64,000 nucleotides of DNA from Pseudomonadota bacterium (GTDB lineage Bacteria > Pseudomonadota > Gammaproteobacteria > Burkholderiales > JABEVD01), in NCBI GenBank assembly GCA_021835845.1, contig JAKBJU010000008.1:1-64000 (forward strand). The letters run 5' to 3'. Each line of letters begins with the position of its first letter. Position 1 is the first letter of the stretch. The notes beneath the pieces are model-generated. The model had not been told where the DNA came from. It saw nothing but the letters and a program-made list of their open reading frames with translations, and searched no databases. Of this stretch, positions 1 through 64,000 are shown one piece after another. The translations under genes and the position numbers were made by a program.

Positions 1-207
1 ATCAGGACGCTTCTGGACGAGCAGATCAGGCCGGCCCTGATGGGCGATGGGGGAGACCTCGAAATCGTCGGGTTGGAAGGAAACGTCCTTGCCATCCGCT
101 ATTATGGCGCGTGCGGCAGCTGCCCGACTTCGCTTGCCGGAACCCTTTCCGCGATAGGCAATCTGGTCCGCACCATCGAACCCGAAATCGATGTGGTGGC
201 GGTATGA
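1..207 (+). CDS. NifU-like C-terminal domain Fe-S protein (5' truncated)
   Basis: Only the last 68 residues lie in the window; the reading frame is open from base 1 to the TGA at 205-207. The segment has the NifU C-terminal domain pattern: a GDGGDLEIV strand near the start and a GACGSCPTS loop whose CxxC pair holds a bridging [4Fe-4S] or [2Fe-2S] cluster for delivery to apoproteins. The stop overlaps the start of the next gene (ATGA at 204-207), so the two are translationally coupled. A NifU-domain protein next to a Rieske ferredoxin is typical of the end of a suf-type Fe-S assembly operon, but the upstream genes are outside the window, so that is inference. Confidence 0.85.
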   Translation: MRTLLDEQIRPALMGDGGDLEIVGLEGNVLAIRYYGACGSCPTSLAGTLSAIGNLVRTIEPEIDVVAV

Positions 208-524
208 GCGGCTGGAATGACGTGGCAAGACTGGATGAATTCGAGGCGGGGCGCGCGAAGCTTCTCGAAATCGACGGCGCAAAGATCGCAGTCTACCGGC
301 TTCACGACGGATGTCATGCACTGGAAGACATCTGCACGCACGACGGCGGGGAGCTTGCGAGCGGCTGCGTCGAGGGGGAGGAAGTGATTTGTCCCCGGCA
401 CGGCGCGCATTTCTCGATCAGGACCGGGGAGGCGCTCACCGCTCCCGCCTACGAACCTGTCTACAAGTTCCCGGTCAGGGTGGAAAACGGCATGGTGCAG
501 GTCAGGGACGACCGCTGGGATTAG
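204..524 (+). CDS. Rieske-type [2Fe-2S] ferredoxin
   Basis: 106 aa from the ATG at 204, which overlaps the stop of the NifU-like gene; an in-frame upstream extension from 111 exists but would lie inside that gene. The Rieske cluster ligands are clear: CTH (in ICTHDGGEL) and, 16 residues later, CPRH (in ICPRHGAHF), each supplying one Cys and one His. The protein is a single soluble Rieske domain without a signal peptide or membrane anchor, of the size of the ferredoxin subunits of ring-hydroxylating dioxygenases. Here no oxygenase is nearby, and the Fe-S assembly context suggests an electron donor for cluster maturation or another redox task. The precise partner cannot be told from sequence. 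Confidence 0.9.
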   Translation: MSGWNDVARLDEFEAGRAKLLEIDGAKIAVYRLHDGCHALEDICTHDGGELASGCVEGEEVICPRHGAHFSIRTGEALTAPAYEPVYKFPVRVENGMVQVRDDRWD

Positions 525-532
525 TCCTGCAG

Positions 533-562
533 TTTACCGCCCCCGCGCATCTTGCGTATAAT
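533..562 (+). promoter_or_regulatory. sigma70-type promoter of guaB
   Basis: TTTACC at 533-538 (4 of 6 bases of the -35 consensus) lies 18 bp before a perfect TATAAT at 557-562. It ends 26 bp upstream of the guaB ATG, in the 64-bp gap after the Rieske gene. An AGGGGA Shine-Dalgarno sequence precedes the start codon. Confidence 0.7.
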
Positions 563-588
563 GAGAATTTGCGCAGGGGACGAAAACT

Positions 589-2049
589 ATGAAAGTGGTT
601 CAGAAGGCACTAACTTTTGACGATGTTCTGCTCGTGCCGGCGCACTCCACCATCCTGCCCCGGGATGTGACCCTGAAGACCCGGCTCACCCGGGAAATAA
701 GCCTGAACATTCCCCTGCTTTCCGCTGCCATGGACACGGTCACCGAGTCCAGGCTTGCCATCGCGCTCGCTCAGGAAGGCGGGATCGGGATCGTCCACAA
801 GAACATGAGTTCCAGGGCGCAGGCGATGGAAGTCGCCAAGGTGAAGCGCTTCGAGAGCGGCGTGGTCAAGGATCCCATCACGATTTCCCAGGACATGAGC
901 GTGCGCCACGTGCTGGATCTCACGCGCCAGCATAAGATTTCAGGGCTTCCCGTCGTGGACGGAAGCCGCGTCGTCGGCATCATCACGAACCGCGATCTGC
1001 GCTTCGAAACCAATCTGGACCAGCCCATCAGGAACATCATGACGCCCAGGGAGCGGCTCGTGACGGTGAAGGAGGGGGCGAGCCGCGAGGAGGCGATGGC
1101 GCTGATGCACAAGCATCGCCTCGAGCGCGTCCTGGTCGTCGACGACAATTTCGAATTGCGCGGGCTGATCACGGTCAAGGACATATTGAAATCGAGCGAG
1201 CATCCGCTTGCCTGCAAGGACGATCTCGGGCGTCTCAGGGTCGGGGCCGCGATAGGCGTCGGGGAAGGGAGCGAGGAACGGGCGGAGGCTCTGATCGAGG
1301 CCGGGGTCGATGTGCTTGTCGTCGACACCGCTCACGGCCATTCGCAGGGCGTGCTCGATCGCGTCAAGTGGGTCAAGAGGCAGTATCCGAATACCCAGGT
1401 GGTCGGCGGAAACATCGCCACTGCAACCGCCGCGAAAGCGCTGCTTGACCATGGCGCGGACGGGGTGAAGGTCGGGATCGGCCCGGGCTCGATCTGCACC
1501 ACCCGGATCGTCGCGGGCGTGGGCGTGCCTCAGGTGACCGCGATCCAGAACGTTTCCGATGCGCTCAAGGGAACCGGGGTGCCGATGATCGCCGACGGCG
1601 GCGTGCGTTTCTCCGGGGACATTTCCAAGGCGATTGCGGCAGGGGCCGATTGCGTGATGCTGGGCGGACTTTTCGCCGGCACGGAGGAGGCTCCGGGCGA
1701 GATCGAGCTTTTCCAGGGAAGGTCCTACAAATCCTACCGGGGCATGGGGTCCCTGGGCGCGATGCAGCAGGGTTCCAGCGACCGCTATTTCCAGGAAGCG
1801 GAGGCGAATTCGGACAAGCTGGTGCCGGAAGGCGTGGAAGGCCGCGTTCCCTACAAGGGCAGCGTGATCGCCGTGATCCACCAGTTGATGGGCGGTCTGC
1901 GCGCCAGCATGGGGTATCTCGGCTGCGGCACCATAATGCAGATGCACGAACGCGCCGAATTCGTCGAAATCACCTCGTCGGGCATCAAGGAATCCCACGT
2001 CCACGACGTGCAGATCACCAAGGAAGCGCCGAATTACCACATCGACTGA
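589..2049 (+). CDS. guaB: inosine-5'-monophosphate dehydrogenase
   Basis: 486 aa, the usual length for bacterial IMPDH. It oxidises IMP to XMP with NAD+, the committed step of guanine nucleotide synthesis, in the cytoplasm. The N-terminal strand [13 protein letters not shown] is typical; two CBS domains lie at about residues 95-200; the catalytic loop GPGSICTTR carries the active-site Cys303; the mobile flap with its [10 protein letters not shown] segment follows. The start is supported by the promoter and Shine-Dalgarno sequence immediately upstream. guaA follows after a single base, so IMP to GMP is encoded as one unit, as in many proteobacteria. Confidence 0.98.
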
Positions 2050-2050
2050 C

Positions 2051-4569
<2,519 letters not shown>

Positions 4570-4573
<4 letters not shown>

Positions 4574-4596
4574 CAATATTGTCATTTGCTTATAAT
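4570..4596 (+). promoter_or_regulatory. possible promoter for the 33-codon ORF
   Basis: A perfect TATAAT at 4591-4596 is preceded by TTAACA at 4570-4575, with a short 15-bp spacer. It starts within the last codons of the transpeptidase gene and points to the small ORF at 4654. The -10 is good; the spacing makes the -35 uncertain. Confidence 0.45.
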
Positions 4597-4653
4597 CATT
4601 CCTTAACATTGTCTGCTTAGACTGGTTGCGTTGTCATTCAACCGGAGCGCGAC

Positions 4654-4755
4654 ATGTTTACACAGCAGATTCTGATCGAAATAGCCATCGAGTTCGGTGG
4701 GCTGATGTTCCTCATCCTGATCGAGGAGTGGTTTTTCAATCCGAAGCATTCCTGA
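4654..4755 (+). CDS. putative 33-aa single-span membrane peptide
   Basis: A short open frame with its own signals: a GGAG Shine-Dalgarno seven bases before the ATG and a TATAAT box 58 bp upstream of the start. The peptide starts MFTQQILIEIAIEF, continues as a hydrophobic stretch around GGLMFLILI and ends EEWFFNPKHS, so it could span the inner membrane once. Its last 20 bases overlap, on the opposite strand, the 3' end of the DUF3025 gene. No family is recognised. Such peptides often associate with larger membrane proteins, but nothing here shows a partner. The evidence is only ORF plus signals. Confidence 0.45.
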   Translation: MFTQQILIEIAIEFGGLMFLILIEEWFFNPKHS

Positions 4756-5521
4756 AAGTCCGTCCTTTTCGGAAGTAGCTTTCGTTGTCGTAATAGGCCG
4801 CGCTTTCGTTTTCCGCAGCCCAGCCCGGAACGCCCAGCAGGGGAAGGGGGGAGAAGTCGCGGGTTGAAACGATTCCAGAAAACTGGCTCTCGAATCGCTC
4901 ATCCAGATGTGCGAGCTGTTTCTCGACGGGCCATCCGAAGAAAGACTGGTCGACGGGAAACAGGATGGCGTGGCCGGTAAGGCCGATGAAAGGGGAGAGT
5001 CCCTTTTCGTACAGGCCGTGGCCGAAAATATAACAGCGCATCTCGTCGATGACCTTTTCCCTGTTGTCCCAGAACAGGGATTTCCATTCGAAGGCTTTGA
5101 GCATGCCAGACAGGGGCCTGCTGCTCGATGCGATGATGACGCCAGACTCGTCGAAAAGCGTTGCGATGTCACGCATTCTGCTGCGCCTTTTGTCGGGCTG
5201 GTGGCAGATTTCCTCGAAATGAAGCAGATTGAGGCGGGATTTTGCTTTCGGGAAAGTCATCCAGACCAGGGCGTTGAAGAGGTCGTGCCAGGAATGTGCT
5301 CTCGTCTCCACTTCTCCCCTGAGATAGATCCGCTTCTCGTATCCCAAGGGGGCGCCGCAGTCTTGGACGAATTGTACAGGCAAGCCGTTCGCGTTATGGA
5401 TTGGACCGGCAAGGCGATTCAGTTCTTCGCAACTCGGCCAGTTTTTCCCGGATAGGCGCGCGCACAAGGTGCGAATCGGGAAAAACAGTTCGGATTCGAG
5501 CCGAAGCAGGCTACTTTCCAT
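4736..5521 (-). CDS. DUF3025 family protein
   Basis: 261 aa from the ATG at 5519-5521, which lies inside the 3' end of hpnC (11-bp overlap); a longer open frame to 5641 is a shadow of hpnC. Features that recall the DUF3025 family are a conserved W-H-D-L-F-N-A-L-V-W segment after a YE-I-Y-L-x-G motif, LLHFEE, SRxRD, and HGLYEK followed by GLTGHA. No catalytic function is established for the family. It is the last gene of the long rnf-to-hpnC leftward unit and may be co-transcribed with hpnC. The assignment is from remembered family features, so the name is less certain than the gene. Confidence 0.8.
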   Translation of the reverse strand: MESSLLRLESELFFPIRTLCARLSGKNWPSCEELNRLAGPIHNANGLPVQFVQDCGAPLGYEKRIYLRGEVETRAHSWHDLFNALVWMTFPKAKSRLNLLHFEEICHQPDKRRSRMRDIATLFDESGVIIASSSRPLSGMLKAFEWKSLFWDNREKVIDEMRCYIFGHGLYEKGLSPFIGLTGHAILFPVDQSFFGWPVEKQLAHLDERFESQFSGIVSTRDFSPLPLLGVPGWAAENESAAYYDNESYFRKGRTFRNASD

Positions 5522-6341
5522 CGAAGATCGATCCGGAAAAAAACGCGCTCGGCACGAGCTGCAGCCAGTCGCGGCGTTCGAGCCTGGGGCGGTTGCGAAA
5601 AACGTCCCATCCGGCTTTTTCCAGTTTGTCCAGAATCGCAAGGCCGCCCAGCACGATCAATTTCATTTCCAGGGAGAATCTGCCCTTCATGATTTTCGCA
5701 AGAGGCGCGCCTTCCAGCATCATTTGCCTGGCGCGATCCGCCTGGAATGCCATGAGCGCCTGCCAGGACTGCCCGGCATGCCTTGAGGCGATGTCGCTCT
5801 CCGAAACGCCGTATCGCATCATCTCGTCCTGCGGCAGGTAAATTCTGTCCATGGCGTAATCGATTTCGACGTCCTGCAGGAAATTGATCAGTTGCAGGCT
5901 GGAGCATATCTTGTCCGAATAAAACCTGTTTCTCTCCGAGTCGGCTCCGTAAAGGATCAGAAGCAGGCGTCCCACCGGATTTGCCGATTTTTCGCAGTAG
6001 CTGACGAGCTCGGTAAAATTTTCATAGCGCTTCTTGCCGACGTCCTGAGTGAAGGCATCGAGGAGATCGTGGAAAGGGGTAAGGGGCAGCCCGTATTGGC
6101 TGATGACCGAGGAGAGCGCCGCGAAAAGCGTGGTTTCGGGTTCCTTTCGGCTCCGGATGCTTTCGAGTTCGCGGCGGAATCCGTTCAGGAGGGCGATCCT
6201 TTCCTCCGGACTCCGCTCGCCTTCGTCGGCGAAGTCGTCCGCCTGCCTTGCGAAGGCATAGATCAGGCTCACCGGCCTTCTCACCGATTTCGGCAGGGCG
6301 ATGGATGCGACCGGAAAGTTTTCGTAATGCTTTTCCGTCAC
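5511..6341 (-). CDS. hpnC: squalene/phytoene synthase family protein, HpnC type
   Basis: 276 aa trans-isoprenyl diphosphate synthase fold. It shows both metal-binding Asp motifs, [10 protein letters not shown] near residue 32 and [16 protein letters not shown] near residue 155. In bacteria with the HpnC/D/E route, HpnD makes presqualene diphosphate, HpnC converts it to hydroxysqualene and HpnE reduces that to squalene for hopanoids. The N-terminus (HYENFPVAS with [14 protein letters not shown]) is typical of HpnC rather than HpnD. Neither hpnD, hpnE nor shc is in the window, so the rest of the pathway must be elsewhere. The start overlaps the cheB stop (ATGA). Confidence 0.88.
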
Positions 6342-7006
6342 GGCCTGTTTTCCAGATGCTGCATGACGCGCCGCGCCATGTCATCGATGGCGACAATTTC
6401 GTCTACGCCCCCCAGTGCAATGGCCTCCCTGGGCATGCCGAAAACCACGCAGCTCGCTTCACTTTGCGCGAAATTGTAGGCGCCGGCCCGCCTCATTTCG
6501 AGCATGCAGGATGCGCCGTCCTTCCCCATTCCGGTGAGGATCACCCCGACTGCGTTTTTTCCGGCCACATTCGCTGCAGAGCGGAAAAGCACGTCCACCG
6601 AAGGGCGGTGCCTGTTCACCGGAGGGCCTTGGCTGAGCTCGGTCACATAATTCGCCCCGGTGCGTTTCAGCAGCAGGTGGGAATGCCCGGGGGCCACATA
6701 CGCATGACCCGGCAGGACTCGTTCGCCGTCAGCTGCCTCCTTGACCCGAATCTTGCAAAGGCCGTCCAGCCGCTCCGCGAAAGGCTTGGTGAAGGCTTCC
6801 GGCATGTGCTGGGAAATCAGTATGCCCGGGCAATTCTCGGGCAGGCCGAGGAGAAAGGTTTTGATCGCTTCGGTACCGCCGGTCGATGCGCCGACGAAGA
6901 TGAGCTTTTCGGTTGTGGCAATCGGATGGATGTTTAGGGGGAGTATGCTGTCCGCAGACAGACTGGGTTGCGCTACTGCAGCGTCAGCTTTGATTTGCGA
7001 GTTCAT
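6338..7006 (-). CDS. cheB: CheB-type methylesterase without receiver domain
   Basis: 222 aa from the ATG at 7006, preceded by a GGGG Shine-Dalgarno and overlapping the cheR end by 23 bp; a 235-aa start at 7045 is possible. The chain is essentially only the CheB catalytic domain: [12 protein letters not shown] (Ser), [10 protein letters not shown] (His) and LTGMGKDGA (Asp) form the catalytic triad that removes methyl groups from, or deamidates, chemoreceptor glutamates. The response-regulator domain of standard CheB (about 120 residues) is absent; a roughly 35-residue low-complexity leader replaces it. Control by CheA phosphorylation is therefore not expected. No receptor, CheA or CheW gene is nearby. 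Confidence 0.9.
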
Positions 7007-7793
7007 AGACGGTTTTTCCCCGCAGCCTGAACAGGCCTGGGACATGATGGAAGCTTTCGGAATGGCCGGCGAACAGCAAGCCGTCCTGACGCAGCAACGG
7101 GGCGAATTTCCTGAGAATGCGCTCCTGGGTGTCTTTGTCGAAATAAATCATGACATTGCGGCAAAAGATTGCATCGAATGGCCCTCGTATGGCCCATCTT
7201 TCGTCCAGCAGGTTGATTTGCCTGAAGGTGATCATTTCCCTGATCTCGGGACGTATTCTCGCCTCGCCGCCGGATTCCTGAATGAAATACTTCTTCAATT
7301 TCTCCCGGGGAAGCTTCTCCAGTTGGGCTGAGCTGTAGATGCCGGTTCTGGCTTTCTCCAGCACGGAAGTGTCGACATCGCTCGCGAGGATGCTGACCGG
7401 TGGACGCATCGTATCGTACAGTTCGGCCATGGTCATCGCCATCGAATAGGCTTCTTCTCCCGTGGAGCTGGCAGCGCACCAGAGGGAAATCGGCGTCTTC
7501 CTGGATTTCACATGTTCGGCCAGAATGGGAAAATGGTGCTCTTCCCGGAAGAAAAAAGTCAGGTTCGTGGTGAGCGAATTGATGAAGGCTTCCCACTCGC
7601 TGCTGTTTCCGCGCTCGAGCAGGGCGATATAGTCTGAAAAGGCAGTGAGCCTGTTTGCCCTCAGACGTTTCGCGAGACGACTGTAGACCATTTCCTGCTT
7701 GCTTTGATTGAGAGAAATCCCGGCATGCGCATGGATCAGTGCGCGAACCCGCTCGAAATCCTGCTGAGTGAAGGTGAATTCCCTGGAGGTCAT
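6984..7793 (-). CDS. cheR: CheR-type chemoreceptor glutamate methyltransferase
   Basis: 269 aa from the ATG at 7791-7793 (ATGA overlap with the DUF1841 stop); an upstream extension to 7886 lies inside that gene. A CheR N-terminal helical domain covers about residues 5-60, and the SAM-dependent methyltransferase domain follows with [15 protein letters not shown] (SAM loop), [14 protein letters not shown] and CRNVMIYF. No C-terminal pentapeptide-binding or TPR extension is visible. It partners with the downstream cheB, giving a methylation/demethylation pair detached from other chemotaxis genes and inserted after nth in the rnf transcription unit. Confidence 0.93.
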
Positions 7794-8200
7794 CTGGGTA
7801 GCTGCCTGTCCATGCATTCGAAATAAATCGCCTGATCGGGCGGCGTGTTGTGTCTTTGGGAATGCCAGATCATCTCGCCCAGGCATTCCATGACGCGGTG
7901 CAGGGCATCGTGCCGCGATGCGGACTTGGTGAGCAGCCTTTCATAGCGTTCCTTGATTCCGCGAGGCTGGTTTATCGAAAGCTGCTCGGCCACTGCGAGA
8001 TGCAAGCTGAGGTGCAAAAACGGATTTTGTTCCATGGTTTCGGAAAGATCCGGGTCTTCGAGCGCAGCATGGTATTCGGGGTGGGCCAGGATGGCGTCCA
8101 GCGCCATGGTCTCGAGCGGGCTCGTCAGGGTGTTTTCCCTGTGTTTGCGCCAGGTTTCGCAAAAGAACTGCCTGACTTCTTCGCGCGTCGGATTGAACAT
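7790..8200 (-). CDS. DUF1841 family protein
   Basis: 136 aa, about full length for this small family found mostly in beta- and gammaproteobacteria. It begins MFNPTREEVRQFF and contains the conserved core NPFLHLSLHLAVAEQL followed by RHDALHRVMECLGEMIW, both His-rich helices. The family has no proven function. It commonly sits close to nth, as here, one base downstream of the nth stop. The His residues could bind metal, but this is only a guess from composition. Confidence 0.85.
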   Translation of the reverse strand: MFNPTREEVRQFFCETWRKHRENTLTSPLETMALDAILAHPEYHAALEDPDLSETMEQNPFLHLSLHLAVAEQLSINQPRGIKERYERLLTKSASRHDALHRVMECLGEMIWHSQRHNTPPDQAIYFECMDRQLPR

Positions 8201-8201
8201 G

Positions 8202-8834
8202 TCAGACGGCTTTTCCCTGAAATTCGCAAAGGTCCCGGATCAGGCAGGCAGGGCAATCCGGCTTTCTGGCCTTGCAGACATAGCGGCCATGCAGGATCAG
8301 CCAATGATGGGCGTCCTGCCTGAATGGCTTGGGCACCGCCTGCATCAGCGCCTTCTCGACTTCGAGCACGGTTTTTCCCGGAGCGATTCCGGTGCGGTTG
8401 GACACCCTGAAAATATGCGTATCGACTGCGATGACGGGCTCATGGAAAGCGGTGTTGAGGATCACGTTGGCGGTTTTTCGGCCCACGCCGGGCAATGCTT
8501 CGAGTTCCTCCCTGGTTCTGGGGACGTTCCCGTGATGGCGCTCTATGAGCCTTCTGCAGGTCTCGATGATATGCCTCGACTTGGTCTGATAGAGACCTAT
8601 CGTTTTAATGTGTTCCCTGAGGCCTTCGAGCCCCAGTCCGAGCATCTTTTCGGGCGTGTCAGCTACCGCGAAAAGGCCCCTTGTCGCAAGATTCACGCCC
8701 TTGTCAGTGGCCTGGGCCGAGAGGATGACCGCGATCAGAAGCTCGAACGGGGAGCGGTGTTCGAGCTCGGTGGTAGGATGCGGGTTGGCAGCCTTGAAGC
8801 GCTCGAACAGCTCCTGCAAGGTACGTTGATTCAT
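8202..8834 (-). CDS. nth: endonuclease III (DNA glycosylase/AP lyase)
   Basis: 210 aa, standard length. It removes oxidised pyrimidines and cleaves the abasic site in base excision repair. The helix-hairpin-helix LPGVGRKTANVIL contains the catalytic Lys; the catalytic Asp is in VIAVDTHIFR; the C-terminal [4Fe-4S] cluster loop reads C-x6-C-x2-C-x5-C (CKARKPDCPACLIRDLC). The start overlaps the rnfE stop (TCAT on the top strand). nth at the end of the rnf/rsx operon is the same arrangement as in E. coli. Confidence 0.98.
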   Translation of the reverse strand: MNQRTLQELFERFKAANPHPTTELEHRSPFELLIAVILSAQATDKGVNLATRGLFAVADTPEKMLGLGLEGLREHIKTIGLYQTKSRHIIETCRRLIERHHGNVPRTREELEALPGVGRKTANVILNTAFHEPVIAVDTHIFRVSNRTGIAPGKTVLEVEKALMQAVPKPFRQDAHHWLILHGRYVCKARKPDCPACLIRDLCEFQGKAV

Positions 8835-9511
8835 GCACCCTGGAGCAGGTGTTGCGCCACGACAGACCTCGCTGCAGCGCGGCTGTCCAGGTGGTTCTTG
8901 AGGGCGATCAGCATGCCCAGGCCAATGAACGCGCCCGGGGGCAGAATGGCGAGCAGGAAGCCATGGTAGTTCGGGATCACCGTGATGACGAAGGATTTGG
9001 CCGATTCGCCGAACACGAGATCGATTCCCGAAAAGAGCGTCCCCTTGCCGAACAGTTCACGCATTCCTCCCAGAAGCGCAAGAACCAGCGTCAGACCGAG
9101 ACCCATCATCAGGCCGTCGAAGAGGGAGGGCAGCATTTTCTGTTTCGAGGCAAAAGCCTCGGTCCTTGCCAGAACGATGCAATTGGTGACGATCAGGGGC
9201 ACGAAAATGCCGAGCACGAGATAGAGCGGGTGCAGATAGGCTTTCATGGTCAGCTGAATCATGGTCACCAGGGATGCGATGATCAGAATGAAGACTGGAA
9301 TCCTGATTTCGCTCGGCACCAGGTTCCTGATCAGGGAGACGGAAAAATTGCTGAGCGACATGACGATCGCGGTGGCAAGGCCCAGGCTGGCGCCGTTCAC
9401 CACTGAGCTGCTGACTGCTAGGAGCGGGCACATGCCGAGGAGCTGGACCACTCCCGTGTTCTGTTTCCAAAGCCCGTTCCTGGCGATTTCGCCATAGCTG
9501 ACCTCACTCAT
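8831..9511 (-). CDS. rnfE: Rnf/Rsx electron transport complex subunit E
   Basis: 226 aa from MSEVSYGEIARNGLWKQN, whose ATG overlaps the rnfG stop; the longer open frame to 9706 is a shadow. It is a polytopic membrane subunit homologous to RnfA and NqrD, with the motif LLGMCPLLAVSSSVVNG and the hydrophobic PLIVTNCIVLAR that, with RnfA, frames the intramembrane Fe-S centre (the Cys of TNC and of GMCP). The complex couples electron flow between NADH and ferredoxin-type carriers to ion transport. Confidence 0.96.
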   Translation of the reverse strand: MSEVSYGEIARNGLWKQNTGVVQLLGMCPLLAVSSSVVNGASLGLATAIVMSLSNFSVSLIRNLVPSEIRIPVFILIIASLVTMIQLTMKAYLHPLYLVLGIFVPLIVTNCIVLARTEAFASKQKMLPSLFDGLMMGLGLTLVLALLGGMRELFGKGTLFSGIDLVFGESAKSFVITVIPNYHGFLLAILPPGAFIGLGMLIALKNHLDSRAAARSVVAQHLLQGA

Positions 9512-10143
9512 TTGCCTGTCCTTTCTGCGAAAAGGCTCGCCCTGTTTTGAGCGAAATATTCCAGCGCCTTGTGCACCGCCTTGACCACGGCTCTGGGGGT
9601 GATGGTGGCCCCTGTCATGTAATCGAATCTCCCCCCGTCCTTTTTGACGTGCCAGGCCGCCTCCGGGACGGAATCGAGCGAAACATGATCGAAAATCCTG
9701 ATCCACGGGCTTTTGGCGATGTCGATGTAGTCGCCCAGGCCCGGCGTCTCGTTATGGCTGATGACGCGCACGCCCGAAATATCGCCGTTCGCCAGAATCG
9801 CGATGAGGAGCGTGATCTTTCCGCTATAGCCGTCAGGGGCTGTCGCCTCGATCATGACCGCTGCCGGCTTTCCCTTGAGCCTCGCACGATAGGCGATGAC
9901 GGGGGAGGTGTTGCCGAGCAGATCGTTCGGTGCGATTTCTATCGTATCATGAATGATGTCATTGTCCGAAATGCCGGGAGGGAAAACCTGATTGATCAGG
10001 GCAAGCTTTTCTTCCGCTTCGCTTTTGGCAATCAATTCGTGCGTCTTATCGTAGGTCAGTGCGAGCACGGCCGTGACCAGAACGACAAAGCCGAGCATGA
10101 TGAGCGAAGTCCGGAATGAAGTCTGAAACAGGCCTCGCTTCAT
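9508..10143 (-). CDS. rnfG: Rnf/Rsx electron transport complex subunit G
   Basis: 211 aa with one N-terminal membrane span (about residues 13-30) and a periplasmic FMN-binding domain. The motif DYMTGATITPRAVV contains the TGAT sequence, where Thr180 would carry the covalently bound FMN through a phosphoester bond. The upstream NETPGLGD is also conserved in RnfG/NqrC. Position between rnfD and rnfE and ATGA overlaps at both ends fit the standard operon. Confidence 0.97.
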   Translation of the reverse strand: MKRGLFQTSFRTSLIMLGFVVLVTAVLALTYDKTHELIAKSEAEEKLALINQVFPPGISDNDIIHDTIEIAPNDLLGNTSPVIAYRARLKGKPAAVMIEATAPDGYSGKITLLIAILANGDISGVRVISHNETPGLGDYIDIAKSPWIRIFDHVSLDSVPEAAWHVKKDGGRFDYMTGATITPRAVVKAVHKALEYFAQNRASLFAERTGK

Positions 10144-11156
10144 TTCTTTTTCCCGAATACGGCAGGCTGGGTGTAGGCGTCGATCAGCGGCACGCAGATG
10201 TTCATCAGCAGAACTGCAAAAGCCACGCCGTCAGGATAGCCGCCATAGGTGCGGATGGCAAAAGTCAGGAATCCGGCGCCTGAAGCGAAGACCAGCTTGC
10301 CCCTGGGGGTGGTGGGCCCAGTCACGGGGTCGGTCAGGATGAAGAATGCGCAGATCATGGTGGCTCCGGTTGCAAGCTCGAACCAGGGGGAGGCATGATG
10401 CGCAGGATCGATCAGGTGGAATGTCCCGGATACGATGAAAATCGTCGCAATGAAGGCAGCCGGTACATGCCAGCTGATGATTTTCTGCTGCAACAGATAG
10501 AGTCCCCCGGCAAGATAGGCGGCAGCCACCCATTGCCCGCCCGTCCCTCCGATTGCGCCGTAAACGGGCATGCTCATGATCGCAGCCATCGGTTTGTCGA
10601 GATGCAGTTGCGTTTTCAGGGTATCCAGCGGCGTTGCCGAAGTGAAGGCATCGAGTTGGGCGCCCTGCGGCAGGGCATGAAAGAACATGTAGCCGAGCTG
10701 GGACATGAAATCGAGATGGGATTGCGCGATGGACAGCGGAGCGAGCCATTGCGTCATCTGCACCGGGAAGGAAATGATCAGGACGGCATAGCCCACCATG
10801 GCGGGATTGAAGGGATTGCTTCCCAGCCCCCCGTACAGATGCTTCGCGATCACGATGGCGAAAGCCGTGCCTGTCACGATCAGCCACCAGGGGCCCATGG
10901 GTGGAATCGAGAGGGCGAGCAGCCAGGCCGTCAGGAGCGCACTGCCGTCGAGCAGGTAAGGCTTGACCGGCTTTTTCCTGAGCTTGAGCATGACGGCCTC
11001 GAGTGCGAGCGCGGTTGCGCTTGCGAGGGCCATCGTCACCAGAACGGCCGGGCCGAAGAACCAGACGTAGGCCGCGACTGCCGGAATCAGGGCGAGCAGC
11101 ACCTTGGCCATGATTTGGGCAACGCTTGGTGATTTTGCGAGGTAGGGTGAGTTCAT
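10140..11156 (-). CDS. rnfD: Rnf/Rsx electron transport complex subunit D
   Basis: 338 aa polytopic membrane protein of the NqrB/RnfD family. It shows a row of hydrophobic helices, the conserved LGSNPFNPAMVGYAVL and the flavinylation site TSATPLDT, where Thr175 would bind FMN covalently. It works with RnfG to pass electrons across the membrane. Both junctions (with rnfC and rnfG) are 4-bp overlaps. Confidence 0.97.
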   Translation of the reverse strand: MNSPYLAKSPSVAQIMAKVLLALIPAVAAYVWFFGPAVLVTMALASATALALEAVMLKLRKKPVKPYLLDGSALLTAWLLALSIPPMGPWWLIVTGTAFAIVIAKHLYGGLGSNPFNPAMVGYAVLIISFPVQMTQWLAPLSIAQSHLDFMSQLGYMFFHALPQGAQLDAFTSATPLDTLKTQLHLDKPMAAIMSMPVYGAIGGTGGQWVAAAYLAGGLYLLQQKIISWHVPAAFIATIFIVSGTFHLIDPAHHASPWFELATGATMICAFFILTDPVTGPTTPRGKLVFASGAGFLTFAIRTYGGYPDGVAFAVLLMNICVPLIDAYTQPAVFGKKK

Positions 11157-12607
11157 TTTTGCTCTGGTTGGGAATGCTCTGCGGTTTTCGCCTGGGCGGA
11201 TTTCTGGGCAAGGCGTTCGGCCTTTTCGCGTTTTTCCCGCTCGATCCGCTCCTGCCTCAGGTCGTGGCGGATTCTTGCGAGGTCGGCGGCCTTCTTTTCA
11301 CGCTCCTGCGCCCAGATCTCGCTTTTGGCATAGCGGTAGAACTGGACGAGCGGGATGTGACTCGGACAGACATAGGTGCAGCAGCCGCATTCGATGCAGT
11401 CGAACAGGGCATATTCCTGCGCCTTGCCGAAATTCCCGGCCTTGGCGAACCAGTAGAGTTCCTGGGGCTGCAACTCGGCCGGGCAGCTCTCGGCGCATCT
11501 GGCGCAGCGTATGCAGGGCATGGGCTGGGGCTTTGTCGGAAACAGCGCATCCGATTTCACGATGATGCAATTGGTTGCCTTGACCACAGGGACGGCAGTC
11601 GAAGGCAAATCGAAACCCATCATCGGGCCGCCCATGATGGCGCCGTCGCTCCCCTCCAGGGGGCCGGCCTGGTCAACCAGATGGTCCATCGGGGTTCCGA
11701 TCAGGGCTTCGAAATTGCCGGGGTTTTTCACGTTTCCGGTGACTGTCACGATGCGCGACAATACCGGCTCGCCATGTCGAATGGCCCGGTAGACGGATGC
11801 GGCCGTGGCGACGTTGAAGCATTGCACGCCAAGATCGGTCGAGCGTTCGCCCGCCGGAACCTCGATTCCGGTGAGCACCCGGATCAACTGCTTTGCCCCG
11901 CCTCCCGGGTAGATCGTGGGAACGGCGACCACTTCCATGGATTGCCCTGCGGCTTCTCTCATCGCCGAAATCGCCTGGGGCTTGTTGTCCTCTATTCCGA
12001 TCACCACCTCTTCGGCATGCAGCATGTGGCGCATGATGGCTGCGCCTTCTATGATTTCACGGGCGCGTTCCCGCATCAGCATGTCGTCGCAGGTGATGTA
12101 GGGCTCGCATTCCGCCCCGTTCAGTACCAGGGTCCTGATTCTTTTGCCGGCACCCGGGTTGAGCTTGATGAAGCTGGGGAAGACGGCGCCGCCGAGGCCC
12201 ACCACGCCGGCGTCCCGCAAGCGGTTTCTGAGCGTGCTCGGGTCCATGTTCAGATGGTCGATCGGCTGCAGGTCGGTCCAGGACTCGAGGCCGTCAGGGG
12301 CTAGGACGATGCAGAGATCCTTGAGGCCCGAAGGGTGGGGGACCGCTTCATGACCGACCGAGAGGATTTTGCCCGAGGTCGGCGCATGGATTGCGCCCGA
12401 AACGTAGCCTTCCGCCTTTCCGATCATCTGCCCCTTGAGGACGGTGTCTCCAGCCTCGACCAGAGGCTTCGCGCTGTTTCCGATATGCTGGTGCAGCGGA
12501 ATCACCAGTTTTTCGGGAAGCGGGGGCTGCTGGATCGGTCGCAGGGTCGATTCGCCCTTGTGCTCGGGGGGGTGGACGCCGCCGTTGAAACGATGAAGGG
12601 CTCTCAT
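11153..12607 (-). CDS. rnfC: Rnf/Rsx electron transport complex subunit C
   Basis: 484 aa from the ATG at 12605-12607, which overlaps the rnfB stop; the open frame runs on to 13018 only as a shadow of rnfB. It has the FMN/NADH-binding Nqo1-like fold ([25 protein letters not shown]) and two [4Fe-4S] motifs near the C-terminus ([12 protein letters not shown] and [12 protein letters not shown]). It is the NADH-oxidising entry subunit. The C-terminus is a short charged tail rich in Lys, Glu and Arg, much shorter than the long repeat tail of the E. coli protein. Confidence 0.97.
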
Positions 12608-13152
12608 GCCGCCCCTTTCAGATAGGCGGGCTGCTTCCATTTCCAGTTCGAGATGTTTTCCTGAATGGGGATCATGAAAATGCAGTCGACCGGGCAAGGC
12701 GCGATGCACAGCTCGCAGCCCGTGCATTCCTGGGCGATGATGGTGTGCATCTGCTTGGGAGCGCCGCAAATCGCATCGACAGGGCAGGCCTGCAGGCAAA
12801 GGGTGCAGCCGATGCAGGTGGACTCGTCGATGAAGGCGACGGATTTGGGTTTCGGTTCGCCGTGGCTTGCATTGAGCGACTTGAATTCGACGCCGAGCAG
12901 GTCTGCGAGCTTGTGTATGTTCGCGTCCCCGCCGGGAGGACACTGGTTGATGTCGGCGCGTCCCTCGGCGATCGCTTCGGCATACGGACGGCAGCCGGGA
13001 AAGCCGCACTGGGCGCATTGCGTTTGCGGCAGGATGGCGTCGATCTTCTCGACCAGCGCATTGCCCTGGACATGGAACCTGATCGAGGCATAGCCCAGCA
13101 CGCCGCCGAGGAACAGGGCGAGTCCCGACATGACGAATATCGCATCTAGCAT
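12604..13152 (-). CDS. rnfB: Rnf/Rsx electron transport complex subunit B
   Basis: 182 aa. An N-terminal membrane anchor (about residues 3-22) is followed by a four-Cys Fe-S motif (CAQCGFPGC with later INQCPPGG) and a two-cluster ferredoxin domain ([14 protein letters not shown] and [14 protein letters not shown]). It is the ferredoxin-like subunit that hands electrons to the complex. The size matches the proteobacterial RsxB type with a single 2x[4Fe-4S] domain. It starts 7 bp after the rnfA stop. Confidence 0.97.
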
Positions 13153-13159
13153 GCCGGCT

Positions 13160-13735
13160 TCACTTGACGAGTCCGGAAAATCCCATGAAAGCCATGCTCA
13201 TGAGTCCGGCAGTGACCATCGCGATGGAAGACCCCCTGAAAGGCGCGGGAATGTCTGCAGCTTCCAGCCTTTCCCGCATGGCGGCAAAAAGAATCAGAAC
13301 CATCGAAAAGCCGACCGCCCCGCCCATGCCGAACAGAAGCGATTGCATGAAGTTGTGGTTCTGCTGCAGGTTCAGCAGGGGAATCCCGAGAACGGCGCAA
13401 TTCGTCGTGATGAGGGGAAGGTAGATGCCCAGCACCTGGTACAGGACGGGGCTGACCTTCTTCACCACCATTTCCGTGAACTGGACGATGCCCGCGATGA
13501 CAACGATGAATGAAATCGTGGTCAGGTAGGCGAGATCGGGTCCGAGCAGGTATTTCGCGATCAGATAGCTGCTTCCGCTTCCCAGCGTGAGCACGAAAGT
13601 CGTCGCCGCCCCCATGCCGATCGCGGCCTCCAGCTTCTTGGACACGCCCATGAAAGGGCAAAGGCCGAGAATCTTGACAAGGACGATATTGTTCACGAAT
13701 ACCGTGCTGACCAGAATGAGAAGATAACTTTCCAT
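13160..13735 (-). CDS. rnfA: Rnf/Rsx electron transport complex subunit A
   Basis: 191 aa, six predicted membrane segments, beginning [32 protein letters not shown] and [10 protein letters not shown] hold the paired Cys residues that, with RnfE, bind an intramembrane cluster. It is the first gene of the leftward rnfABCDGE-nth unit, read from the promoter at 13778-13806. Confidence 0.97.
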
Positions 13736-13777
13736 TTAACGTTGAAATATAGTGCAGAACCTTATGATTTCCGGCTG

Positions 13778-13806
13778 ATTATCCCTGTTTCATCTGCGGC
13801 AATCAA
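13778..13806 (-). promoter_or_regulatory. promoter of the rnf operon
   Basis: On the bottom strand TTGATT (13801-13806) and GATAAT (13778-13783) are separated by exactly 17 bp. They lie 42 bp upstream of the rnfA start, in the 103-bp gap after the ald stop, and no better pair was seen there. The whole rnf to DUF3025 stretch could be read from here. Confidence 0.55.
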
Positions 13807-13838
13807 CCATATTGGGGCGATATGTATATGAATTCTGG

Positions 13839-14912
13839 TTATAACTTGCAGGCTTCTGCGACCGCGGGGTGGACGATGCGCCCGCCCCTGATTTGCAGCC
13901 CGCCTCTCAAGCCTGCATCGGCTTCGAGTGCGGCATCGAGTCCGAGGTTCGCGATTCTCAGCACATGGGGGAGCGTGGCATGGGTCAGCGCCAGGGTTGC
14001 AGTCCTCGACACCAGGGCCGGCATGTTGGTCACGCAATAGTGCACCACGCCTTCCTCGACATAGAAAGGGGCGGAGTGGGTCGTGGGCCTGGATGTTTCC
14101 GAACTTCCCCCCTGATCTATCGAGACGTCCACGATGACCGAACCCTGCCTCATGCGCTTCACTGTTTCGCGGGAGAGCAGCTTGGGTGCATGCTTGCCCG
14201 GAATCAGTGTGGCGCAAACGACGATGTCCGCCTCCCTCAAGGCGGCATCGATTGCATCCGTGCTGGAATAGCAGGTCTTGATCCCGATGGCTTCCAGCGG
14301 GGAGAGCGCGTCGGGATGGATGTCGAAAACGGTGACGTTCCCGCCCATGCCGGAAGCGAGCCTTGCCGCATTGCTGCCGACCATTCCTGCGCCGAGCACC
14401 ATGACGTTGGCGGGCGGCACCCCGGTCGCGCCCGAGAGCAGAATGCCGCGTCCGCCGTTGGGCAGGGTGAGCCCGAGGGCGCCCTCCTGGATGGCGAGCC
14501 TGCCTGCAATCTGCGACATCGGGGCGAGAAGCGGCAGCCTGTTGGCACGGTCCGTCACGGTTTCGTAGCCCAGGGCAGTGACATTGCCGCCGGTGAGCGC
14601 ATCGGCGAGGGAGCGGCTGGAAGCGAGATGGAGGTAGCCGAAAAGAATGGTTCCAGGCTCGATCATGGCGCACTCTGCCGGCTGGGGCTCCTTCACCTTC
14701 AGAACCAGGTCGCCCGCGAAGGCTTCCTCTGGCGAATCGACCGGAATCGCGCCGGCCTTTTCATATTCCGAATCTGCAAAGCCGATCGCGCTTCCCGCCC
14801 CCTTTTCCACGAGAACCTGGTGCCCGGCATTCACCAGTTCTCTCGCGCCATGGGGAGTGAGGCTGACCCTGAATTCGTGGTCCTTGATTTCCCTGGGCAC
14901 GCCGATTCTCAT
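13839..14912 (-). CDS. ald: alanine dehydrogenase
   Basis: 357 aa, close to the usual 360-375. It catalyses reversible NAD-dependent deamination of L-alanine to pyruvate and ammonia. The N-terminus [20 protein letters not shown] is typical; the Rossmann motif [21 protein letters not shown] is near residue 170; [12 protein letters not shown] and [16 protein letters not shown] are family signatures that separate it from saccharopine and PntA relatives. Its start overlaps the pyrD stop (ATGA). It is the last gene of the aat-bpt-pyrD-ald unit. Confidence 0.95.
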
Positions 14913-15928
14913 GGTTTTTCTCCCAGTGCATGGATGATTTCGCCGACAAGGCCCGGCCCCTGATAGATGAGGCCGGAATAGAGCTGGATCAGGGAAGCGC
15001 CTGCATCCATTTTTTCCTTCGCGTCCGCTGCATTCATGATTCCGCCTGCGCCGATGATGGGGATTTTTCCTTCTAGCTGCGCAGACAATCGCCCGATCAC
15101 GCGGGTGGAAGCCAGCTTCAAGGGCGCTCCGCTCAAGCCCCCGGCTTCCAGGGCATGTTCCTGCCCCTGTACGCCCTCCCTGGAGAGCGTGGTGTTGGTG
15201 GCGATCACCGCTTCGATTTCGTGGCGCAGCAGGAGGGAGGCGATTTCGTCAATCGCTTCGTCCGCAAGGTCGGGGGAGATTTTCACCGCGAGCGGCACCC
15301 GTTTGTGAAATCTGGCAGCGAGTTCCCCCTGCTTCGACTTGAGGGAAGCAAGCAGCCTGTTCAATTCGTCCGCCTGCTGGAGCTGGCGCAGATTCTGGGT
15401 GTTGGGCGAGGAAATATTGATCGCGACATAGCTTGCGTGCGGGTAGACCTTCTCCATGCAATGCAGATAATCCTTTGCTGCGGACTCGATCGGCGTGTCG
15501 AAGTTCTTGCCGATATTGATTCCCAGGATGCCCTTGTAGCGTGCTTTCCTGACGTTCCTGAGCAGATTGTCGACGCCTTCGTTGTTGAATCCCATCCGGT
15601 TGATGATCGCACGGGATTCGGGCAGCCTGAACAGCCTGGGTTTCGGGTTTCCGGGCTGCGGGCGCGGGGTGACCGTGCCGATTTCGATGAAGCCGAATCC
15701 GAGGCTGGCGAGCGCATCGATGTAGGCGCCGTTCTTGTCGAGGCCGGCAGCAAGTCCGACGGGGTTGCGAAACTCCAGTCCCATGACTTCGACCGGGTTG
15801 GCGGCGCGGGATGCCGGATTCGGCATCAATCCGAAATCGTTCAAGGATTCGAGCATGCCGAGCGAGAGATGGTGCGCGCGCTCCGCATCGAGCATGAATA
15901 GAAAGTGGCGGGCCAGGGAATAGATCAT
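14909..15928 (-). CDS. pyrD: dihydroorotate dehydrogenase (quinone)
   Basis: 339 aa class 2 enzyme from [20 protein letters not shown]; the ATG at 15926-15928 overlaps the bpt stop and the longer open frame to 16075 is a shadow. It oxidises dihydroorotate to orotate with a membrane quinone as acceptor. The amphipathic N-terminal helix is the class 2 membrane-binding segment. FMN-site motifs [30 protein letters not shown] (with the catalytic Ser) and [14 protein letters not shown] are all present. Confidence 0.97.
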
Positions 15929-16641
15929 GTCTGTCCGATCCCCTGCCACTGCCCGTCGATGTAACCTTCGAGAGGCTTGAAACTGATTTTGTAGGCCATC
16001 TTCCTGCTTTGTTCTATCCAGTATCCCAAATAAAGGTGGGGGAGCTGCATTTTCCTGCACAACTCGATCTGCCACAGCACATTGTAAGTGCCGAAGCTCG
16101 CGCTGGCGATGTCCGGATCGAAAAATGTATAGACCGAAGACAATCCGTCGTCGATTTCGTCGACGATGCTGACCATCATGAGTTTCCCGTTTTCCCTGAA
16201 TTCGTAGAGCAGGGTTGCGACTTGGCTTTGCAGCAGGGACTGGCAGTATTGTTCTGGGTTGTCTTCGTCCATGCCGCCGCCCGGATGCCTAGCGTTCTGG
16301 TAGCGCCGGTAAAGTTCGAAATGTTCCGGTTCGAATGCGAGTTCGCGGGGAATCGCTTCCAGGTCTTGGTGCCGCTTCAGGCTTCTTTTCTGGGCGCGAT
16401 TGGGTTCGAAGGCTGCGACATCGACGCGCACCGCAATGCAGGATTTGCAGGCTCTGCAGCGGGGGCGATAAACGAAAAGGCCGCTGCGGCGGAACCCCGA
16501 GAGGATCAGATCATCGAAGGCGCCGTCGATATTGGCGTGATGAGGGGGCGCAACCTCGGAGCGGGCGAGCCTTCCCTCGAGGTAGCTGCACGGATATTCG
16601 GCAGTCAAATAGTATTGTTTCGGGTCACTCAATGAGGTCAT
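15925..16641 (-). CDS. bpt: aspartate/glutamate leucyltransferase (Bpt)
   Basis: 238 aa from [21 protein letters not shown]; the ATG at 16641 overlaps the aat end by 17 bp, while the upstream ATG at 16677 lies deep inside aat. The ATE/Bpt fold is shown by the N-terminal Cys cluster [23 protein letters not shown], and [16 protein letters not shown]. Bpt transfers Leu from leucyl-tRNA to proteins with N-terminal Asp or Glu, marking them for ClpS/ClpAP. Adjacent aat supplies the companion branch of the N-end rule. Confidence 0.95.
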
Positions 16642-17320
16642 GATCGAAATGCCATTTTCCTGTCCTGTCGGGGCCATCCGTCCATGCCTTCAGTTTTAGG
16701 GCAAATTCGCTTCGAGGGATTTCGGTTGCGCCCAGCGAGACGAGATGGGGCGTTCTCACCTGGCAGTCGATCATGTGAAAGCCCCAGCGTTTCAGTTGCA
16801 GCACGAGGTGGACGAAGGCGATCTTGGAAGCATCCGTTCGTCTGGAGAACATCGACTCCCCGAAGAATACCTCTCCCAGTGCGATGCCGTAGAGCCCTCC
16901 GCAGAGCTCCCCCCCCATCCAGGTTTCGACGCTGTGGGCCAAACCCATCTGGTGCAGTCTGCAATAGGCTTCGATCATCTGTTCAGAAATCCAGGTGCCA
17001 GCGCCATCTTTCCTCGGTTCTGCGCATTTTCTCATGACTTCTTCGAATACGGTATCGACCCTGATTTCGTAGTCCTTCCTGAGCGCCTTTTTGAGCGAAC
17101 GCGACAGCTTCAGATTTTCAGGGAACAGGACGAGGCGGGGGTCCGGACTCCACCACAGGATCGGATCTTCCTCGCCGAACCAGGGAAAGATGCCCCGACC
17201 GTAAGCGTCGAGCAGCCGCTCCGGGGAAAGATCCGCTCCCGCAGCCAGAAGCCCGCCAGGCTCGCGCAGCGCGGTATCGAGAGGGGGGAAGGGAGTATGT
17301 TTCCCCAGCCATTTCAGCAT
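16625..17320 (-). CDS. aat: leucyl/phenylalanyl-tRNA-protein transferase
   Basis: 231 aa, full length. It adds Leu or Phe to proteins with N-terminal Lys or Arg, making them ClpS substrates. Family signatures: [20 protein letters not shown] near the N-terminus, [23 protein letters not shown], and [20 protein letters not shown] with [15 protein letters not shown]. It is the first gene of the leftward aat-bpt-pyrD-ald unit; the 130-bp gap to yciB must hold its promoter. Confidence 0.97.
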
Positions 17321-17396
17321 AGGATATTGAACTTTGCAGCCAGGAACGCAATCTCATTGACGGATACCGATTTTACCGCATTTTTGCCGTTTCCGA

Positions 17397-17425
17397 TGGA
17401 CAGCCGAGCATTAAGACTTCATAAT
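17397..17425 (+). promoter_or_regulatory. promoter of yciB-yciI-bolA-ppiC
   Basis: TGGACA at 17397-17402 (5 of 6) and CATAAT at 17420-17425 (5 of 6) have an ideal 17-bp spacer and end 25 bp before the yciB ATG. The rest of this 130-bp divergent gap contains AT-rich blocks that may serve aat on the other strand. Confidence 0.7.
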
Positions 17426-17450
17426 TTCCCCAAGTACAGGATCCGGGCCC

Positions 17451-18011
17451 ATGAAATTTCTTTTTGACCTTTTTCCGGTCGTTCTCTTTTTCGGCACCTA
17501 CCAGATTTTTCCCCACTTCGGGCCGAAAGAAGAGGCCATGTTCTATGCCACGGCGGTCGCCATCATCGCGACTTTCGTCCAGATCGTGTGGACTTATCTG
17601 AAGCACAGGAAAATCGACAACATGCTGTGGATGAGCTTCGTGATCGTGCTCGTCTTCGGTGGGGCGACGCTGCTGTTTCACGACAAGGCCTTCATCATGT
17701 GGAAGCCCTCTGTGCTGTATTGGTGCTTCGCAACGGTTTTGCTGGTGAGCGCGACCTGGTTTGACAAGAATCTGATTCGAACGATGCTGGAGACCCAGTT
17801 GAGCGCGCCGGACCGGGTATGGGACAGGCTCAATATGGTCTGGGCGGCTTTCTTCGCCGTGATGGGATTCGTCAATCTTTATGTCGCGATGAACTTTTCG
17901 GAGTCTGCCTGGGTCAAATTTAAGCTCTTCGGAACGCTCGGGCTGATGCTGATTTTCGTGTTCGCCCAGAGCCTGATGCTTTCCAAGTATGCAGAAGACA
18001 AGGGGAATTGA
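17451..18011 (+). CDS. yciB: YciB inner-membrane protein (septation protein A family)
   Basis: 186 aa polytopic membrane protein. It begins [18 protein letters not shown] and contains the conserved [23 protein letters not shown] and [23 protein letters not shown] segments, with five to six hydrophobic spans. YciB is linked to envelope integrity and elongation/septation in enterobacteria and was earlier called IspZ or intracellular septation protein A. The stop shares a base with the yciI start. Confidence 0.95.
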
Positions 18012-18304
18012 TGTTGTATGCCATTATCGGAAAGGACGTCGAAAACAGCTTCGAAAAGCGGCTGAAAGCTCGTCCTGCCCATCTCAAGAGGCTCGAAGCG
18101 CTCGAGGAAGAGGGCAGGCTGATTCTGGCAGGTCCTTTTCCCGCGATAGATTGCAATGATCCGGGCGCATTTTCCGGGAGTTTGATCGTCGCCGAATTCG
18201 ACTCGATCGAGGCAGCCCGGGCATGGGCCGATTCCGATCCCTATGTGGTCGAAGGGGTGTTCGAGCTGGTTGAAGTGAAACCCTTCAAGAAGGTGCTGCC
18301 TTGA
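18011..18304 (+). CDS. yciI: YciI-like protein
   Basis: 97 aa from the ATG at 18011 that overlaps the yciB TGA; this start gives MLYAIIGKD, aligned with E. coli YciI, whereas the TTG at 18008 does not. Conserved features are [22 protein letters not shown], the catalytic-looking DxNDPG ([11 protein letters not shown]) and [13 protein letters not shown]. The family is a dimeric ferredoxin-like fold of uncertain role with a conserved His-Asp pair. The yciB neighbourhood is conserved across beta- and gammaproteobacteria. Confidence 0.93.
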
Positions 18305-18579
18305 AGGATGTCAGCCGAATCATCATCGAAAGGCTGGGGGAGCTCGATGCCGAGAAGCTCGAAATCGTCGACGAGAGCGAGAAGCACCGCGGACATGCCG
18401 GATCTGGCGGGGGAGGGCATTACTCCATGACCGTCGTGTCGGACCGTTTTTCCGGGCAGGGCCTCATGGCTCGCCACCGGCTGGTCTACGGCATGCTTTC
18501 CGACCTGATGAAAAAAGACATTCATGCGCTTGCCATCCGGGCCTATACTCCCTCAGAATATCAATCGAAACAATCATAA
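18301..18579 (+). CDS. BolA family protein
   Basis: 92 aa with a TTG start overlapping the yciI stop. It has the BolA fold signatures: ESEKHRGH with a Gly-rich [17 protein letters not shown] loop holding the metal/Fe-S ligand His, and [16 protein letters not shown]. BolA proteins partner with monothiol glutaredoxins in handling [2Fe-2S] clusters. Its location between yciI and the PpiC gene is a conserved betaproteobacterial arrangement. Confidence 0.93.
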
Positions 18580-18594
18580 CCTAAAGGAAAAAAC

Positions 18595-19398
18595 ATGCCC
18601 TTATTGAAATCCCTGATCGCTGCATCGAGCCTGCTGGCCGTTTCCGTCTGCTACGCGCAAGATTCCAGCGTCCTCACCAAGCCGGTCGCGACTGTCAACG
18701 GCGTCGGGATACCGGCATCCCGTTACGATTTCATCCTGAAGCAGAACATGGCGCAGCGCGGCGAGCCGGATTCCCCAGAGCTGCGCAAGAACATCAAGGA
18801 AACCCTGATCAACCAGGAGATCATCGCGCAGGCTGCAGCCAAGAAGGGTCTGGACCAGACGGCCGATTTCAAGACCATGATGGAATTGAGCCGCGAACAG
18901 AATCTGGTCAATGCCTATCTGCACGAATATACCAAGAATCATCCCGTGACCGATGCCGAAATGAAGCAGGAATTCGACAAGATCAAGGCCCACATGGGGA
19001 GCAAGGAATACAAGGTGCGCCATATCCTGGTCAAGACCGAAGCCGAGGCCAAGAAGATCATCGCCGACCTCAAGAAGGGCGCCAAGTTTTCCAAGCTTGC
19101 TGCCGAAAAGAGCGAAGATCCGGGTTCCAAGAGCCATGGAGGAGAACTCGACTGGGCGCCCGCTTCGAATTTCGTCCAGCCTTTCGCCGATGCGGTGCGT
19201 TTGCTGAAGAAGGGCGAGATCACCCCGGCCCCGGTTCAAACCCCGTTCGGCTGGCATGTGATCCAGCTGCAGGACGAAAAGCCCCTGAAGCTGCCCTCCT
19301 TCGACCAGGTCAAGCCCCAGCTGCAGCAGCGCGTTCAGCAGGAGCATATCCAGAAGATGATCTCCGATCTGCGCGCCGCAGCCAAGGTTGAAGAGTAA
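18595..19398 (+). CDS. periplasmic PpiC-type peptidyl-prolyl isomerase
   Basis: 267 aa. A signal peptide (about residues 1-21, cleaved after VCYA) is followed by a SurA-N-like helical region (ATVNGVGIPASRYDFIL) and a parvulin domain at about residues 135-235, with VRHILVKTE, ftkLA-type AAEKSEDPGSKSHGGELDW and PVQTPFGWHVIQL. It catalyses cis-trans isomerisation of prolyl bonds and chaperones outer membrane proteins. A 15-bp gap with AAAGGAAAA precedes the ATG. A terminator follows directly. Confidence 0.95.
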   Translation: MPLLKSLIAASSLLAVSVCYAQDSSVLTKPVATVNGVGIPASRYDFILKQNMAQRGEPDSPELRKNIKETLINQEIIAQAAAKKGLDQTADFKTMMELSREQNLVNAYLHEYTKNHPVTDAEMKQEFDKIKAHMGSKEYKVRHILVKTEAEAKKIIADLKKGAKFSKLAAEKSEDPGSKSHGGELDWAPASNFVQPFADAVRLLKKGEITPAPVQTPFGWHVIQLQDEKPLKLPSFDQVKPQLQQRVQQEHIQKMISDLRAAAKVEE

Positions 19399-19413
19399 TT
19401 TGTTGGATGCAAG

Positions 19414-19440
19414 GCCCCCGATTTCGGGGGCTTTTTCTTT
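19414..19440 (+). terminator. rho-independent terminator after the ppiC gene
   Basis: GCCCCCGA (19414-19421) pairs with TCGGGGGC (19424-19431), and is followed by CTTTTTCTTTTTT-like T-rich sequence. It lies 15 bp after the PpiC stop and 18 bp before the cytochrome Shine-Dalgarno region, so it separates the two. Confidence 0.92.
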
Positions 19441-19457
19441 TTTGGAGGAGCAAAGCA

Positions 19458-19874
19458 ATGAAGATATCGACACTCGCCATGACCCTGCTTTTTTTCTCGG
19501 CCGCTGCCCAGGCGGCTCCCGGCCCGGAGATGCAGAAAGCCATCCACGACGGCAAAAGGCTTTATTCCCATGAGACGTTCGGCGGAAACGGCAGAACCTG
19601 CGAAACTTGCCATGTGAACGGCGGTGTTGGGCCCGGAAAGCTGCCGGACGGCAGAAGCATCCCGAGCCTCGAAAACGCCGCGGCGATTTTCCCGAGATTC
19701 AATCCCAGGGCCAAGAAGATCGTGACCCTCGAAGACCAGATTCATTCCTGCGTGCATGGCGGACTGCAGGGAAATTCTCCCGCCTACGGGAGCGAGCAGC
19801 TCGTCGATCTCGTCAGCTACGTGACTTCCCTTGCCCAGGGCAAGCCGCTGGACATGGATGGGAAGCCCAACTGA
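19458..19874 (+). CDS. small periplasmic c-type cytochrome
   Basis: 138 aa from the ATG preceded by GGAGGAG; an upstream in-frame start at 19407 would overlap the terminator and is rejected. A signal peptide (about 1-19, ending AAAQAA) leads into one heme-binding CETCH motif near residue 54. The later IHSCVHGGLQG segment and the Met in LDMDGKPN are candidates for the distal axial ligand or fold contacts. It is probably a mono-heme electron carrier in the periplasm; its partner is not apparent and the gene stands alone between a terminator and a repeat. Confidence 0.85.
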   Translation: MKISTLAMTLLFFSAAAQAAPGPEMQKAIHDGKRLYSHETFGGNGRTCETCHVNGGVGPGKLPDGRSIPSLENAAAIFPRFNPRAKKIVTLEDQIHSCVHGGLQGNSPAYGSEQLVDLVSYVTSLAQGKPLDMDGKPN

Positions 19875-19880
19875 AATTGG

Positions 19881-20154
19881 GGAACCACCGATTCATTCCC
19901 GCGCAGATCGCGTTGCTGGGAAAATCGAGATGATCGCGCGGAGCGCGACGCAGATCGTAGCCGGGCCTACGACATCAAGAAGCGCGACAAAGCGAGCGCT
20001 CGATTTTTACGCAACCCTATTGGGACGGGGCTTTGCGGGTGATCTTCTTTGTTGCGCGGCTCGCGAATGGAATAACCATTCGACTTCGCCGCGCGCCTCG
20101 AATCTCATCTCGCAAAGTCGCGTCGCGACCGCGTGGGAATGAATCAGTGGTTCA
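19881..20154 (+). repeat. dispersed inverted-terminal repeat element, copy A (MITE-like)
   Basis: 274-bp element. Its left arm starts GGAACCACCGATTCATTCCC, and the right arm read in reverse is GAACCACTGATTCATTCCC, so 21 of about 23 terminal bases are inverted repeats. It is flanked by TTGG (left) and TTAG (right), close to a YTAR 4-bp target. Internal landmarks shared with copies B and C are a GATCGCGCG-rich block, AGCGCTCGATTTT and a hairpin CGAATGG/CCATTCG (20064-20082). An open frame runs through it but no transposase is encoded. The right arm contains the start codon of the downstream GNAT gene. Confidence 0.9.
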
Positions 20155-20666
20155 TTAGACATGGCGTGAAGGCGGATGCGGGAGAAATAGCCTCTCTCGT
20201 CAATTCAGCCTACCGGGGAGAATCCGGCAAACGTGGCTGGACGACGGAAGCCGATCATATCGATGGCCAGAGGACGGACGCCGAGGAAGTATCGAGGCTG
20301 ATCGATTCCAGCGGTTCGCTTTTTCTGCTCTGCATCGAGGTGGACAGCCTGGTCGGCGTCATCCATCTGGAGCAATGCGGGGAGGATGCCAAGCTCGGCA
20401 TGCTTGCGGTGAGGCCCGACAGACAGGGAAGCGGGTTCGGCAGGCGGCTTCTCGATGAGGCAGAAGGGGCTGCGGCCAAGGCCTTCGGCGCCAGAAAGAT
20501 CAAAATGGCAGTCCTGACCTTCAGGACCGAGCTGATCGCCTACTACAAAAGGCGCGGCTATTTGCGCACCGGGCATTTCGAGGATTTTCCCGCGGACCCC
20601 AGATTCGGCATTCCCAAAGTCGCTGGACTTCGCTTCGAATGGCTGGAGAAGCAGGGCAGGGGCTAG
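20139..20666 (+). CDS. GNAT-family N-acetyltransferase
   Basis: 175 aa from ATG 20139. A GCN5-related fold is shown by ADAGEIASLVNSAYRGE near the N-terminus, KLGMLAVRPDRQGSGFGRRLLDEAE (the acetyl-CoA pyrophosphate loop, R-x-x-G-x-G/A pattern as RQGSGFG) and IAYYKRRGYLRTG. The substrate is unknown. This start and a GTG at 20133 both lie inside the right arm of repeat copy A, so the first five residues (MNQWF) are repeat-derived; the next in-frame start, GTG 20166, would begin VKADAGEIA and may be the ancestral one. Confidence 0.85.
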   Translation: MNQWFIRHGVKADAGEIASLVNSAYRGESGKRGWTTEADHIDGQRTDAEEVSRLIDSSGSLFLLCIEVDSLVGVIHLEQCGEDAKLGMLAVRPDRQGSGFGRRLLDEAEGAAAKAFGARKIKMAVLTFRTELIAYYKRRGYLRTGHFEDFPADPRFGIPKVAGLRFEWLEKQGRG

Positions 20667-21101
20667 GATCATGCGGCAAGGTGCGACGACTCGGCGCATC
20701 GGTGGCGGACATGCGAGCAGCCGCGCTGATTGAGCGCTCCCGCCCCTGAGCGGCTTCTCGCCTTCGCAATTCCACAGACCGCCATCGCCTAATTGCCGCC
20801 TGTGGCCACGTCAACGATGTTGGGCGGATATGGTTTGGAGACCTGTCATTCAGCACGGCACGGATCTGGTTGGACGCGTTCTCATACTTCGAAACCTATC
20901 TTAGTGGCCGAAACAGTATTTGCAACATAGTGAAACAAGCGTCCGAAATCAGCAACTGAGTCGAGTTGCCTCCTCATTTTGTTGCCATTAGAGTGAATCA
21001 AGGTCGATAATTAAGACTGAATGCATTTGGCTCGAAGGGCCGACGATTTTGTATTGTGTCTCCCGAGTTTCCGAATTCCTTCTTTTTATATCGAATGATT
21101 T
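20667..21101 (+). other. 435-bp intergenic region, no supported gene
   Basis: The first 200 bp are GC-rich, and a leftward open frame there (to 20856) has no recognisable domain and Arg/Ser-rich composition typical of a shadow. From about 20880 the sequence becomes clearly AT-richer and stays so into the next gene. No tRNA, terminator or full insertion sequence was recognised. The composition change marks a probable junction of acquired DNA. Short AT-rich stretches just before 21102 may hold the promoter of the PAS/GGDEF/EAL gene. Confidence 0.5.
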
Positions 21102-23957
21102 ATGGCTAATACACGATACAAGGATGATGCCGAAAATCACGAAAACATGCGGTTGTTCATCACGCATGCACCGGCGGCCATTGCAATGTTCGACCGTGAT
21201 ATGCGTTACCTTGCCTTCAGCCGACGCTGGATTGAGGATTATGGCCTCGATGGACAGGACATCATTGGCCAGTCACATTATGAGATATTTCCCGAGATTC
21301 CTGAATCATGGAAATATGTACACCGCCGGGCCTTGCGTGGAGAAGTAGTTACTGCACGCGAGGACCGCTTTGATCGGCTCAATGGAACCACCCAGTGGCT
21401 AAACTGGGAGGTGAGACCTTGGTATAGGAAATCGAACCAAATTGGTGGGGTTGTGATCTTCACAGAGGACATCACTGACCAGAAGGAAGCTGAGCGTACA
21501 CGGCAGCGCAAGCTCCAAGAGCTGGAAAAGCTGATGGATGCCGTCCCTGCTGCAGTATGGATTGCGAACGATCCTGAATGCAAGGTTGTTACGGGAAATG
21601 CCGTCGCGAATCAGATCTTCGAAGCGTTGAAGAACGAGAATGTTTCGCCAACTACGGTTTTAGGGACAAGGCGCATTTTCGCTCCGGATGGACGCGCGCT
21701 TCGCGCTGAGGAATTACCGATGCAGCTTGCGGCAGCGACCAACCGGGAGATTAGGGACGTAGAATTAAAAATAGAGTTGCCTTCCGGCCATTCCATCACG
21801 ATTCTGGGCAATGCGGTGCCGCTGCGGGACGAGAATGGATTTCCCGTCGGGAGTATTGCTGCGTTTCAGGACATATCTGAGCGCAAAAGAGCGGAAACAT
21901 TGGTGCAGGAGAGCGAAAAACGTTACAGGTCGCTTTTCGACAATATGCTGAATGGTTTTGCCTATTGCCGAATGTTGTTCGAGGACGGTAAGCCAGTCGA
22001 TTTCGAGTATCTGGACGTGAACAAGGCGTTCGAGAGACAGACTGGACTACACAATGTAGTGGGAAGGAAAGTTACCGAGCTGATACCTGGGATTCGGGAA
22101 CGGAGTCCGGATTTGTTCGATCGGTATGGCCGAGTTGCCAAGGGTTGCGGCCCCGAACAATTTGAAATTTATGTCGAACCACTGAAGGATTGGTTTTCTA
22201 TTTCCGTTTACGGTGCAGAACCGGAGCATTTCGTCGCGGTTTTCGACGTAATTACTGAGCGAAAGATGGCCGAGGTGGATCTGCGGATTGCCGCCAAGGC
22301 TTTTGAGTCCTTGAATGGAGTCATGGTCACCGATGCTAACAGAACGATTCTGCGCGTAAACAAAGCGTTTACCGAAATTACTGGATATGCTGCTGAGGAA
22401 CTAATCGGAAAAACCCCGTCCATCCTGAAATCAGGGCGTCAGGACACAACATTCTACGAAGCCATGTGGGATGAGATCCGCACTACCGGGAGCTGGGCGG
22501 GTGAAATCTGGGATCGTAGAAAGGACGGCACCGTATTTGACGCCATGCTCAGCATTCGAGCCGTACCGGATCAATTAGGCAGCGTGGTCAATTATGTTTC
22601 ATCGTTCGTTGACCTATCGCAGTTGAAAAAGGCGCAAGCTGATGCTGAGCGTCTTGAATTTTATGACCAGTTGACGAACCTTCCTAACCGCAGACTATTC
22701 CTGGACCGGCTCGAACATGCCTTGTCTACTGGAGCGAGGGTTGGCACACGGTGTGCACTGCTGATCATTGACCTTGATCATTTCAAAATTTTGAATGATA
22801 CCCATGGCTTCGAAATTGGTGACCGGCTGCTCAAGCTTATAGCGGAGCGGCTTGAGTATTGCATCCGCGAAACGGATACATTGGCGCGATTCGGGGCCGA
22901 TGAGTTTGCAGTCCTCCTCGAGGATCTAAGCGCGGACCCGTTCGATGCGGCAAAACAAGCCGAGGCATCAGGGATGAAGATCTTGGATACGTTGAGGCAA
23001 CCATATCATCTGGATGGGTGCGAGGTGGAATCATATGGCAGCGTTGGGATAACCATCTCTAACATTTCCGGATCGCAAGCCGGTGAACTCTTGAAACAGG
23101 TGGACTTTGCCATATTCCAAGCTAAGGAAGGCGGCCGCAACCGGCTGAGTTTCTTCGATAAAAAGGTGCAGAAAAGGATTAGCGACAGGGCTGCGCTCGA
23201 AGCGGATCTAGGGAAAGCGCTGCTCAAAGATCAACTCCACTTGTATTTCCAGCCTCAAGTGGATGATAGCGGGCGCCTTAATGGGGCTGAAGCGCTTATC
23301 AGGTGGGAACATCCGGAGCGCGGTTTCGTGCCTCCCAGCGAGTTCATTCCTTTGGCCGAAGAATCCGATCTGATTCTGGTAATTGGCAACTGGGTCCTCG
23401 ACCAAGCCTGCACCCAGCTCGCGAACTGGCAGAGAAATAAAGCTTGCAGGGACTTGATCCTTTCTGTGAATGTCAGTTCCAGACAATTGCGCCATCCTGG
23501 ATTCGTTGCCGATGTCGAGAAGGCCATACGAGATAATGGTGTGGATGCTCGTCGCCTAAAATTGGAGATCACTGAGAGTATGCTGCTCGAAGACAGTGAG
23601 AAGACCATTGAAATACTCAATCAGTTGAAAGCAATCGGCCTGCGATTGTCGCTTGATGACTTCGGGACAGGTTACTCCTCGCTGTCCTATCTAAAGCGGC
23701 TTCCACTTGATCAGCTAAAAATAGATCAGTCGTTCGTCCGCGATATCGCCGTTGACAGCAGTGACCAAGCCATTATTCGAACGATCATTGCGATGGCACA
23801 GAGCCTGGACCTGCACGTGATCGCCGAAGGTGTGGAGACTGAGGTGCAGTTGCAATTCCTCAAGGGGGCAGGTTGCGTCGATTTTCAAGGATATCTATTT
23901 GGCAAGCCCTTGCCGATCGAACAATTTGAAGAACTTCTAGAGCGCGCGCCTTCGTGA
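21102..23957 (+). CDS. multi-PAS GGDEF/EAL cyclic-di-GMP signalling protein
   Basis: 951 aa, no signal peptide or membrane span seen, so probably a cytoplasmic sensor. Four PAS-like domains occupy about residues 15-125, 135-255, 265-385 and 395-515. A GGDEF domain follows (about 515-690) with its motif changed to GADEF at 598-602, which may weaken cyclase activity. The EAL domain (about 700-945) keeps EAL (Glu730), EITES, DDFGTGYSSLSYLK and QGYLFGKP, so it should hydrolyse c-di-GMP. Base composition and codon choice (more ATA, TTA, AAT) differ from neighbours, suggesting transfer. Confidence 0.95.
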   Translation: MANTRYKDDAENHENMRLFITHAPAAIAMFDRDMRYLAFSRRWIEDYGLDGQDIIGQSHYEIFPEIPESWKYVHRRALRGEVVTAREDRFDRLNGTTQWLNWEVRPWYRKSNQIGGVVIFTEDITDQKEAERTRQRKLQELEKLMDAVPAAVWIANDPECKVVTGNAVANQIFEALKNENVSPTTVLGTRRIFAPDGRALRAEELPMQLAAATNREIRDVELKIELPSGHSITILGNAVPLRDENGFPVGSIAAFQDISERKRAETLVQESEKRYRSLFDNMLNGFAYCRMLFEDGKPVDFEYLDVNKAFERQTGLHNVVGRKVTELIPGIRERSPDLFDRYGRVAKGCGPEQFEIYVEPLKDWFSISVYGAEPEHFVAVFDVITERKMAEVDLRIAAKAFESLNGVMVTDANRTILRVNKAFTEITGYAAEELIGKTPSILKSGRQDTTFYEAMWDEIRTTGSWAGEIWDRRKDGTVFDAMLSIRAVPDQLGSVVNYVSSFVDLSQLKKAQADAERLEFYDQLTNLPNRRLFLDRLEHALSTGARVGTRCALLIIDLDHFKILNDTHGFEIGDRLLKLIAERLEYCIRETDTLARFGADEFAVLLEDLSADPFDAAKQAEASGMKILDTLRQPYHLDGCEVESYGSVGITISNISGSQAGELLKQVDFAIFQAKEGGRNRLSFFDKKVQKRISDRAALEADLGKALLKDQLHLYFQPQVDDSGRLNGAEALIRWEHPERGFVPPSEFIPLAEESDLILVIGNWVLDQACTQLANWQRNKACRDLILSVNVSSRQLRHPGFVADVEKAIRDNGVDARRLKLEITESMLLEDSEKTIEILNQLKAIGLRLSLDDFGTGYSSLSYLKRLPLDQLKIDQSFVRDIAVDSSDQAIIRTIIAMAQSLDLHVIAEGVETEVQLQFLKGAGCVDFQGYLFGKPLPIEQFEELLERAPS

Positions 23958-24047
23958 TGGGCAGTTTGTTTTTTGCGTCCTTTTTTCATCAATCGGCTCA
24001 GGTGGACGTGAGGCCGCAATAGGTTCTCGTTCCCCCACTGACTTGTA

Positions 24048-24069
24048 CCCGCTCCCGCTCGGGAGCGGG
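24048..24069. terminator. strong hairpin between convergent genes
   Basis: CCCGCTCCC (24048-24056) and GGGAGCGGG (24061-24069) form a 9-bp GC-rich stem with a 4-base loop, midway between the PAS/GGDEF/EAL stop and the purL stop. There is no T-tract on either side, so it is at best a structure that slows polymerase or protects 3' ends for both convergent transcripts. Confidence 0.45.
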
Positions 24070-24097
24070 GCGGATGGAAAGCTCCGGCTGAATCCGC

Positions 24098-27000
24098 TCA
24101 GCCCACCCATTTGCGGGCGTTCCTGAACATCCTCATCCACGGGCCGTCGCTTCCCCAGCCTGAAGGATGCCAGGAATGCTGCACCGTCCTGAAAATCCGC
24201 TCGGGATGCGGCATCATGATGGTGAACCGCCCGTCCGGAGTGGTGAGCCCCGCGATGCCTTCGGGAGAGCCGTTGGGATTGAAGGGATAGCGCTCGGTCG
24301 CGATCCCGTAATTGTCTACATAGCGCAATGCCACATGCTCCTTCGCCCTGCCGGGGCCGAATTCCGCATGGCCTTCGCCGTGGGATACGACGATGGGCAT
24401 CCTGCTTCCCGCCATGCCGTCAAGGAAGATGGAGGAATTTTTCTCGACTTCCACCATGACGAAGCGGGCCTCGAACTGTTCCGAGCGGTTTCTGACGAAA
24501 TGGGGCCAGTTGTGGGCCCCCGGGATGATGTCGTGAAGATTGCTCATCATCTGGCAGCCGTTGCAGACGCCGAGCGCGAAAACATCCTCCCGCTGGAAGA
24601 AGGCTTCGAATTCCGCCCTCGCTCTTGAATTGAACAAAATGGATTTCGCCCATCCTTCGCCTGCGCCCAGCACGTCTCCGTAGGAAAATCCGCCGCAGGC
24701 GGCGAATCCCTGGAATGCGTCCAGGCTCACCCTTCCCGAAATGATGTCGCTCATGTGCACGTCGACAGCCAGAAATCCGGCCCTGTCGAATGCGGCAGCC
24801 ATTTCGATCTGGCCGTTGACGCCCTGCTCGCGCAGAATCGCGACCCTGGGTTTCGCGAGATGGACGAAGGGGGCGGAGATGTCCTCCAGAAGATCGAAAG
24901 CGAGCCTCGCATGAAGCCCCGGGTCCTGCGCATCCAGTATCCTGTCGTATTCCTGCTTCGCGCAATCGGGATTGTCGCGAAGCTTCTGCATGTGATAGGT
25001 CGTCTCCGACCATGCCCTGTTGAGATCGATCCTGCTCTCGTCGAGAAGCAGGGCGTCGCCGTTACTGACGACGAATCTGTCTGCGGCATTGGGCGAGCCG
25101 ATCACATGCACCATTTTTGCAAGGCCGGCTTCGGCGAAAGTCTCAAGGACTGCGGCCAGATCGTCGTCCCTGACTTGCAAGACGGCCCCCAGCTCCTCGT
25201 TGAACAGGGCCTCGAAAATGCAGCTGCTTTTGTCCTCGCAATGCAATTCGATTGCTCCGACCATTTTCGTTTCGAAACAGACCTGCTCCAGGTCGACGCT
25301 GATTCCGAGGCGACCCGCGAAGCTCATTTCGCAAAGGGTGGCCAACAGGCCGCCGTCGGATCTGTCGTGGTAGGCGAGAATTCTTCCTTCGCGGTTCAAT
25401 TTCTGGATCGCTGCGAAAAAGGCTTTCAATCTCAGGGCGTCGTCCAGATCCGGGCAAAGATTGCCGGTGCTGTTGTAGACCTGGGCGAGGATGGAGCCGC
25501 CGAGTCGGCCTTTCCCCGCCCCCAGATCGACCAGGATAAGCGAGGTTTTTCCGCAGTCGGACCGCAATTGCGGCGTCAGGGTGAGTCCGGCGTCCCGAAC
25601 CTGCGCGAAGGCCGAAACGATGAGGGAGAGCGGGGCTGCGACCGACTTCCTGTTGTGGGACGCATCGGTCCAGGCCATCTTCATCGACATCGAATCCTTG
25701 CCCACCGGAATGCTGATTCCAAGATGCGGGCAGAGCTCCATGGCGACCGCCTGAACGGTGTCATAGAGCGCGGCGTCTTCTCCAGGATGCCCGCTTGCCG
25801 CCATCCAGTTGGCCGAAAGCTTGATCATGCCGATATCGTCTATGCATGCCGCTGCGATGTTCGTAATGGCTTCCCCGATCGCCATGCGGCCGGAAGCTGC
25901 GGGATGAATCAGCGCAATCGGGGTGCGCTCGCCGATGGCGAAAGCTTCCCCCCTGACGGATTCGAAATCGGACAGCGTCACGGCGACATCGGCTACGGGA
26001 ACCTGCCAGGGCCCAGTCATCTGGTCTCTCGCGGTCAGCCCTCCCACGGTTCGGTCGCCGATGGTGATCAAAAAGGTCTTGTCGGCAACTGCAGGAGCCC
26101 GCAGCACGCGGTAGACCGCTTCCTTCAGTTCCAGCAAGTCGGGCTTGAAGGCGGGCAGGTCTTTGGCGATGCGGGTGACGTCCCGGGTCATCCTGGGCGG
26201 TTTGCCCAGCAGGACGGAGAGCGGCATGTCGACCGGGCGGCTGTCGAATACGGGGTCCAGGATTTCCAGTTGCTCGTTGAGGGTAGCCGTGCCGATCTTC
26301 GAGAAGGGGCAGCGTTCCCGCTCGCAGAGGGCTGCAAACAGATCCAGGTCTTCCGGCTTTATCGCCAGCACATAGCGCTCCTGGGCTTCGTTGCACCAGA
26401 TCTGCATCGGACTCATGCCGGGTTCTTCGCTCATGATGTCGCGCAAATCGATCCTGCCGCCCCGGCCTGACCCGTGAACGAGCTCCGGAACCGCGTTGGA
26501 GAGTCCTCCGGCGCCCACGTCATGAATGGAAAGGATGGGGTTTTGTTCTCCCATCTGCCAGCAGCGGTCTATGACTTCCTGCGCCCTGCGCTGCATTTCC
26601 GCGTTGCCGCGCTGCACCGAGTCGAAATCCAGATGCTCGGCATTGCTTCCGGTATTCATGCTCGATGCTGCGCCTCCCCCGAGCCCGATCAGCATGCCGG
26701 GCCCGCCGATCTGGATCAGGACGGCTTCCGCGGGGATTTCCCGCTTGAACGACTGGCTGTCCAGAATGCTGCCGATCCCCCCCGCCAGCATGATCGGCTT
26801 GTGGTAGCCGCGCATCTCGCCGCCCACTTCTTGCTCGTAGGTGCGGAAATAGCCGCAAAGATTGGGGCGCCCGAATTCGTTGTTGAACGCGGCTCCCCCT
26901 ATCGGCCCTTCCAGCATGATCTGCACGGGCGAGGCGATATGCCCAGGCCTGCCGTAGTTCGAGCCTTCCCAGGGCTGGACGAATCCCGGGATGTTGAGAT

Positions 27001-28009
27001 TGGATACCGAAAACCCGGTCAGCCCGGCCTTCGGTTTCGATCCGCATCCGGTGGCGCCCTCGTCCCGGATCTCGCCGCCTGCTCCCGTTGCCGCACCCGC
27101 ATAGGGGGAAATGGCAGTGGGATGATTGTGCGTTTCAACCTTCATCAGGATATGGGTCAGCTGATTTTCATGCCGGTAGGCGCCATCCTTTCCCGGGAAG
27201 AAGCGGGAGGTCGTGCCGCCTTCCATGATGGCTGAATTGTCGCTGTAGGCGAGTACCGTGCCCTGCGGGTTCATGGCGTGGGTGTGGCGTATCATCGAAA
27301 ACAACGTGCGCGGCTGCGTCTGCCCGTCGATTATCCAGTCCGCATTGAATATCTTGTGGCGGCAATGCTCCGAATTTGCCTGGGCGAACATCATGAGTTC
27401 CACGTCAGTGGGATTGCGCCCCAGCATATTGAAACTTTCGACGAGGTAGCTGGTTTCGTCGGGAGAGAGGGCAAGGCCCATTTGCCTGTTGGCAGCTTCG
27501 AGCGCTTCGATTCCGCCCGAGAGAACGTCGATCGTAGACAGGGGAGCGGGATCGAATTTCCTGAACAGCGCTTTTGCGTCCGCAAGGGAGGGAACGACGC
27601 ACTCCGTCATCCTGTCATGGATCAGGGGGAGCAGTCTTTCTCTTTGCGATAGAGCCGCGTCGATCCGATAGAGGATGCCGCGCTCTATCCTTTCGATGAA
27701 GTCGAGGCCGCAATGCCTGGCAATATCGGTGGCTTTCGATGACCAGGGAGAGATGGTGCCGATGCGGGGCAGGACGAGCAATGCGTTTCCGTCTTCTGCG
27801 CAATGCTCGCCTGCGGGGCCGTATTCCAGGAGCCTTTCCAGGATTTGCGATTCGCGCTGCTCCAGCTTCCTCGAAGAGGAGACGAAGTGCCAGAATTCGG
27901 CATGGATGGCCGAAACTTCCGGCATGAAGGAGCGGACCGATTCAAGAAGCTTGTTCAGGCGGAAACCGGAAAGTGCGCTGCGTCCGCGCAGCATGATGAA
28001 TTCAGACAT
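24098..28009 (-). CDS. purL: phosphoribosylformylglycinamidine synthase
   Basis: 1303 aa, the large single-chain type of proteobacteria. It converts FGAR to FGAM with glutamine and ATP, step four of purine synthesis. The N-terminal domain is followed by the FGAM synthetase core ([51 protein letters not shown]) and the C-terminal class I amidotransferase domain with GVCNGCQM (nucleophile Cys) and MPHPER. It stands alone on this strand, with a -10 box upstream at 28054-28059. Confidence 0.98.
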
Positions 28010-28053
28010 GGATGACCCGGATCATGAGTGTTTCTGGCTGTACAATTGCATGT

Positions 28054-28059
28054 ATTATA
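28054..28059 (-). promoter_or_regulatory. -10 box of purL
   Basis: Bottom-strand TATAAT, 44 bp upstream of the purL ATG in a 76-bp divergent gap. No good -35 is seen at 16-18 bp. The same gap must also hold the rightward promoter for the NAD(P)HX repair gene, for which TACAAT at 28041-28046 is a weak candidate. Confidence 0.45.
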
Positions 28060-28085
28060 TCCCAAATGAATGCGCTGTTTTGACC

Positions 28086-29555
28086 ATGAGAGATCTTTCG
28101 GGAATTTTCGAGCCAGTCTGTTCGAGGCGTGAAATCGATGCCATCGAAAAGCTTCTCGATGCGCCGCTCATGGAAAGGGCCGGGTTTGCCGCGGCGCAAT
28201 TCGTGCGGGACAGGCTTGCCGCGGGGAAGGTGCTGGTCCTTGCCGGGCCAGGAAACAACGGCGGGGATGCCTTTGTCGCCGCCCGCCATCTGAAATCCTG
28301 GTGGATCGACGTCACCCTGGTCTTTGCCGGAAATCCGCAAAAGCTCCCCGTCGAGGCTGCCCGGGCTTATCGGGCCTGGCTGGATTGCGGCGGGATCTGC
28401 CATTCGGCAATTCCCCGGCAGGGCAAATGGGATCTGGCTGTCGACGGGCTGTTCGGCACCGGCTTGACGCGCCCGCTTGCGGATGGCTGGAAAATCATGG
28501 TCGAGGCTGTCAATGCGCTCGGCATTCCCATCCTTTCCCTGGACATGCCGAGCGGGGTGGGTTCGGACACCGGGGCGGTTCTGGGGGCTGCGGTGAAGGC
28601 GACGCATACCCTGGCATTCATTGCATTGAAGCCCGGTCTCCTGACGTGCGACGGACTCGATCATTGCGGGAGCGTCCATCTCGACAGGCTCGGGCTCGAT
28701 GTGCCTGCTTTGAGGCAAGCGCAGGGTTGGGTGTCGAATTCCAAAATCGTGGCTGCCTGCTTCAAGAAAAGGCTCCGAAACAGCCACAAGGGCACTTTCG
28801 GCAGCACTGCAATCATCGGCGGCGCGACGGGTATGCTGGGGGCTGCCCTGCTTGCTGCGAGAGCTGCACTGAAACTGGGTTCCGGAAAGGTTTTTCTGTG
28901 CGCGCTCGAGCATTCTGGAGTCGATCCCGTTCAGCCCGAGATCATGGTGCGGGATGCCATTGCACCGACGGAAGCGTCGACGCTCGTGATCGGGCCGGGG
29001 CTGGGAAAGTCGGAATCGGCCGTGCGTCTCGTCGGGCGCGCGCTTCTTTCCGAAAGCGCGCTGGTGATCGACGCGGATGCGCTCAACCTGGTCGCGGAAG
29101 ATCCGAAATTGCAGCAGGCTCTGACTGACAGGAGAAGCGTTGCCGTTTTGACGCCGCACCCGGCGGAAGCTGCGCGACTGGCGGGATGTTCGGCACAGGA
29201 AATCCAGAAGGACAGGATCGCCGCCGCGACGAGTCTGGTTCGAAAATTCGGCTGTCCCGTCGTTTTGAAGGGGGCCGGCAGCATTTGCGCATTTCCGGGA
29301 GGGAAATGGGTGATCAACGCTTCCGGCAATCCAGGCCTTGCCCAGGCTGGAATGGGAGACGTGCTGTCCGGGATGATCGGCGCATTCCTGTCGCAGGGAT
29401 TGTCTCCGGACAGTGCGTTGCTGTGTGCCGTATACCTGCACGGCGCTGCCGCAGACAATCTTTCCCTGGCAGGAGTGGGTCCCATGGGGATGACCGCATC
29501 CGAACTCATCGATGCTTCCAGGGCGACCCTGAACAAGATTGTGGAAATGGCTTGA
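28086..29555 (+). CDS. nnr: bifunctional NAD(P)HX epimerase/dehydratase
   Basis: 489 aa from ATG 28086; an open frame extends back to 27675 but only inside purL. It repairs hydrated NADH/NADPH. The YjeF N-terminal epimerase domain (about 1-205) has LLDAPLMERAG, VLAGPGNNGGDAFVAARHL and LDMPSGVGSDTG. The C-terminal ADP-dependent dehydratase domain (about 225-489) has HKGTFGSTAIIGGATGMLGAALLAARAAL, VIGPGLG, LTPHPAEAARL and GNPGLAQAGMGDVLSGMI. Both catalytic halves look complete. Confidence 0.96.
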   Translation: MRDLSGIFEPVCSRREIDAIEKLLDAPLMERAGFAAAQFVRDRLAAGKVLVLAGPGNNGGDAFVAARHLKSWWIDVTLVFAGNPQKLPVEAARAYRAWLDCGGICHSAIPRQGKWDLAVDGLFGTGLTRPLADGWKIMVEAVNALGIPILSLDMPSGVGSDTGAVLGAAVKATHTLAFIALKPGLLTCDGLDHCGSVHLDRLGLDVPALRQAQGWVSNSKIVAACFKKRLRNSHKGTFGSTAIIGGATGMLGAALLAARAALKLGSGKVFLCALEHSGVDPVQPEIMVRDAIAPTEASTLVIGPGLGKSESAVRLVGRALLSESALVIDADALNLVAEDPKLQQALTDRRSVAVLTPHPAEAARLAGCSAQEIQKDRIAAATSLVRKFGCPVVLKGAGSICAFPGGKWVINASGNPGLAQAGMGDVLSGMIGAFLSQGLSPDSALLCAVYLHGAAADNLSLAGVGPMGMTASELIDASRATLNKIVEMA

Positions 29556-29561
29556 AATGAT

Positions 29562-29590
29562 TTGTCGCGCCCGGCAATGAAAGTATAATT
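29562..29590 (+). promoter_or_regulatory. promoter of mlaA
   Basis: TTGTCG (29562-29567) and a perfect TATAAT (29585-29590) with a 17-bp spacer, 32 bp upstream of the mlaA ATG. It starts just after the NAD(P)HX repair stop and is one of the clearest promoters in the window. Confidence 0.8.
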
Positions 29591-29622
29591 GACGCCAATT
29601 CACGATTGGTGCACGGACACAA

Positions 29623-30330
29623 ATGAGAATAGTTGCCCTGATAACGCTGTTTTTGGTTCTTTCCGGTTGCGCCACTCCGTACAACCGCACGGATCCTCTG
29701 GAACCCCTGAACCGCAAGATATACAAGTTCAACGATACGGTCGACAAGGCTGTGCTGAAGCCTGTTGCCAAGGGCTATGATGCGGTAGTGCCGCAGGGCA
29801 TCAGGATCATGATCGGCAATTTCTTCTCCAACCTCAATGACGTGGTGGTCACCATCAACGACTTGCTGCAGCTGAAGGGGAGGCAGGCATTTTCGGATGC
29901 GGGGCGGGTTTTTATCAATTCGACGATCGGTTTTGCCGGCCTTGTCGATGTCGCAGGGCCTTCCGGGTATCCCAAGCACAATGAGGATTTCGGCCAGACA
30001 CTGGGCTATTGGGGAGTCAAGCCCGGTCCTTATCTGGTCCTGCCTTTCCTGGGCCCAAGCGATTTCAGGGATGGCGTGGGCACCGTCGTCGACTGGCAGT
30101 ATTATCCGCTCTACAGGACGACAGACGTGGCGAGAAGGAACAGCCTGATTGCCCTCCAGGGGGTGGATACAAGGGCCGATCTGCTGCAATCCGAAAACAT
30201 CCTGATGCAGGCCGCGCTGGATCCCTACACATTCATCAGGGACGCCTACCTGCAGCACCGCAACAGCGAAGTCTACGACGGCAATCCGCCGATGGAAGAC
30301 GAGGAGGACGATTCCTCGTCCGGCAAATAA
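29623..30330 (+). CDS. mlaA: MlaA/VacJ outer-membrane lipoprotein
   Basis: 235 aa. The N-terminal signal ends in the lipobox LVLSGC, with Cys16 as the lipidated residue. The MlaA domain follows: DPLEPLNRKIYKFND, GNFFSNLNDVVVTINDLLQ, GLVDVAGPSGYPKHNEDFGQTLGYWGV and YLVLPFLGPSDFRDGVGTVVD. MlaA removes mislocalised phospholipid from the outer leaflet of the outer membrane and passes it to MlaC and the MlaFEDB transporter; those genes are not in the window. The C-terminus is an acidic tail. Confidence 0.96.
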   Translation: MRIVALITLFLVLSGCATPYNRTDPLEPLNRKIYKFNDTVDKAVLKPVAKGYDAVVPQGIRIMIGNFFSNLNDVVVTINDLLQLKGRQAFSDAGRVFINSTIGFAGLVDVAGPSGYPKHNEDFGQTLGYWGVKPGPYLVLPFLGPSDFRDGVGTVVDWQYYPLYRTTDVARRNSLIALQGVDTRADLLQSENILMQAALDPYTFIRDAYLQHRNSEVYDGNPPMEDEEDDSSSGK

Positions 30331-30336
30331 AGCCGG
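30298..30336. terminator. two adjoining hairpins between mlaA and the convergent PIN-PhoH gene
   Basis: GACGAGGA (30298-30305) pairs with TCCTCGTC (30313-30320), and CCGGC (30320-30324) pairs with GCCGG (30332-30336). The first is within the last mlaA codons and the second spans its stop and the 7-bp gap. No T-tract follows, so termination is only a possibility. Confidence 0.35.
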
Positions 30337-30337
30337 G

Positions 30338-31729
30338 TCAGAGCCTTTCCGTGGCGTAATCCGCAAGCCTGGAGCGCTCGCCGCGCTGCAGCGTGACGTG
30401 GCCTCCGTGCGCCCAGCCCTTGAACCGGTCAACCACATAGGTCAGGCCTGAACTGCCTTCCGTCAGGTAGGGCGTGTCGATCTGGGAAATGTTGCCCAGG
30501 CAGACGACTTTCGTACCAGGCCCTGCCCGGGTGATCAGTGTTTTCATCTGTTTCGGCGTAAGATTCTGCACCTCGTCGATGATCAGGAATTTGCTGAGGA
30601 AAGTCCTTCCCCTCATGAAATTGAGCGACTTCACCTTGATCCTGGAGCGGATGAGGTCATGGGTGGCGATTCGCCCCCAGTCCCCGCCTTCCTCGTCGGT
30701 CTTGTTGAGCACGTCCAGATTGTCTTCCAGCGCGCCCATCCAGGGACTCATTTTTTCTTCCTCCGTGCCGGGCAGAAAGCCGATGTCTTCCCCCACGGGA
30801 ATCGTGACGCGCGTCATGATGATTTCGGAATAGATCTTGAGTTCGATCGTCTGCATCAGGGCCGAGGCGAGGGTCAGGAGTGTTTTTCCGGTTCCCGCCT
30901 GTCCCAGCAGGGTGACGAAGTCGATATCCGGATCCATCAGCAGGTTCAGGGCGAAATTCTGTTCCTTGTTGCGCGCGGATATTCCCCACACGTTGTTTTT
31001 CTGATGGGTGTAGTCCTTGACCGTCTCGAGAATCGCCGACTGCCCCTCCTGCTCCCTGACCCTGGCATAGAAGGGCTGTGACGATTCCTGGTACACGAAT
31101 TCGTTGGCGTAAAGGCTGGCGCACAACGGTCCCTTGATGCGATAGAGCGTGCGCCCGGCATCCTTCCAGGATTCGATTTCGCCGCCGTGAACCTCCCAGA
31201 AATCCTGGGGCAGCTCGCGCAAGCCGGTGTAGAGCAGGTCGGTGTCTTCCAGGACCTTGTCGTTGAAATAATCCTCGGCTTCGACGCCGATCGCGCGCGC
31301 CTTGATCCTCATGTTGATGTCCTTGCTCACGAGGATGACCGAACGGGACTTGAATTTCTTCTTCAGGTGAAGGGCGACGCCCAGAATCTGGTTGTCCGCC
31401 TTCAGTCCCGGGAGGGAGGCGGGGAGGGATTCCTCGATGGCGGCGGTTTGCAGGAACAGCCTTCCTGTCGCGGTCTTTGCGCCATGCGCTTCGAGGCCGA
31501 CTCCCTCGTCGATGTCCGTCATGACCCGGCTCACGATTTCGTCCAGGAAGCGGCTTGCCTGGCGGGCGTTGCGCGCGACTTCGGACATGCCCTTCTTGTT
31601 GTTGTCGAGTTCCTCAAGCGTGGCCATGGGCAGGTAGATGTCATGTTCTTCGAAGCGGAACAGGCTGGTCGGGTCATGCATCAGCACATTGGTGTCGAGC
31701 ACGAACAGCTTGGTTTGGGTCTTGGTCAT
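30338..31729 (-). CDS. PIN-PhoH family ATPase (PhoH2 type)
   Basis: 463 aa. An N-terminal PIN nuclease domain (LFVLDTNVLMHDP near residue 10, with VILVSKDINMRIKA further on) is joined to a PhoH P-loop ATPase with Walker A GQAGTGKT at 276-283 and FLIIDEVQNLTPKQ as Walker B. PIN-PhoH proteins are RNA-unwinding and RNA-cleaving enzymes, sometimes linked to a toxin-antitoxin arrangement; no antitoxin-like gene precedes it here. bcp lies three bases upstream of its start, so the two are probably co-transcribed. Confidence 0.93.
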   Translation of the reverse strand: MTKTQTKLFVLDTNVLMHDPTSLFRFEEHDIYLPMATLEELDNNKKGMSEVARNARQASRFLDEIVSRVMTDIDEGVGLEAHGAKTATGRLFLQTAAIEESLPASLPGLKADNQILGVALHLKKKFKSRSVILVSKDINMRIKARAIGVEAEDYFNDKVLEDTDLLYTGLRELPQDFWEVHGGEIESWKDAGRTLYRIKGPLCASLYANEFVYQESSQPFYARVREQEGQSAILETVKDYTHQKNNVWGISARNKEQNFALNLLMDPDIDFVTLLGQAGTGKTLLTLASALMQTIELKIYSEIIMTRVTIPVGEDIGFLPGTEEEKMSPWMGALEDNLDVLNKTDEEGGDWGRIATHDLIRSRIKVKSLNFMRGRTFLSKFLIIDEVQNLTPKQMKTLITRAGPGTKVVCLGNISQIDTPYLTEGSSGLTYVVDRFKGWAHGGHVTLQRGERSRLADYATERL

Positions 31730-31732
31730 GGT

Positions 31733-32185
31733 TCAGGCGATGGATTTGAGATGGTTGAGAACGTCTTCGGCATGGCCTTCGGCCTTGACGCCGCGCCATT
31801 CCTTGAGGATTCTTCTTTCGGAGTCGAGCAGGAAAGTGCTGCGCTCGATTCCGCGCACGGCCTTGCCGTACATCATTTTCTGCTTGAGCACCCCGAACAG
31901 GTTGCAGGCGAGTTCTTCGGCGTCGCTCAGCAGGTCGAAAGGAAGGTTGTATTTCGACTTGAAATTTTCGTGGGACTTGATGCTGTCGCGGGAGATGCCC
32001 CGCACTTGGCAGCCGAGCCGCGCGAAGTCTTCGTGGACATCACGGAATTGCTGGCTTTCCGTGGTGCAGCCAGGCGTGTTGTCCTTGGGATAGAAGTAAA
32101 GGAGGATAAATTTTGCGCTGCAGGCGGAAAGTTGGAAATCCTTTCCGCCGGTGGCGGGCAATACGAAATCAGGGACGGTTTGCAT
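31733..32185 (-). CDS. bcp: Bcp/PrxQ-type thioredoxin-dependent peroxiredoxin
   Basis: 150 aa. It reduces hydroperoxides. The peroxidatic Cys40 lies in FYPKDNTPGCTTES, and DRSTFLL-like ERSTFLLD is conserved. Many Bcp proteins have the resolving Cys five residues on; here that position is Gln45, so the enzyme is either 1-Cys or uses another Cys, with Cys94 in LACNLFGV the best candidate by location in a helix. trxC elsewhere in the window could supply reductant. Confidence 0.95.
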   Translation of the reverse strand: MQTVPDFVLPATGGKDFQLSACSAKFILLYFYPKDNTPGCTTESQQFRDVHEDFARLGCQVRGISRDSIKSHENFKSKYNLPFDLLSDAEELACNLFGVLKQKMMYGKAVRGIERSTFLLDSERRILKEWRGVKAEGHAEDVLNHLKSIA

Positions 32186-32222
32186 GATGCCGGAATGGAT
32201 TCCTGTGAAAGTTGTTCAGGCA

Positions 32223-32252
32223 ACCATAACTTAACTGCGTTAGGCTTGTCAA
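32223..32252 (-). promoter_or_regulatory. promoter of bcp and the PIN-PhoH gene
   Basis: On the bottom strand a perfect TTGACA (32247-32252) is followed after 18 bp by TATGGT (32223-32228, 4 of 6), 37 bp upstream of the bcp ATG. It is the only good pair on this strand in the 240-bp divergent region. Confidence 0.65.
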
Positions 32253-32321
32253 AGCAGTTTTGGTTGTCGTCTTTGAGGCGGGCGATGCGAGTAAAATTCA
32301 AACCCTGCATGGACAAAGTTT

Positions 32322-32330
32322 TGTTATAAT
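32322..32330 (+). promoter_or_regulatory. extended -10 promoter of the hydrolase-ACP-ketosynthase cluster
   Basis: TGTTATAAT is an extended -10 (TGn plus perfect TATAAT), pointing right. No -35 of quality stands 17 bp upstream, which extended -10 promoters tolerate. About 95 bp separate it from the chosen hydrolase start. The rest of the 32186-32424 gap holds the bcp promoter and nothing else recognised. Confidence 0.6.
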
Positions 32331-32424
32331 CCACGTAATTTGCGTACCCTGGCCTGCCGGTTATGATTGATCGGGATCTGGATTCGTTGGGGTGACGGGC
32401 GCTCTGAAAGAGGATGGTCTACGG

Positions 32425-33288
32425 ATGGTGGCACTGAATGAAATTACCAAGGATATCAATCTGGTCAAGGGAGAGCATGCGGTATTGCTGATTCATGGGT
32501 TGTCGGGAACGCCACTGGAGATGCAATATGTGGCGAGAAAGCTCCACAAGGCTGGCTACACCGTCAGGGCGCCCCATTTTTCCGGTTACGGTTACGGCGA
32601 ACGCCCTGCCGCCAAAAAATGGCAGGAATGGCACAAGGAAGTCGTCGCGCATTTCGATGACATGAAGCGGCAGTACAAGACGGTGTCGGTCTGCGGTCTT
32701 TGCATTGGCGCTGTCCTGGCCCTGAATCTCGCGGCAGAGAAGAAGGACGAAGTCGCCGGGCTTTCTCTTCTTGCCACCACGCTCTATTTCGACGGCTGGA
32801 GCATCCCCTGGTACCGTTTTCTTTTGCCCCTCGGCTACTACACCCCTTTCCGGTATTTCTACGCCTATCGCGAGCGGGAGCCCTACGGGCTCAAGAACGA
32901 GCAGCTGCGCGCCTGGATCGCCCGTGAAATGACCGAGAAATCGACTTCGGCCGCGGGCTCTGCAAGGATCCCGATGAGCGGGATTTTCGAAACCGACAAG
33001 CTTATCGGCGAAGTGAAGCGGAACATTCCGAAAGCCACGGCTCCCGCCCTCATCATCCATTCCATCGAGGACGACACCGCTACCGTCAGGAGCGCCGACT
33101 TCGTGGAAAAACATATCGGCAGCAGGAAAGTGCGCAAGATCTTCCTCGACGACTGCTATCATATGGTGACGATGGACAACCAGAAGGACCTCGTCGCCGA
33201 AGAAACCATCCGCTTCTTCAACGAAGTGATCGCGGGTGAAGTCCAATCCTCCCCAAGTGTCGAATTCGACACGGTACGCGTAGCCTGA
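32425..33288 (+). CDS. alpha/beta hydrolase with Cys in the nucleophile position
   Basis: 287 aa from ATG 32425 (an AGAGGA lies about 12 bases upstream); a GTG at 32392 would add 11 residues. It resembles carboxylesterase/monoacylglycerol-lipase-like hydrolases: oxyanion HGLSGTPLEM near residue 25, nucleophile elbow G-L-C-I-G with Cys93 where Ser is usual, acid in IIHSIEDDTA and His in DDCYHMVTMD. A Cys nucleophile is known in dienelactone hydrolases. The gene is followed 11 bp later by an ACP gene, so the substrate may be an acyl-ACP or acyl ester. Thioesterase or acyltransferase activity is a guess. Confidence 0.85.
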   Translation: MVALNEITKDINLVKGEHAVLLIHGLSGTPLEMQYVARKLHKAGYTVRAPHFSGYGYGERPAAKKWQEWHKEVVAHFDDMKRQYKTVSVCGLCIGAVLALNLAAEKKDEVAGLSLLATTLYFDGWSIPWYRFLLPLGYYTPFRYFYAYREREPYGLKNEQLRAWIAREMTEKSTSAAGSARIPMSGIFETDKLIGEVKRNIPKATAPALIIHSIEDDTATVRSADFVEKHIGSRKVRKIFLDDCYHMVTMDNQKDLVAEETIRFFNEVIAGEVQSSPSVEFDTVRVA

Positions 33289-33298
33289 AACAAAGCAT

Positions 33299-33553
33299 AT
33301 GACAACCTTACAAACGATACAAAAGCTCATGGCGGAAAATTTCGAGATGAGCGAAGCCGATCTTCAGCCAGAAAGTTCGCTTGAAACCCTGGGGCTCGAT
33401 TCCCTTTCCGTCATCGAATTCATGTTCGTCCTGGAGGACGAATTCAAAATCAAATTGTCCGACGAGCGCGTCGAAATCAAGACGGTTCAGGACATCGTGA
33501 CCCTTGTGGACAGGCTCGTGGCCGATCAGCACGCTGCGGAGCCCAAGCATTGA
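33299..33553 (+). CDS. acyl carrier protein
   Basis: 84 aa, one four-helix ACP domain. The phosphopantetheine attachment site is Ser35 in LETLGLDSLSVIEFMFVLED. It differs from the main fatty-acid ACP by a longer C-terminal tail (AAEPKH) and by its location outside a fab cluster, so it is likely a dedicated carrier for the adjacent ketosynthase. Its stop overlaps the ketosynthase TTG start. Confidence 0.93.
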   Translation: MTTLQTIQKLMAENFEMSEADLQPESSLETLGLDSLSVIEFMFVLEDEFKIKLSDERVEIKTVQDIVTLVDRLVADQHAAEPKH

Positions 33554-34785
33554 GAAGAGTGGTCATTAGCGGCCTCGGCGTGGTTTCGTCGGTGGGCAGC
33601 AACAAGGCCGATTTTTTTGACAATCTGATGATCGGGAAATCGGGGGTGAGAACCCTTTCCGCAGACTTTTCCGACAAGCTTTCCATCCGGGTGGCCGCCG
33701 AGGTCGATTTCGACCCTTCCAGCCATTTCTCCCGGATGAAGCTCGGCTCCCTGGACAGATTCAGCCAGTTCGCCCTCGTGGCCGCAAAGGAAGCCTTCAG
33801 CGATTCAGGGCTGGCATTGCCCGAAGCGGACAAGCCTCGCGCAGGGATCTATTTCGGCACCGGAATAGGCGGGGTCGGGACGATAGAAGAGGGCTACGTC
33901 GAGATCTATACCAGGGAAGTGCCGAGAATCAAGCCGCTCACCGTGCTGATGGCGATGAACAATGCCGCGGCATCCCAGATATCCATGGAATACGGATTGC
34001 AGGGGCCGAACGTGACCTATTCGACTGCCTGTTCTTCTTCGTCGATCGCCATCGGAGAGGCTTACCGGTTGATCAGGCACGGCTATGCCGATGTCATGGC
34101 GGCGGGAGGGAGCGAAGCCCTGCTGACTTACGGCACGATCAATGCCTGGATTTCACTCAGGACGCTTGCCTTGCCCGACGAGAGGGACGTTTCGGCTTCC
34201 TGCAAACCTTTTTCGAAAAACAGGACCGGACTCGTTCTTGGCGAAGGGTCGGCCGTCCTCATTCTCGAAGAAGCCGGCCGGGCCGTGGCTCGGGGGGCGC
34301 CGATTTACGGAGAGCTGATCGGCTACGGCTCGGCGAGCGATGCCTGCCATATCACCAAACCCTCCCGGGAGGGACAGGTCCGCTCCATGCGGCTCGCCAT
34401 CGAAGAGGCCGGAATCGAGCCCCGGGAAATCGATCATATCAATGCCCACGGCACTGCGACGGCCATCGGGGATGCGGTCGAGACGGCTGCGATCAAGGAG
34501 GTTTTCGGACAGCATGCCCACCGCATTCCGGTGACATCGACCAAATCCATGCATGGCCACATGATGGGGGCGACAGGCGCTGTCGAATTTGCAGCGGCGC
34601 TCCTTGCCATGAAGCACAAGAGCATCCCGCCCACGGCCCATCTGGATGAGCCGGATCCTGAATGCGATCTCGATTACGTGCCCAATGTCGGCAGGACAGG
34701 GGTCGACATCAGGACGGTCATGTCGAATTCCTTCGCATTCGGCGGCAGCAATGCCGTCCTGATCGCACGGGAATTCAAGGCTTAA
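33550..34785 (+). CDS. FabF-like beta-ketoacyl-ACP synthase
   Basis: 411 aa from a TTG overlapping the ACP stop. It has the complete Cys-His-His triad of KAS II type condensing enzymes: Cys161 in YSTACSSSS, His300 in NAHGTATAIGD and His335 in KSMHGHMMGATG. It would condense an acyl group with malonyl-ACP. No ketoreductase, dehydratase or malonyl transferase is beside it, so it depends on general fatty-acid enzymes or makes a beta-keto product. The stop codon TAA abuts repeat copy B exactly. Confidence 0.93.
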   Translation: MRRVVISGLGVVSSVGSNKADFFDNLMIGKSGVRTLSADFSDKLSIRVAAEVDFDPSSHFSRMKLGSLDRFSQFALVAAKEAFSDSGLALPEADKPRAGIYFGTGIGGVGTIEEGYVEIYTREVPRIKPLTVLMAMNNAAASQISMEYGLQGPNVTYSTACSSSSIAIGEAYRLIRHGYADVMAAGGSEALLTYGTINAWISLRTLALPDERDVSASCKPFSKNRTGLVLGEGSAVLILEEAGRAVARGAPIYGELIGYGSASDACHITKPSREGQVRSMRLAIEEAGIEPREIDHINAHGTATAIGDAVETAAIKEVFGQHAHRIPVTSTKSMHGHMMGATGAVEFAAALLAMKHKSIPPTAHLDEPDPECDLDYVPNVGRTGVDIRTVMSNSFAFGGSNAVLIAREFKA

Positions 34786-35059
34786 GGAACCCCTGAACAA
34801 GTCCCGCGTGGCCGCGACGGTCGGTTTTGCGGGATGAAACTCGCGAAGCAAGGCGCAGCGAATGGTCATTCCCTTCGCAAGCCGAACGACAAGGAGGATC
34901 GCCCGCAAAACCCCGTCCCTCAAGGGTTGCGTGAAAATCGAGCGCTCGCTTTGTCGCGTTCCTTGGCATTGTAGACCTGGCTACAACCTGCGTCGCGCTT
35001 CGCGCGATCATCTCGATTTCCCAGCAACACGGCTCATGTCCGGCTTGTTCAGGGGTTTC
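34786..35059 (-). repeat. dispersed inverted-terminal repeat element, copy B (MITE-like)
   Basis: 274 bp, the same length as copy A, in the opposite orientation. Its arms read GGAACCCCTGAACAAGTCC and, reversed from the other end, GAAACCCCTGAACAAGCC, so they match each other but differ from the arms of copies A and C. The flanks are TTAA (34782-34785) and TTAG (35060-35063), both YTAR. The left flank contains the ketosynthase stop and the right flank the arnD stop. The interior is clearly related to A and C (shared CGACAAAGCGAGCGCTCGAT) and keeps the internal hairpin with a mismatch. Confidence 0.9.
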
Positions 35060-35956
35060 TTAGCCCAGGAATTCATTTCCCTGCAGCGCAAGCATTCCGG
35101 CCCTTCCCGGAATTTCCCCGTATGCCACTTCATGCCTCGGCAGTGATTCGTCCGCCAGCGATTCGAAATACTGCTGCATCGAAACGAGTTCGTACCCCAT
35201 GCTTTTCCAACCGAGAAGCAGGGTTTCGAACGTCCCGATTAGCTTCATCCCTTCCAGCTCGGCGTGCAGGGTGTAGACATGGCCAGTTTTGCGGGGATTT
35301 TCGCTCAGCTTGAGCAGATGGGATGCAGCGTCGTCATCCAGTCCCATTACTTCGTCCAGGGTGGGAAGGGTGGTCGGCAGCTGAGGACAGGCGATGATTT
35401 CGGCATCCTGTACGGGAATGAAAGGACAAATTCCCCGGGTGTCGGAGGCATAGCGAAAGCCCAGCTTCTGGGTAAGGCGGAAGGCATGGGGGTTCATCTG
35501 CCAGCCTGCGGCGCCGTGGATGTGCGCGGGTTCGTCGAAAATGGCCTCGAATCTCTTGCAGGCTGCCAGCATTTCCCTTGCCGTCCAGGCGGCGCCCTGG
35601 TTGAAAACGTTATTCTGCCATTTGACATGGTCCCAGGTATGGATGCCGACTTCGAATCCTTCGCTTTCCACTTGCCGCATGAGTTCGCCGCAGCGCCTGC
35701 CGATGTCGGGTCCGGGAAGCAGGGTGCCGTAAAGCAGGGTCTTGAGGCCGTAATGCTCCAGCACCGAAGTTCGGGACACCTTCTTCATGAACCCGGGCTT
35801 GAATACCCGTTTCATGGCCCATCCGGTATGATCCTTCCCCAGGCTGAACAGGAAGGTGGCCTGCGCATCCATTTTCTGCAGCAGGGAGACGAGGGGCAGA
35901 ATGCCTTCGCGGGTCCCCCTGAAAGTGTCGACATCGATTTTAAGGGCGAGCTTCAT
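35060..35956 (-). CDS. arnD: 4-deoxy-4-formamido-L-arabinose-phosphoundecaprenol deformylase
   Basis: 298 aa polysaccharide-deacetylase (NodB) fold. Metal-binding Asp residues appear in LKIDVDTFRGT, His ligands in GIHTWDHVKWQN, and HGAAGWQMNPHA with FRYASDTRG completes the ArnD pattern. It removes the formyl group from undecaprenyl-phosphate-Ara4FN before transfer to lipid A. It is the last gene of the arn operon, its start overlapping the preceding stop by 4 bp; its stop lies in the flank of repeat copy B. Confidence 0.96.
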   Translation of the reverse strand: MKLALKIDVDTFRGTREGILPLVSLLQKMDAQATFLFSLGKDHTGWAMKRVFKPGFMKKVSRTSVLEHYGLKTLLYGTLLPGPDIGRRCGELMRQVESEGFEVGIHTWDHVKWQNNVFNQGAAWTAREMLAACKRFEAIFDEPAHIHGAAGWQMNPHAFRLTQKLGFRYASDTRGICPFIPVQDAEIIACPQLPTTLPTLDEVMGLDDDAASHLLKLSENPRKTGHVYTLHAELEGMKLIGTFETLLLGWKSMGYELVSMQQYFESLADESLPRHEVAYGEIPGRAGMLALQGNEFLG

Positions 35957-36999
35957 GCGTCGACGAGTTTTCGCGCCTCGTTGACATGGCCCCGGTAGGC
36001 TTCGTAGATGTTGACGAGCGCATCCTGCATCGTCACGCTCGGTTGCCAGCCCAGATCGCGGCAGGTATTGTCGATTTTCGGGACGCGGTTCTGCACGTCC
36101 TGATAGCCCTTGCCGTAATATTCGGCCGAAGTCGTCTCGATCACCTGAACTTTCTTCGCGGTGGGCTCGTATTCGGGATAAGTATAGGCGAGATCCAGCA
36201 TCATTTTCGCCAGTTCCTTGACCGAATAATTGTTTTTGGGATTGCCGATGTTGTAGATCTGGCCGGAGGCGATGCCATCCTTGTTGTCGATGATTTTCAT
36301 CAGGGCGTCAATGCCGTCGTCGATGTAGGTGAATGCGCGTTTCTGCGTGCCTCCGTCGACCAGCTTGATGTTTTCTCCGCGAACGATATGGCCGAGAAAC
36401 TGGGTGATGACGCGGGAGCTGCCTTCCTTTTGCGTGTAGATGCTGTCGAGTCCCTCGCCTATCCAGTTGAAAGGCCTGAAAAGGGTGAAATCGAGGCCGT
36501 CCTGCATGGCATAGGCCCAGATCACGCGATCCATGAGCTGCTTGCTGCAGGAATAGATCCATCTCGGCTTGTTGATGGGCCCCAGGACCAGTTCGGAATG
36601 GTCGGGGTCGAACTCGCCGTCCCTGCACATGCCGTAGACTTCCGAAGTCGAAGGAAAGACCACGCGTTTCTTGTATTTGACGCAGGCCCGGACAATGGGC
36701 AGATTCGCTTCGAAATCGAGTTCGAAAACCTTGAGGGGCTCCTTGACATAGGTTGCAGGGGTTGCGATGGCGACAAGCGGCAGAACGGTGTCGCATTTCT
36801 TGACATGGTATTCGATCCATTCGCGGTTGATGGTGATGTCGCCTTCGAAAAAATGGAAGCGCGGATGATCGAGCAGGTCGGCAATGCGGTCGGTCTGCAT
36901 GTCCATGCCGTACACTTCCCAGTCAGTGGTTTCGATGATGCGTTTGGAAAGGTGGTGACCGATGAATCCGTTCACGCCGAGTATCAGGATTTTTTTCAT
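35953..36999 (-). CDS. arnA: UDP-glucuronate decarboxylase (ArnA C-terminal function as a separate protein)
   Basis: 348 aa extended SDR. Rossmann motif ILGVNGFIGHHLS at the N-terminus, STSEVYG, and YSCSKQLMDRVIWAY with the Tyr-x-x-x-Lys pair match the dehydrogenase/decarboxylase half of E. coli ArnA, including PFNWIGEGLDSIY and the C-terminal PSVTMQDALVNIY. It makes UDP-4-keto-pentose from UDP-glucuronate. In enterobacteria this domain is fused to the formyltransferase; here the two are distinct genes 16 bp apart. Confidence 0.94.
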   Translation of the reverse strand: MKKILILGVNGFIGHHLSKRIIETTDWEVYGMDMQTDRIADLLDHPRFHFFEGDITINREWIEYHVKKCDTVLPLVAIATPATYVKEPLKVFELDFEANLPIVRACVKYKKRVVFPSTSEVYGMCRDGEFDPDHSELVLGPINKPRWIYSCSKQLMDRVIWAYAMQDGLDFTLFRPFNWIGEGLDSIYTQKEGSSRVITQFLGHIVRGENIKLVDGGTQKRAFTYIDDGIDALMKIIDNKDGIASGQIYNIGNPKNNYSVKELAKMMLDLAYTYPEYEPTAKKVQVIETTSAEYYGKGYQDVQNRVPKIDNTCRDLGWQPSVTMQDALVNIYEAYRGHVNEARKLVDA

Positions 37000-37015
37000 G
37001 ATTATCCTTGGAGGG

Positions 37016-37933
37016 TTAAATTAGGGAAATGGAGGCGGTTCCGAGTTTTTTCGTCAGCATGCCCGCATCCGCTGTTTCACCGTCGATTTCGAAAGACACC
37101 AGCCTCAGTACGCCGCCACCGCCGCAGTCGGCATAGCAGCGTCCGTTCTCGCAATAGAGGAAGGGGCGGTCAGAACGAGGGGGGCGGCTTTCGACGAGTG
37201 TTCTGAAGAGGCTCAGCTTCATGCCTCCGATGGGGGAAAACGCGCCGGGATAGGGCGGCGCGACCGCCCGCACCAGATTGTGGATGGATTGTGCAGATTC
37301 AAGCCAGTTTATTTTTCCATCCTGGGCGCTGCGCCCGCCGAAATAGCCGCCCAGACTGAGATCCTGCTTATGAAAGGCCGCATTGCCGGATACGAGTTTC
37401 GGCAAAGCCCGGTGCAGGGTGATTTCCGCTGCGCAGGTCACCTTCTTGAAAACCTCGGCTGCAGTGTCGTTTGGCAGAATGGGAATCGCGCTCTGATCGA
37501 CGATGTCTCCGTTGTCGGGTTTCTCGGTCATCCTGTGCAACGTCGCGCCTGTTTCCGTTTCGCCCTTGATGATTGCCCAGTTGACCGGCACTCTGCCCCG
37601 GTATTTGGGAAGAAGCGAGCCGTGCATGTTGTAGGCGCCGTGCTTGGGAAGGGCGAGCAGTTCCGCCTTCAGCATCAGCCGGTAATAGAACGAGAATATG
37701 AAATCGGGGTGCAAGGCGGCGACAGCGTCGATCACCTCCGGCGTGTTGGGGTCGACTGGTTTGATGACGGGGATGTCGTGCAGCGCGGCGAGCTCCGCCA
37801 GGCTTTCGAACCAGATCGACTCATCGGGATTGTCTTCGTGCGTGACAACGAGGGCTACGTCGACATTTTGGGCGAGCAGCACCTGAAGGCAGCGCACCCC
37901 CACGTCGTGATAGCCGAAGACGACTGCGCGCAT
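37016..37933 (-). CDS. arnA: UDP-Ara4N formyltransferase (ArnA N-terminal function as a separate protein)
   Basis: 305 aa, start at 37933 sharing one base with the arnC stop. It has the formyl-transferase fold: VVFGYHDVGVRCLQVLL at the N-terminus, the catalytic YNMHGSLLPKYRGRVPVNWAI (Asn and His) and KPDNGDIVDQ (Asp), with an OB-like C-terminal domain. It formylates UDP-L-Ara4N using formyl-tetrahydrofolate. The full-length separation from the decarboxylase shows a two-gene ArnA. Confidence 0.93.
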   Translation of the reverse strand: MRAVVFGYHDVGVRCLQVLLAQNVDVALVVTHEDNPDESIWFESLAELAALHDIPVIKPVDPNTPEVIDAVAALHPDFIFSFYYRLMLKAELLALPKHGAYNMHGSLLPKYRGRVPVNWAIIKGETETGATLHRMTEKPDNGDIVDQSAIPILPNDTAAEVFKKVTCAAEITLHRALPKLVSGNAAFHKQDLSLGGYFGGRSAQDGKINWLESAQSIHNLVRAVAPPYPGAFSPIGGMKLSLFRTLVESRPPRSDRPFLYCENGRCYADCGGGGVLRLVSFEIDGETADAGMLTKKLGTASISLI

Positions 37934-38865
37934 TACGCTTTTCCTTCCAGGATCGCCTCGATCAGGTATCTCGGCCTGTGCCGCACTTCCTGATAGATCC
38001 TGCCGACATATTCGCCCAGGATGCCGATTCCGAACAGGATGATGCCGATGAAGAAGAAAACGATGCCGAAGAGGGTGAACACGCCTTGCACTTCAGGACC
38101 CACGATAAGGCGCCGGACGGCAAGGTAGATGACGAACAGCGTCGAAAGCAGGGATATCAGGATGCCGGAAAGGGAAAACACCTGGAGCGGGACGACCGAA
38201 AATCCCGTCATGAGATCGAAATTGAGCCGGATCAGGCTGTAGAGCGAATATTTCGATTCTCCTGCGGTCCGCTCCTCGTGCTCGACCTCGATCTCGGTCG
38301 GGTTGCTCGCGAAGGTATAGGCGAGCGCAGGAATGAAGGTGTTGATTTCGCGTGCGGAATTGATCGCATCGATGATGCTGCGGCTGTAGGCGCGCAGCAT
38401 GCATCCCTGATCGGTCATCCTGATTTTGGTGATGCGCTCCCGCAGGCGGTTCATCATGCGCGATGCAATGCTGCGCCACAGATCGTCCTGGCGATTCTTC
38501 CTGATCGAACCGACATAGTCGTAGCCTTCGTCCATCTTCTCCAGAAGCGTGCCTATTTCCTCGGGGGGGTTCTGCAGATCCGCATCCAGGGTGACGATAT
38601 ATTTTCCCCGCACCTGCTCGAATCCGGCCATGATGGCCATATGCTGCCCGAAATTGCCCTTGAGCAGGACGACGCGGGTCACATCCCGGCGCGCTTCAAA
38701 CTGGTCCTTCAGGAGCATTGCCGAGCGATCCCGGCTGCCATCGTTGATGAAGATGATTTCATAGGGTCTGCCCAGCGCATCGAGGGCGGGGTAGAGCCTG
38801 TCGAACAGGGACTGGAGCCCCTGTTCCTCGTTGTAGACGGGGATGATGACGGAGACTTCGATCAT
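37933..38865 (-). CDS. arnC: undecaprenyl-phosphate 4-deoxy-4-formamido-L-arabinose transferase
   Basis: 310 aa from MIEVSVIIPVYNEE; the ATG at 38863-38865 overlaps the arnB stop, and a longer frame to 38895 is a shadow. GT2 glycosyltransferase with VTLDADLQNPPEE (metal-binding DAD-type motif), MTDQGCMLRAYSR and two C-terminal membrane spans. It loads the formylated sugar on undecaprenyl phosphate at the inner membrane. Confidence 0.96.
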   Translation of the reverse strand: MIEVSVIIPVYNEEQGLQSLFDRLYPALDALGRPYEIIFINDGSRDRSAMLLKDQFEARRDVTRVVLLKGNFGQHMAIMAGFEQVRGKYIVTLDADLQNPPEEIGTLLEKMDEGYDYVGSIRKNRQDDLWRSIASRMMNRLRERITKIRMTDQGCMLRAYSRSIIDAINSAREINTFIPALAYTFASNPTEIEVEHEERTAGESKYSLYSLIRLNFDLMTGFSVVPLQVFSLSGILISLLSTLFVIYLAVRRLIVGPEVQGVFTLFGIVFFFIGIILFGIGILGEYVGRIYQEVRHRPRYLIEAILEGKA

Positions 38866-39971
38866 GTTCTGATGATCCCGGCAGTTGCGTGGCATACCCT
38901 TTCGACGTCATCGAGAGACATCATGGGAAACAGGGGCAGGGTCACGGTTTCGCGTCCGATGCGCTCGGCATTGGGAAAGTCGCCCTCCTTGTATCCCAGT
39001 TTGAGGTAAAGGCTGAAGAGGTGCAGGGCGGGATAATGGATGCCGACGCCGATGGCTTGTTCGTGCATTTTTCCGATGAATGCTTTTCTGTCAAGATTCA
39101 TGCCTTCGAAAGGAATCAACGGGGCGAACATGTGCCAGCTGTGGCCTTCCCCTTTCGCGGGCAGCAGGCAGCCATCGATAGCCCAGCAATCGAAATAATG
39201 CTCGGCGAGAAGCCTGCGCTTTTCATTGAATGCATCCAGATGCGCGAGTTGCCCGACGCCGACTCTGGCGGCGACATCGGAAAGGTTGTATTTTCCTCCG
39301 GGAACCACGACATCCTGGTTCCCTTCACCGTCTTTCACGATGCCGTGAAAGCGCAGTTGATCCAGTTTCCTTGCCTCTTCCGGATCGGCAAGACTCAGCG
39401 CGCCGCCTTCTATGGTGGTCATGTTCTTGTTGGGATGGAAGCTGAACGACACGATGTCGCCGAAACTGCCGATTTTTCGGCCTTGCCAGGATGTTCCGAT
39501 TGCATGCGCGGCATCCTCGATCACTCTGAGCTCATGCCTTCTGGCAATATCGTAGAGCCTGTCGCAGTCGACGGCGAGGCCCGCGAAATGCACCGGCATG
39601 ATGGCGCGGGTTCTGGAAGTGATGGCGCGCTCGACCTGATCGAGGTCGATGTTGCGCGTAGCGATGTCGACATCGACGAAAACCGGCTTCGCGCCGACCC
39701 GCATGATCACATTGGGGGTGGCGGTGAAGCTCATGGCCGGCGTGATGACTTCGTCTCCGGGGCCGATTCCGCAAACCTCGAGCGCAACTTCGAGTGCGCC
39801 GGTTGCGGAAGTGAAGCTTTTCACGATGCGCCCGCCCAGATATTCGGAAAGTTTCGATTCGAATTCGGCGACGTTGGGCCCGCTTGCGAGCCATCCCGAG
39901 CGCAACACCTCCGCAACGCCCTGTATCGTCGCGTCGTCCAGGAAAGGTTTTGTGAATGGCAAATATTCCAT
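38862..39971 (-). CDS. arnB: UDP-4-amino-4-deoxy-L-arabinose aminotransferase
   Basis: 369 aa PLP-dependent DegT/DnrJ/EryC1 family enzyme. Key features: GPNVAEFESKLSEYLG, EDAAHAIGTSWQGRKIG with the Asp that contacts the cofactor, and SFHPNKNMTTIEGG with the PLP-binding Lys. It transfers an amino group from glutamate to UDP-4-ketopentose. A 38-bp gap separates it from the arnE/F-like gene and contains a TATAAT, so part of the operon may have an internal promoter. Confidence 0.96.
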   Translation of the reverse strand: MEYLPFTKPFLDDATIQGVAEVLRSGWLASGPNVAEFESKLSEYLGGRIVKSFTSATGALEVALEVCGIGPGDEVITPAMSFTATPNVIMRVGAKPVFVDVDIATRNIDLDQVERAITSRTRAIMPVHFAGLAVDCDRLYDIARRHELRVIEDAAHAIGTSWQGRKIGSFGDIVSFSFHPNKNMTTIEGGALSLADPEEARKLDQLRFHGIVKDGEGNQDVVVPGGKYNLSDVAARVGVGQLAHLDAFNEKRRLLAEHYFDCWAIDGCLLPAKGEGHSWHMFAPLIPFEGMNLDRKAFIGKMHEQAIGVGIHYPALHLFSLYLKLGYKEGDFPNAERIGRETVTLPLFPMMSLDDVERVCHATAGIIRT

Positions 39972-39982
39972 TTTATCAATTA

Positions 39983-39988
39983 ATTATA
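39983..39988 (-). promoter_or_regulatory. possible internal -10 box before arnB
   Basis: Bottom-strand TATAAT 11 bp upstream of the arnB ATG, in a very AT-rich 38-bp gap. TTGACA occurs only 9 bp further up, too close for a normal pair. The short distance to the start codon would mean a nearly leaderless message, so this is weak. Confidence 0.25.
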
Positions 39989-40009
39989 AAACAATCATGT
40001 CAATCAACA

Positions 40010-40381
40010 TTAGCTTCGCGAAACGATATAAACGCCGATGATGATGATCCCTATGCCTAAAAGCCGCGATATCGAAAGATTTTCGCCGAAAAGGTACCAG
40101 GCGGCGAATGCATTGACCACATAGCCGATGGAGAGCATCGGGTAGGCGATGCTGACTTCGACCCTGGATAATGCCATGATCCACACGATCACGGATATGC
40201 CATAGCAGGCGAGCCCCCCGATGATCGGGGGCTGGGTGGCGATCTGCCAGCCTATGGGCAGGATGTTGCCCCTGCTGAAAGCGAAAGTGCCCACGGCATT
40301 GGTTCCTGCCTTGAGCAGCAATTGCGCTGCCGCATTGAGCAGCACGCCGGTGAGTATCAATAGAAAACTGGTCGGATTCAT
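40010..40381 (-). CDS. ArnE/ArnF-like small EamA membrane protein
   Basis: 123 aa with four predicted membrane spans and SMR/EamA character (GVLLNAAAQLLLKAGT, MALSRVEVSIAYPMLSIGYV, LGIGIIIIGVYIVS). In enterobacteria ArnE and ArnF form a heterodimer that flips undecaprenyl-phosphate-Ara4N to the periplasm. Only one such gene is present here, so it would act as a homodimer or pair with a protein elsewhere. Its start overlaps the arnT stop. Confidence 0.9.
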   Translation of the reverse strand: MNPTSFLLILTGVLLNAAAQLLLKAGTNAVGTFAFSRGNILPIGWQIATQPPIIGGLACYGISVIVWIMALSRVEVSIAYPMLSIGYVVNAFAAWYLFGENLSISRLLGIGIIIIGVYIVSRS

Positions 40382-42012
40382 GGGGTTTTCACTACGACGC
40401 GCCTCGTGTCCTGTGCGATGAGCTGCATGGGCAGCTGATTTTCAAGCTGAGCGTACAGTTGAGGCGTCATGATTGCAAGCGCATAGGGCTGTTTTTTCCA
40501 GATGGTTTCGAAGGATTTGATGTCCGGAATCCATTTTTGCGGCTCCTGCTCGATGCCGAAAGCCATTTCATCCTGGTAGGCGACCAGGGTGACGGTGCGC
40601 TTGATGTAGAAGGGGAGGGTCTGCTCGTACATGGCGACGCTGTAAAAAGGCGCGCCGTCTTTCAGATAGGGCTTGATTTTCTGGGCGAGATAATAGGCCG
40701 AATTCGAAGGGGCGAGGCTGTTGTGCCCGGCCAGGATCAACTGGCTGCAAATCAGCATCGACAGGGACATGGCGATGATCGCATTTCTTTTTGCGTTGCG
40801 GCGGCTCTGATATGCCGCATAAATCGCGCCGATCAGGGCAGTCGCAGAAGCCCCCTCAAGCCAGGGAACATAATTGCGGTAGAGCGCAACCGGTACGATG
40901 GGATCGGCAAGGCGGACGGCTTCCGGAGAAAGGAAAAGTCCTGCTGCGCCAATCACCGCGATGGGCATGAAATGCCAGAGCAGCCTGCGCCCGTCCATTT
41001 CGGAAAGCCGGTTGCCAATGAGCAGCGCCAGAGCCGGAAAAATCGGCAGGATGTAGGAAGGAAGCTTCGAATCGGATATGGAAAAAAAGAAATAAATGAA
41101 GGCAATCCAGACGAACAGGAAGCGCCCTGGCTGGAATTCCCGGCCATTGCCCGTTGCCTTCATCGATCCGAAAAAGGATGGGAAAAGTGCGCCGATCCAG
41201 GGCAGCATGCCCGCCAGGAGAATCGGGACGAAGTAATACCAGGGGTGGTAGCGCCCGTGTTCCTTGGTCAGGAAGCGCTCGAAATGCTCATGGATGAAGA
41301 AGAAATGGAAAAATTCCGGGTTCGCCTTGCAGACTGCGATGAACCAGGGTGCGCTGATCAACAGCATCAGAAGGATGCCTGTAGGCAGATTGATCCGCTT
41401 CCAGATTTCCCAATCGCGCTGCCATAGCGTGTAGAGCACGAGCACCGCCCCCGGCAGGACAATGCCGATCAATCCCTTGCTCAGGATGGAGAATCCCATT
41501 GCAGCCCAGGCGACGTGCATCCAGAATTTTCTCTGCAGGGGGGCGGCCTGGGCGAGCAGGAAGCCGGACAGGCTGAGGCTCATGAAGAATGTGACCCCCA
41601 TGTCTAGCGTATTGATGTGGCCTATCACGGCATAAAGCGCGCTGCTCGCCAGGACGAGCGCGGAATAGAATCCGGCTTCGACCCCGAACAGGCGCCTGCC
41701 GGTGAGATAGGTCAGCAATATGCCGAGAAAGCCGGTCAGGCCGCTCCACAGCCTTGCCGTCCATTGATGTTCGCCGAAGAGCTCGTATGCTGCCGCAGTC
41801 ATCCAGTACTGCAATGCGGGCTTCTCGAAGTATTTGAGGCCATTGAGGCGCGGCGTCACCCAATCGCCTGTGGCCACCATTTCTCTCGATATCTCCGCAT
41901 AGCGCCCCTCGTCGGGTCTGACGAGCTTGCGGTAATCCAGATTGCCGAACCAGACCAGTGCGACCAGTGCGAAAATCCAGAAGACGTGATTGCGTTTGAT
42001 TGCGTTGGGCAT
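40378..42012 (-). CDS. arnT: lipid A 4-amino-4-deoxy-L-arabinose transferase
   Basis: 544 aa from MPNAIKRNHVFWIF. The upstream ATG at 42051 is rejected because it lies about 10 bases from the -10 box at 42060-42065. It is a GT83 family polytopic glycosyltransferase with 12 or more hydrophobic helices; the periplasmic first loop RPDEGRYAEISREMVATGDWVTP holds the Asp-Glu pair characteristic of ArnT/PMT enzymes, and ISDSKLPSYILPIFPALALL is typical. It moves L-Ara4N to lipid A phosphates, lowering negative charge and giving resistance to cationic peptides. Confidence 0.95.
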   Translation of the reverse strand: MPNAIKRNHVFWIFALVALVWFGNLDYRKLVRPDEGRYAEISREMVATGDWVTPRLNGLKYFEKPALQYWMTAAAYELFGEHQWTARLWSGLTGFLGILLTYLTGRRLFGVEAGFYSALVLASSALYAVIGHINTLDMGVTFFMSLSLSGFLLAQAAPLQRKFWMHVAWAAMGFSILSKGLIGIVLPGAVLVLYTLWQRDWEIWKRINLPTGILLMLLISAPWFIAVCKANPEFFHFFFIHEHFERFLTKEHGRYHPWYYFVPILLAGMLPWIGALFPSFFGSMKATGNGREFQPGRFLFVWIAFIYFFFSISDSKLPSYILPIFPALALLIGNRLSEMDGRRLLWHFMPIAVIGAAGLFLSPEAVRLADPIVPVALYRNYVPWLEGASATALIGAIYAAYQSRRNAKRNAIIAMSLSMLICSQLILAGHNSLAPSNSAYYLAQKIKPYLKDGAPFYSVAMYEQTLPFYIKRTVTLVAYQDEMAFGIEQEPQKWIPDIKSFETIWKKQPYALAIMTPQLYAQLENQLPMQLIAQDTRRVVVKTP

Positions 42013-42059
42013 GGGCAGGCTGGATTTCGCTTTCCGGGGTGTTCGCGGCAAATTTCGCG

Positions 42060-42065
42060 ATTATA
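42060..42065 (-). promoter_or_regulatory. -10 box of the arn operon
   Basis: Bottom-strand TATAAT 47 bp upstream of the chosen arnT start, in the 68-bp gap after the mnmH stop. No clear -35 is seen at normal spacing. No PmrA/PhoP-like direct repeat was recognised here. Confidence 0.5.
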
Positions 42066-42080
42066 CCATTCGGGGTGACA

Positions 42081-43127
42081 TTAATCAGCCCGAATCTTCC
42101 CTGCAAGGGCCGTGAATGCCGATTCTTCGGAAGAGGGAACTTCGATAACGGATATCTCGGCATACTTCTGGTAGTGCTTCTCGATGGATTTCCGGTAGGC
42201 CGGATCGTAATGCTTATCGAGAAGCGATGCGACGAGATTGTCCCAATCGCAGCGATCGATCATTGCTTTCCATGATTCGATCGTTTCTCCCCCATGCAGC
42301 GGAGCGAGGCAATCCAGTTTTTCGAGGAGGGCTTCCGGCTGGCTGAAAAAATGCCGGTAATCTTCCGCGAGGATACTATTCCTGACCGTGATCCCCGCAT
42401 CCAGGCGGATGCAGCGGCTTTTCCACATGGCTTCCATGAGCGCTTGGGGTACGCGCAAGCTCCCGATTTTCTTGCTTTCCGATTCGAGGTAAACGGGCCT
42501 TGCCGGGTCGAATCCTGAAAGCATCGAGCAGATGCAGCTCTCGAAATATTTCTGGCTTGGCTGTTCCAGCCCCGGCATTTTCCCCAGCACGGAACCTCTG
42601 TGGCGTGCGATTTCTTCAAGGTTCAGCGTCTGTTCGCCCACTTTGGAGAGTGCGTCCAGAAGCCTGCTTTTGCCGCAGCCGGTCGGTCCGCAGATTACCC
42701 TGAACTCGAAGCGCCCGGGCAGAACTTCGAGCGCTTCTAGCACCATTTTCCGGTAAGCCTTGTATCCGCCTTCGAGTCTTGTGGTTTGCCAGCCGATCTC
42801 GGAAAGGATATGCGCCATGGCGCCGCTGCGTTTTCCGCCGCGCCAGCAATACACCAGCGGGCGCCATGTCTTGGGTTTGTCGATGAAGCTGTTCTCGAGA
42901 TGGCGGGCAATGTTGCGGGATACGATCGCCGCGCCGATTTTCTTCGCCAGGAAAGGGGATTCCTGTACATAAAGGGTGCCGACTCTGGCCCTTTCCTCGT
43001 CGTTCAGCACGGGATGGCTGGTTGCGCCGGGAATGTGATCGGCCTCGAATTCGGCAGGCGAGCGCACGTCGATGACCTCGTCAAATTCGGATAATTGTGC
43101 TAGGGTTGGGCTGCTCAGAATTTTCAA
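42081..43127 (-). CDS. mnmH: tRNA 2-selenouridine synthase
   Basis: 348 aa from a TTG at 43125-43127. An N-terminal rhodanese domain has the catalytic Cys94 in YCWRGGKRSGAM; a P-loop GPTGCGKS at 147-154 begins the C-terminal ATPase-like domain, followed by ARHRGSVLGKM and the conserved HYDPAYRKSIE. It geranylates and then selenates 2-thiouridine at the wobble base of Lys, Glu and Gln tRNAs, using selenophosphate from SelD, whose gene begins at the same base on the other strand. Confidence 0.96.
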   Translation of the reverse strand: MKILSSPTLAQLSEFDEVIDVRSPAEFEADHIPGATSHPVLNDEERARVGTLYVQESPFLAKKIGAAIVSRNIARHLENSFIDKPKTWRPLVYCWRGGKRSGAMAHILSEIGWQTTRLEGGYKAYRKMVLEALEVLPGRFEFRVICGPTGCGKSRLLDALSKVGEQTLNLEEIARHRGSVLGKMPGLEQPSQKYFESCICSMLSGFDPARPVYLESESKKIGSLRVPQALMEAMWKSRCIRLDAGITVRNSILAEDYRHFFSQPEALLEKLDCLAPLHGGETIESWKAMIDRCDWDNLVASLLDKHYDPAYRKSIEKHYQKYAEISVIEVPSSEESAFTALAGKIRAD

Positions 43128-44173
43128 TGAATCATCCGGAAATGCAAATTAAACTCACGAAATTCTCTCACGGAGGGGGATGCGGATGCAAAATCGCTCC
43201 TTCCCTGCTTCGCGAGCTCCTTTCCAAATCCTCCGCATTTTACCCTGATCTGCTGGTCGGCAAAGATTCGAGCGACGATGCGGCGGTGTATCGCATCAAC
43301 GACGATCAGGCGATCGTCGCAACGACCGATTTCTTCATGCCCATCGTGGACGATGCGCGGGATTTCGGGAGAATCGCGGCAACCAATGCCTTGTCCGATA
43401 TTTATGCGATGGGCGCAAGACCCGTCATGGCGCTTGCCATTGTCGGGATGCCCATAGACAAGCTTCCCGCCGAGACCATAAAGCAAATTCTGGATGGCGG
43501 AGAGTCGGTTTGCGCGCTTGCCGGCATTCCCGTGGCTGGCGGGCATTCGATCGATTCTCCCGAGCCCATCTATGGACTGGCCGTGATGGGCATCGTGCAC
43601 CCGGAGAAAATCAAGAGGAATGATCGCGCCAGGGCAGGGGACGTCCTGATCCTTGGCAAGGCGCTGGGCATCGGCATGCTGAGCGCCGCCCTCAAGAAAG
43701 GGGAACTGACCCGGGAAGGCTATCGAAGCATGCTGGCAAGCACAACGCAGCTCAATACGCCCGGGGTGCAGCTTGCCGAGATGGAAGGAGTGCATGCCCT
43801 GACCGATGTCACAGGCTTCGGTCTGCTTGGCCATCTTCTGGAAATTTGCCGCGGCTCAAGCCTTGGCGCCTCGATCGATTTCGATCGGGTTCCTGTTTTT
43901 CCCGAGGCGAAGCAGCTCTGCATGCGAGGCATTGCGCCAGGAGCAGTGGAGCGCAACTGGGCGAGCTTCGGAGAAGAAGTCGCCATCGATGGAGCGATCC
44001 TGGAATGGCAAAGGAAAATGCTCTGCGATCCTCAAACGAGCGGCGGATTGCTGGTGGCTTGCGCGCCTGAGGCGGAAAACGAGGTGCTCGAACTTTTCAG
44101 AACGAGCGGATTCGATCATGCCCGAAGGATAGGGCGCATGGTCGATGGCGAAGCGATGGTAAAAGTCGGCTAA
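43127..44173 (+). CDS. selD: selenophosphate synthetase (SelD)
   Basis: 348 aa from ATG 43127; ATG 43142 is a possible alternative and 43097 a less likely upstream start. It makes selenophosphate from selenide and ATP. The catalytic loop FSHGGGCGCKIAP carries Cys (TGC codons) where some bacteria use selenocysteine (TGA). DSSDDAAVYRI, TDFFMPIVDDARDFGRIAATNALSD and LTDVTGFGLLGH are the ATP/Mg-binding signatures, and CDPQTSGGLLVA ends the core. Its start shares one base with the divergent mnmH start. Confidence 0.97.
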   Translation: MNHPEMQIKLTKFSHGGGCGCKIAPSLLRELLSKSSAFYPDLLVGKDSSDDAAVYRINDDQAIVATTDFFMPIVDDARDFGRIAATNALSDIYAMGARPVMALAIVGMPIDKLPAETIKQILDGGESVCALAGIPVAGGHSIDSPEPIYGLAVMGIVHPEKIKRNDRARAGDVLILGKALGIGMLSAALKKGELTREGYRSMLASTTQLNTPGVQLAEMEGVHALTDVTGFGLLGHLLEICRGSSLGASIDFDRVPVFPEAKQLCMRGIAPGAVERNWASFGEEVAIDGAILEWQRKMLCDPQTSGGLLVACAPEAENEVLELFRTSGFDHARRIGRMVDGEAMVKVG

Positions 44174-44638
44174 ATGAAGTACCTGATTTTGCTCATCGCG
44201 CTGCTTGCCGCAGGATGCGGGGAGGTCCCGGTTCGGAAACAGGAAGCTGCCCCGCCTGCGACGGGGATGCGCGACGAGGTCGTGCTTTATGCGCTCGGAC
44301 TGATGGGGGTGGACTACCGCTTCGGGGGAAAGAACCCTTCGAGCGGCCTCGATTGCAGCGGCATGGTCAGCTACATCTACAAAAATGCAGTGGGCATGGA
44401 TTTGCCGCACAACGCTTCCAGGATCGAAAAGATGGCAAAAAGAATCGAACCTGCAGCGCTCAAACCGGGCGATCTGGTTTTTTTCGATACGCAGCACCGG
44501 CATTATTCCCATGTGGGGATCTATATTGGGAATGGCAGGTTTGTCCACGCGCCGGGAACCGATGGGAAAATCAAGATCAGCAACCTCTCTTCCAGCTATT
44601 TTGCAAGAAGATTCGATGGCGCAGGCACATTATTCTAG
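44174..44638 (+). CDS. NlpC/P60 family lipoprotein endopeptidase
   Basis: 154 aa starting at the base after the selD stop. The signal peptide ends in LLAAGC, with Cys15 as the lipidation site. The NlpC/P60 papain-like domain has Cys61 in GLDCSGMVSYIY, His113 in YSHVGIYIGN and His125 in FVHAPG as the catalytic triad. It would cleave D-gamma-glutamyl-diaminopimelate bonds in peptidoglycan stems. As a lipoprotein it is probably tethered to the outer membrane. Confidence 0.94.
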   Translation: MKYLILLIALLAAGCGEVPVRKQEAAPPATGMRDEVVLYALGLMGVDYRFGGKNPSSGLDCSGMVSYIYKNAVGMDLPHNASRIEKMAKRIEPAALKPGDLVFFDTQHRHYSHVGIYIGNGRFVHAPGTDGKIKISNLSSSYFARRFDGAGTLF

Positions 44639-44641
44639 GAA

Positions 44642-45994
44642 ATGACCGTGGTCAAAACAATACGTGATCGCGCCAACTGGCTCGCCCAGGTCAGCTACGT
44701 CACATTGAATCTGTTTCTCAAATCGAAAGTGCCCAATCATGCTGCAGCGGTAGCCTATTACGCCCTGCTTTCCCTCGCCCCCCTTATGGTGCTGCTCGTT
44801 TACCTGCTCAATACCTACCTGCAGAATTATCCTGAGCTCAGGGAAGCATTCGGCACGCTTGTCGGGCGGGCTCATCTCGATATTTTCAGTCAGAATCCGG
44901 ACCAGATAATCCGTGCCGTTTCCAGCCTGGTGGGCATCACCAATGGGCTGGGAATACTGCTGCTGCTATGGAGTTCCAAGGGGTTGATGAAATCGGTGCA
45001 TAATGCGTTCGCAGTCATTTTCACGGATTCGAGCAGACGCAACCTGGTCCTCTCCAGCCTCATTTCGCTGATGTCCATCCCGTTCATTTTTCTGCTGCTG
45101 GGAATCACCGTTCTCGGCGACTATCTGCTCAACCATTTCGATTACGCCGCGCTGGACCTGCCCATTCTCGGACAGTTGCTGAAGCTGTTCTTCGTGTCGA
45201 TAGGCTTGTTCACTCCCTTTATGGGAATATGGTCGGTCGTTTTTCTGCTCTATTTCCAGATGCCCCTGATCAGGCCGGAAATTCTGCCGACCCTGCTCTA
45301 CAGCCTGTTGTGCACATTGTCCCTGTATGCGCTGGAAGCGGTGCTCACTCATGTCGTGAAAATCAACAACTACATCACCCTTTACGGCTCGCTTGGCGAC
45401 ATCATTTTCGTGCTGATCTGGGTCTACCTGGCCTGCATCCTTTTTTTCATGTGGGCGGAATTCCTTTATGTGGCCGGGAAGATCGATGTTGTCGCCCTGG
45501 AGAAGATTTTCCTGGACAGCGAAGACCGCAGCAGGCTGGAGTTCCGGATAGAGCATTTTCTTTTCAATCGATCCGGCAGGATCTTCGAGAAGTACGGCAA
45601 GCATTGCGTCAAGGGGGAGATGATCATCAGGCAGAACGACGATACCGGATCGATCTACTTTCTGTACTCGGGGCAGGTCGGGCTGTATCGTGAGAATCAT
45701 GGCAAGGAAATCAGGATGGGAGGATTGAGAGAGGGCGAGATATTCGGCGAAATGGCCTATCTTCTCGGGGAGCGCAGGACTGCGACAGTCATCGCCGAAT
45801 CGGATTGCTTCCTCTTCATCATTTCGCCGGAGACACTTGAGTCATTGATGGGCTACAGCTCGAAACTTTCCAGGAGGATCGTCGAGTCGCTTTGCCAGAG
45901 GATTGCCAAGATGAACAAGGGGATACTCGCTGCGGGATTCGAATCTTCAACTTACAAGCACCCGGCTTTCAAGCCGGAGGCCGGAACTGTCTGA
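44642..45994 (+). CDS. YihY/UPF0761 membrane protein fused to a cyclic-nucleotide-binding domain
   Basis: 450 aa. Residues about 1-290 are the YihY fold with six or so membrane helices: VPNHAAAVAYYALLSLAPLMVLL, LLLWSSKGLMKSVHNAF and YGSLGDIIFVLIWVYLACILFFMWAE. Residues about 305-430 are a cNMP-binding domain: GEMIIRQNDDTGSIYFLYSGQVGLY and the phosphate-binding cassette GEIFGEMAYLLGERRTATV, keeping the Glu and Arg that contact the cyclic phosphate. The YihY family has no settled function (the name RNase BN was an error). The last 43 bp overlap the convergent ABC gene. Confidence 0.93.
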   Translation: MTVVKTIRDRANWLAQVSYVTLNLFLKSKVPNHAAAVAYYALLSLAPLMVLLVYLLNTYLQNYPELREAFGTLVGRAHLDIFSQNPDQIIRAVSSLVGITNGLGILLLLWSSKGLMKSVHNAFAVIFTDSSRRNLVLSSLISLMSIPFIFLLLGITVLGDYLLNHFDYAALDLPILGQLLKLFFVSIGLFTPFMGIWSVVFLLYFQMPLIRPEILPTLLYSLLCTLSLYALEAVLTHVVKINNYITLYGSLGDIIFVLIWVYLACILFFMWAEFLYVAGKIDVVALEKIFLDSEDRSRLEFRIEHFLFNRSGRIFEKYGKHCVKGEMIIRQNDDTGSIYFLYSGQVGLYRENHGKEIRMGGLREGEIFGEMAYLLGERRTATVIAESDCFLFIISPETLESLMGYSSKLSRRIVESLCQRIAKMNKGILAAGFESSTYKHPAFKPEAGTV

Positions 45995-46755
45995 TCCGCA
46001 AAAAAAATTCTGCCATAAGGACCCTGGATCGAAGCGATGGGGCAATTGTAAAGCCGGCTCAGGCTGGATTCGTTCAGGATATCCTCCTTCTTCCCCTGCA
46101 TCGTTTGGCCCTCCTCAAGGAGCATCAGGATCCTGTTGCAATACCGCTCTGCCAGATTCGGATCGTGCAGGACCATGACCAGCGCCTTTTCGGCTGAGCG
46201 GCTTGCGAGCAGATCCAGTACTTCGATTTGATGGCGCAGATCGAGGTGATTCGTCGGTTCGTCCAGAAGATAAAGCGCGGGATCCTGAACGAGCAGCGTG
46301 GCAAGCGCGAGCCGCCTGCGCTCGCCGCCGGAAAGGGTATTGGCAAGACGCTGCGCCATGCCGGCAAGCCCGACGGCAGACAGGGCTTCCAGCGCGATTG
46401 CTTCGTCTTCCTGGCTTTCCCGCTGCCATGGCGGAATGTGGGGGTGGCGTCCGATCAATGCCGTTTCCAGTACGGTTGAGGGAAAATGATCCTCACTGTC
46501 CTGGAATAACAGACCGGCTATGCGCGCCGCTTCGCGCCGCTTCATTTCGGCAATCGGCCTGCCCTTCAGGCGTATTTGCCCGGACTGGATTTCGCGGATG
46601 CCGCACAGTGCGTGCAACAGGGAAGTTTTGCCGGCGCCATTGATCCCCAGGATGCCCCATACTTCTCCCTGGCATATGGAAAGATCGAGTCCCTTGCAGG
46701 CCCATTTTTCCCCTGCCAGAACGGAAAGCTGATGCGCTTCCAGCAGCGGGATCAT
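45952..46755 (-). CDS. FecE/BtuD-type ABC transporter ATP-binding protein
   Basis: 267 aa. Walker A GINGAGKTSLLH, Q-loop FQDSEDHFPS, signature LSGGERRRLALATLL, Walker B LYLLDEPTNHLDL and H-loop VMVLHDPN are all intact. Position and sequence fit importers of iron-siderophore, heme or cobalamin. Its start overlaps the stop of the permease gene. The last 43 bases overlap the end of the YihY fusion gene on the other strand. No substrate-binding protein or TonB receptor is adjacent, so the substrate is unknown. Confidence 0.93.
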   Translation of the reverse strand: MIPLLEAHQLSVLAGEKWACKGLDLSICQGEVWGILGINGAGKTSLLHALCGIREIQSGQIRLKGRPIAEMKRREAARIAGLLFQDSEDHFPSTVLETALIGRHPHIPPWQRESQEDEAIALEALSAVGLAGMAQRLANTLSGGERRRLALATLLVQDPALYLLDEPTNHLDLRHQIEVLDLLASRSAEKALVMVLHDPNLAERYCNRILMLLEEGQTMQGKKEDILNESSLSRLYNCPIASIQGPYGRIFFADQTVPASGLKAGCL

Positions 46756-47693
46756 GATTTTCCCCTGAGCAGATACAGGAACAGGGGAACACCGATCAAT
46801 GCCATGATTGCACCGGCGGGCAACTGCTGGGGCGCAACGACGGTCCTCGCCAGCGTATCGGCAAGCAGCAGCAGCGAACCGCCCAGCAATGCCGCCCCAG
46901 GAAGCAGGATGCGGTGATCATGCCCCCCCAGTCGGCGCAGGCCATGAGGCACGATCAGGCCGACAAAGCCGATACTTCCGGCAGTCATCACCGCAACCGA
47001 GGTGAGGAGGGCGCATATCAGGTAAATCGAGAGCTGCAGGCGCTTCACTGGAATGCCCAGGCTGCTTGCCACGAGGTTTCCTCTTGCGAGAATGTTGAGA
47101 TCTCGGGAGAGGGGAAGACTGAGCGTGAGTCCAAGGACGAGCGCGACCAATCCCGGATAGGCGGGGGATGAATTGTCGAGGTTTCCCATCAGCCAGAAGA
47201 GCATGCCGCGCAATTCTCTGTCCGGGGCTACGGCGAGAATGAGCGTGATGAGCGCGCCCCATCCCGAAGCGACTACAATTCCGGTGAGCAGGAGCCGGGA
47301 ATGCCGCTCGAATCCGGAAAGGCCGAATACCAGAAGCATGGAGAGCATGGCGCCCAGGAATGCGCCTACAGAAGAGCCTGTCGACGCCAGTCCCAGAAGC
47401 ATGGCGGACAAGGCAGCCACGGCTGCACCCCCGGATATGCCGAGCACATAGGGGTCTGCCAGCGGATTTCGCAGCAGAACCTGCATCAGCGCGCCGGCGA
47501 GAGCGAGCAGCGCTCCCGTGGTGAAGGCGTTGACAGCCCTCGGCAGGCGAAGGTGAAGCAGCATCTCGTGATCCAGTCCGGACCCCGAGATCGCCTGCCA
47601 TCCGATCCTGGCGCTGCCGCTCATGAGCGCGAGCATCATGCTCGCTGCTGCGACAAGCGTGAGGACGAGTAAAAGCTTTTTCCCGGATTTCAT
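46752..47693 (-). CDS. FecCD/BtuC-type ABC transporter permease
   Basis: 313 aa from MKSGKKLLLVLTL; the ATG at 47691-47693 is preferred to the in-frame 47735 start. It is a ten-helix permease with LRLPRAVNAFTTGALLALAGALMQVLLRNPLADPYVLGIS, the family hallmark, and GSIGFVGLIVPHGLRRLGGHDHR. It pairs with the ATPase gene it overlaps. The start is 63 bp from the divergent trxC. Confidence 0.93.
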   Translation of the reverse strand: MKSGKKLLLVLTLVAAASMMLALMSGSARIGWQAISGSGLDHEMLLHLRLPRAVNAFTTGALLALAGALMQVLLRNPLADPYVLGISGGAAVAALSAMLLGLASTGSSVGAFLGAMLSMLLVFGLSGFERHSRLLLTGIVVASGWGALITLILAVAPDRELRGMLFWLMGNLDNSSPAYPGLVALVLGLTLSLPLSRDLNILARGNLVASSLGIPVKRLQLSIYLICALLTSVAVMTAGSIGFVGLIVPHGLRRLGGHDHRILLPGAALLGGSLLLLADTLARTVVAPQQLPAGAIMALIGVPLFLYLLRGKS

Positions 47694-47756
47694 CGTGTTG
47701 CCTGGCCTTCGCGTGCGATTTCTGCTAGATTCCAAGCATCGACTGTCGAGAGAAAC

Positions 47757-48191
47757 ATGAGCGAATTCAATTTTATTGTCTGTCCCAGCTGCGAAGCCAT
47801 CAACCGCGTGCCGCTCCCCAAAATGTCGGAAGCGCCCAGGTGCGGAAAATGCAAATCACCGCTGTTCACCGGGCACCCCGTCCCGCTCGATTCCGCGAGC
47901 TTCGTGAAGCATGTCGGGCATAATACCATACCGGTGGTGGTGGACTTCTGGGCGGAATGGTGCGGTCCGTGCAAGATGATGACCCCCCTGTTCGAGAAAG
48001 CGGCAAAGGAACTGGAGCCTTCCGTCAGGCTCGCAAAACTCGACACCGAAGCCGAATCCGCAGTTGCTGCCCGGTATGGCATACGCAGCATCCCGACATT
48101 CGCCATTTTCAGGGAAGGGCATGAAGTTGCGAGGCAGGCCGGGGCTATGGATTACGCCAATCTCTTGAGGTGGATCAGAACCTACGTTTGA
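47757..48191 (+). CDS. trxC: thioredoxin 2 (zinc-containing)
   Basis: 144 aa. An N-terminal zinc ribbon uses Cys9, Cys12, Cys29 and Cys32 (VCPSCEAINRVP, PRCGKCKSPLF). The thioredoxin fold follows with the active site WAEWCGPCKMM at 69-72 and the cis-Pro loop GIRSIPTFAIF. It is an oxidative-stress-responsive cytoplasmic disulfide reductase in other proteobacteria. uspA ends 6 bp after its stop on the opposite strand. Confidence 0.96.
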   Translation: MSEFNFIVCPSCEAINRVPLPKMSEAPRCGKCKSPLFTGHPVPLDSASFVKHVGHNTIPVVVDFWAEWCGPCKMMTPLFEKAAKELEPSVRLAKLDTEAESAVAARYGIRSIPTFAIFREGHEVARQAGAMDYANLLRWIRTYV

Positions 48192-48197
48192 ATCCGG

Positions 48198-48644
48198 CTA
48201 CCGGTAGACCAGCACCGGTATCTTGCTGTGCGTCAGCACCTTGGCGGTTTCGCTTCCCACCAGAAGCCCGGCAACGCCCCTTCTGCCGTGGGAGGCCATC
48301 CAGATCAGATCGCAGCCTTTTGCTTCGGCCGCCTGGACGATTGCCTGATATACATGGAAGTCTGTCTCGATGCTGCAATCGCAGGGTACTTCAGCTGCGC
48401 CTGCCGTTTTTTCGACGAACGCGAGGCAGTTCCTGGCATAGTTCTCGGCGCTTTTTTCGAACTGTTCGACCGTCAGGGGATCGATGTACCCCATGCCTTC
48501 GGTGGCGAGAACCGGAGAATATTCCTGGCGCACGTACAATCCGGATACATGCGCACCGACCGATTTCGCGAATTCAACGGCTTTTTTTACTGCGTTTTCG
48601 GACAATTCCGAACCGTCTGTGGGCAACAGGATATGTTTGAACAT
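48198..48644 (-). CDS. universal stress protein UspA family
   Basis: 148 aa single Usp domain: MFKHILLPTDGSELSENAVKKAVEFAK, LIWMASHGRRGVAGLLVGSETAKVLTHSKIPVLVYR. The C-terminal G-2x-G-9x-G-S/T pattern for ATP binding is present (GRRGVAGLLVGSET). Role in stress survival is general to the family. Upstream, 57 bp separate its start from repeat copy C. Confidence 0.94.
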   Translation of the reverse strand: MFKHILLPTDGSELSENAVKKAVEFAKSVGAHVSGLYVRQEYSPVLATEGMGYIDPLTVEQFEKSAENYARNCLAFVEKTAGAAEVPCDCSIETDFHVYQAIVQAAEAKGCDLIWMASHGRRGVAGLLVGSETAKVLTHSKIPVLVYR

Positions 48645-48701
48645 GATTTCGCCTTTCCGATAAATCGAGTAAAGCAGAGAAGCCGATCCATGTAAAGCTA
48701 A

Positions 48702-49008
48702 GGAACCACCGATTTATTCCCGTGCAGGTCGCGTTGCTGGGAAAATCGAGGTGATCGCGCGGAGCGCGACGCAGATCGTAGCCGAGCCTACGACATCAAG
48801 GAGCGCGACAAGGCGAGCGCTCGATTTTGAGATGCCCCGAAACTGCGCTTCGCTTCGTTTTCACGCAACCCTATTGGGACGGGGCTTTGCGGGCGATCTT
48901 CTTTGTTACGCGGCTCGCGAATGGAATAACCATTCGGCTTCGCCGCGCGCCTCGAATCTCATCTCGCAAAGTCGCGTCGCGACCGCGTGGGAATAAATCA
49001 GTGGTTCC
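48702..49008 (+). repeat. dispersed inverted-terminal repeat element, copy C (MITE-like)
   Basis: 307 bp, about 90 per cent identical to copy A by eye apart from a roughly 33-bp internal insertion near 48830-48862. Arms read GGAACCACCGATTTATTCCC and, from the other end, GGAACCACTGATTTATTCCC: both carry T where both arms of copy A carry C. The flanks are CTAA (48698-48701) and CTAG (49009-49012), both YTAR. CTAG contains the prmB stop codon. The internal hairpin CGAATGG/CCATTCG is at 48918-48936. The remaining sequence between uspA and the element (48645-48701) shows nothing else recognised. Confidence 0.92.
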
Positions 49009-51381
<2,373 letters not shown>

Positions 51382-51385
<4 letters not shown>

Positions 51386-52524
51386 GATTTGCTTTCCGAA
51401 ATGTCGATTTTGAAATTTTTGAACGACCCCGTCCGGATTGCCTCGGGAGTTTCGCTGTCTCCTGCATGCTCGGCATATTCGATCAGTGAAGACAGATTGC
51501 TGGGAGAATCCGAGTGAACCATGGCTTCTTCATAGCTGATCTGGCCGGATTTATAGAGTTTGTAGAGCGACTGCTCGAAAGTCTGGCAGCCTGATGCGAG
51601 ACTGTGATCCATCGCTTCCTTGATCTGGTCGAGTTCGCCATGCTTGATGAGTTCGGCGATATGCTTGGTATTGGGCAGGATTTCGACTGCGGGCACCAGT
51701 TTTCCATTGGTTCCGGGAACGAGCCTCTGGGAGATGATGCACTTCAGGCTGGAGGAAAGATCGGAAAGCAGGCTCGCCCTCGCTTCGTAAGGAAAGAAGG
51801 TGACGATCCGGTTCAGCGCGTGATAGCTGTTATTGGCATGCAAGGTGGACAGGCACAAGTGGCCGGCCTGAGAGAAAAGCAGCATGTGCCTGAGCGATTC
51901 CTGATCGACGATTTCGCCCAGCATGACGACATCGGGCGCCTCGCGCATCGCATTGACGAGGGCTGCAGAATAGGATCGGGTGTCGGTACCGATTTCGCGC
52001 TGATTGATGATGGATTTTTTGTGAGTGAAGCGGTATTCGATCGGGTCTTCAATCGTCAGGATATGCCCGGTCGCGATCTGGTTGCGGTAATCGATCATCG
52101 ATGCGAGCGTGGTCGATTTGCCCTGTCCAGCCGCGCCCACCACCAGGACCAGGCCGCGTTTGGCCATGATCAGCTCCCTGAGGACGGGGGGGAGCATCAG
52201 CGTATCAAGGTCCTGAATATGTTCCCTGATATAGCGGACGACCATGGCCGGGCTGCCCTGCTGGAAAAACACGTTGACCCTGTAGGTTCCGGTTTCGGGC
52301 TGGTTGAATGCGAAATTGATTTCCCATTCCGATTCGTAATCGCGAATCTGCTGCTCGCTCATCAGGCCATAAGCCAATTCCCGGATTCTTGCCGAATCCA
52401 GCACCTGATTATTGACGGGGCGGGTGATCCCGTTGATCTTGATATGGATCGGCGCCCCGGGCGAAAAATACAGATCGGACGCCTGTTTTTCCGCCATCAA
52501 TTTGAAAAGGGGGGCCAATGCCAT
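51382..52524 (-). CDS. pilU: PilT/PilU-family twitching motility ATPase
   Basis: 380 aa. N-terminal PAS-like region LMAEKQASDLYFSPGAP, Walker A VVGAAGQGKSTTLA near residue 130, LTIEDPIEYRF (Asp box), Walker B-like DVVMLGEIVDQES and the His box AGHLCLSTLHANN are those of PilT/PilU retraction ATPases. The C-terminal length and details such as GEIVDQESLRHMLLFSQ favour PilU. No pilT is adjacent and the gene sits between dapD and yffB, an unusual place for a pilus gene. Confidence 0.92.
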
Positions 52525-52545
52525 GCTGTTTCCTGCGGAAATGGA

Positions 52546-53367
52546 TCAGATGCCTCTCAGAAGCTCGTTGATGCTCGTCTTGGCCCGCGTCTTCGCATCG
52601 ACCTGTTTGACGATCACCGCGCAGTAGAGGCTGTACCGGCCGTCTTTAGAGGGAAGGCTTCCCGATACGACCACTGCGCCTGCCGGAATGCGTCCATAGC
52701 TGACTTCACCGGTTTCCCTGTTGTATATCTTGGTGCTTTGTCCAATGTAGACACCCATCGAGATGACGGCGCCTTCGCCCACAATCACGCCTTCCACGAT
52801 CTCTGATCTGGCGCCGATGAAACAGTTGTCCTCGATGATGGTCGGGTTGGCCTGGACAGGTTCCAGCACTCCGCCTATGCCCACGCCGCCTGACAGATGC
52901 ACATTCTTCCCGATCTGCGCGCATGAGCCTACGGTCGCCCAGGTGTCGACCATGGTGCCTTCGTCTACATAGGCACCGATGTTCACATAGGAAGGCATCA
53001 GCACCGCGTTTTTCGCGATGTAGGAACCCTTTCTCACGGCTGCGGGGGGAACCACGCGGAAGCCGCCGTCGCGGAAATCTTTGGAATTGTAGTCGGCAAA
53101 CTTGGATGGAACCTTGTCGTAGTAATTGGTGTAGCCGCCCTTGATGAAGCTGTTGTCTTCGATACGGAAAGACAGCAGTACCGCCTTCTTGAGCCATTGG
53201 TGGGTCACCCAGTTGCCGTCGATCTTTTCGGCCACCCTGAGCTTGCCCGTGTCGAGCAGATTCAGGACTTCCTGAATCGCTTCTTTGAGCTTCGGGTCGA
53301 CATTGCGCGGCGTAATGTCGGCGCGGGTTTCGAAAGCTTCGTCAATGATGGGCTGAAGTTCATGCAT
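52546..53367 (-). CDS. dapD: tetrahydrodipicolinate N-succinyltransferase
   Basis: 273 aa, standard length. Left-handed beta-helix acyltransferase with hexapeptide repeats ([58 protein letters not shown]). It succinylates tetrahydrodipicolinate using succinyl-CoA in the lysine pathway. dapC is 12 bp upstream and pilU follows after 21 bp. Confidence 0.98.
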
Positions 53368-53379
53368 TATTCTTGGTCC

Positions 53380-54579
53380 TTAATGTTGGTCGCCCAGGGT
53401 GGCGCACAGTTTGCTGATTCGCTCTGCCGCCGCTATGCACTCTGCAAGCGGCGCGACCAGGGCGATGCGGACGAACCCGCTGCCCGGGTTGAGTCCGCCG
53501 GACTCCCTGGCGAGGTAGCTGCCGGGCAGAACCAGCACATTATAATCTCGATAGAGCAGACGCGCGAATTCAGTGTCATCGATCGGGGTTCTTGCCCAGA
53601 GATAGAAGCCTGCATCCGGCATTTCTGTCTGCAGGGCATGCTTCAACAGGGGGACGACGGCATCGAATTTCTCCCGGTACAGCCGCCGGTTCTGCACCAC
53701 ATGTGCTTCGTCCTGCCATGCGGCGATGCTAGCCGACTGCACGGCAGGGCTCATGGCGCAGCCGTGATAGGTGCGATAGAGCAGGAATTTCTGCAAGATG
53801 GCAGCGTCCCCTGCAACGAATCCGGAGCGCATTCCGGGAACGTTGGAGCGCTTGGAAAGGCTGCTGAATACAACGAGGTTTCTGAAATCGCTTCGCCCCA
53901 GTTTTCTTGCCGCTTCCAGGGCCCCCAGCGGGGGATGTGCCTCATCGAAATAGATTTCGGAATAGCATTCGTCTGATGCAATGATGAAGCCGTATCGGTC
54001 AGAGAGCGAAAAAACCGCCTCCCATTCATCGATCGACAGGATGCGGCCGGTCGGGTTGCCGGGCGAGCAAAGATAAAGCAGCTGGGTATTGGCCCAGGTT
54101 GATTCGGAAAGCTGCGAAAAATCCAGTGCGAAGCGGTTTTCGGGCAGGGTGTTGAGAAAATGCGGGGTTGCGCCCGCCAGCAGGGCTGCGCCTTCGTAAA
54201 TCTGGTAGAAGGGGTTCGGGCAGACTATCGCGGCAGGCCTGTCCGAGTCGACGACGGCCTGGGCAAATGCAAACAGGGCTTCCCGGCTGCCGTTGACAGG
54301 CAGAATCTGGGTTCTTGCATCCAGCGCTGTACCGTAGCGTCCTTGCAGCCATTTTGCGATAGATTCCCGCAGCGCATCGCTGCCCTGGGTTGTGGGATAA
54401 TGGGAAAGGCCGCCGAGATTCCGGGCAAGGGCATCGCAGATGAAGGCGGGCGTTTCGTGCTTCGGTTCCCCAATGGAAAGCTTGATCGGAGAATAATCCG
54501 GACCAGGCTCAGCCCCCTGGCAAAGCGAAGCCAGGCGCTGGAAGGGGTAGGGTTGCAATCGCTCTAGGTCGGGATTCAT
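53380..54579 (-). CDS. dapC: N-succinyldiaminopimelate aminotransferase
   Basis: 399 aa class I PLP aminotransferase. The PLP Lys lies in VVFSSLSKRSNVPGMRSGFVAGD; SPGNPTGRIL and SDECYSEIYFDEAHPP are fold signatures, and RIALVAPLAEC holds the substrate Arg. With dapD and dapE it completes the succinylase branch in one operon. A TATAAT on this strand 25 bp upstream, with TTGGAT 17 bp beyond, is its likely promoter. Confidence 0.95.
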   Translation of the reverse strand: MNPDLERLQPYPFQRLASLCQGAEPGPDYSPIKLSIGEPKHETPAFICDALARNLGGLSHYPTTQGSDALRESIAKWLQGRYGTALDARTQILPVNGSREALFAFAQAVVDSDRPAAIVCPNPFYQIYEGAALLAGATPHFLNTLPENRFALDFSQLSESTWANTQLLYLCSPGNPTGRILSIDEWEAVFSLSDRYGFIIASDECYSEIYFDEAHPPLGALEAARKLGRSDFRNLVVFSSLSKRSNVPGMRSGFVAGDAAILQKFLLYRTYHGCAMSPAVQSASIAAWQDEAHVVQNRRLYREKFDAVVPLLKHALQTEMPDAGFYLWARTPIDDTEFARLLYRDYNVLVLPGSYLARESGGLNPGSGFVRIALVAPLAECIAAAERISKLCATLGDQH

Positions 54580-54603
54580 GCAGGCCTGTACTCGAAATTG
54601 CTG

Positions 54604-54611
54604 ATTATAAT
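54604..54611. promoter_or_regulatory. palindromic -10 (ATTATAAT) between dapC and the EamA gene
   Basis: ATTATAAT reads as TATAAT on both strands. Leftward it has TTGGAT 17 bp upstream and would start dapC transcription. Rightward no good -35 is seen, but the box stands 10 bp before the EamA start at 54622, suggesting that the ATG inside the box (54610) is not the start. Confidence 0.55.
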
Positions 54612-54621
54612 GTTTCAGGGC

Positions 54622-55479
54622 ATGTTATCCAAACAAATTCCTGCAATTTCCCTGCTTGCCGGGGCCACGGTATGGGGCCTTTTCTGGTATCCATACCGTG
54701 TTCTTGGATTGCTCGGGATGTCCGGCTGGATTTCGCTCACCCTGAGTTATGGCGCGGCCCTCGTTTTCGGGTTGATCTTTTTCCGGAGAGCCATTCTGTC
54801 GACCAGGTTTTCCTGGATGCTGGTGTGGATAGGACTTTCCGCCGGACTGTGCAATATCGGCTATGTGCTGGCGATGCTCAATGGCGAGGTGATGCGGGTT
54901 CTGCTCCTGTTTTATCTTGCCCCGTTTTGGACCGTCCTGCTGGCTCGGCTTCTGCTGGGAGAGCGTCTCGCCGCAAGAGGATATCTGGTGATTTTATTTT
55001 CACTGGCTGGTGCAGTGGTGATGCTCTGGAGCCCCGGGCGCGGCAGCATTTTTCCGAAGAACGATGCCGAATGGCTGGGACTCGGCGCAGGATTCCTGTT
55101 CGCCCTGTCCAACGTCCTGGCAAAGCTCGGCCAGGATTGCAGCATCGAGGCGAGATCGGCCAGTGTGTCGGCGGGCGTGGTGGTCGCAGGATTGGTATTC
55201 GAGCTTTTTCAGCCGTCCGGCTGGTCGGGGTTTTCTCCTGATGCGCTGGTGCTCCTTGCGATCATGGGCATGGTCATCCTTGCAGTCAACATGGCGATGC
55301 AATACGGCCTGACCCATACGCCTGCGAATCGCGCCATCGTCATACTGCTGTTCGAGCTGGTCGTCGCTGCGGTTTCTTCCTATTTTCTGGCCGGAGAAGC
55401 AATGCGCTTCCAGGAATGGGCAGGTGGCGCAATGATCGTTGCGGCCAGCCTGCTTTCGGGAAAAATGAAGGCGGGCTAG
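54622..55479 (+). CDS. EamA/DMT-superfamily transporter
   Basis: 285 aa from [20 protein letters not shown]; upstream in-frame starts at 54610 and 54598 would lie in or before the -10 box. Ten predicted membrane helices in two EamA repeats (about 5-135 and 145-280), with [20 protein letters not shown] and [20 protein letters not shown] as the equivalent repeat ends. A metabolite exporter of unknown substrate. Stop overlaps the queF stop by 4 bp. Confidence 0.9.
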
Positions 55480-55874
55480 CGTGTATTCGATTGTGCTTCG
55501 AACTGGCTGAGGACGATCAGGGGGGCGGGTTTCCAGCCCTGCTTGCTGTGTTCTGCCACTACGTTTGTGAAAATGCCGCCACGGACGTAGAATTTTGCTG
55601 TCAGGCGCATGAATCTGGGGCGAGTTGCCTCAAGCAGGTCGTTCAGAATCTGGTTGGTGACAGCTTCATGGAAAGCGCCCTTGTTGCGGTATGAGACGAT
55701 ATATAATTTGAGGCTTTTGAGTTCGACACACAGTTCGTCCGGGATATAATCCAGATAGAGTGTCGCGAAATCGGGTTGCGAGGTTTTCGGGCAGAGGCAG
55801 GTAAATTCGGGAATCTCCATGTGAATGTGGTAATCGCGCTCCGAATTCGGATTGGGGAAGGTTTCGAGAATCAT
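55476..55874 (-). CDS. queF: NADPH-dependent 7-cyano-7-deazaguanine reductase
   Basis: 132 aa, the short (type I, unimodular) QueF. It reduces preQ0 to preQ1 in queuosine synthesis. The catalytic Cys lies in [24 protein letters not shown], and [26 protein letters not shown] holds the QueF signature with ELKSLK and the Glu-His contacts. It lies alone between the EamA gene and smc. Confidence 0.96.
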
Positions 55875-55905
55875 GCTGATGCCTTTCGATAAGCTGAGTT
55901 ACCGC

Positions 55906-55913
55906 ATTATAAC
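55906..55913. promoter_or_regulatory. shared -10 region between queF and smc
   Basis: ATTATAAC at 55906-55913 gives TATAAT on the bottom strand (queF, with TTTAAT 16 bp further upstream) and TATAAC on the top strand (smc, 20 bp before its TTG). The two genes are only 59 bp apart, so they must share this region. Confidence 0.5.
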
Positions 55914-55933
55914 GCTTTACCTTACGGATTAAA

Positions 55934-58900
55934 TTGCGACTTTCTCAGATCAAGCTGGCAGGCTTCAAGTCCTTCGTCGATCCGACCCACATCCACGCGC
56001 CCGGGCAGATCGTCGGCATCGTCGGTCCCAACGGCTGCGGAAAATCCAACATCATCGATGCGTTGCGCTGGGTTCTGGGGGAATCCAGGGCTTCCGCGCT
56101 GCGCGGAAAATCCATGCAGGATGTTATTTTCAACGGCTCCGGTAACAGGAAGCCGGTTGCGCGAGCAAGCGTGGAACTGGTTTTCGACAACAGCCAGGGC
56201 AGGCTCGCCGGACAATGGTCGAACTATGCGGAAATTGCCGTGAAACGCGTCCTGCAGCGCGATTCGGAATCAAGCTATTTCATCAACAACCTGCGCGTCA
56301 GGCGCAAGGATGTCTCGGATGTTTTCCTGGGAACTGGGCTGGGGGGGCAGGCCTATGCCATCATCGAACAGGGCATGATTTCCAGAATCATTGAAGCCGA
56401 TCCGGATGATTTGAAAATTTTTCTCGAGGAAGCTGCCGGAATTTCAAAATATCGGGAAAGAAGGCGCGAAACCGAGCTTCGCCTCTCCGCAACCCGGGCG
56501 AACCTGCAGCGAGTGGAGGATATCACCAGGGAACTTGATGAGCGCATCGAACATCTGGAAGATCAGGCGCGTGTTGCGAAAATTTACCATGATTTGCAGG
56601 CGTCCCTGAAAACGACCCAGAACCTGCTGTGGCTGAAGCGGAAAACGAAGGCCCGTGAGCTTCGCCGAAAGTTCGTCGAGGAGGCATCCACGCTGGAGAC
56701 TGCCATGGAAGCTGAAACTGCGCACCTCAGGCATCTCGAAAACCAGTTGGTCCGGATTCGCGACGAGCACGACTCGACGTCACAGAGGCTCCAGGATGTG
56801 CAGGGCGCAATGTATCAGGCCAATGCCGAAGTTTCCAGGCTGCAGCAGCAGATCGATCATCTCAGAAGCAATCGCTTGAGGGCTGAGGCACGTATCGAAT
56901 CGGGGAAAAAGGAACTCGATGCGCTTGAATTGCAGTATGCCGAAGCCCTGGACAACAGGCGGCAATGGCAGCAGGAGGCCGCAGAGGCAAGGCGGCAATG
57001 CGAGGCCTGCCGGCTGGAAGTGGAAAAGCTGCAGACGGCATGCTCGGATGCCCACGAGCGGGTGAAGGGAGCGGAAAGGCTTTTCGAGGAAGCGAGACTT
57101 GCACTTGCGTCTGGCGAGCATCAGGAGAAAATCGAGCAGGCGCATCGGGGGCATTGCGAAAATACCCTGGATCAACTTGCCAGAAAGCGAGGAAAGCTGG
57201 AGGAAACGAAGCGCCTTCTTCCTGGGCTGGAAGAAGCAAGGCTGGCCATGCTCGAAGCGGATCTGGCGGGCATGGAATCGAGAATGGCGCTTGAAGCGGG
57301 CGCATCCAGCGAAATTGCGCAGCGCCTCGAAACCGCAAGGGCCGCGAGGCAGGTCGCATTTGCCCAATTGCAGGCATGCGAAAGCAGAATCGCCGAAATC
57401 CGTGCCCGCCTTGCCGCACTGCGCGAAATCCAGGAAGGACTTGAAAAAGGATCCGGTCTTGACGCATGGCTTGCCGAAAACGGGATCGACCGCCAGCCCC
57501 GTCTTTGGTCGAAGATCGAAATTTCCGCTGGATGGGAAAATGCGCTGGAGTCCGTGCTACGCGAACGCGTCAATGCCATTTTGGCAGAGCCTTGCCGGAC
57601 TGGAAATCCACCAGGGGAAACGGTATTCGTGCAAAACGGGGCGTTTTCTCCCGAGTTTTCCGGGAATCCGTCGCTTGTTCCCCTGCTGGGTTTGATTAGC
57701 CTGCGCGAACAGGCAGTCGGCGGCGCGCTTTGTGACTGGCTTTCATCTGCCTACATTGCGCAGGATCTGGAACAGGCAATGACATTGCGCCCGATGCTCA
57801 AGGCCTCCGAATTGCTGGTGACGCCGGAAGGGCATATCGTCACAAGGCACAGCATCCATTATCACGGCATCGATTCCAGCGTTCAAGGGGTGCTCATTCG
57901 GCAGCAGGAAATCGAACGCCTGCTTTCCGCGGAAAGCGATGCGGCTATGTTGCTCGATGCATCGAGGAAGCTTCTCCAGGCGCGCGAAGAGGAAGCAGCT
58001 GGGCTGGAGTCGGCCCTGAAGGAAAAGTCGGTCTTGCTCTCCCGGCTGGAGAGGGAGAGGCATGAGCTGCTACTGCAGCGCATCAGCGTTTCTGAGGCGA
58101 ACGAGCGGATTCGCGATCAGTCGGTGCGCATCGCTGCGGAAATCGACGAAATCGAAGGTCAGTTCACGGTCGAGTTGGATAAGAAGCTCGAGATCGAAAG
58201 CAAAATCGAGGTGTTGCGAGAAGAAATCGCCCTGTTTCGCGAACGCCAGAATCAAGCCAGGCAGGAACTCGATCAAATGAGAAGCCTGTTCGATGAAAAA
58301 AACAGGCTGATGCAGCAGGCGGTCGGAAAAAACCGTGAAGCGGAATTTCATGAAAAATCCTGCAGCGTCAAACTCGATGAGCTGGAGCGCAGGATTGAAC
58401 TGCTGTCGCGGAACCTGGCGCAGGGGAGGGCGGCGCTGGATGGGCTTCGCGAGGAAATTTCGGCGCAGGACCCCGCATCTCTCGATATTCTGTTGCAGCA
58501 GGCACTCGCCACTCGGCAGGAGAGGGAGGAGGCGCTCCTTGACGTGCGCAAGACGAGCGAGGAACTCTCTTCCATGCTGAGAGAACTCGACGGACAGCGG
58601 CAGGGTTCCGAACTGAAGCTCGGACCGTTGCGGGAGAGGATCGGCGATATCCGCCTCAGGGAACAGGAAGTCAGAATCAGCGAAGAGCAGTTTGATGCGT
58701 CCTTGAAAGCTGCCGGAGCGATGGAAGAAGAGCTTGTTGGAATGCTCGAAAAGGCACCGGATAGCGCACGGCTTGAGGCTGAAATATCGAAATTGAACGG
58801 AAGAATCGAAAGTCTCGGGGCGGTCAATCTGGCTGCCTTCGAGGAATTGCAGGCTGCGAAGGAAAGAAAGGGGTATATCGACACCCAGGTTCAGGATCTG

Positions 58901-59428
58901 AGCGAAGCGGTCGAGACGCTGGAGAGCGCCATCCGCCGGATAGACCGCGAAACCAGGGAGCGCCTGATGGCGACTTTTGATGAGGTCAACAGGAATTTCG
59001 GCGAGCTTTTTCACCAGTTGTTCGGTGGAGGGCAGGCAAGGCTGGTTTTGACCGGGGATCAGATCATCGACAGCGGGATGGAAATCGAAGCGCAGCCGCC
59101 AGGCAAGAAAAATGCTTCGATCCGCCTTCTCTCCGGAGGGGAAAAGGCGCTGACAGCGATTTCTCTGGTATTTTCCCTGTTCAAGCTCAATCCGGCGCCA
59201 TTTTGCCTGCTGGATGAAGTGGATGCCCCTCTCGACGACAGCAATACCGGTCGATTTTGTGATATGGTCAGGAAAATGGCGGAACACACCCAGTTCCTGT
59301 TCATCAGCCACAACAAAATCACCATGGAAATGGCACATCAGCTCATCGGCGTGACCATGCAGGAACAGGGCGTTTCACGCATCGTGGCTGTGGATGTCGA
59401 GACTGCTTCACGAAAGACGGCGGTATAA
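55934..59428 (+). CDS. smc: chromosome segregation protein SMC
   Basis: 1164 aa from a TTG. N-terminal ATPase half: LAGFKSFVDPTHIH and Walker A GIVGPNGCGKSN; two long coiled coils flank a hinge at about 510-660; C-terminal half has LLSGGEKALTAISLVF signature and Walker B FCLLDEVDAPLDD. It organises and segregates the chromosome with ScpA and ScpB. smc followed by zipA and ligA is a conserved order in beta- and gammaproteobacteria. Confidence 0.97.
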   Translation: MRLSQIKLAGFKSFVDPTHIHAPGQIVGIVGPNGCGKSNIIDALRWVLGESRASALRGKSMQDVIFNGSGNRKPVARASVELVFDNSQGRLAGQWSNYAEIAVKRVLQRDSESSYFINNLRVRRKDVSDVFLGTGLGGQAYAIIEQGMISRIIEADPDDLKIFLEEAAGISKYRERRRETELRLSATRANLQRVEDITRELDERIEHLEDQARVAKIYHDLQASLKTTQNLLWLKRKTKARELRRKFVEEASTLETAMEAETAHLRHLENQLVRIRDEHDSTSQRLQDVQGAMYQANAEVSRLQQQIDHLRSNRLRAEARIESGKKELDALELQYAEALDNRRQWQQEAAEARRQCEACRLEVEKLQTACSDAHERVKGAERLFEEARLALASGEHQEKIEQAHRGHCENTLDQLARKRGKLEETKRLLPGLEEARLAMLEADLAGMESRMALEAGASSEIAQRLETARAARQVAFAQLQACESRIAEIRARLAALREIQEGLEKGSGLDAWLAENGIDRQPRLWSKIEISAGWENALESVLRERVNAILAEPCRTGNPPGETVFVQNGAFSPEFSGNPSLVPLLGLISLREQAVGGALCDWLSSAYIAQDLEQAMTLRPMLKASELLVTPEGHIVTRHSIHYHGIDSSVQGVLIRQQEIERLLSAESDAAMLLDASRKLLQAREEEAAGLESALKEKSVLLSRLERERHELLLQRISVSEANERIRDQSVRIAAEIDEIEGQFTVELDKKLEIESKIEVLREEIALFRERQNQARQELDQMRSLFDEKNRLMQQAVGKNREAEFHEKSCSVKLDELERRIELLSRNLAQGRAALDGLREEISAQDPASLDILLQQALATRQEREEALLDVRKTSEELSSMLRELDGQRQGSELKLGPLRERIGDIRLREQEVRISEEQFDASLKAAGAMEEELVGMLEKAPDSARLEAEISKLNGRIESLGAVNLAAFEELQAAKERKGYIDTQVQDLSEAVETLESAIRRIDRETRERLMATFDEVNRNFGELFHQLFGGGQARLVLTGDQIIDSGMEIEAQPPGKKNASIRLLSGGEKALTAISLVFSLFKLNPAPFCLLDEVDAPLDDSNTGRFCDMVRKMAEHTQFLFISHNKITMEMAHQLIGVTMQEQGVSRIVAVDVETASRKTAV

Positions 59429-59470
59429 TGACAAAAAATTGCTGGCGGGGCCGGCGTTCATGAGGTGGAT

Positions 59471-63497
<4,027 letters not shown>

Positions 63498-63498
63498 A

Positions 63499-64000
63499 AT
63501 GTTGAGTGCAAGAGAAGCCCAGGACATTTATGATCATGCAGAGCTGATCTATTCTGCAGAAGAGGTAACTGCTGCCTTGAAGCGGCTTGCCCGGGAGATT
63601 GCCGATACCCTCTCGGAAACGCACCCGCTTGTGCTGAGCGTGATGGGGGGCGCTGTCGTGTTTACGGGCCAGTTGTTGCCCATGCTGAATTTTCCGCTGG
63701 ACTTCGATTACATCCATGTCAGCCGCTATGGAAATAAAACAAGCGGAGGCGAGCTGGACTGGCGGGTGGCCCCTCGCGAAAATGCGCGCGGCAGAGTCGT
63801 TCTGGTTCTGGACGACATTCTGGACGAAGGCGAAACCATGCTGGGCGTGAAGGAGAGAGTCATGGCTGAAGGGGCGGCAGATTTCTACAGCGCTGTGTTT
63901 TGCGACAAGCAAATCAAAAAGGCAAAGCCGATCAAGGCGGATTTCGTGGGATTGCCGCTGCCCGACAGATATGTCTTCGGGTTCGGCATGGACGTGCACG
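63499..64000 (+). CDS. hypoxanthine-guanine phosphoribosyltransferase (3' truncated by window end)
   Basis: 167 codons visible from the ATG one base after the galU stop, preceded by GGGAGAG. Type I PRT fold with VLSVMGGAVVFTGQLL, FDYIHVSRYGNKTSGG and the PRPP-binding loop VLVLDDILDEGETM. It would salvage hypoxanthine and guanine to IMP and GMP. The C-terminal end is outside the window. Confidence 0.92.
   Translation, partial: MLSAREAQDIYDHAELIYSAEEVTAALKRLAREIADTLSETHPLVLSVMGGAVVFTGQLLPMLNFPLDFDYIHVSRYGNKTSGGELDWRVAPRENARGRVVLVLDDILDEGETMLGVKERVMAEGAADFYSAVFCDKQIKKAKPIKADFVGLPLPDRYVFGFGMDVH

Follow-up and report, generated by a model that had tools for sequence, protein, structure and literature searches.

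The window, the whole analysed stretch of 64,000 nucleotides, contains a single intact open frame on the plus strand (44642-45994; ATG start, 450 amino acids plus stop) that joins a YihY/BrkB-family membrane domain to a cyclic nucleotide-binding domain (CNBD). The YihY/BrkB domain (PF03631) occupies residues 29-276 (44726-45469, plus strand) as judged by Pfam, hydropathy and structural models; the Virul_fac_BrkB match covers profile positions 4-253 of 259 and scores 95.8 bits (cut-off 33.7). Residues 298-426 (45533-45919, plus strand) form a helical linker and the CNBD, as delineated by Pfam, the model and PDB matches, and the Pfam core of the latter (cNMP_binding, PF00027) spans residues 322-403 (45605-45850, plus strand; profile positions 4-86 of 89, 71.9 bits, cut-off 27.5). 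Both domains are thus complete and score far above chance, which bears out the original prediction of a full YihY fold and a C-terminal CNBD within one 450-residue frame. In the Pfam search at E 0.01, no family other than these two was found in the protein. With 57.6 bits, it falls below the NCBIfam cut-off for TIGR00765 (yihY_not_rbn, 73.15 bits) and is accordingly filed under PF03631 only. By our reading, overlapping hydropathy stretches resolve into six hydrophobic segments in the YihY part, in agreement with the helices of the model, and both termini are predicted from hydropathy and charge to be cytoplasmic, the side where cyclic nucleotides are made.

The fusion gene is flanked by an NlpC/P60 peptidoglycan hydrolase gene (nlpC; 44174-44638, plus strand), which by our reading encodes a lipoprotein-like N-terminus, and by a gene for an ABC ATPase. 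The nlpC stop codon lies 3 nt before the fusion start, and nlpC is itself abutted by selD, encoding selenide water dikinase (43097-44173, plus strand; 532.8 bits, cut-off 299). Probably, the fusion belongs to one operon with nlpC and selD, which precede it. On the opposite strand lies a rhodanese-domain gene that we read as mnmH. This arrangement is conserved: nlpC adjoins the fusion in all seven orthologues (L029-L035), with gaps of 3-22 nt, and selD and mnmH are retained beside it in six of them, the seventh (L034) being cut by the contig end. In all three Deferribacterota loci checked out of five (L076, L077 and L079), a VanY-type D,D-carboxypeptidase gene is located directly upstream of the fusion. 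A peptidoglycan hydrolase gene thus immediately precedes the fusion in two distant lineages, whereas the flanking genes differ among the remaining loci viewed. A scan for promoters and terminators yielded little excess over shuffled sequences: it gave one promoter, where shuffles average 1.8, and six terminators, where they average 3.7 (sd 2.0). Elsewhere in the window (37933-42051, minus strand), genes for an ArnT C-terminal domain, a DegT aminotransferase, a family 2 glycosyltransferase and an EamA domain suggest an arn-type cluster, as we name it, for lipid A modification. A DUF1015 gene occurs near the fusion in a Thiobacillus locus (L054:4516-5763) and in a Deferribacterota locus (L076:2141-3394).

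Predicted structure and known relatives

The full-length model, built from 49 sequences, has a mean pLDDT of 75.6 and a pTM of 0.73. In this model, TM6 continues as one long helix (residues 241-290) followed by two short helices and then the beta barrel, with the join at residues 290-310 poorly predicted. The modelled CNBD superimposes on cAMP-bound Vfr with a Z-score of 17.2 (rmsd 1.8 over 111 residues) and is nearly as close to FNR (Z 16.4) and NtcA (Z 15.6), folds with other ligands. The model thus predicts a CRP/Vfr-like CNBD that sits on a long extension of TM6. By Foldseek E-value, the top match is SthK (1.2e-7), with a whole-chain TM-score of 0.22 and an rmsd of 25.5, so the likeness is confined to the CNBD. 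The YihY part modelled alone (44642-45511) reached a pLDDT of 80.5 and produced no Foldseek match in the PDB at E 0.001 or better; a sequence search for a solved relative of this part returned a single match, at E 0.93. In VIA-align 2, structures of choline-transporter-like proteins came first for the YihY part (PNS1, Z 7.4, rmsd 6.6 over 247 residues; CTL1, Z 6.1 and 5.9) and made up three of the top six rows, at scores below the level at which helical models can be trusted.

The protein shares the complete membrane domain and the predicted cytoplasmic C-terminus with the YihY/BrkB/YhjD family (PF03631; TIGR00765, TIGR00766, PRK04214) and differs from the canonical YihY of its own genome in carrying the CNBD in place of another C-terminal extension. 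Its layout resembles that of SthK in that the membrane domain precedes a CNBD on the cytoplasmic side, whose phosphate-binding cassette is canonical; MlotiK1 is a cyclic nucleotide-gated membrane protein of the same kind. Unlike in such gated channels, however, the membrane part is a YihY domain, and no channel domain or pore family was detected by Pfam. The CNBD fold and the cassette are common to the CRP and Vfr transcription factors, whereas the fusion, in contrast to CRP/FNR regulators, is membrane-bound and has no helix-turn-helix or other DNA-binding family in the Pfam search.

None of the 10 NCBIfam families matched at E 1e-5 by the 49 family members scanned models YihY and CNBD together; the YhjD model was matched by six of the 49. 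A search of the open-access literature for YihY, BrkB or ribonuclease BN combined with cyclic nucleotide terms retrieved no paper, nor did a survey-type search, in line with the novelty claimed in the original prediction. Table 1 of Kannan et al. 2007 (PMC2246266) describes 30 families without naming YihY or BrkB for any of them, and the main text mentions neither. The membrane family and the sensor domain are each known; for the two combined, the open-access literature searched yielded no paper.

Distribution and descent of the fusion

Three YihY matches occur in the genome that carries the window gene (2.2 Mb in 32 contigs). Besides the window gene itself, they are a canonical protein (391-residue frame whose C-terminal extension is of another kind) and a further fusion with 45% identity to the window protein. 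Fusions are present in all nine genomes of the genus, the sole genus of its family in the sample. Orthologues of the same layout, 64-97% identical, were found in seven of the eight other genus genomes, and the eighth has fusions at 44-48% identity. Across the order, at least 18 of 300 genomes, the nine genus genomes included, encode a fusion; in the phylum sample, there were matches in at least 38 of 398 genomes, four of which (G000, G050, G331 and G033) were seen to span both domains. Both counts are lower bounds, as these searches scored up to 4 or 5 candidates per genome. Two peptide patterns run over the genome collection retrieved 72 loci, 54 of which (L029-L082) are fusions or pieces of fusions from Betaproteobacteria (Gallionella, Thiobacillus, Hydrogenophilus, Parasulfuritortus and further MAGs), Deferribacterota and Spirochaetota. 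In the genomes searched, the YihY-CNBD combination, for which the original prediction proposed a survey of domain architectures, thus occurs in the entire genus, in other Betaproteobacteria and in two further phyla. Of 50 Deferribacterota genomes, 39 have a match. YihY/BrkB is present in 10 of 14 control genomes.

The fusion is apparently often the only YihY of its host. Among the 31 genomes reached through the pattern loci, which are mostly MAGs so that genes may be missing, 23 have exactly one YihY match. We take this match to be the fusion because 22 of the 23 are represented in the alignment, whose 49 scanned members all match both domain models, and the remaining one (L051, Parasulfuritortus cantonensis) has an intact 441-residue fusion frame with the cassette Glu and Arg.

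A 61-row tree built on the YihY part separates 52 main fusions from seven canonical YihY by a branch with support 100/99. As the tree is rooted at its midpoint, includes only these seven canonical sequences and has several long branches, it does not prove that the fusions arose once. Two fusions, L166 and L167 (from G331 and G033), lie nearer the canonical YihY, on long branches, and from their placement may represent a second, independent origin.

The phosphate-binding cassette

The cassette of the window protein is canonical (FGEMAYLLGERRTATV). Residues 365-383 (45734-45790, plus strand) read GEIFGEMAYLLGERRTATV, the string quoted in the original prediction, and the Glu and Arg named there are indeed in place: E370 (45749-45751) and R379 (45776-45778) occupy the cassette Glu and Arg positions, spaced as in GEMALLDGEPRSATVVA, the consensus that Kannan et al. 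2007 (PMC2246266) give for bacteria.

Conservation of these residues was assessed in two sets. Among 54 fusion rows, a set biased in that one of the two fetching peptide patterns is the cassette itself, E370 is present in all and R379 in 50; this count omits two near-copies (L030 and L064), a cut locus (L070), one broken by Ns (L063) and L051, which together have Glu in five of five and Arg in four of five, L063 being the one without. The set obtained by a whole-protein search, which is free of this bias, has both residues at all nine loci of the order outside the genus and at 16 of 21 genus loci. Against seven fusions from Deferribacterota and Spirochaetota, a set fetched in part by the cassette, mean identity is 70% within the cassette and 23-29% over the rest of the protein.

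The four Arg losses among the 54 rows make up one clade (support 100/97), which also carries an A372 to D replacement and includes the second fusion of the same genome (L020, G000:C26:78284-79516), with the cassette FGEIDYLLGASASATF. This Arg-less paralogue offers a natural negative control. Losses are more extensive in Deferribacterota, where 11 of 39 hits show both Glu and Arg. Another 14 retain a CNBD that lacks the Arg at its position, in 12 a cassette is no longer recognisable, and two are cut or broken before reaching it. Taken together, 26 of the 39 matching genomes have a degenerate or missing ligand site. The Deferribacterota loci L183-L216 form a graded series from intact through Arg-less to eroded CNBDs on YihY, a natural record of ligand-site loss.

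The original prediction had named orthologues lacking the Glu or Arg as a finding that would refute it. The strict orthologues keep both residues, in seven of seven cases, and in this respect agree with the prediction; the paralogue in the same genome and most Deferribacterota copies do not, having lost the Arg or the whole cassette. The ligand site is therefore kept in the lineage of the window gene, yet it is not universal; a domain that has lost it must either function in another way or be on its way to decay. According to Kannan et al. 2007 (PMC2246266), a Gly in the beta2-beta3 loop co-evolves with the cassette Arg. By eye, this Gly is present in the window protein (G336) and absent from many fusions.

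A putative cyclic nucleotide switch and its alternatives

If the CNBD binds a cyclic nucleotide, cAMP is the likeliest ligand, given the catalytic residues of the best class III cyclase (PF00211) in the same genome: as read from its sequence, this enzyme has what we take to be the two metal-binding Asp, together with Lys, Asn and Arg at catalytic places. The genome has seven class III cyclase matches, three of them strong, and at least two other proteins that combine a CNBD with a Crp-type helix-turn-helix in one frame, so that cAMP would have further readers. c-di-GMP is, to our knowledge, not an expected ligand of the CNBD fold. Above the cut-off, a class III cyclase was detected in all 18 fusion genomes of the order sample and in 30 of the 31 other fusion genomes, that is, in 48 of 49 when the two sets are taken as distinct, in view of the differing lengths of their fusion contigs; the exception is G322, in which there was no class III cyclase match. 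Among order genomes that lack the fusion, 192 of 282 have such a match, and in the order sample overall 210 of 300. The co-occurrence of fusion and cyclase is suggestive, but the fusion genomes come from few lineages; in one genome with an intact orthologue (G006), the only cyclase matches are weak (27.1 and 23.3 bits, cut-off 21.9).

Sequence and models show a YihY/BrkB-family inner-membrane protein with a C-terminal cytoplasmic CNBD. We give a probability of about 0.5 to the reading that binding of a cAMP-type ligand to this CNBD would switch an envelope function. The ligand, most likely cAMP, would bind at E370 and R379; the ligand-bound CNBD would close, and its movement would pass through the linker helices to TM6 and thereby switch what YihY does in the envelope. 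The controlled activity could be the handling or export of LPS or other lipids at the inner membrane, if E. coli YhjD is a guide. According to PMC3219608, E. coli YhjD binds rough LPS and co-purifies with LptB, and strains without YhjD accumulate lipid A precursors; the suppressor work of Mamat 2008 is cited there. Together with the YhjD model matches among the fusions, these data make LPS or lipid handling, purely by analogy, our first candidate for the activity under control. The more specific proposal, that cAMP directly gates LPS or lipid handling in a scattered, old YihY class with a co-transcribed peptidoglycan hydrolase, the Arg-less paralogues being ligand-independent, is one that we advance tentatively and regard as rather improbable in its entirety.

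A competing possibility, on the improbable side as well, is that the CNBD serves structure or oligomerisation, or acts as a sensor of something other than a cyclic nucleotide, with the cassette of the window clade persisting as an ancestral remnant or for folding. The fold does persist without the Arg in the paralogue clade of the same genome and in the 14 Arg-less Deferribacterota hits, and the close match of the model to FNR and NtcA would suit a different ligand. A purely structural role, however, sits poorly with retention of the cassette, Arg included, in all seven orthologues and at all nine order loci outside the genus, and the clade that lost the Arg also acquired the A372D change, as expected from released selection rather than from a folding need.

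The resemblance of the CNBD to PycTIR (E 6.9e-14) and the class III cyclases located about 5-6 kb away in three lineages evoke a cyclic nucleotide-triggered membrane effector of anti-phage defence, akin to the Pycsar TM effectors. This assignment seems very unlikely: no pyrimidine cyclase (PycC) gene adjoins the fusion, the adjacent genes being nlpC and the ABC ATPase gene; PADLOC gave no hit among the three window neighbours tested; and the fusion shares a conserved gene order with selD and nlpC and is the sole YihY found in 23 of 31 genomes. The two nearby cyclases tested do match PycC, but any class III cyclase would presumably do so. That two genes were joined by chance or in assembly deserves practically no credence, considering that all 49 members scanned, drawn from three phyla, carry both domains in an uninterrupted frame. 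An assembly or annotation artefact is ruled out by the fusions in nine of nine genus genomes, by the same 49 members and by nlpC beside all seven orthologues.

Should the proposed cAMP-type switch operate, cytoplasmic second-messenger levels would control outer-membrane or cell-wall homeostasis without transcription, and where the fusion is the only YihY found, as in the 23 genomes, all YihY activity would come under this switch. We know of few non-transcriptional outputs of bacterial cAMP, to which envelope or lipid control would be added. YihY/BrkB proteins are widespread and poorly understood, and a ligand-switched branch would provide a handle on their role in the envelope.

The cyclases at about 5-6 kb from the fusion are those of G001/G007, G008 and G050/G262. 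Greater distances were recorded in G006 (23 kb, a weak match), G291 (25 kb) and G318 (27 kb); elsewhere, among contigs many of which are short, no cyclase was listed that near the fusion. We give little weight to the cyclase as a conserved neighbour, a pattern noticed after the fact and seen at close range in three lineages only. At locus L146 (G008:C40:62001-82000), the fusion lies near genes for STAS, HATPase-CNBD-SpoIIE and GAF-HD proteins and a class III cyclase, possibly a cyclic nucleotide signalling cluster.
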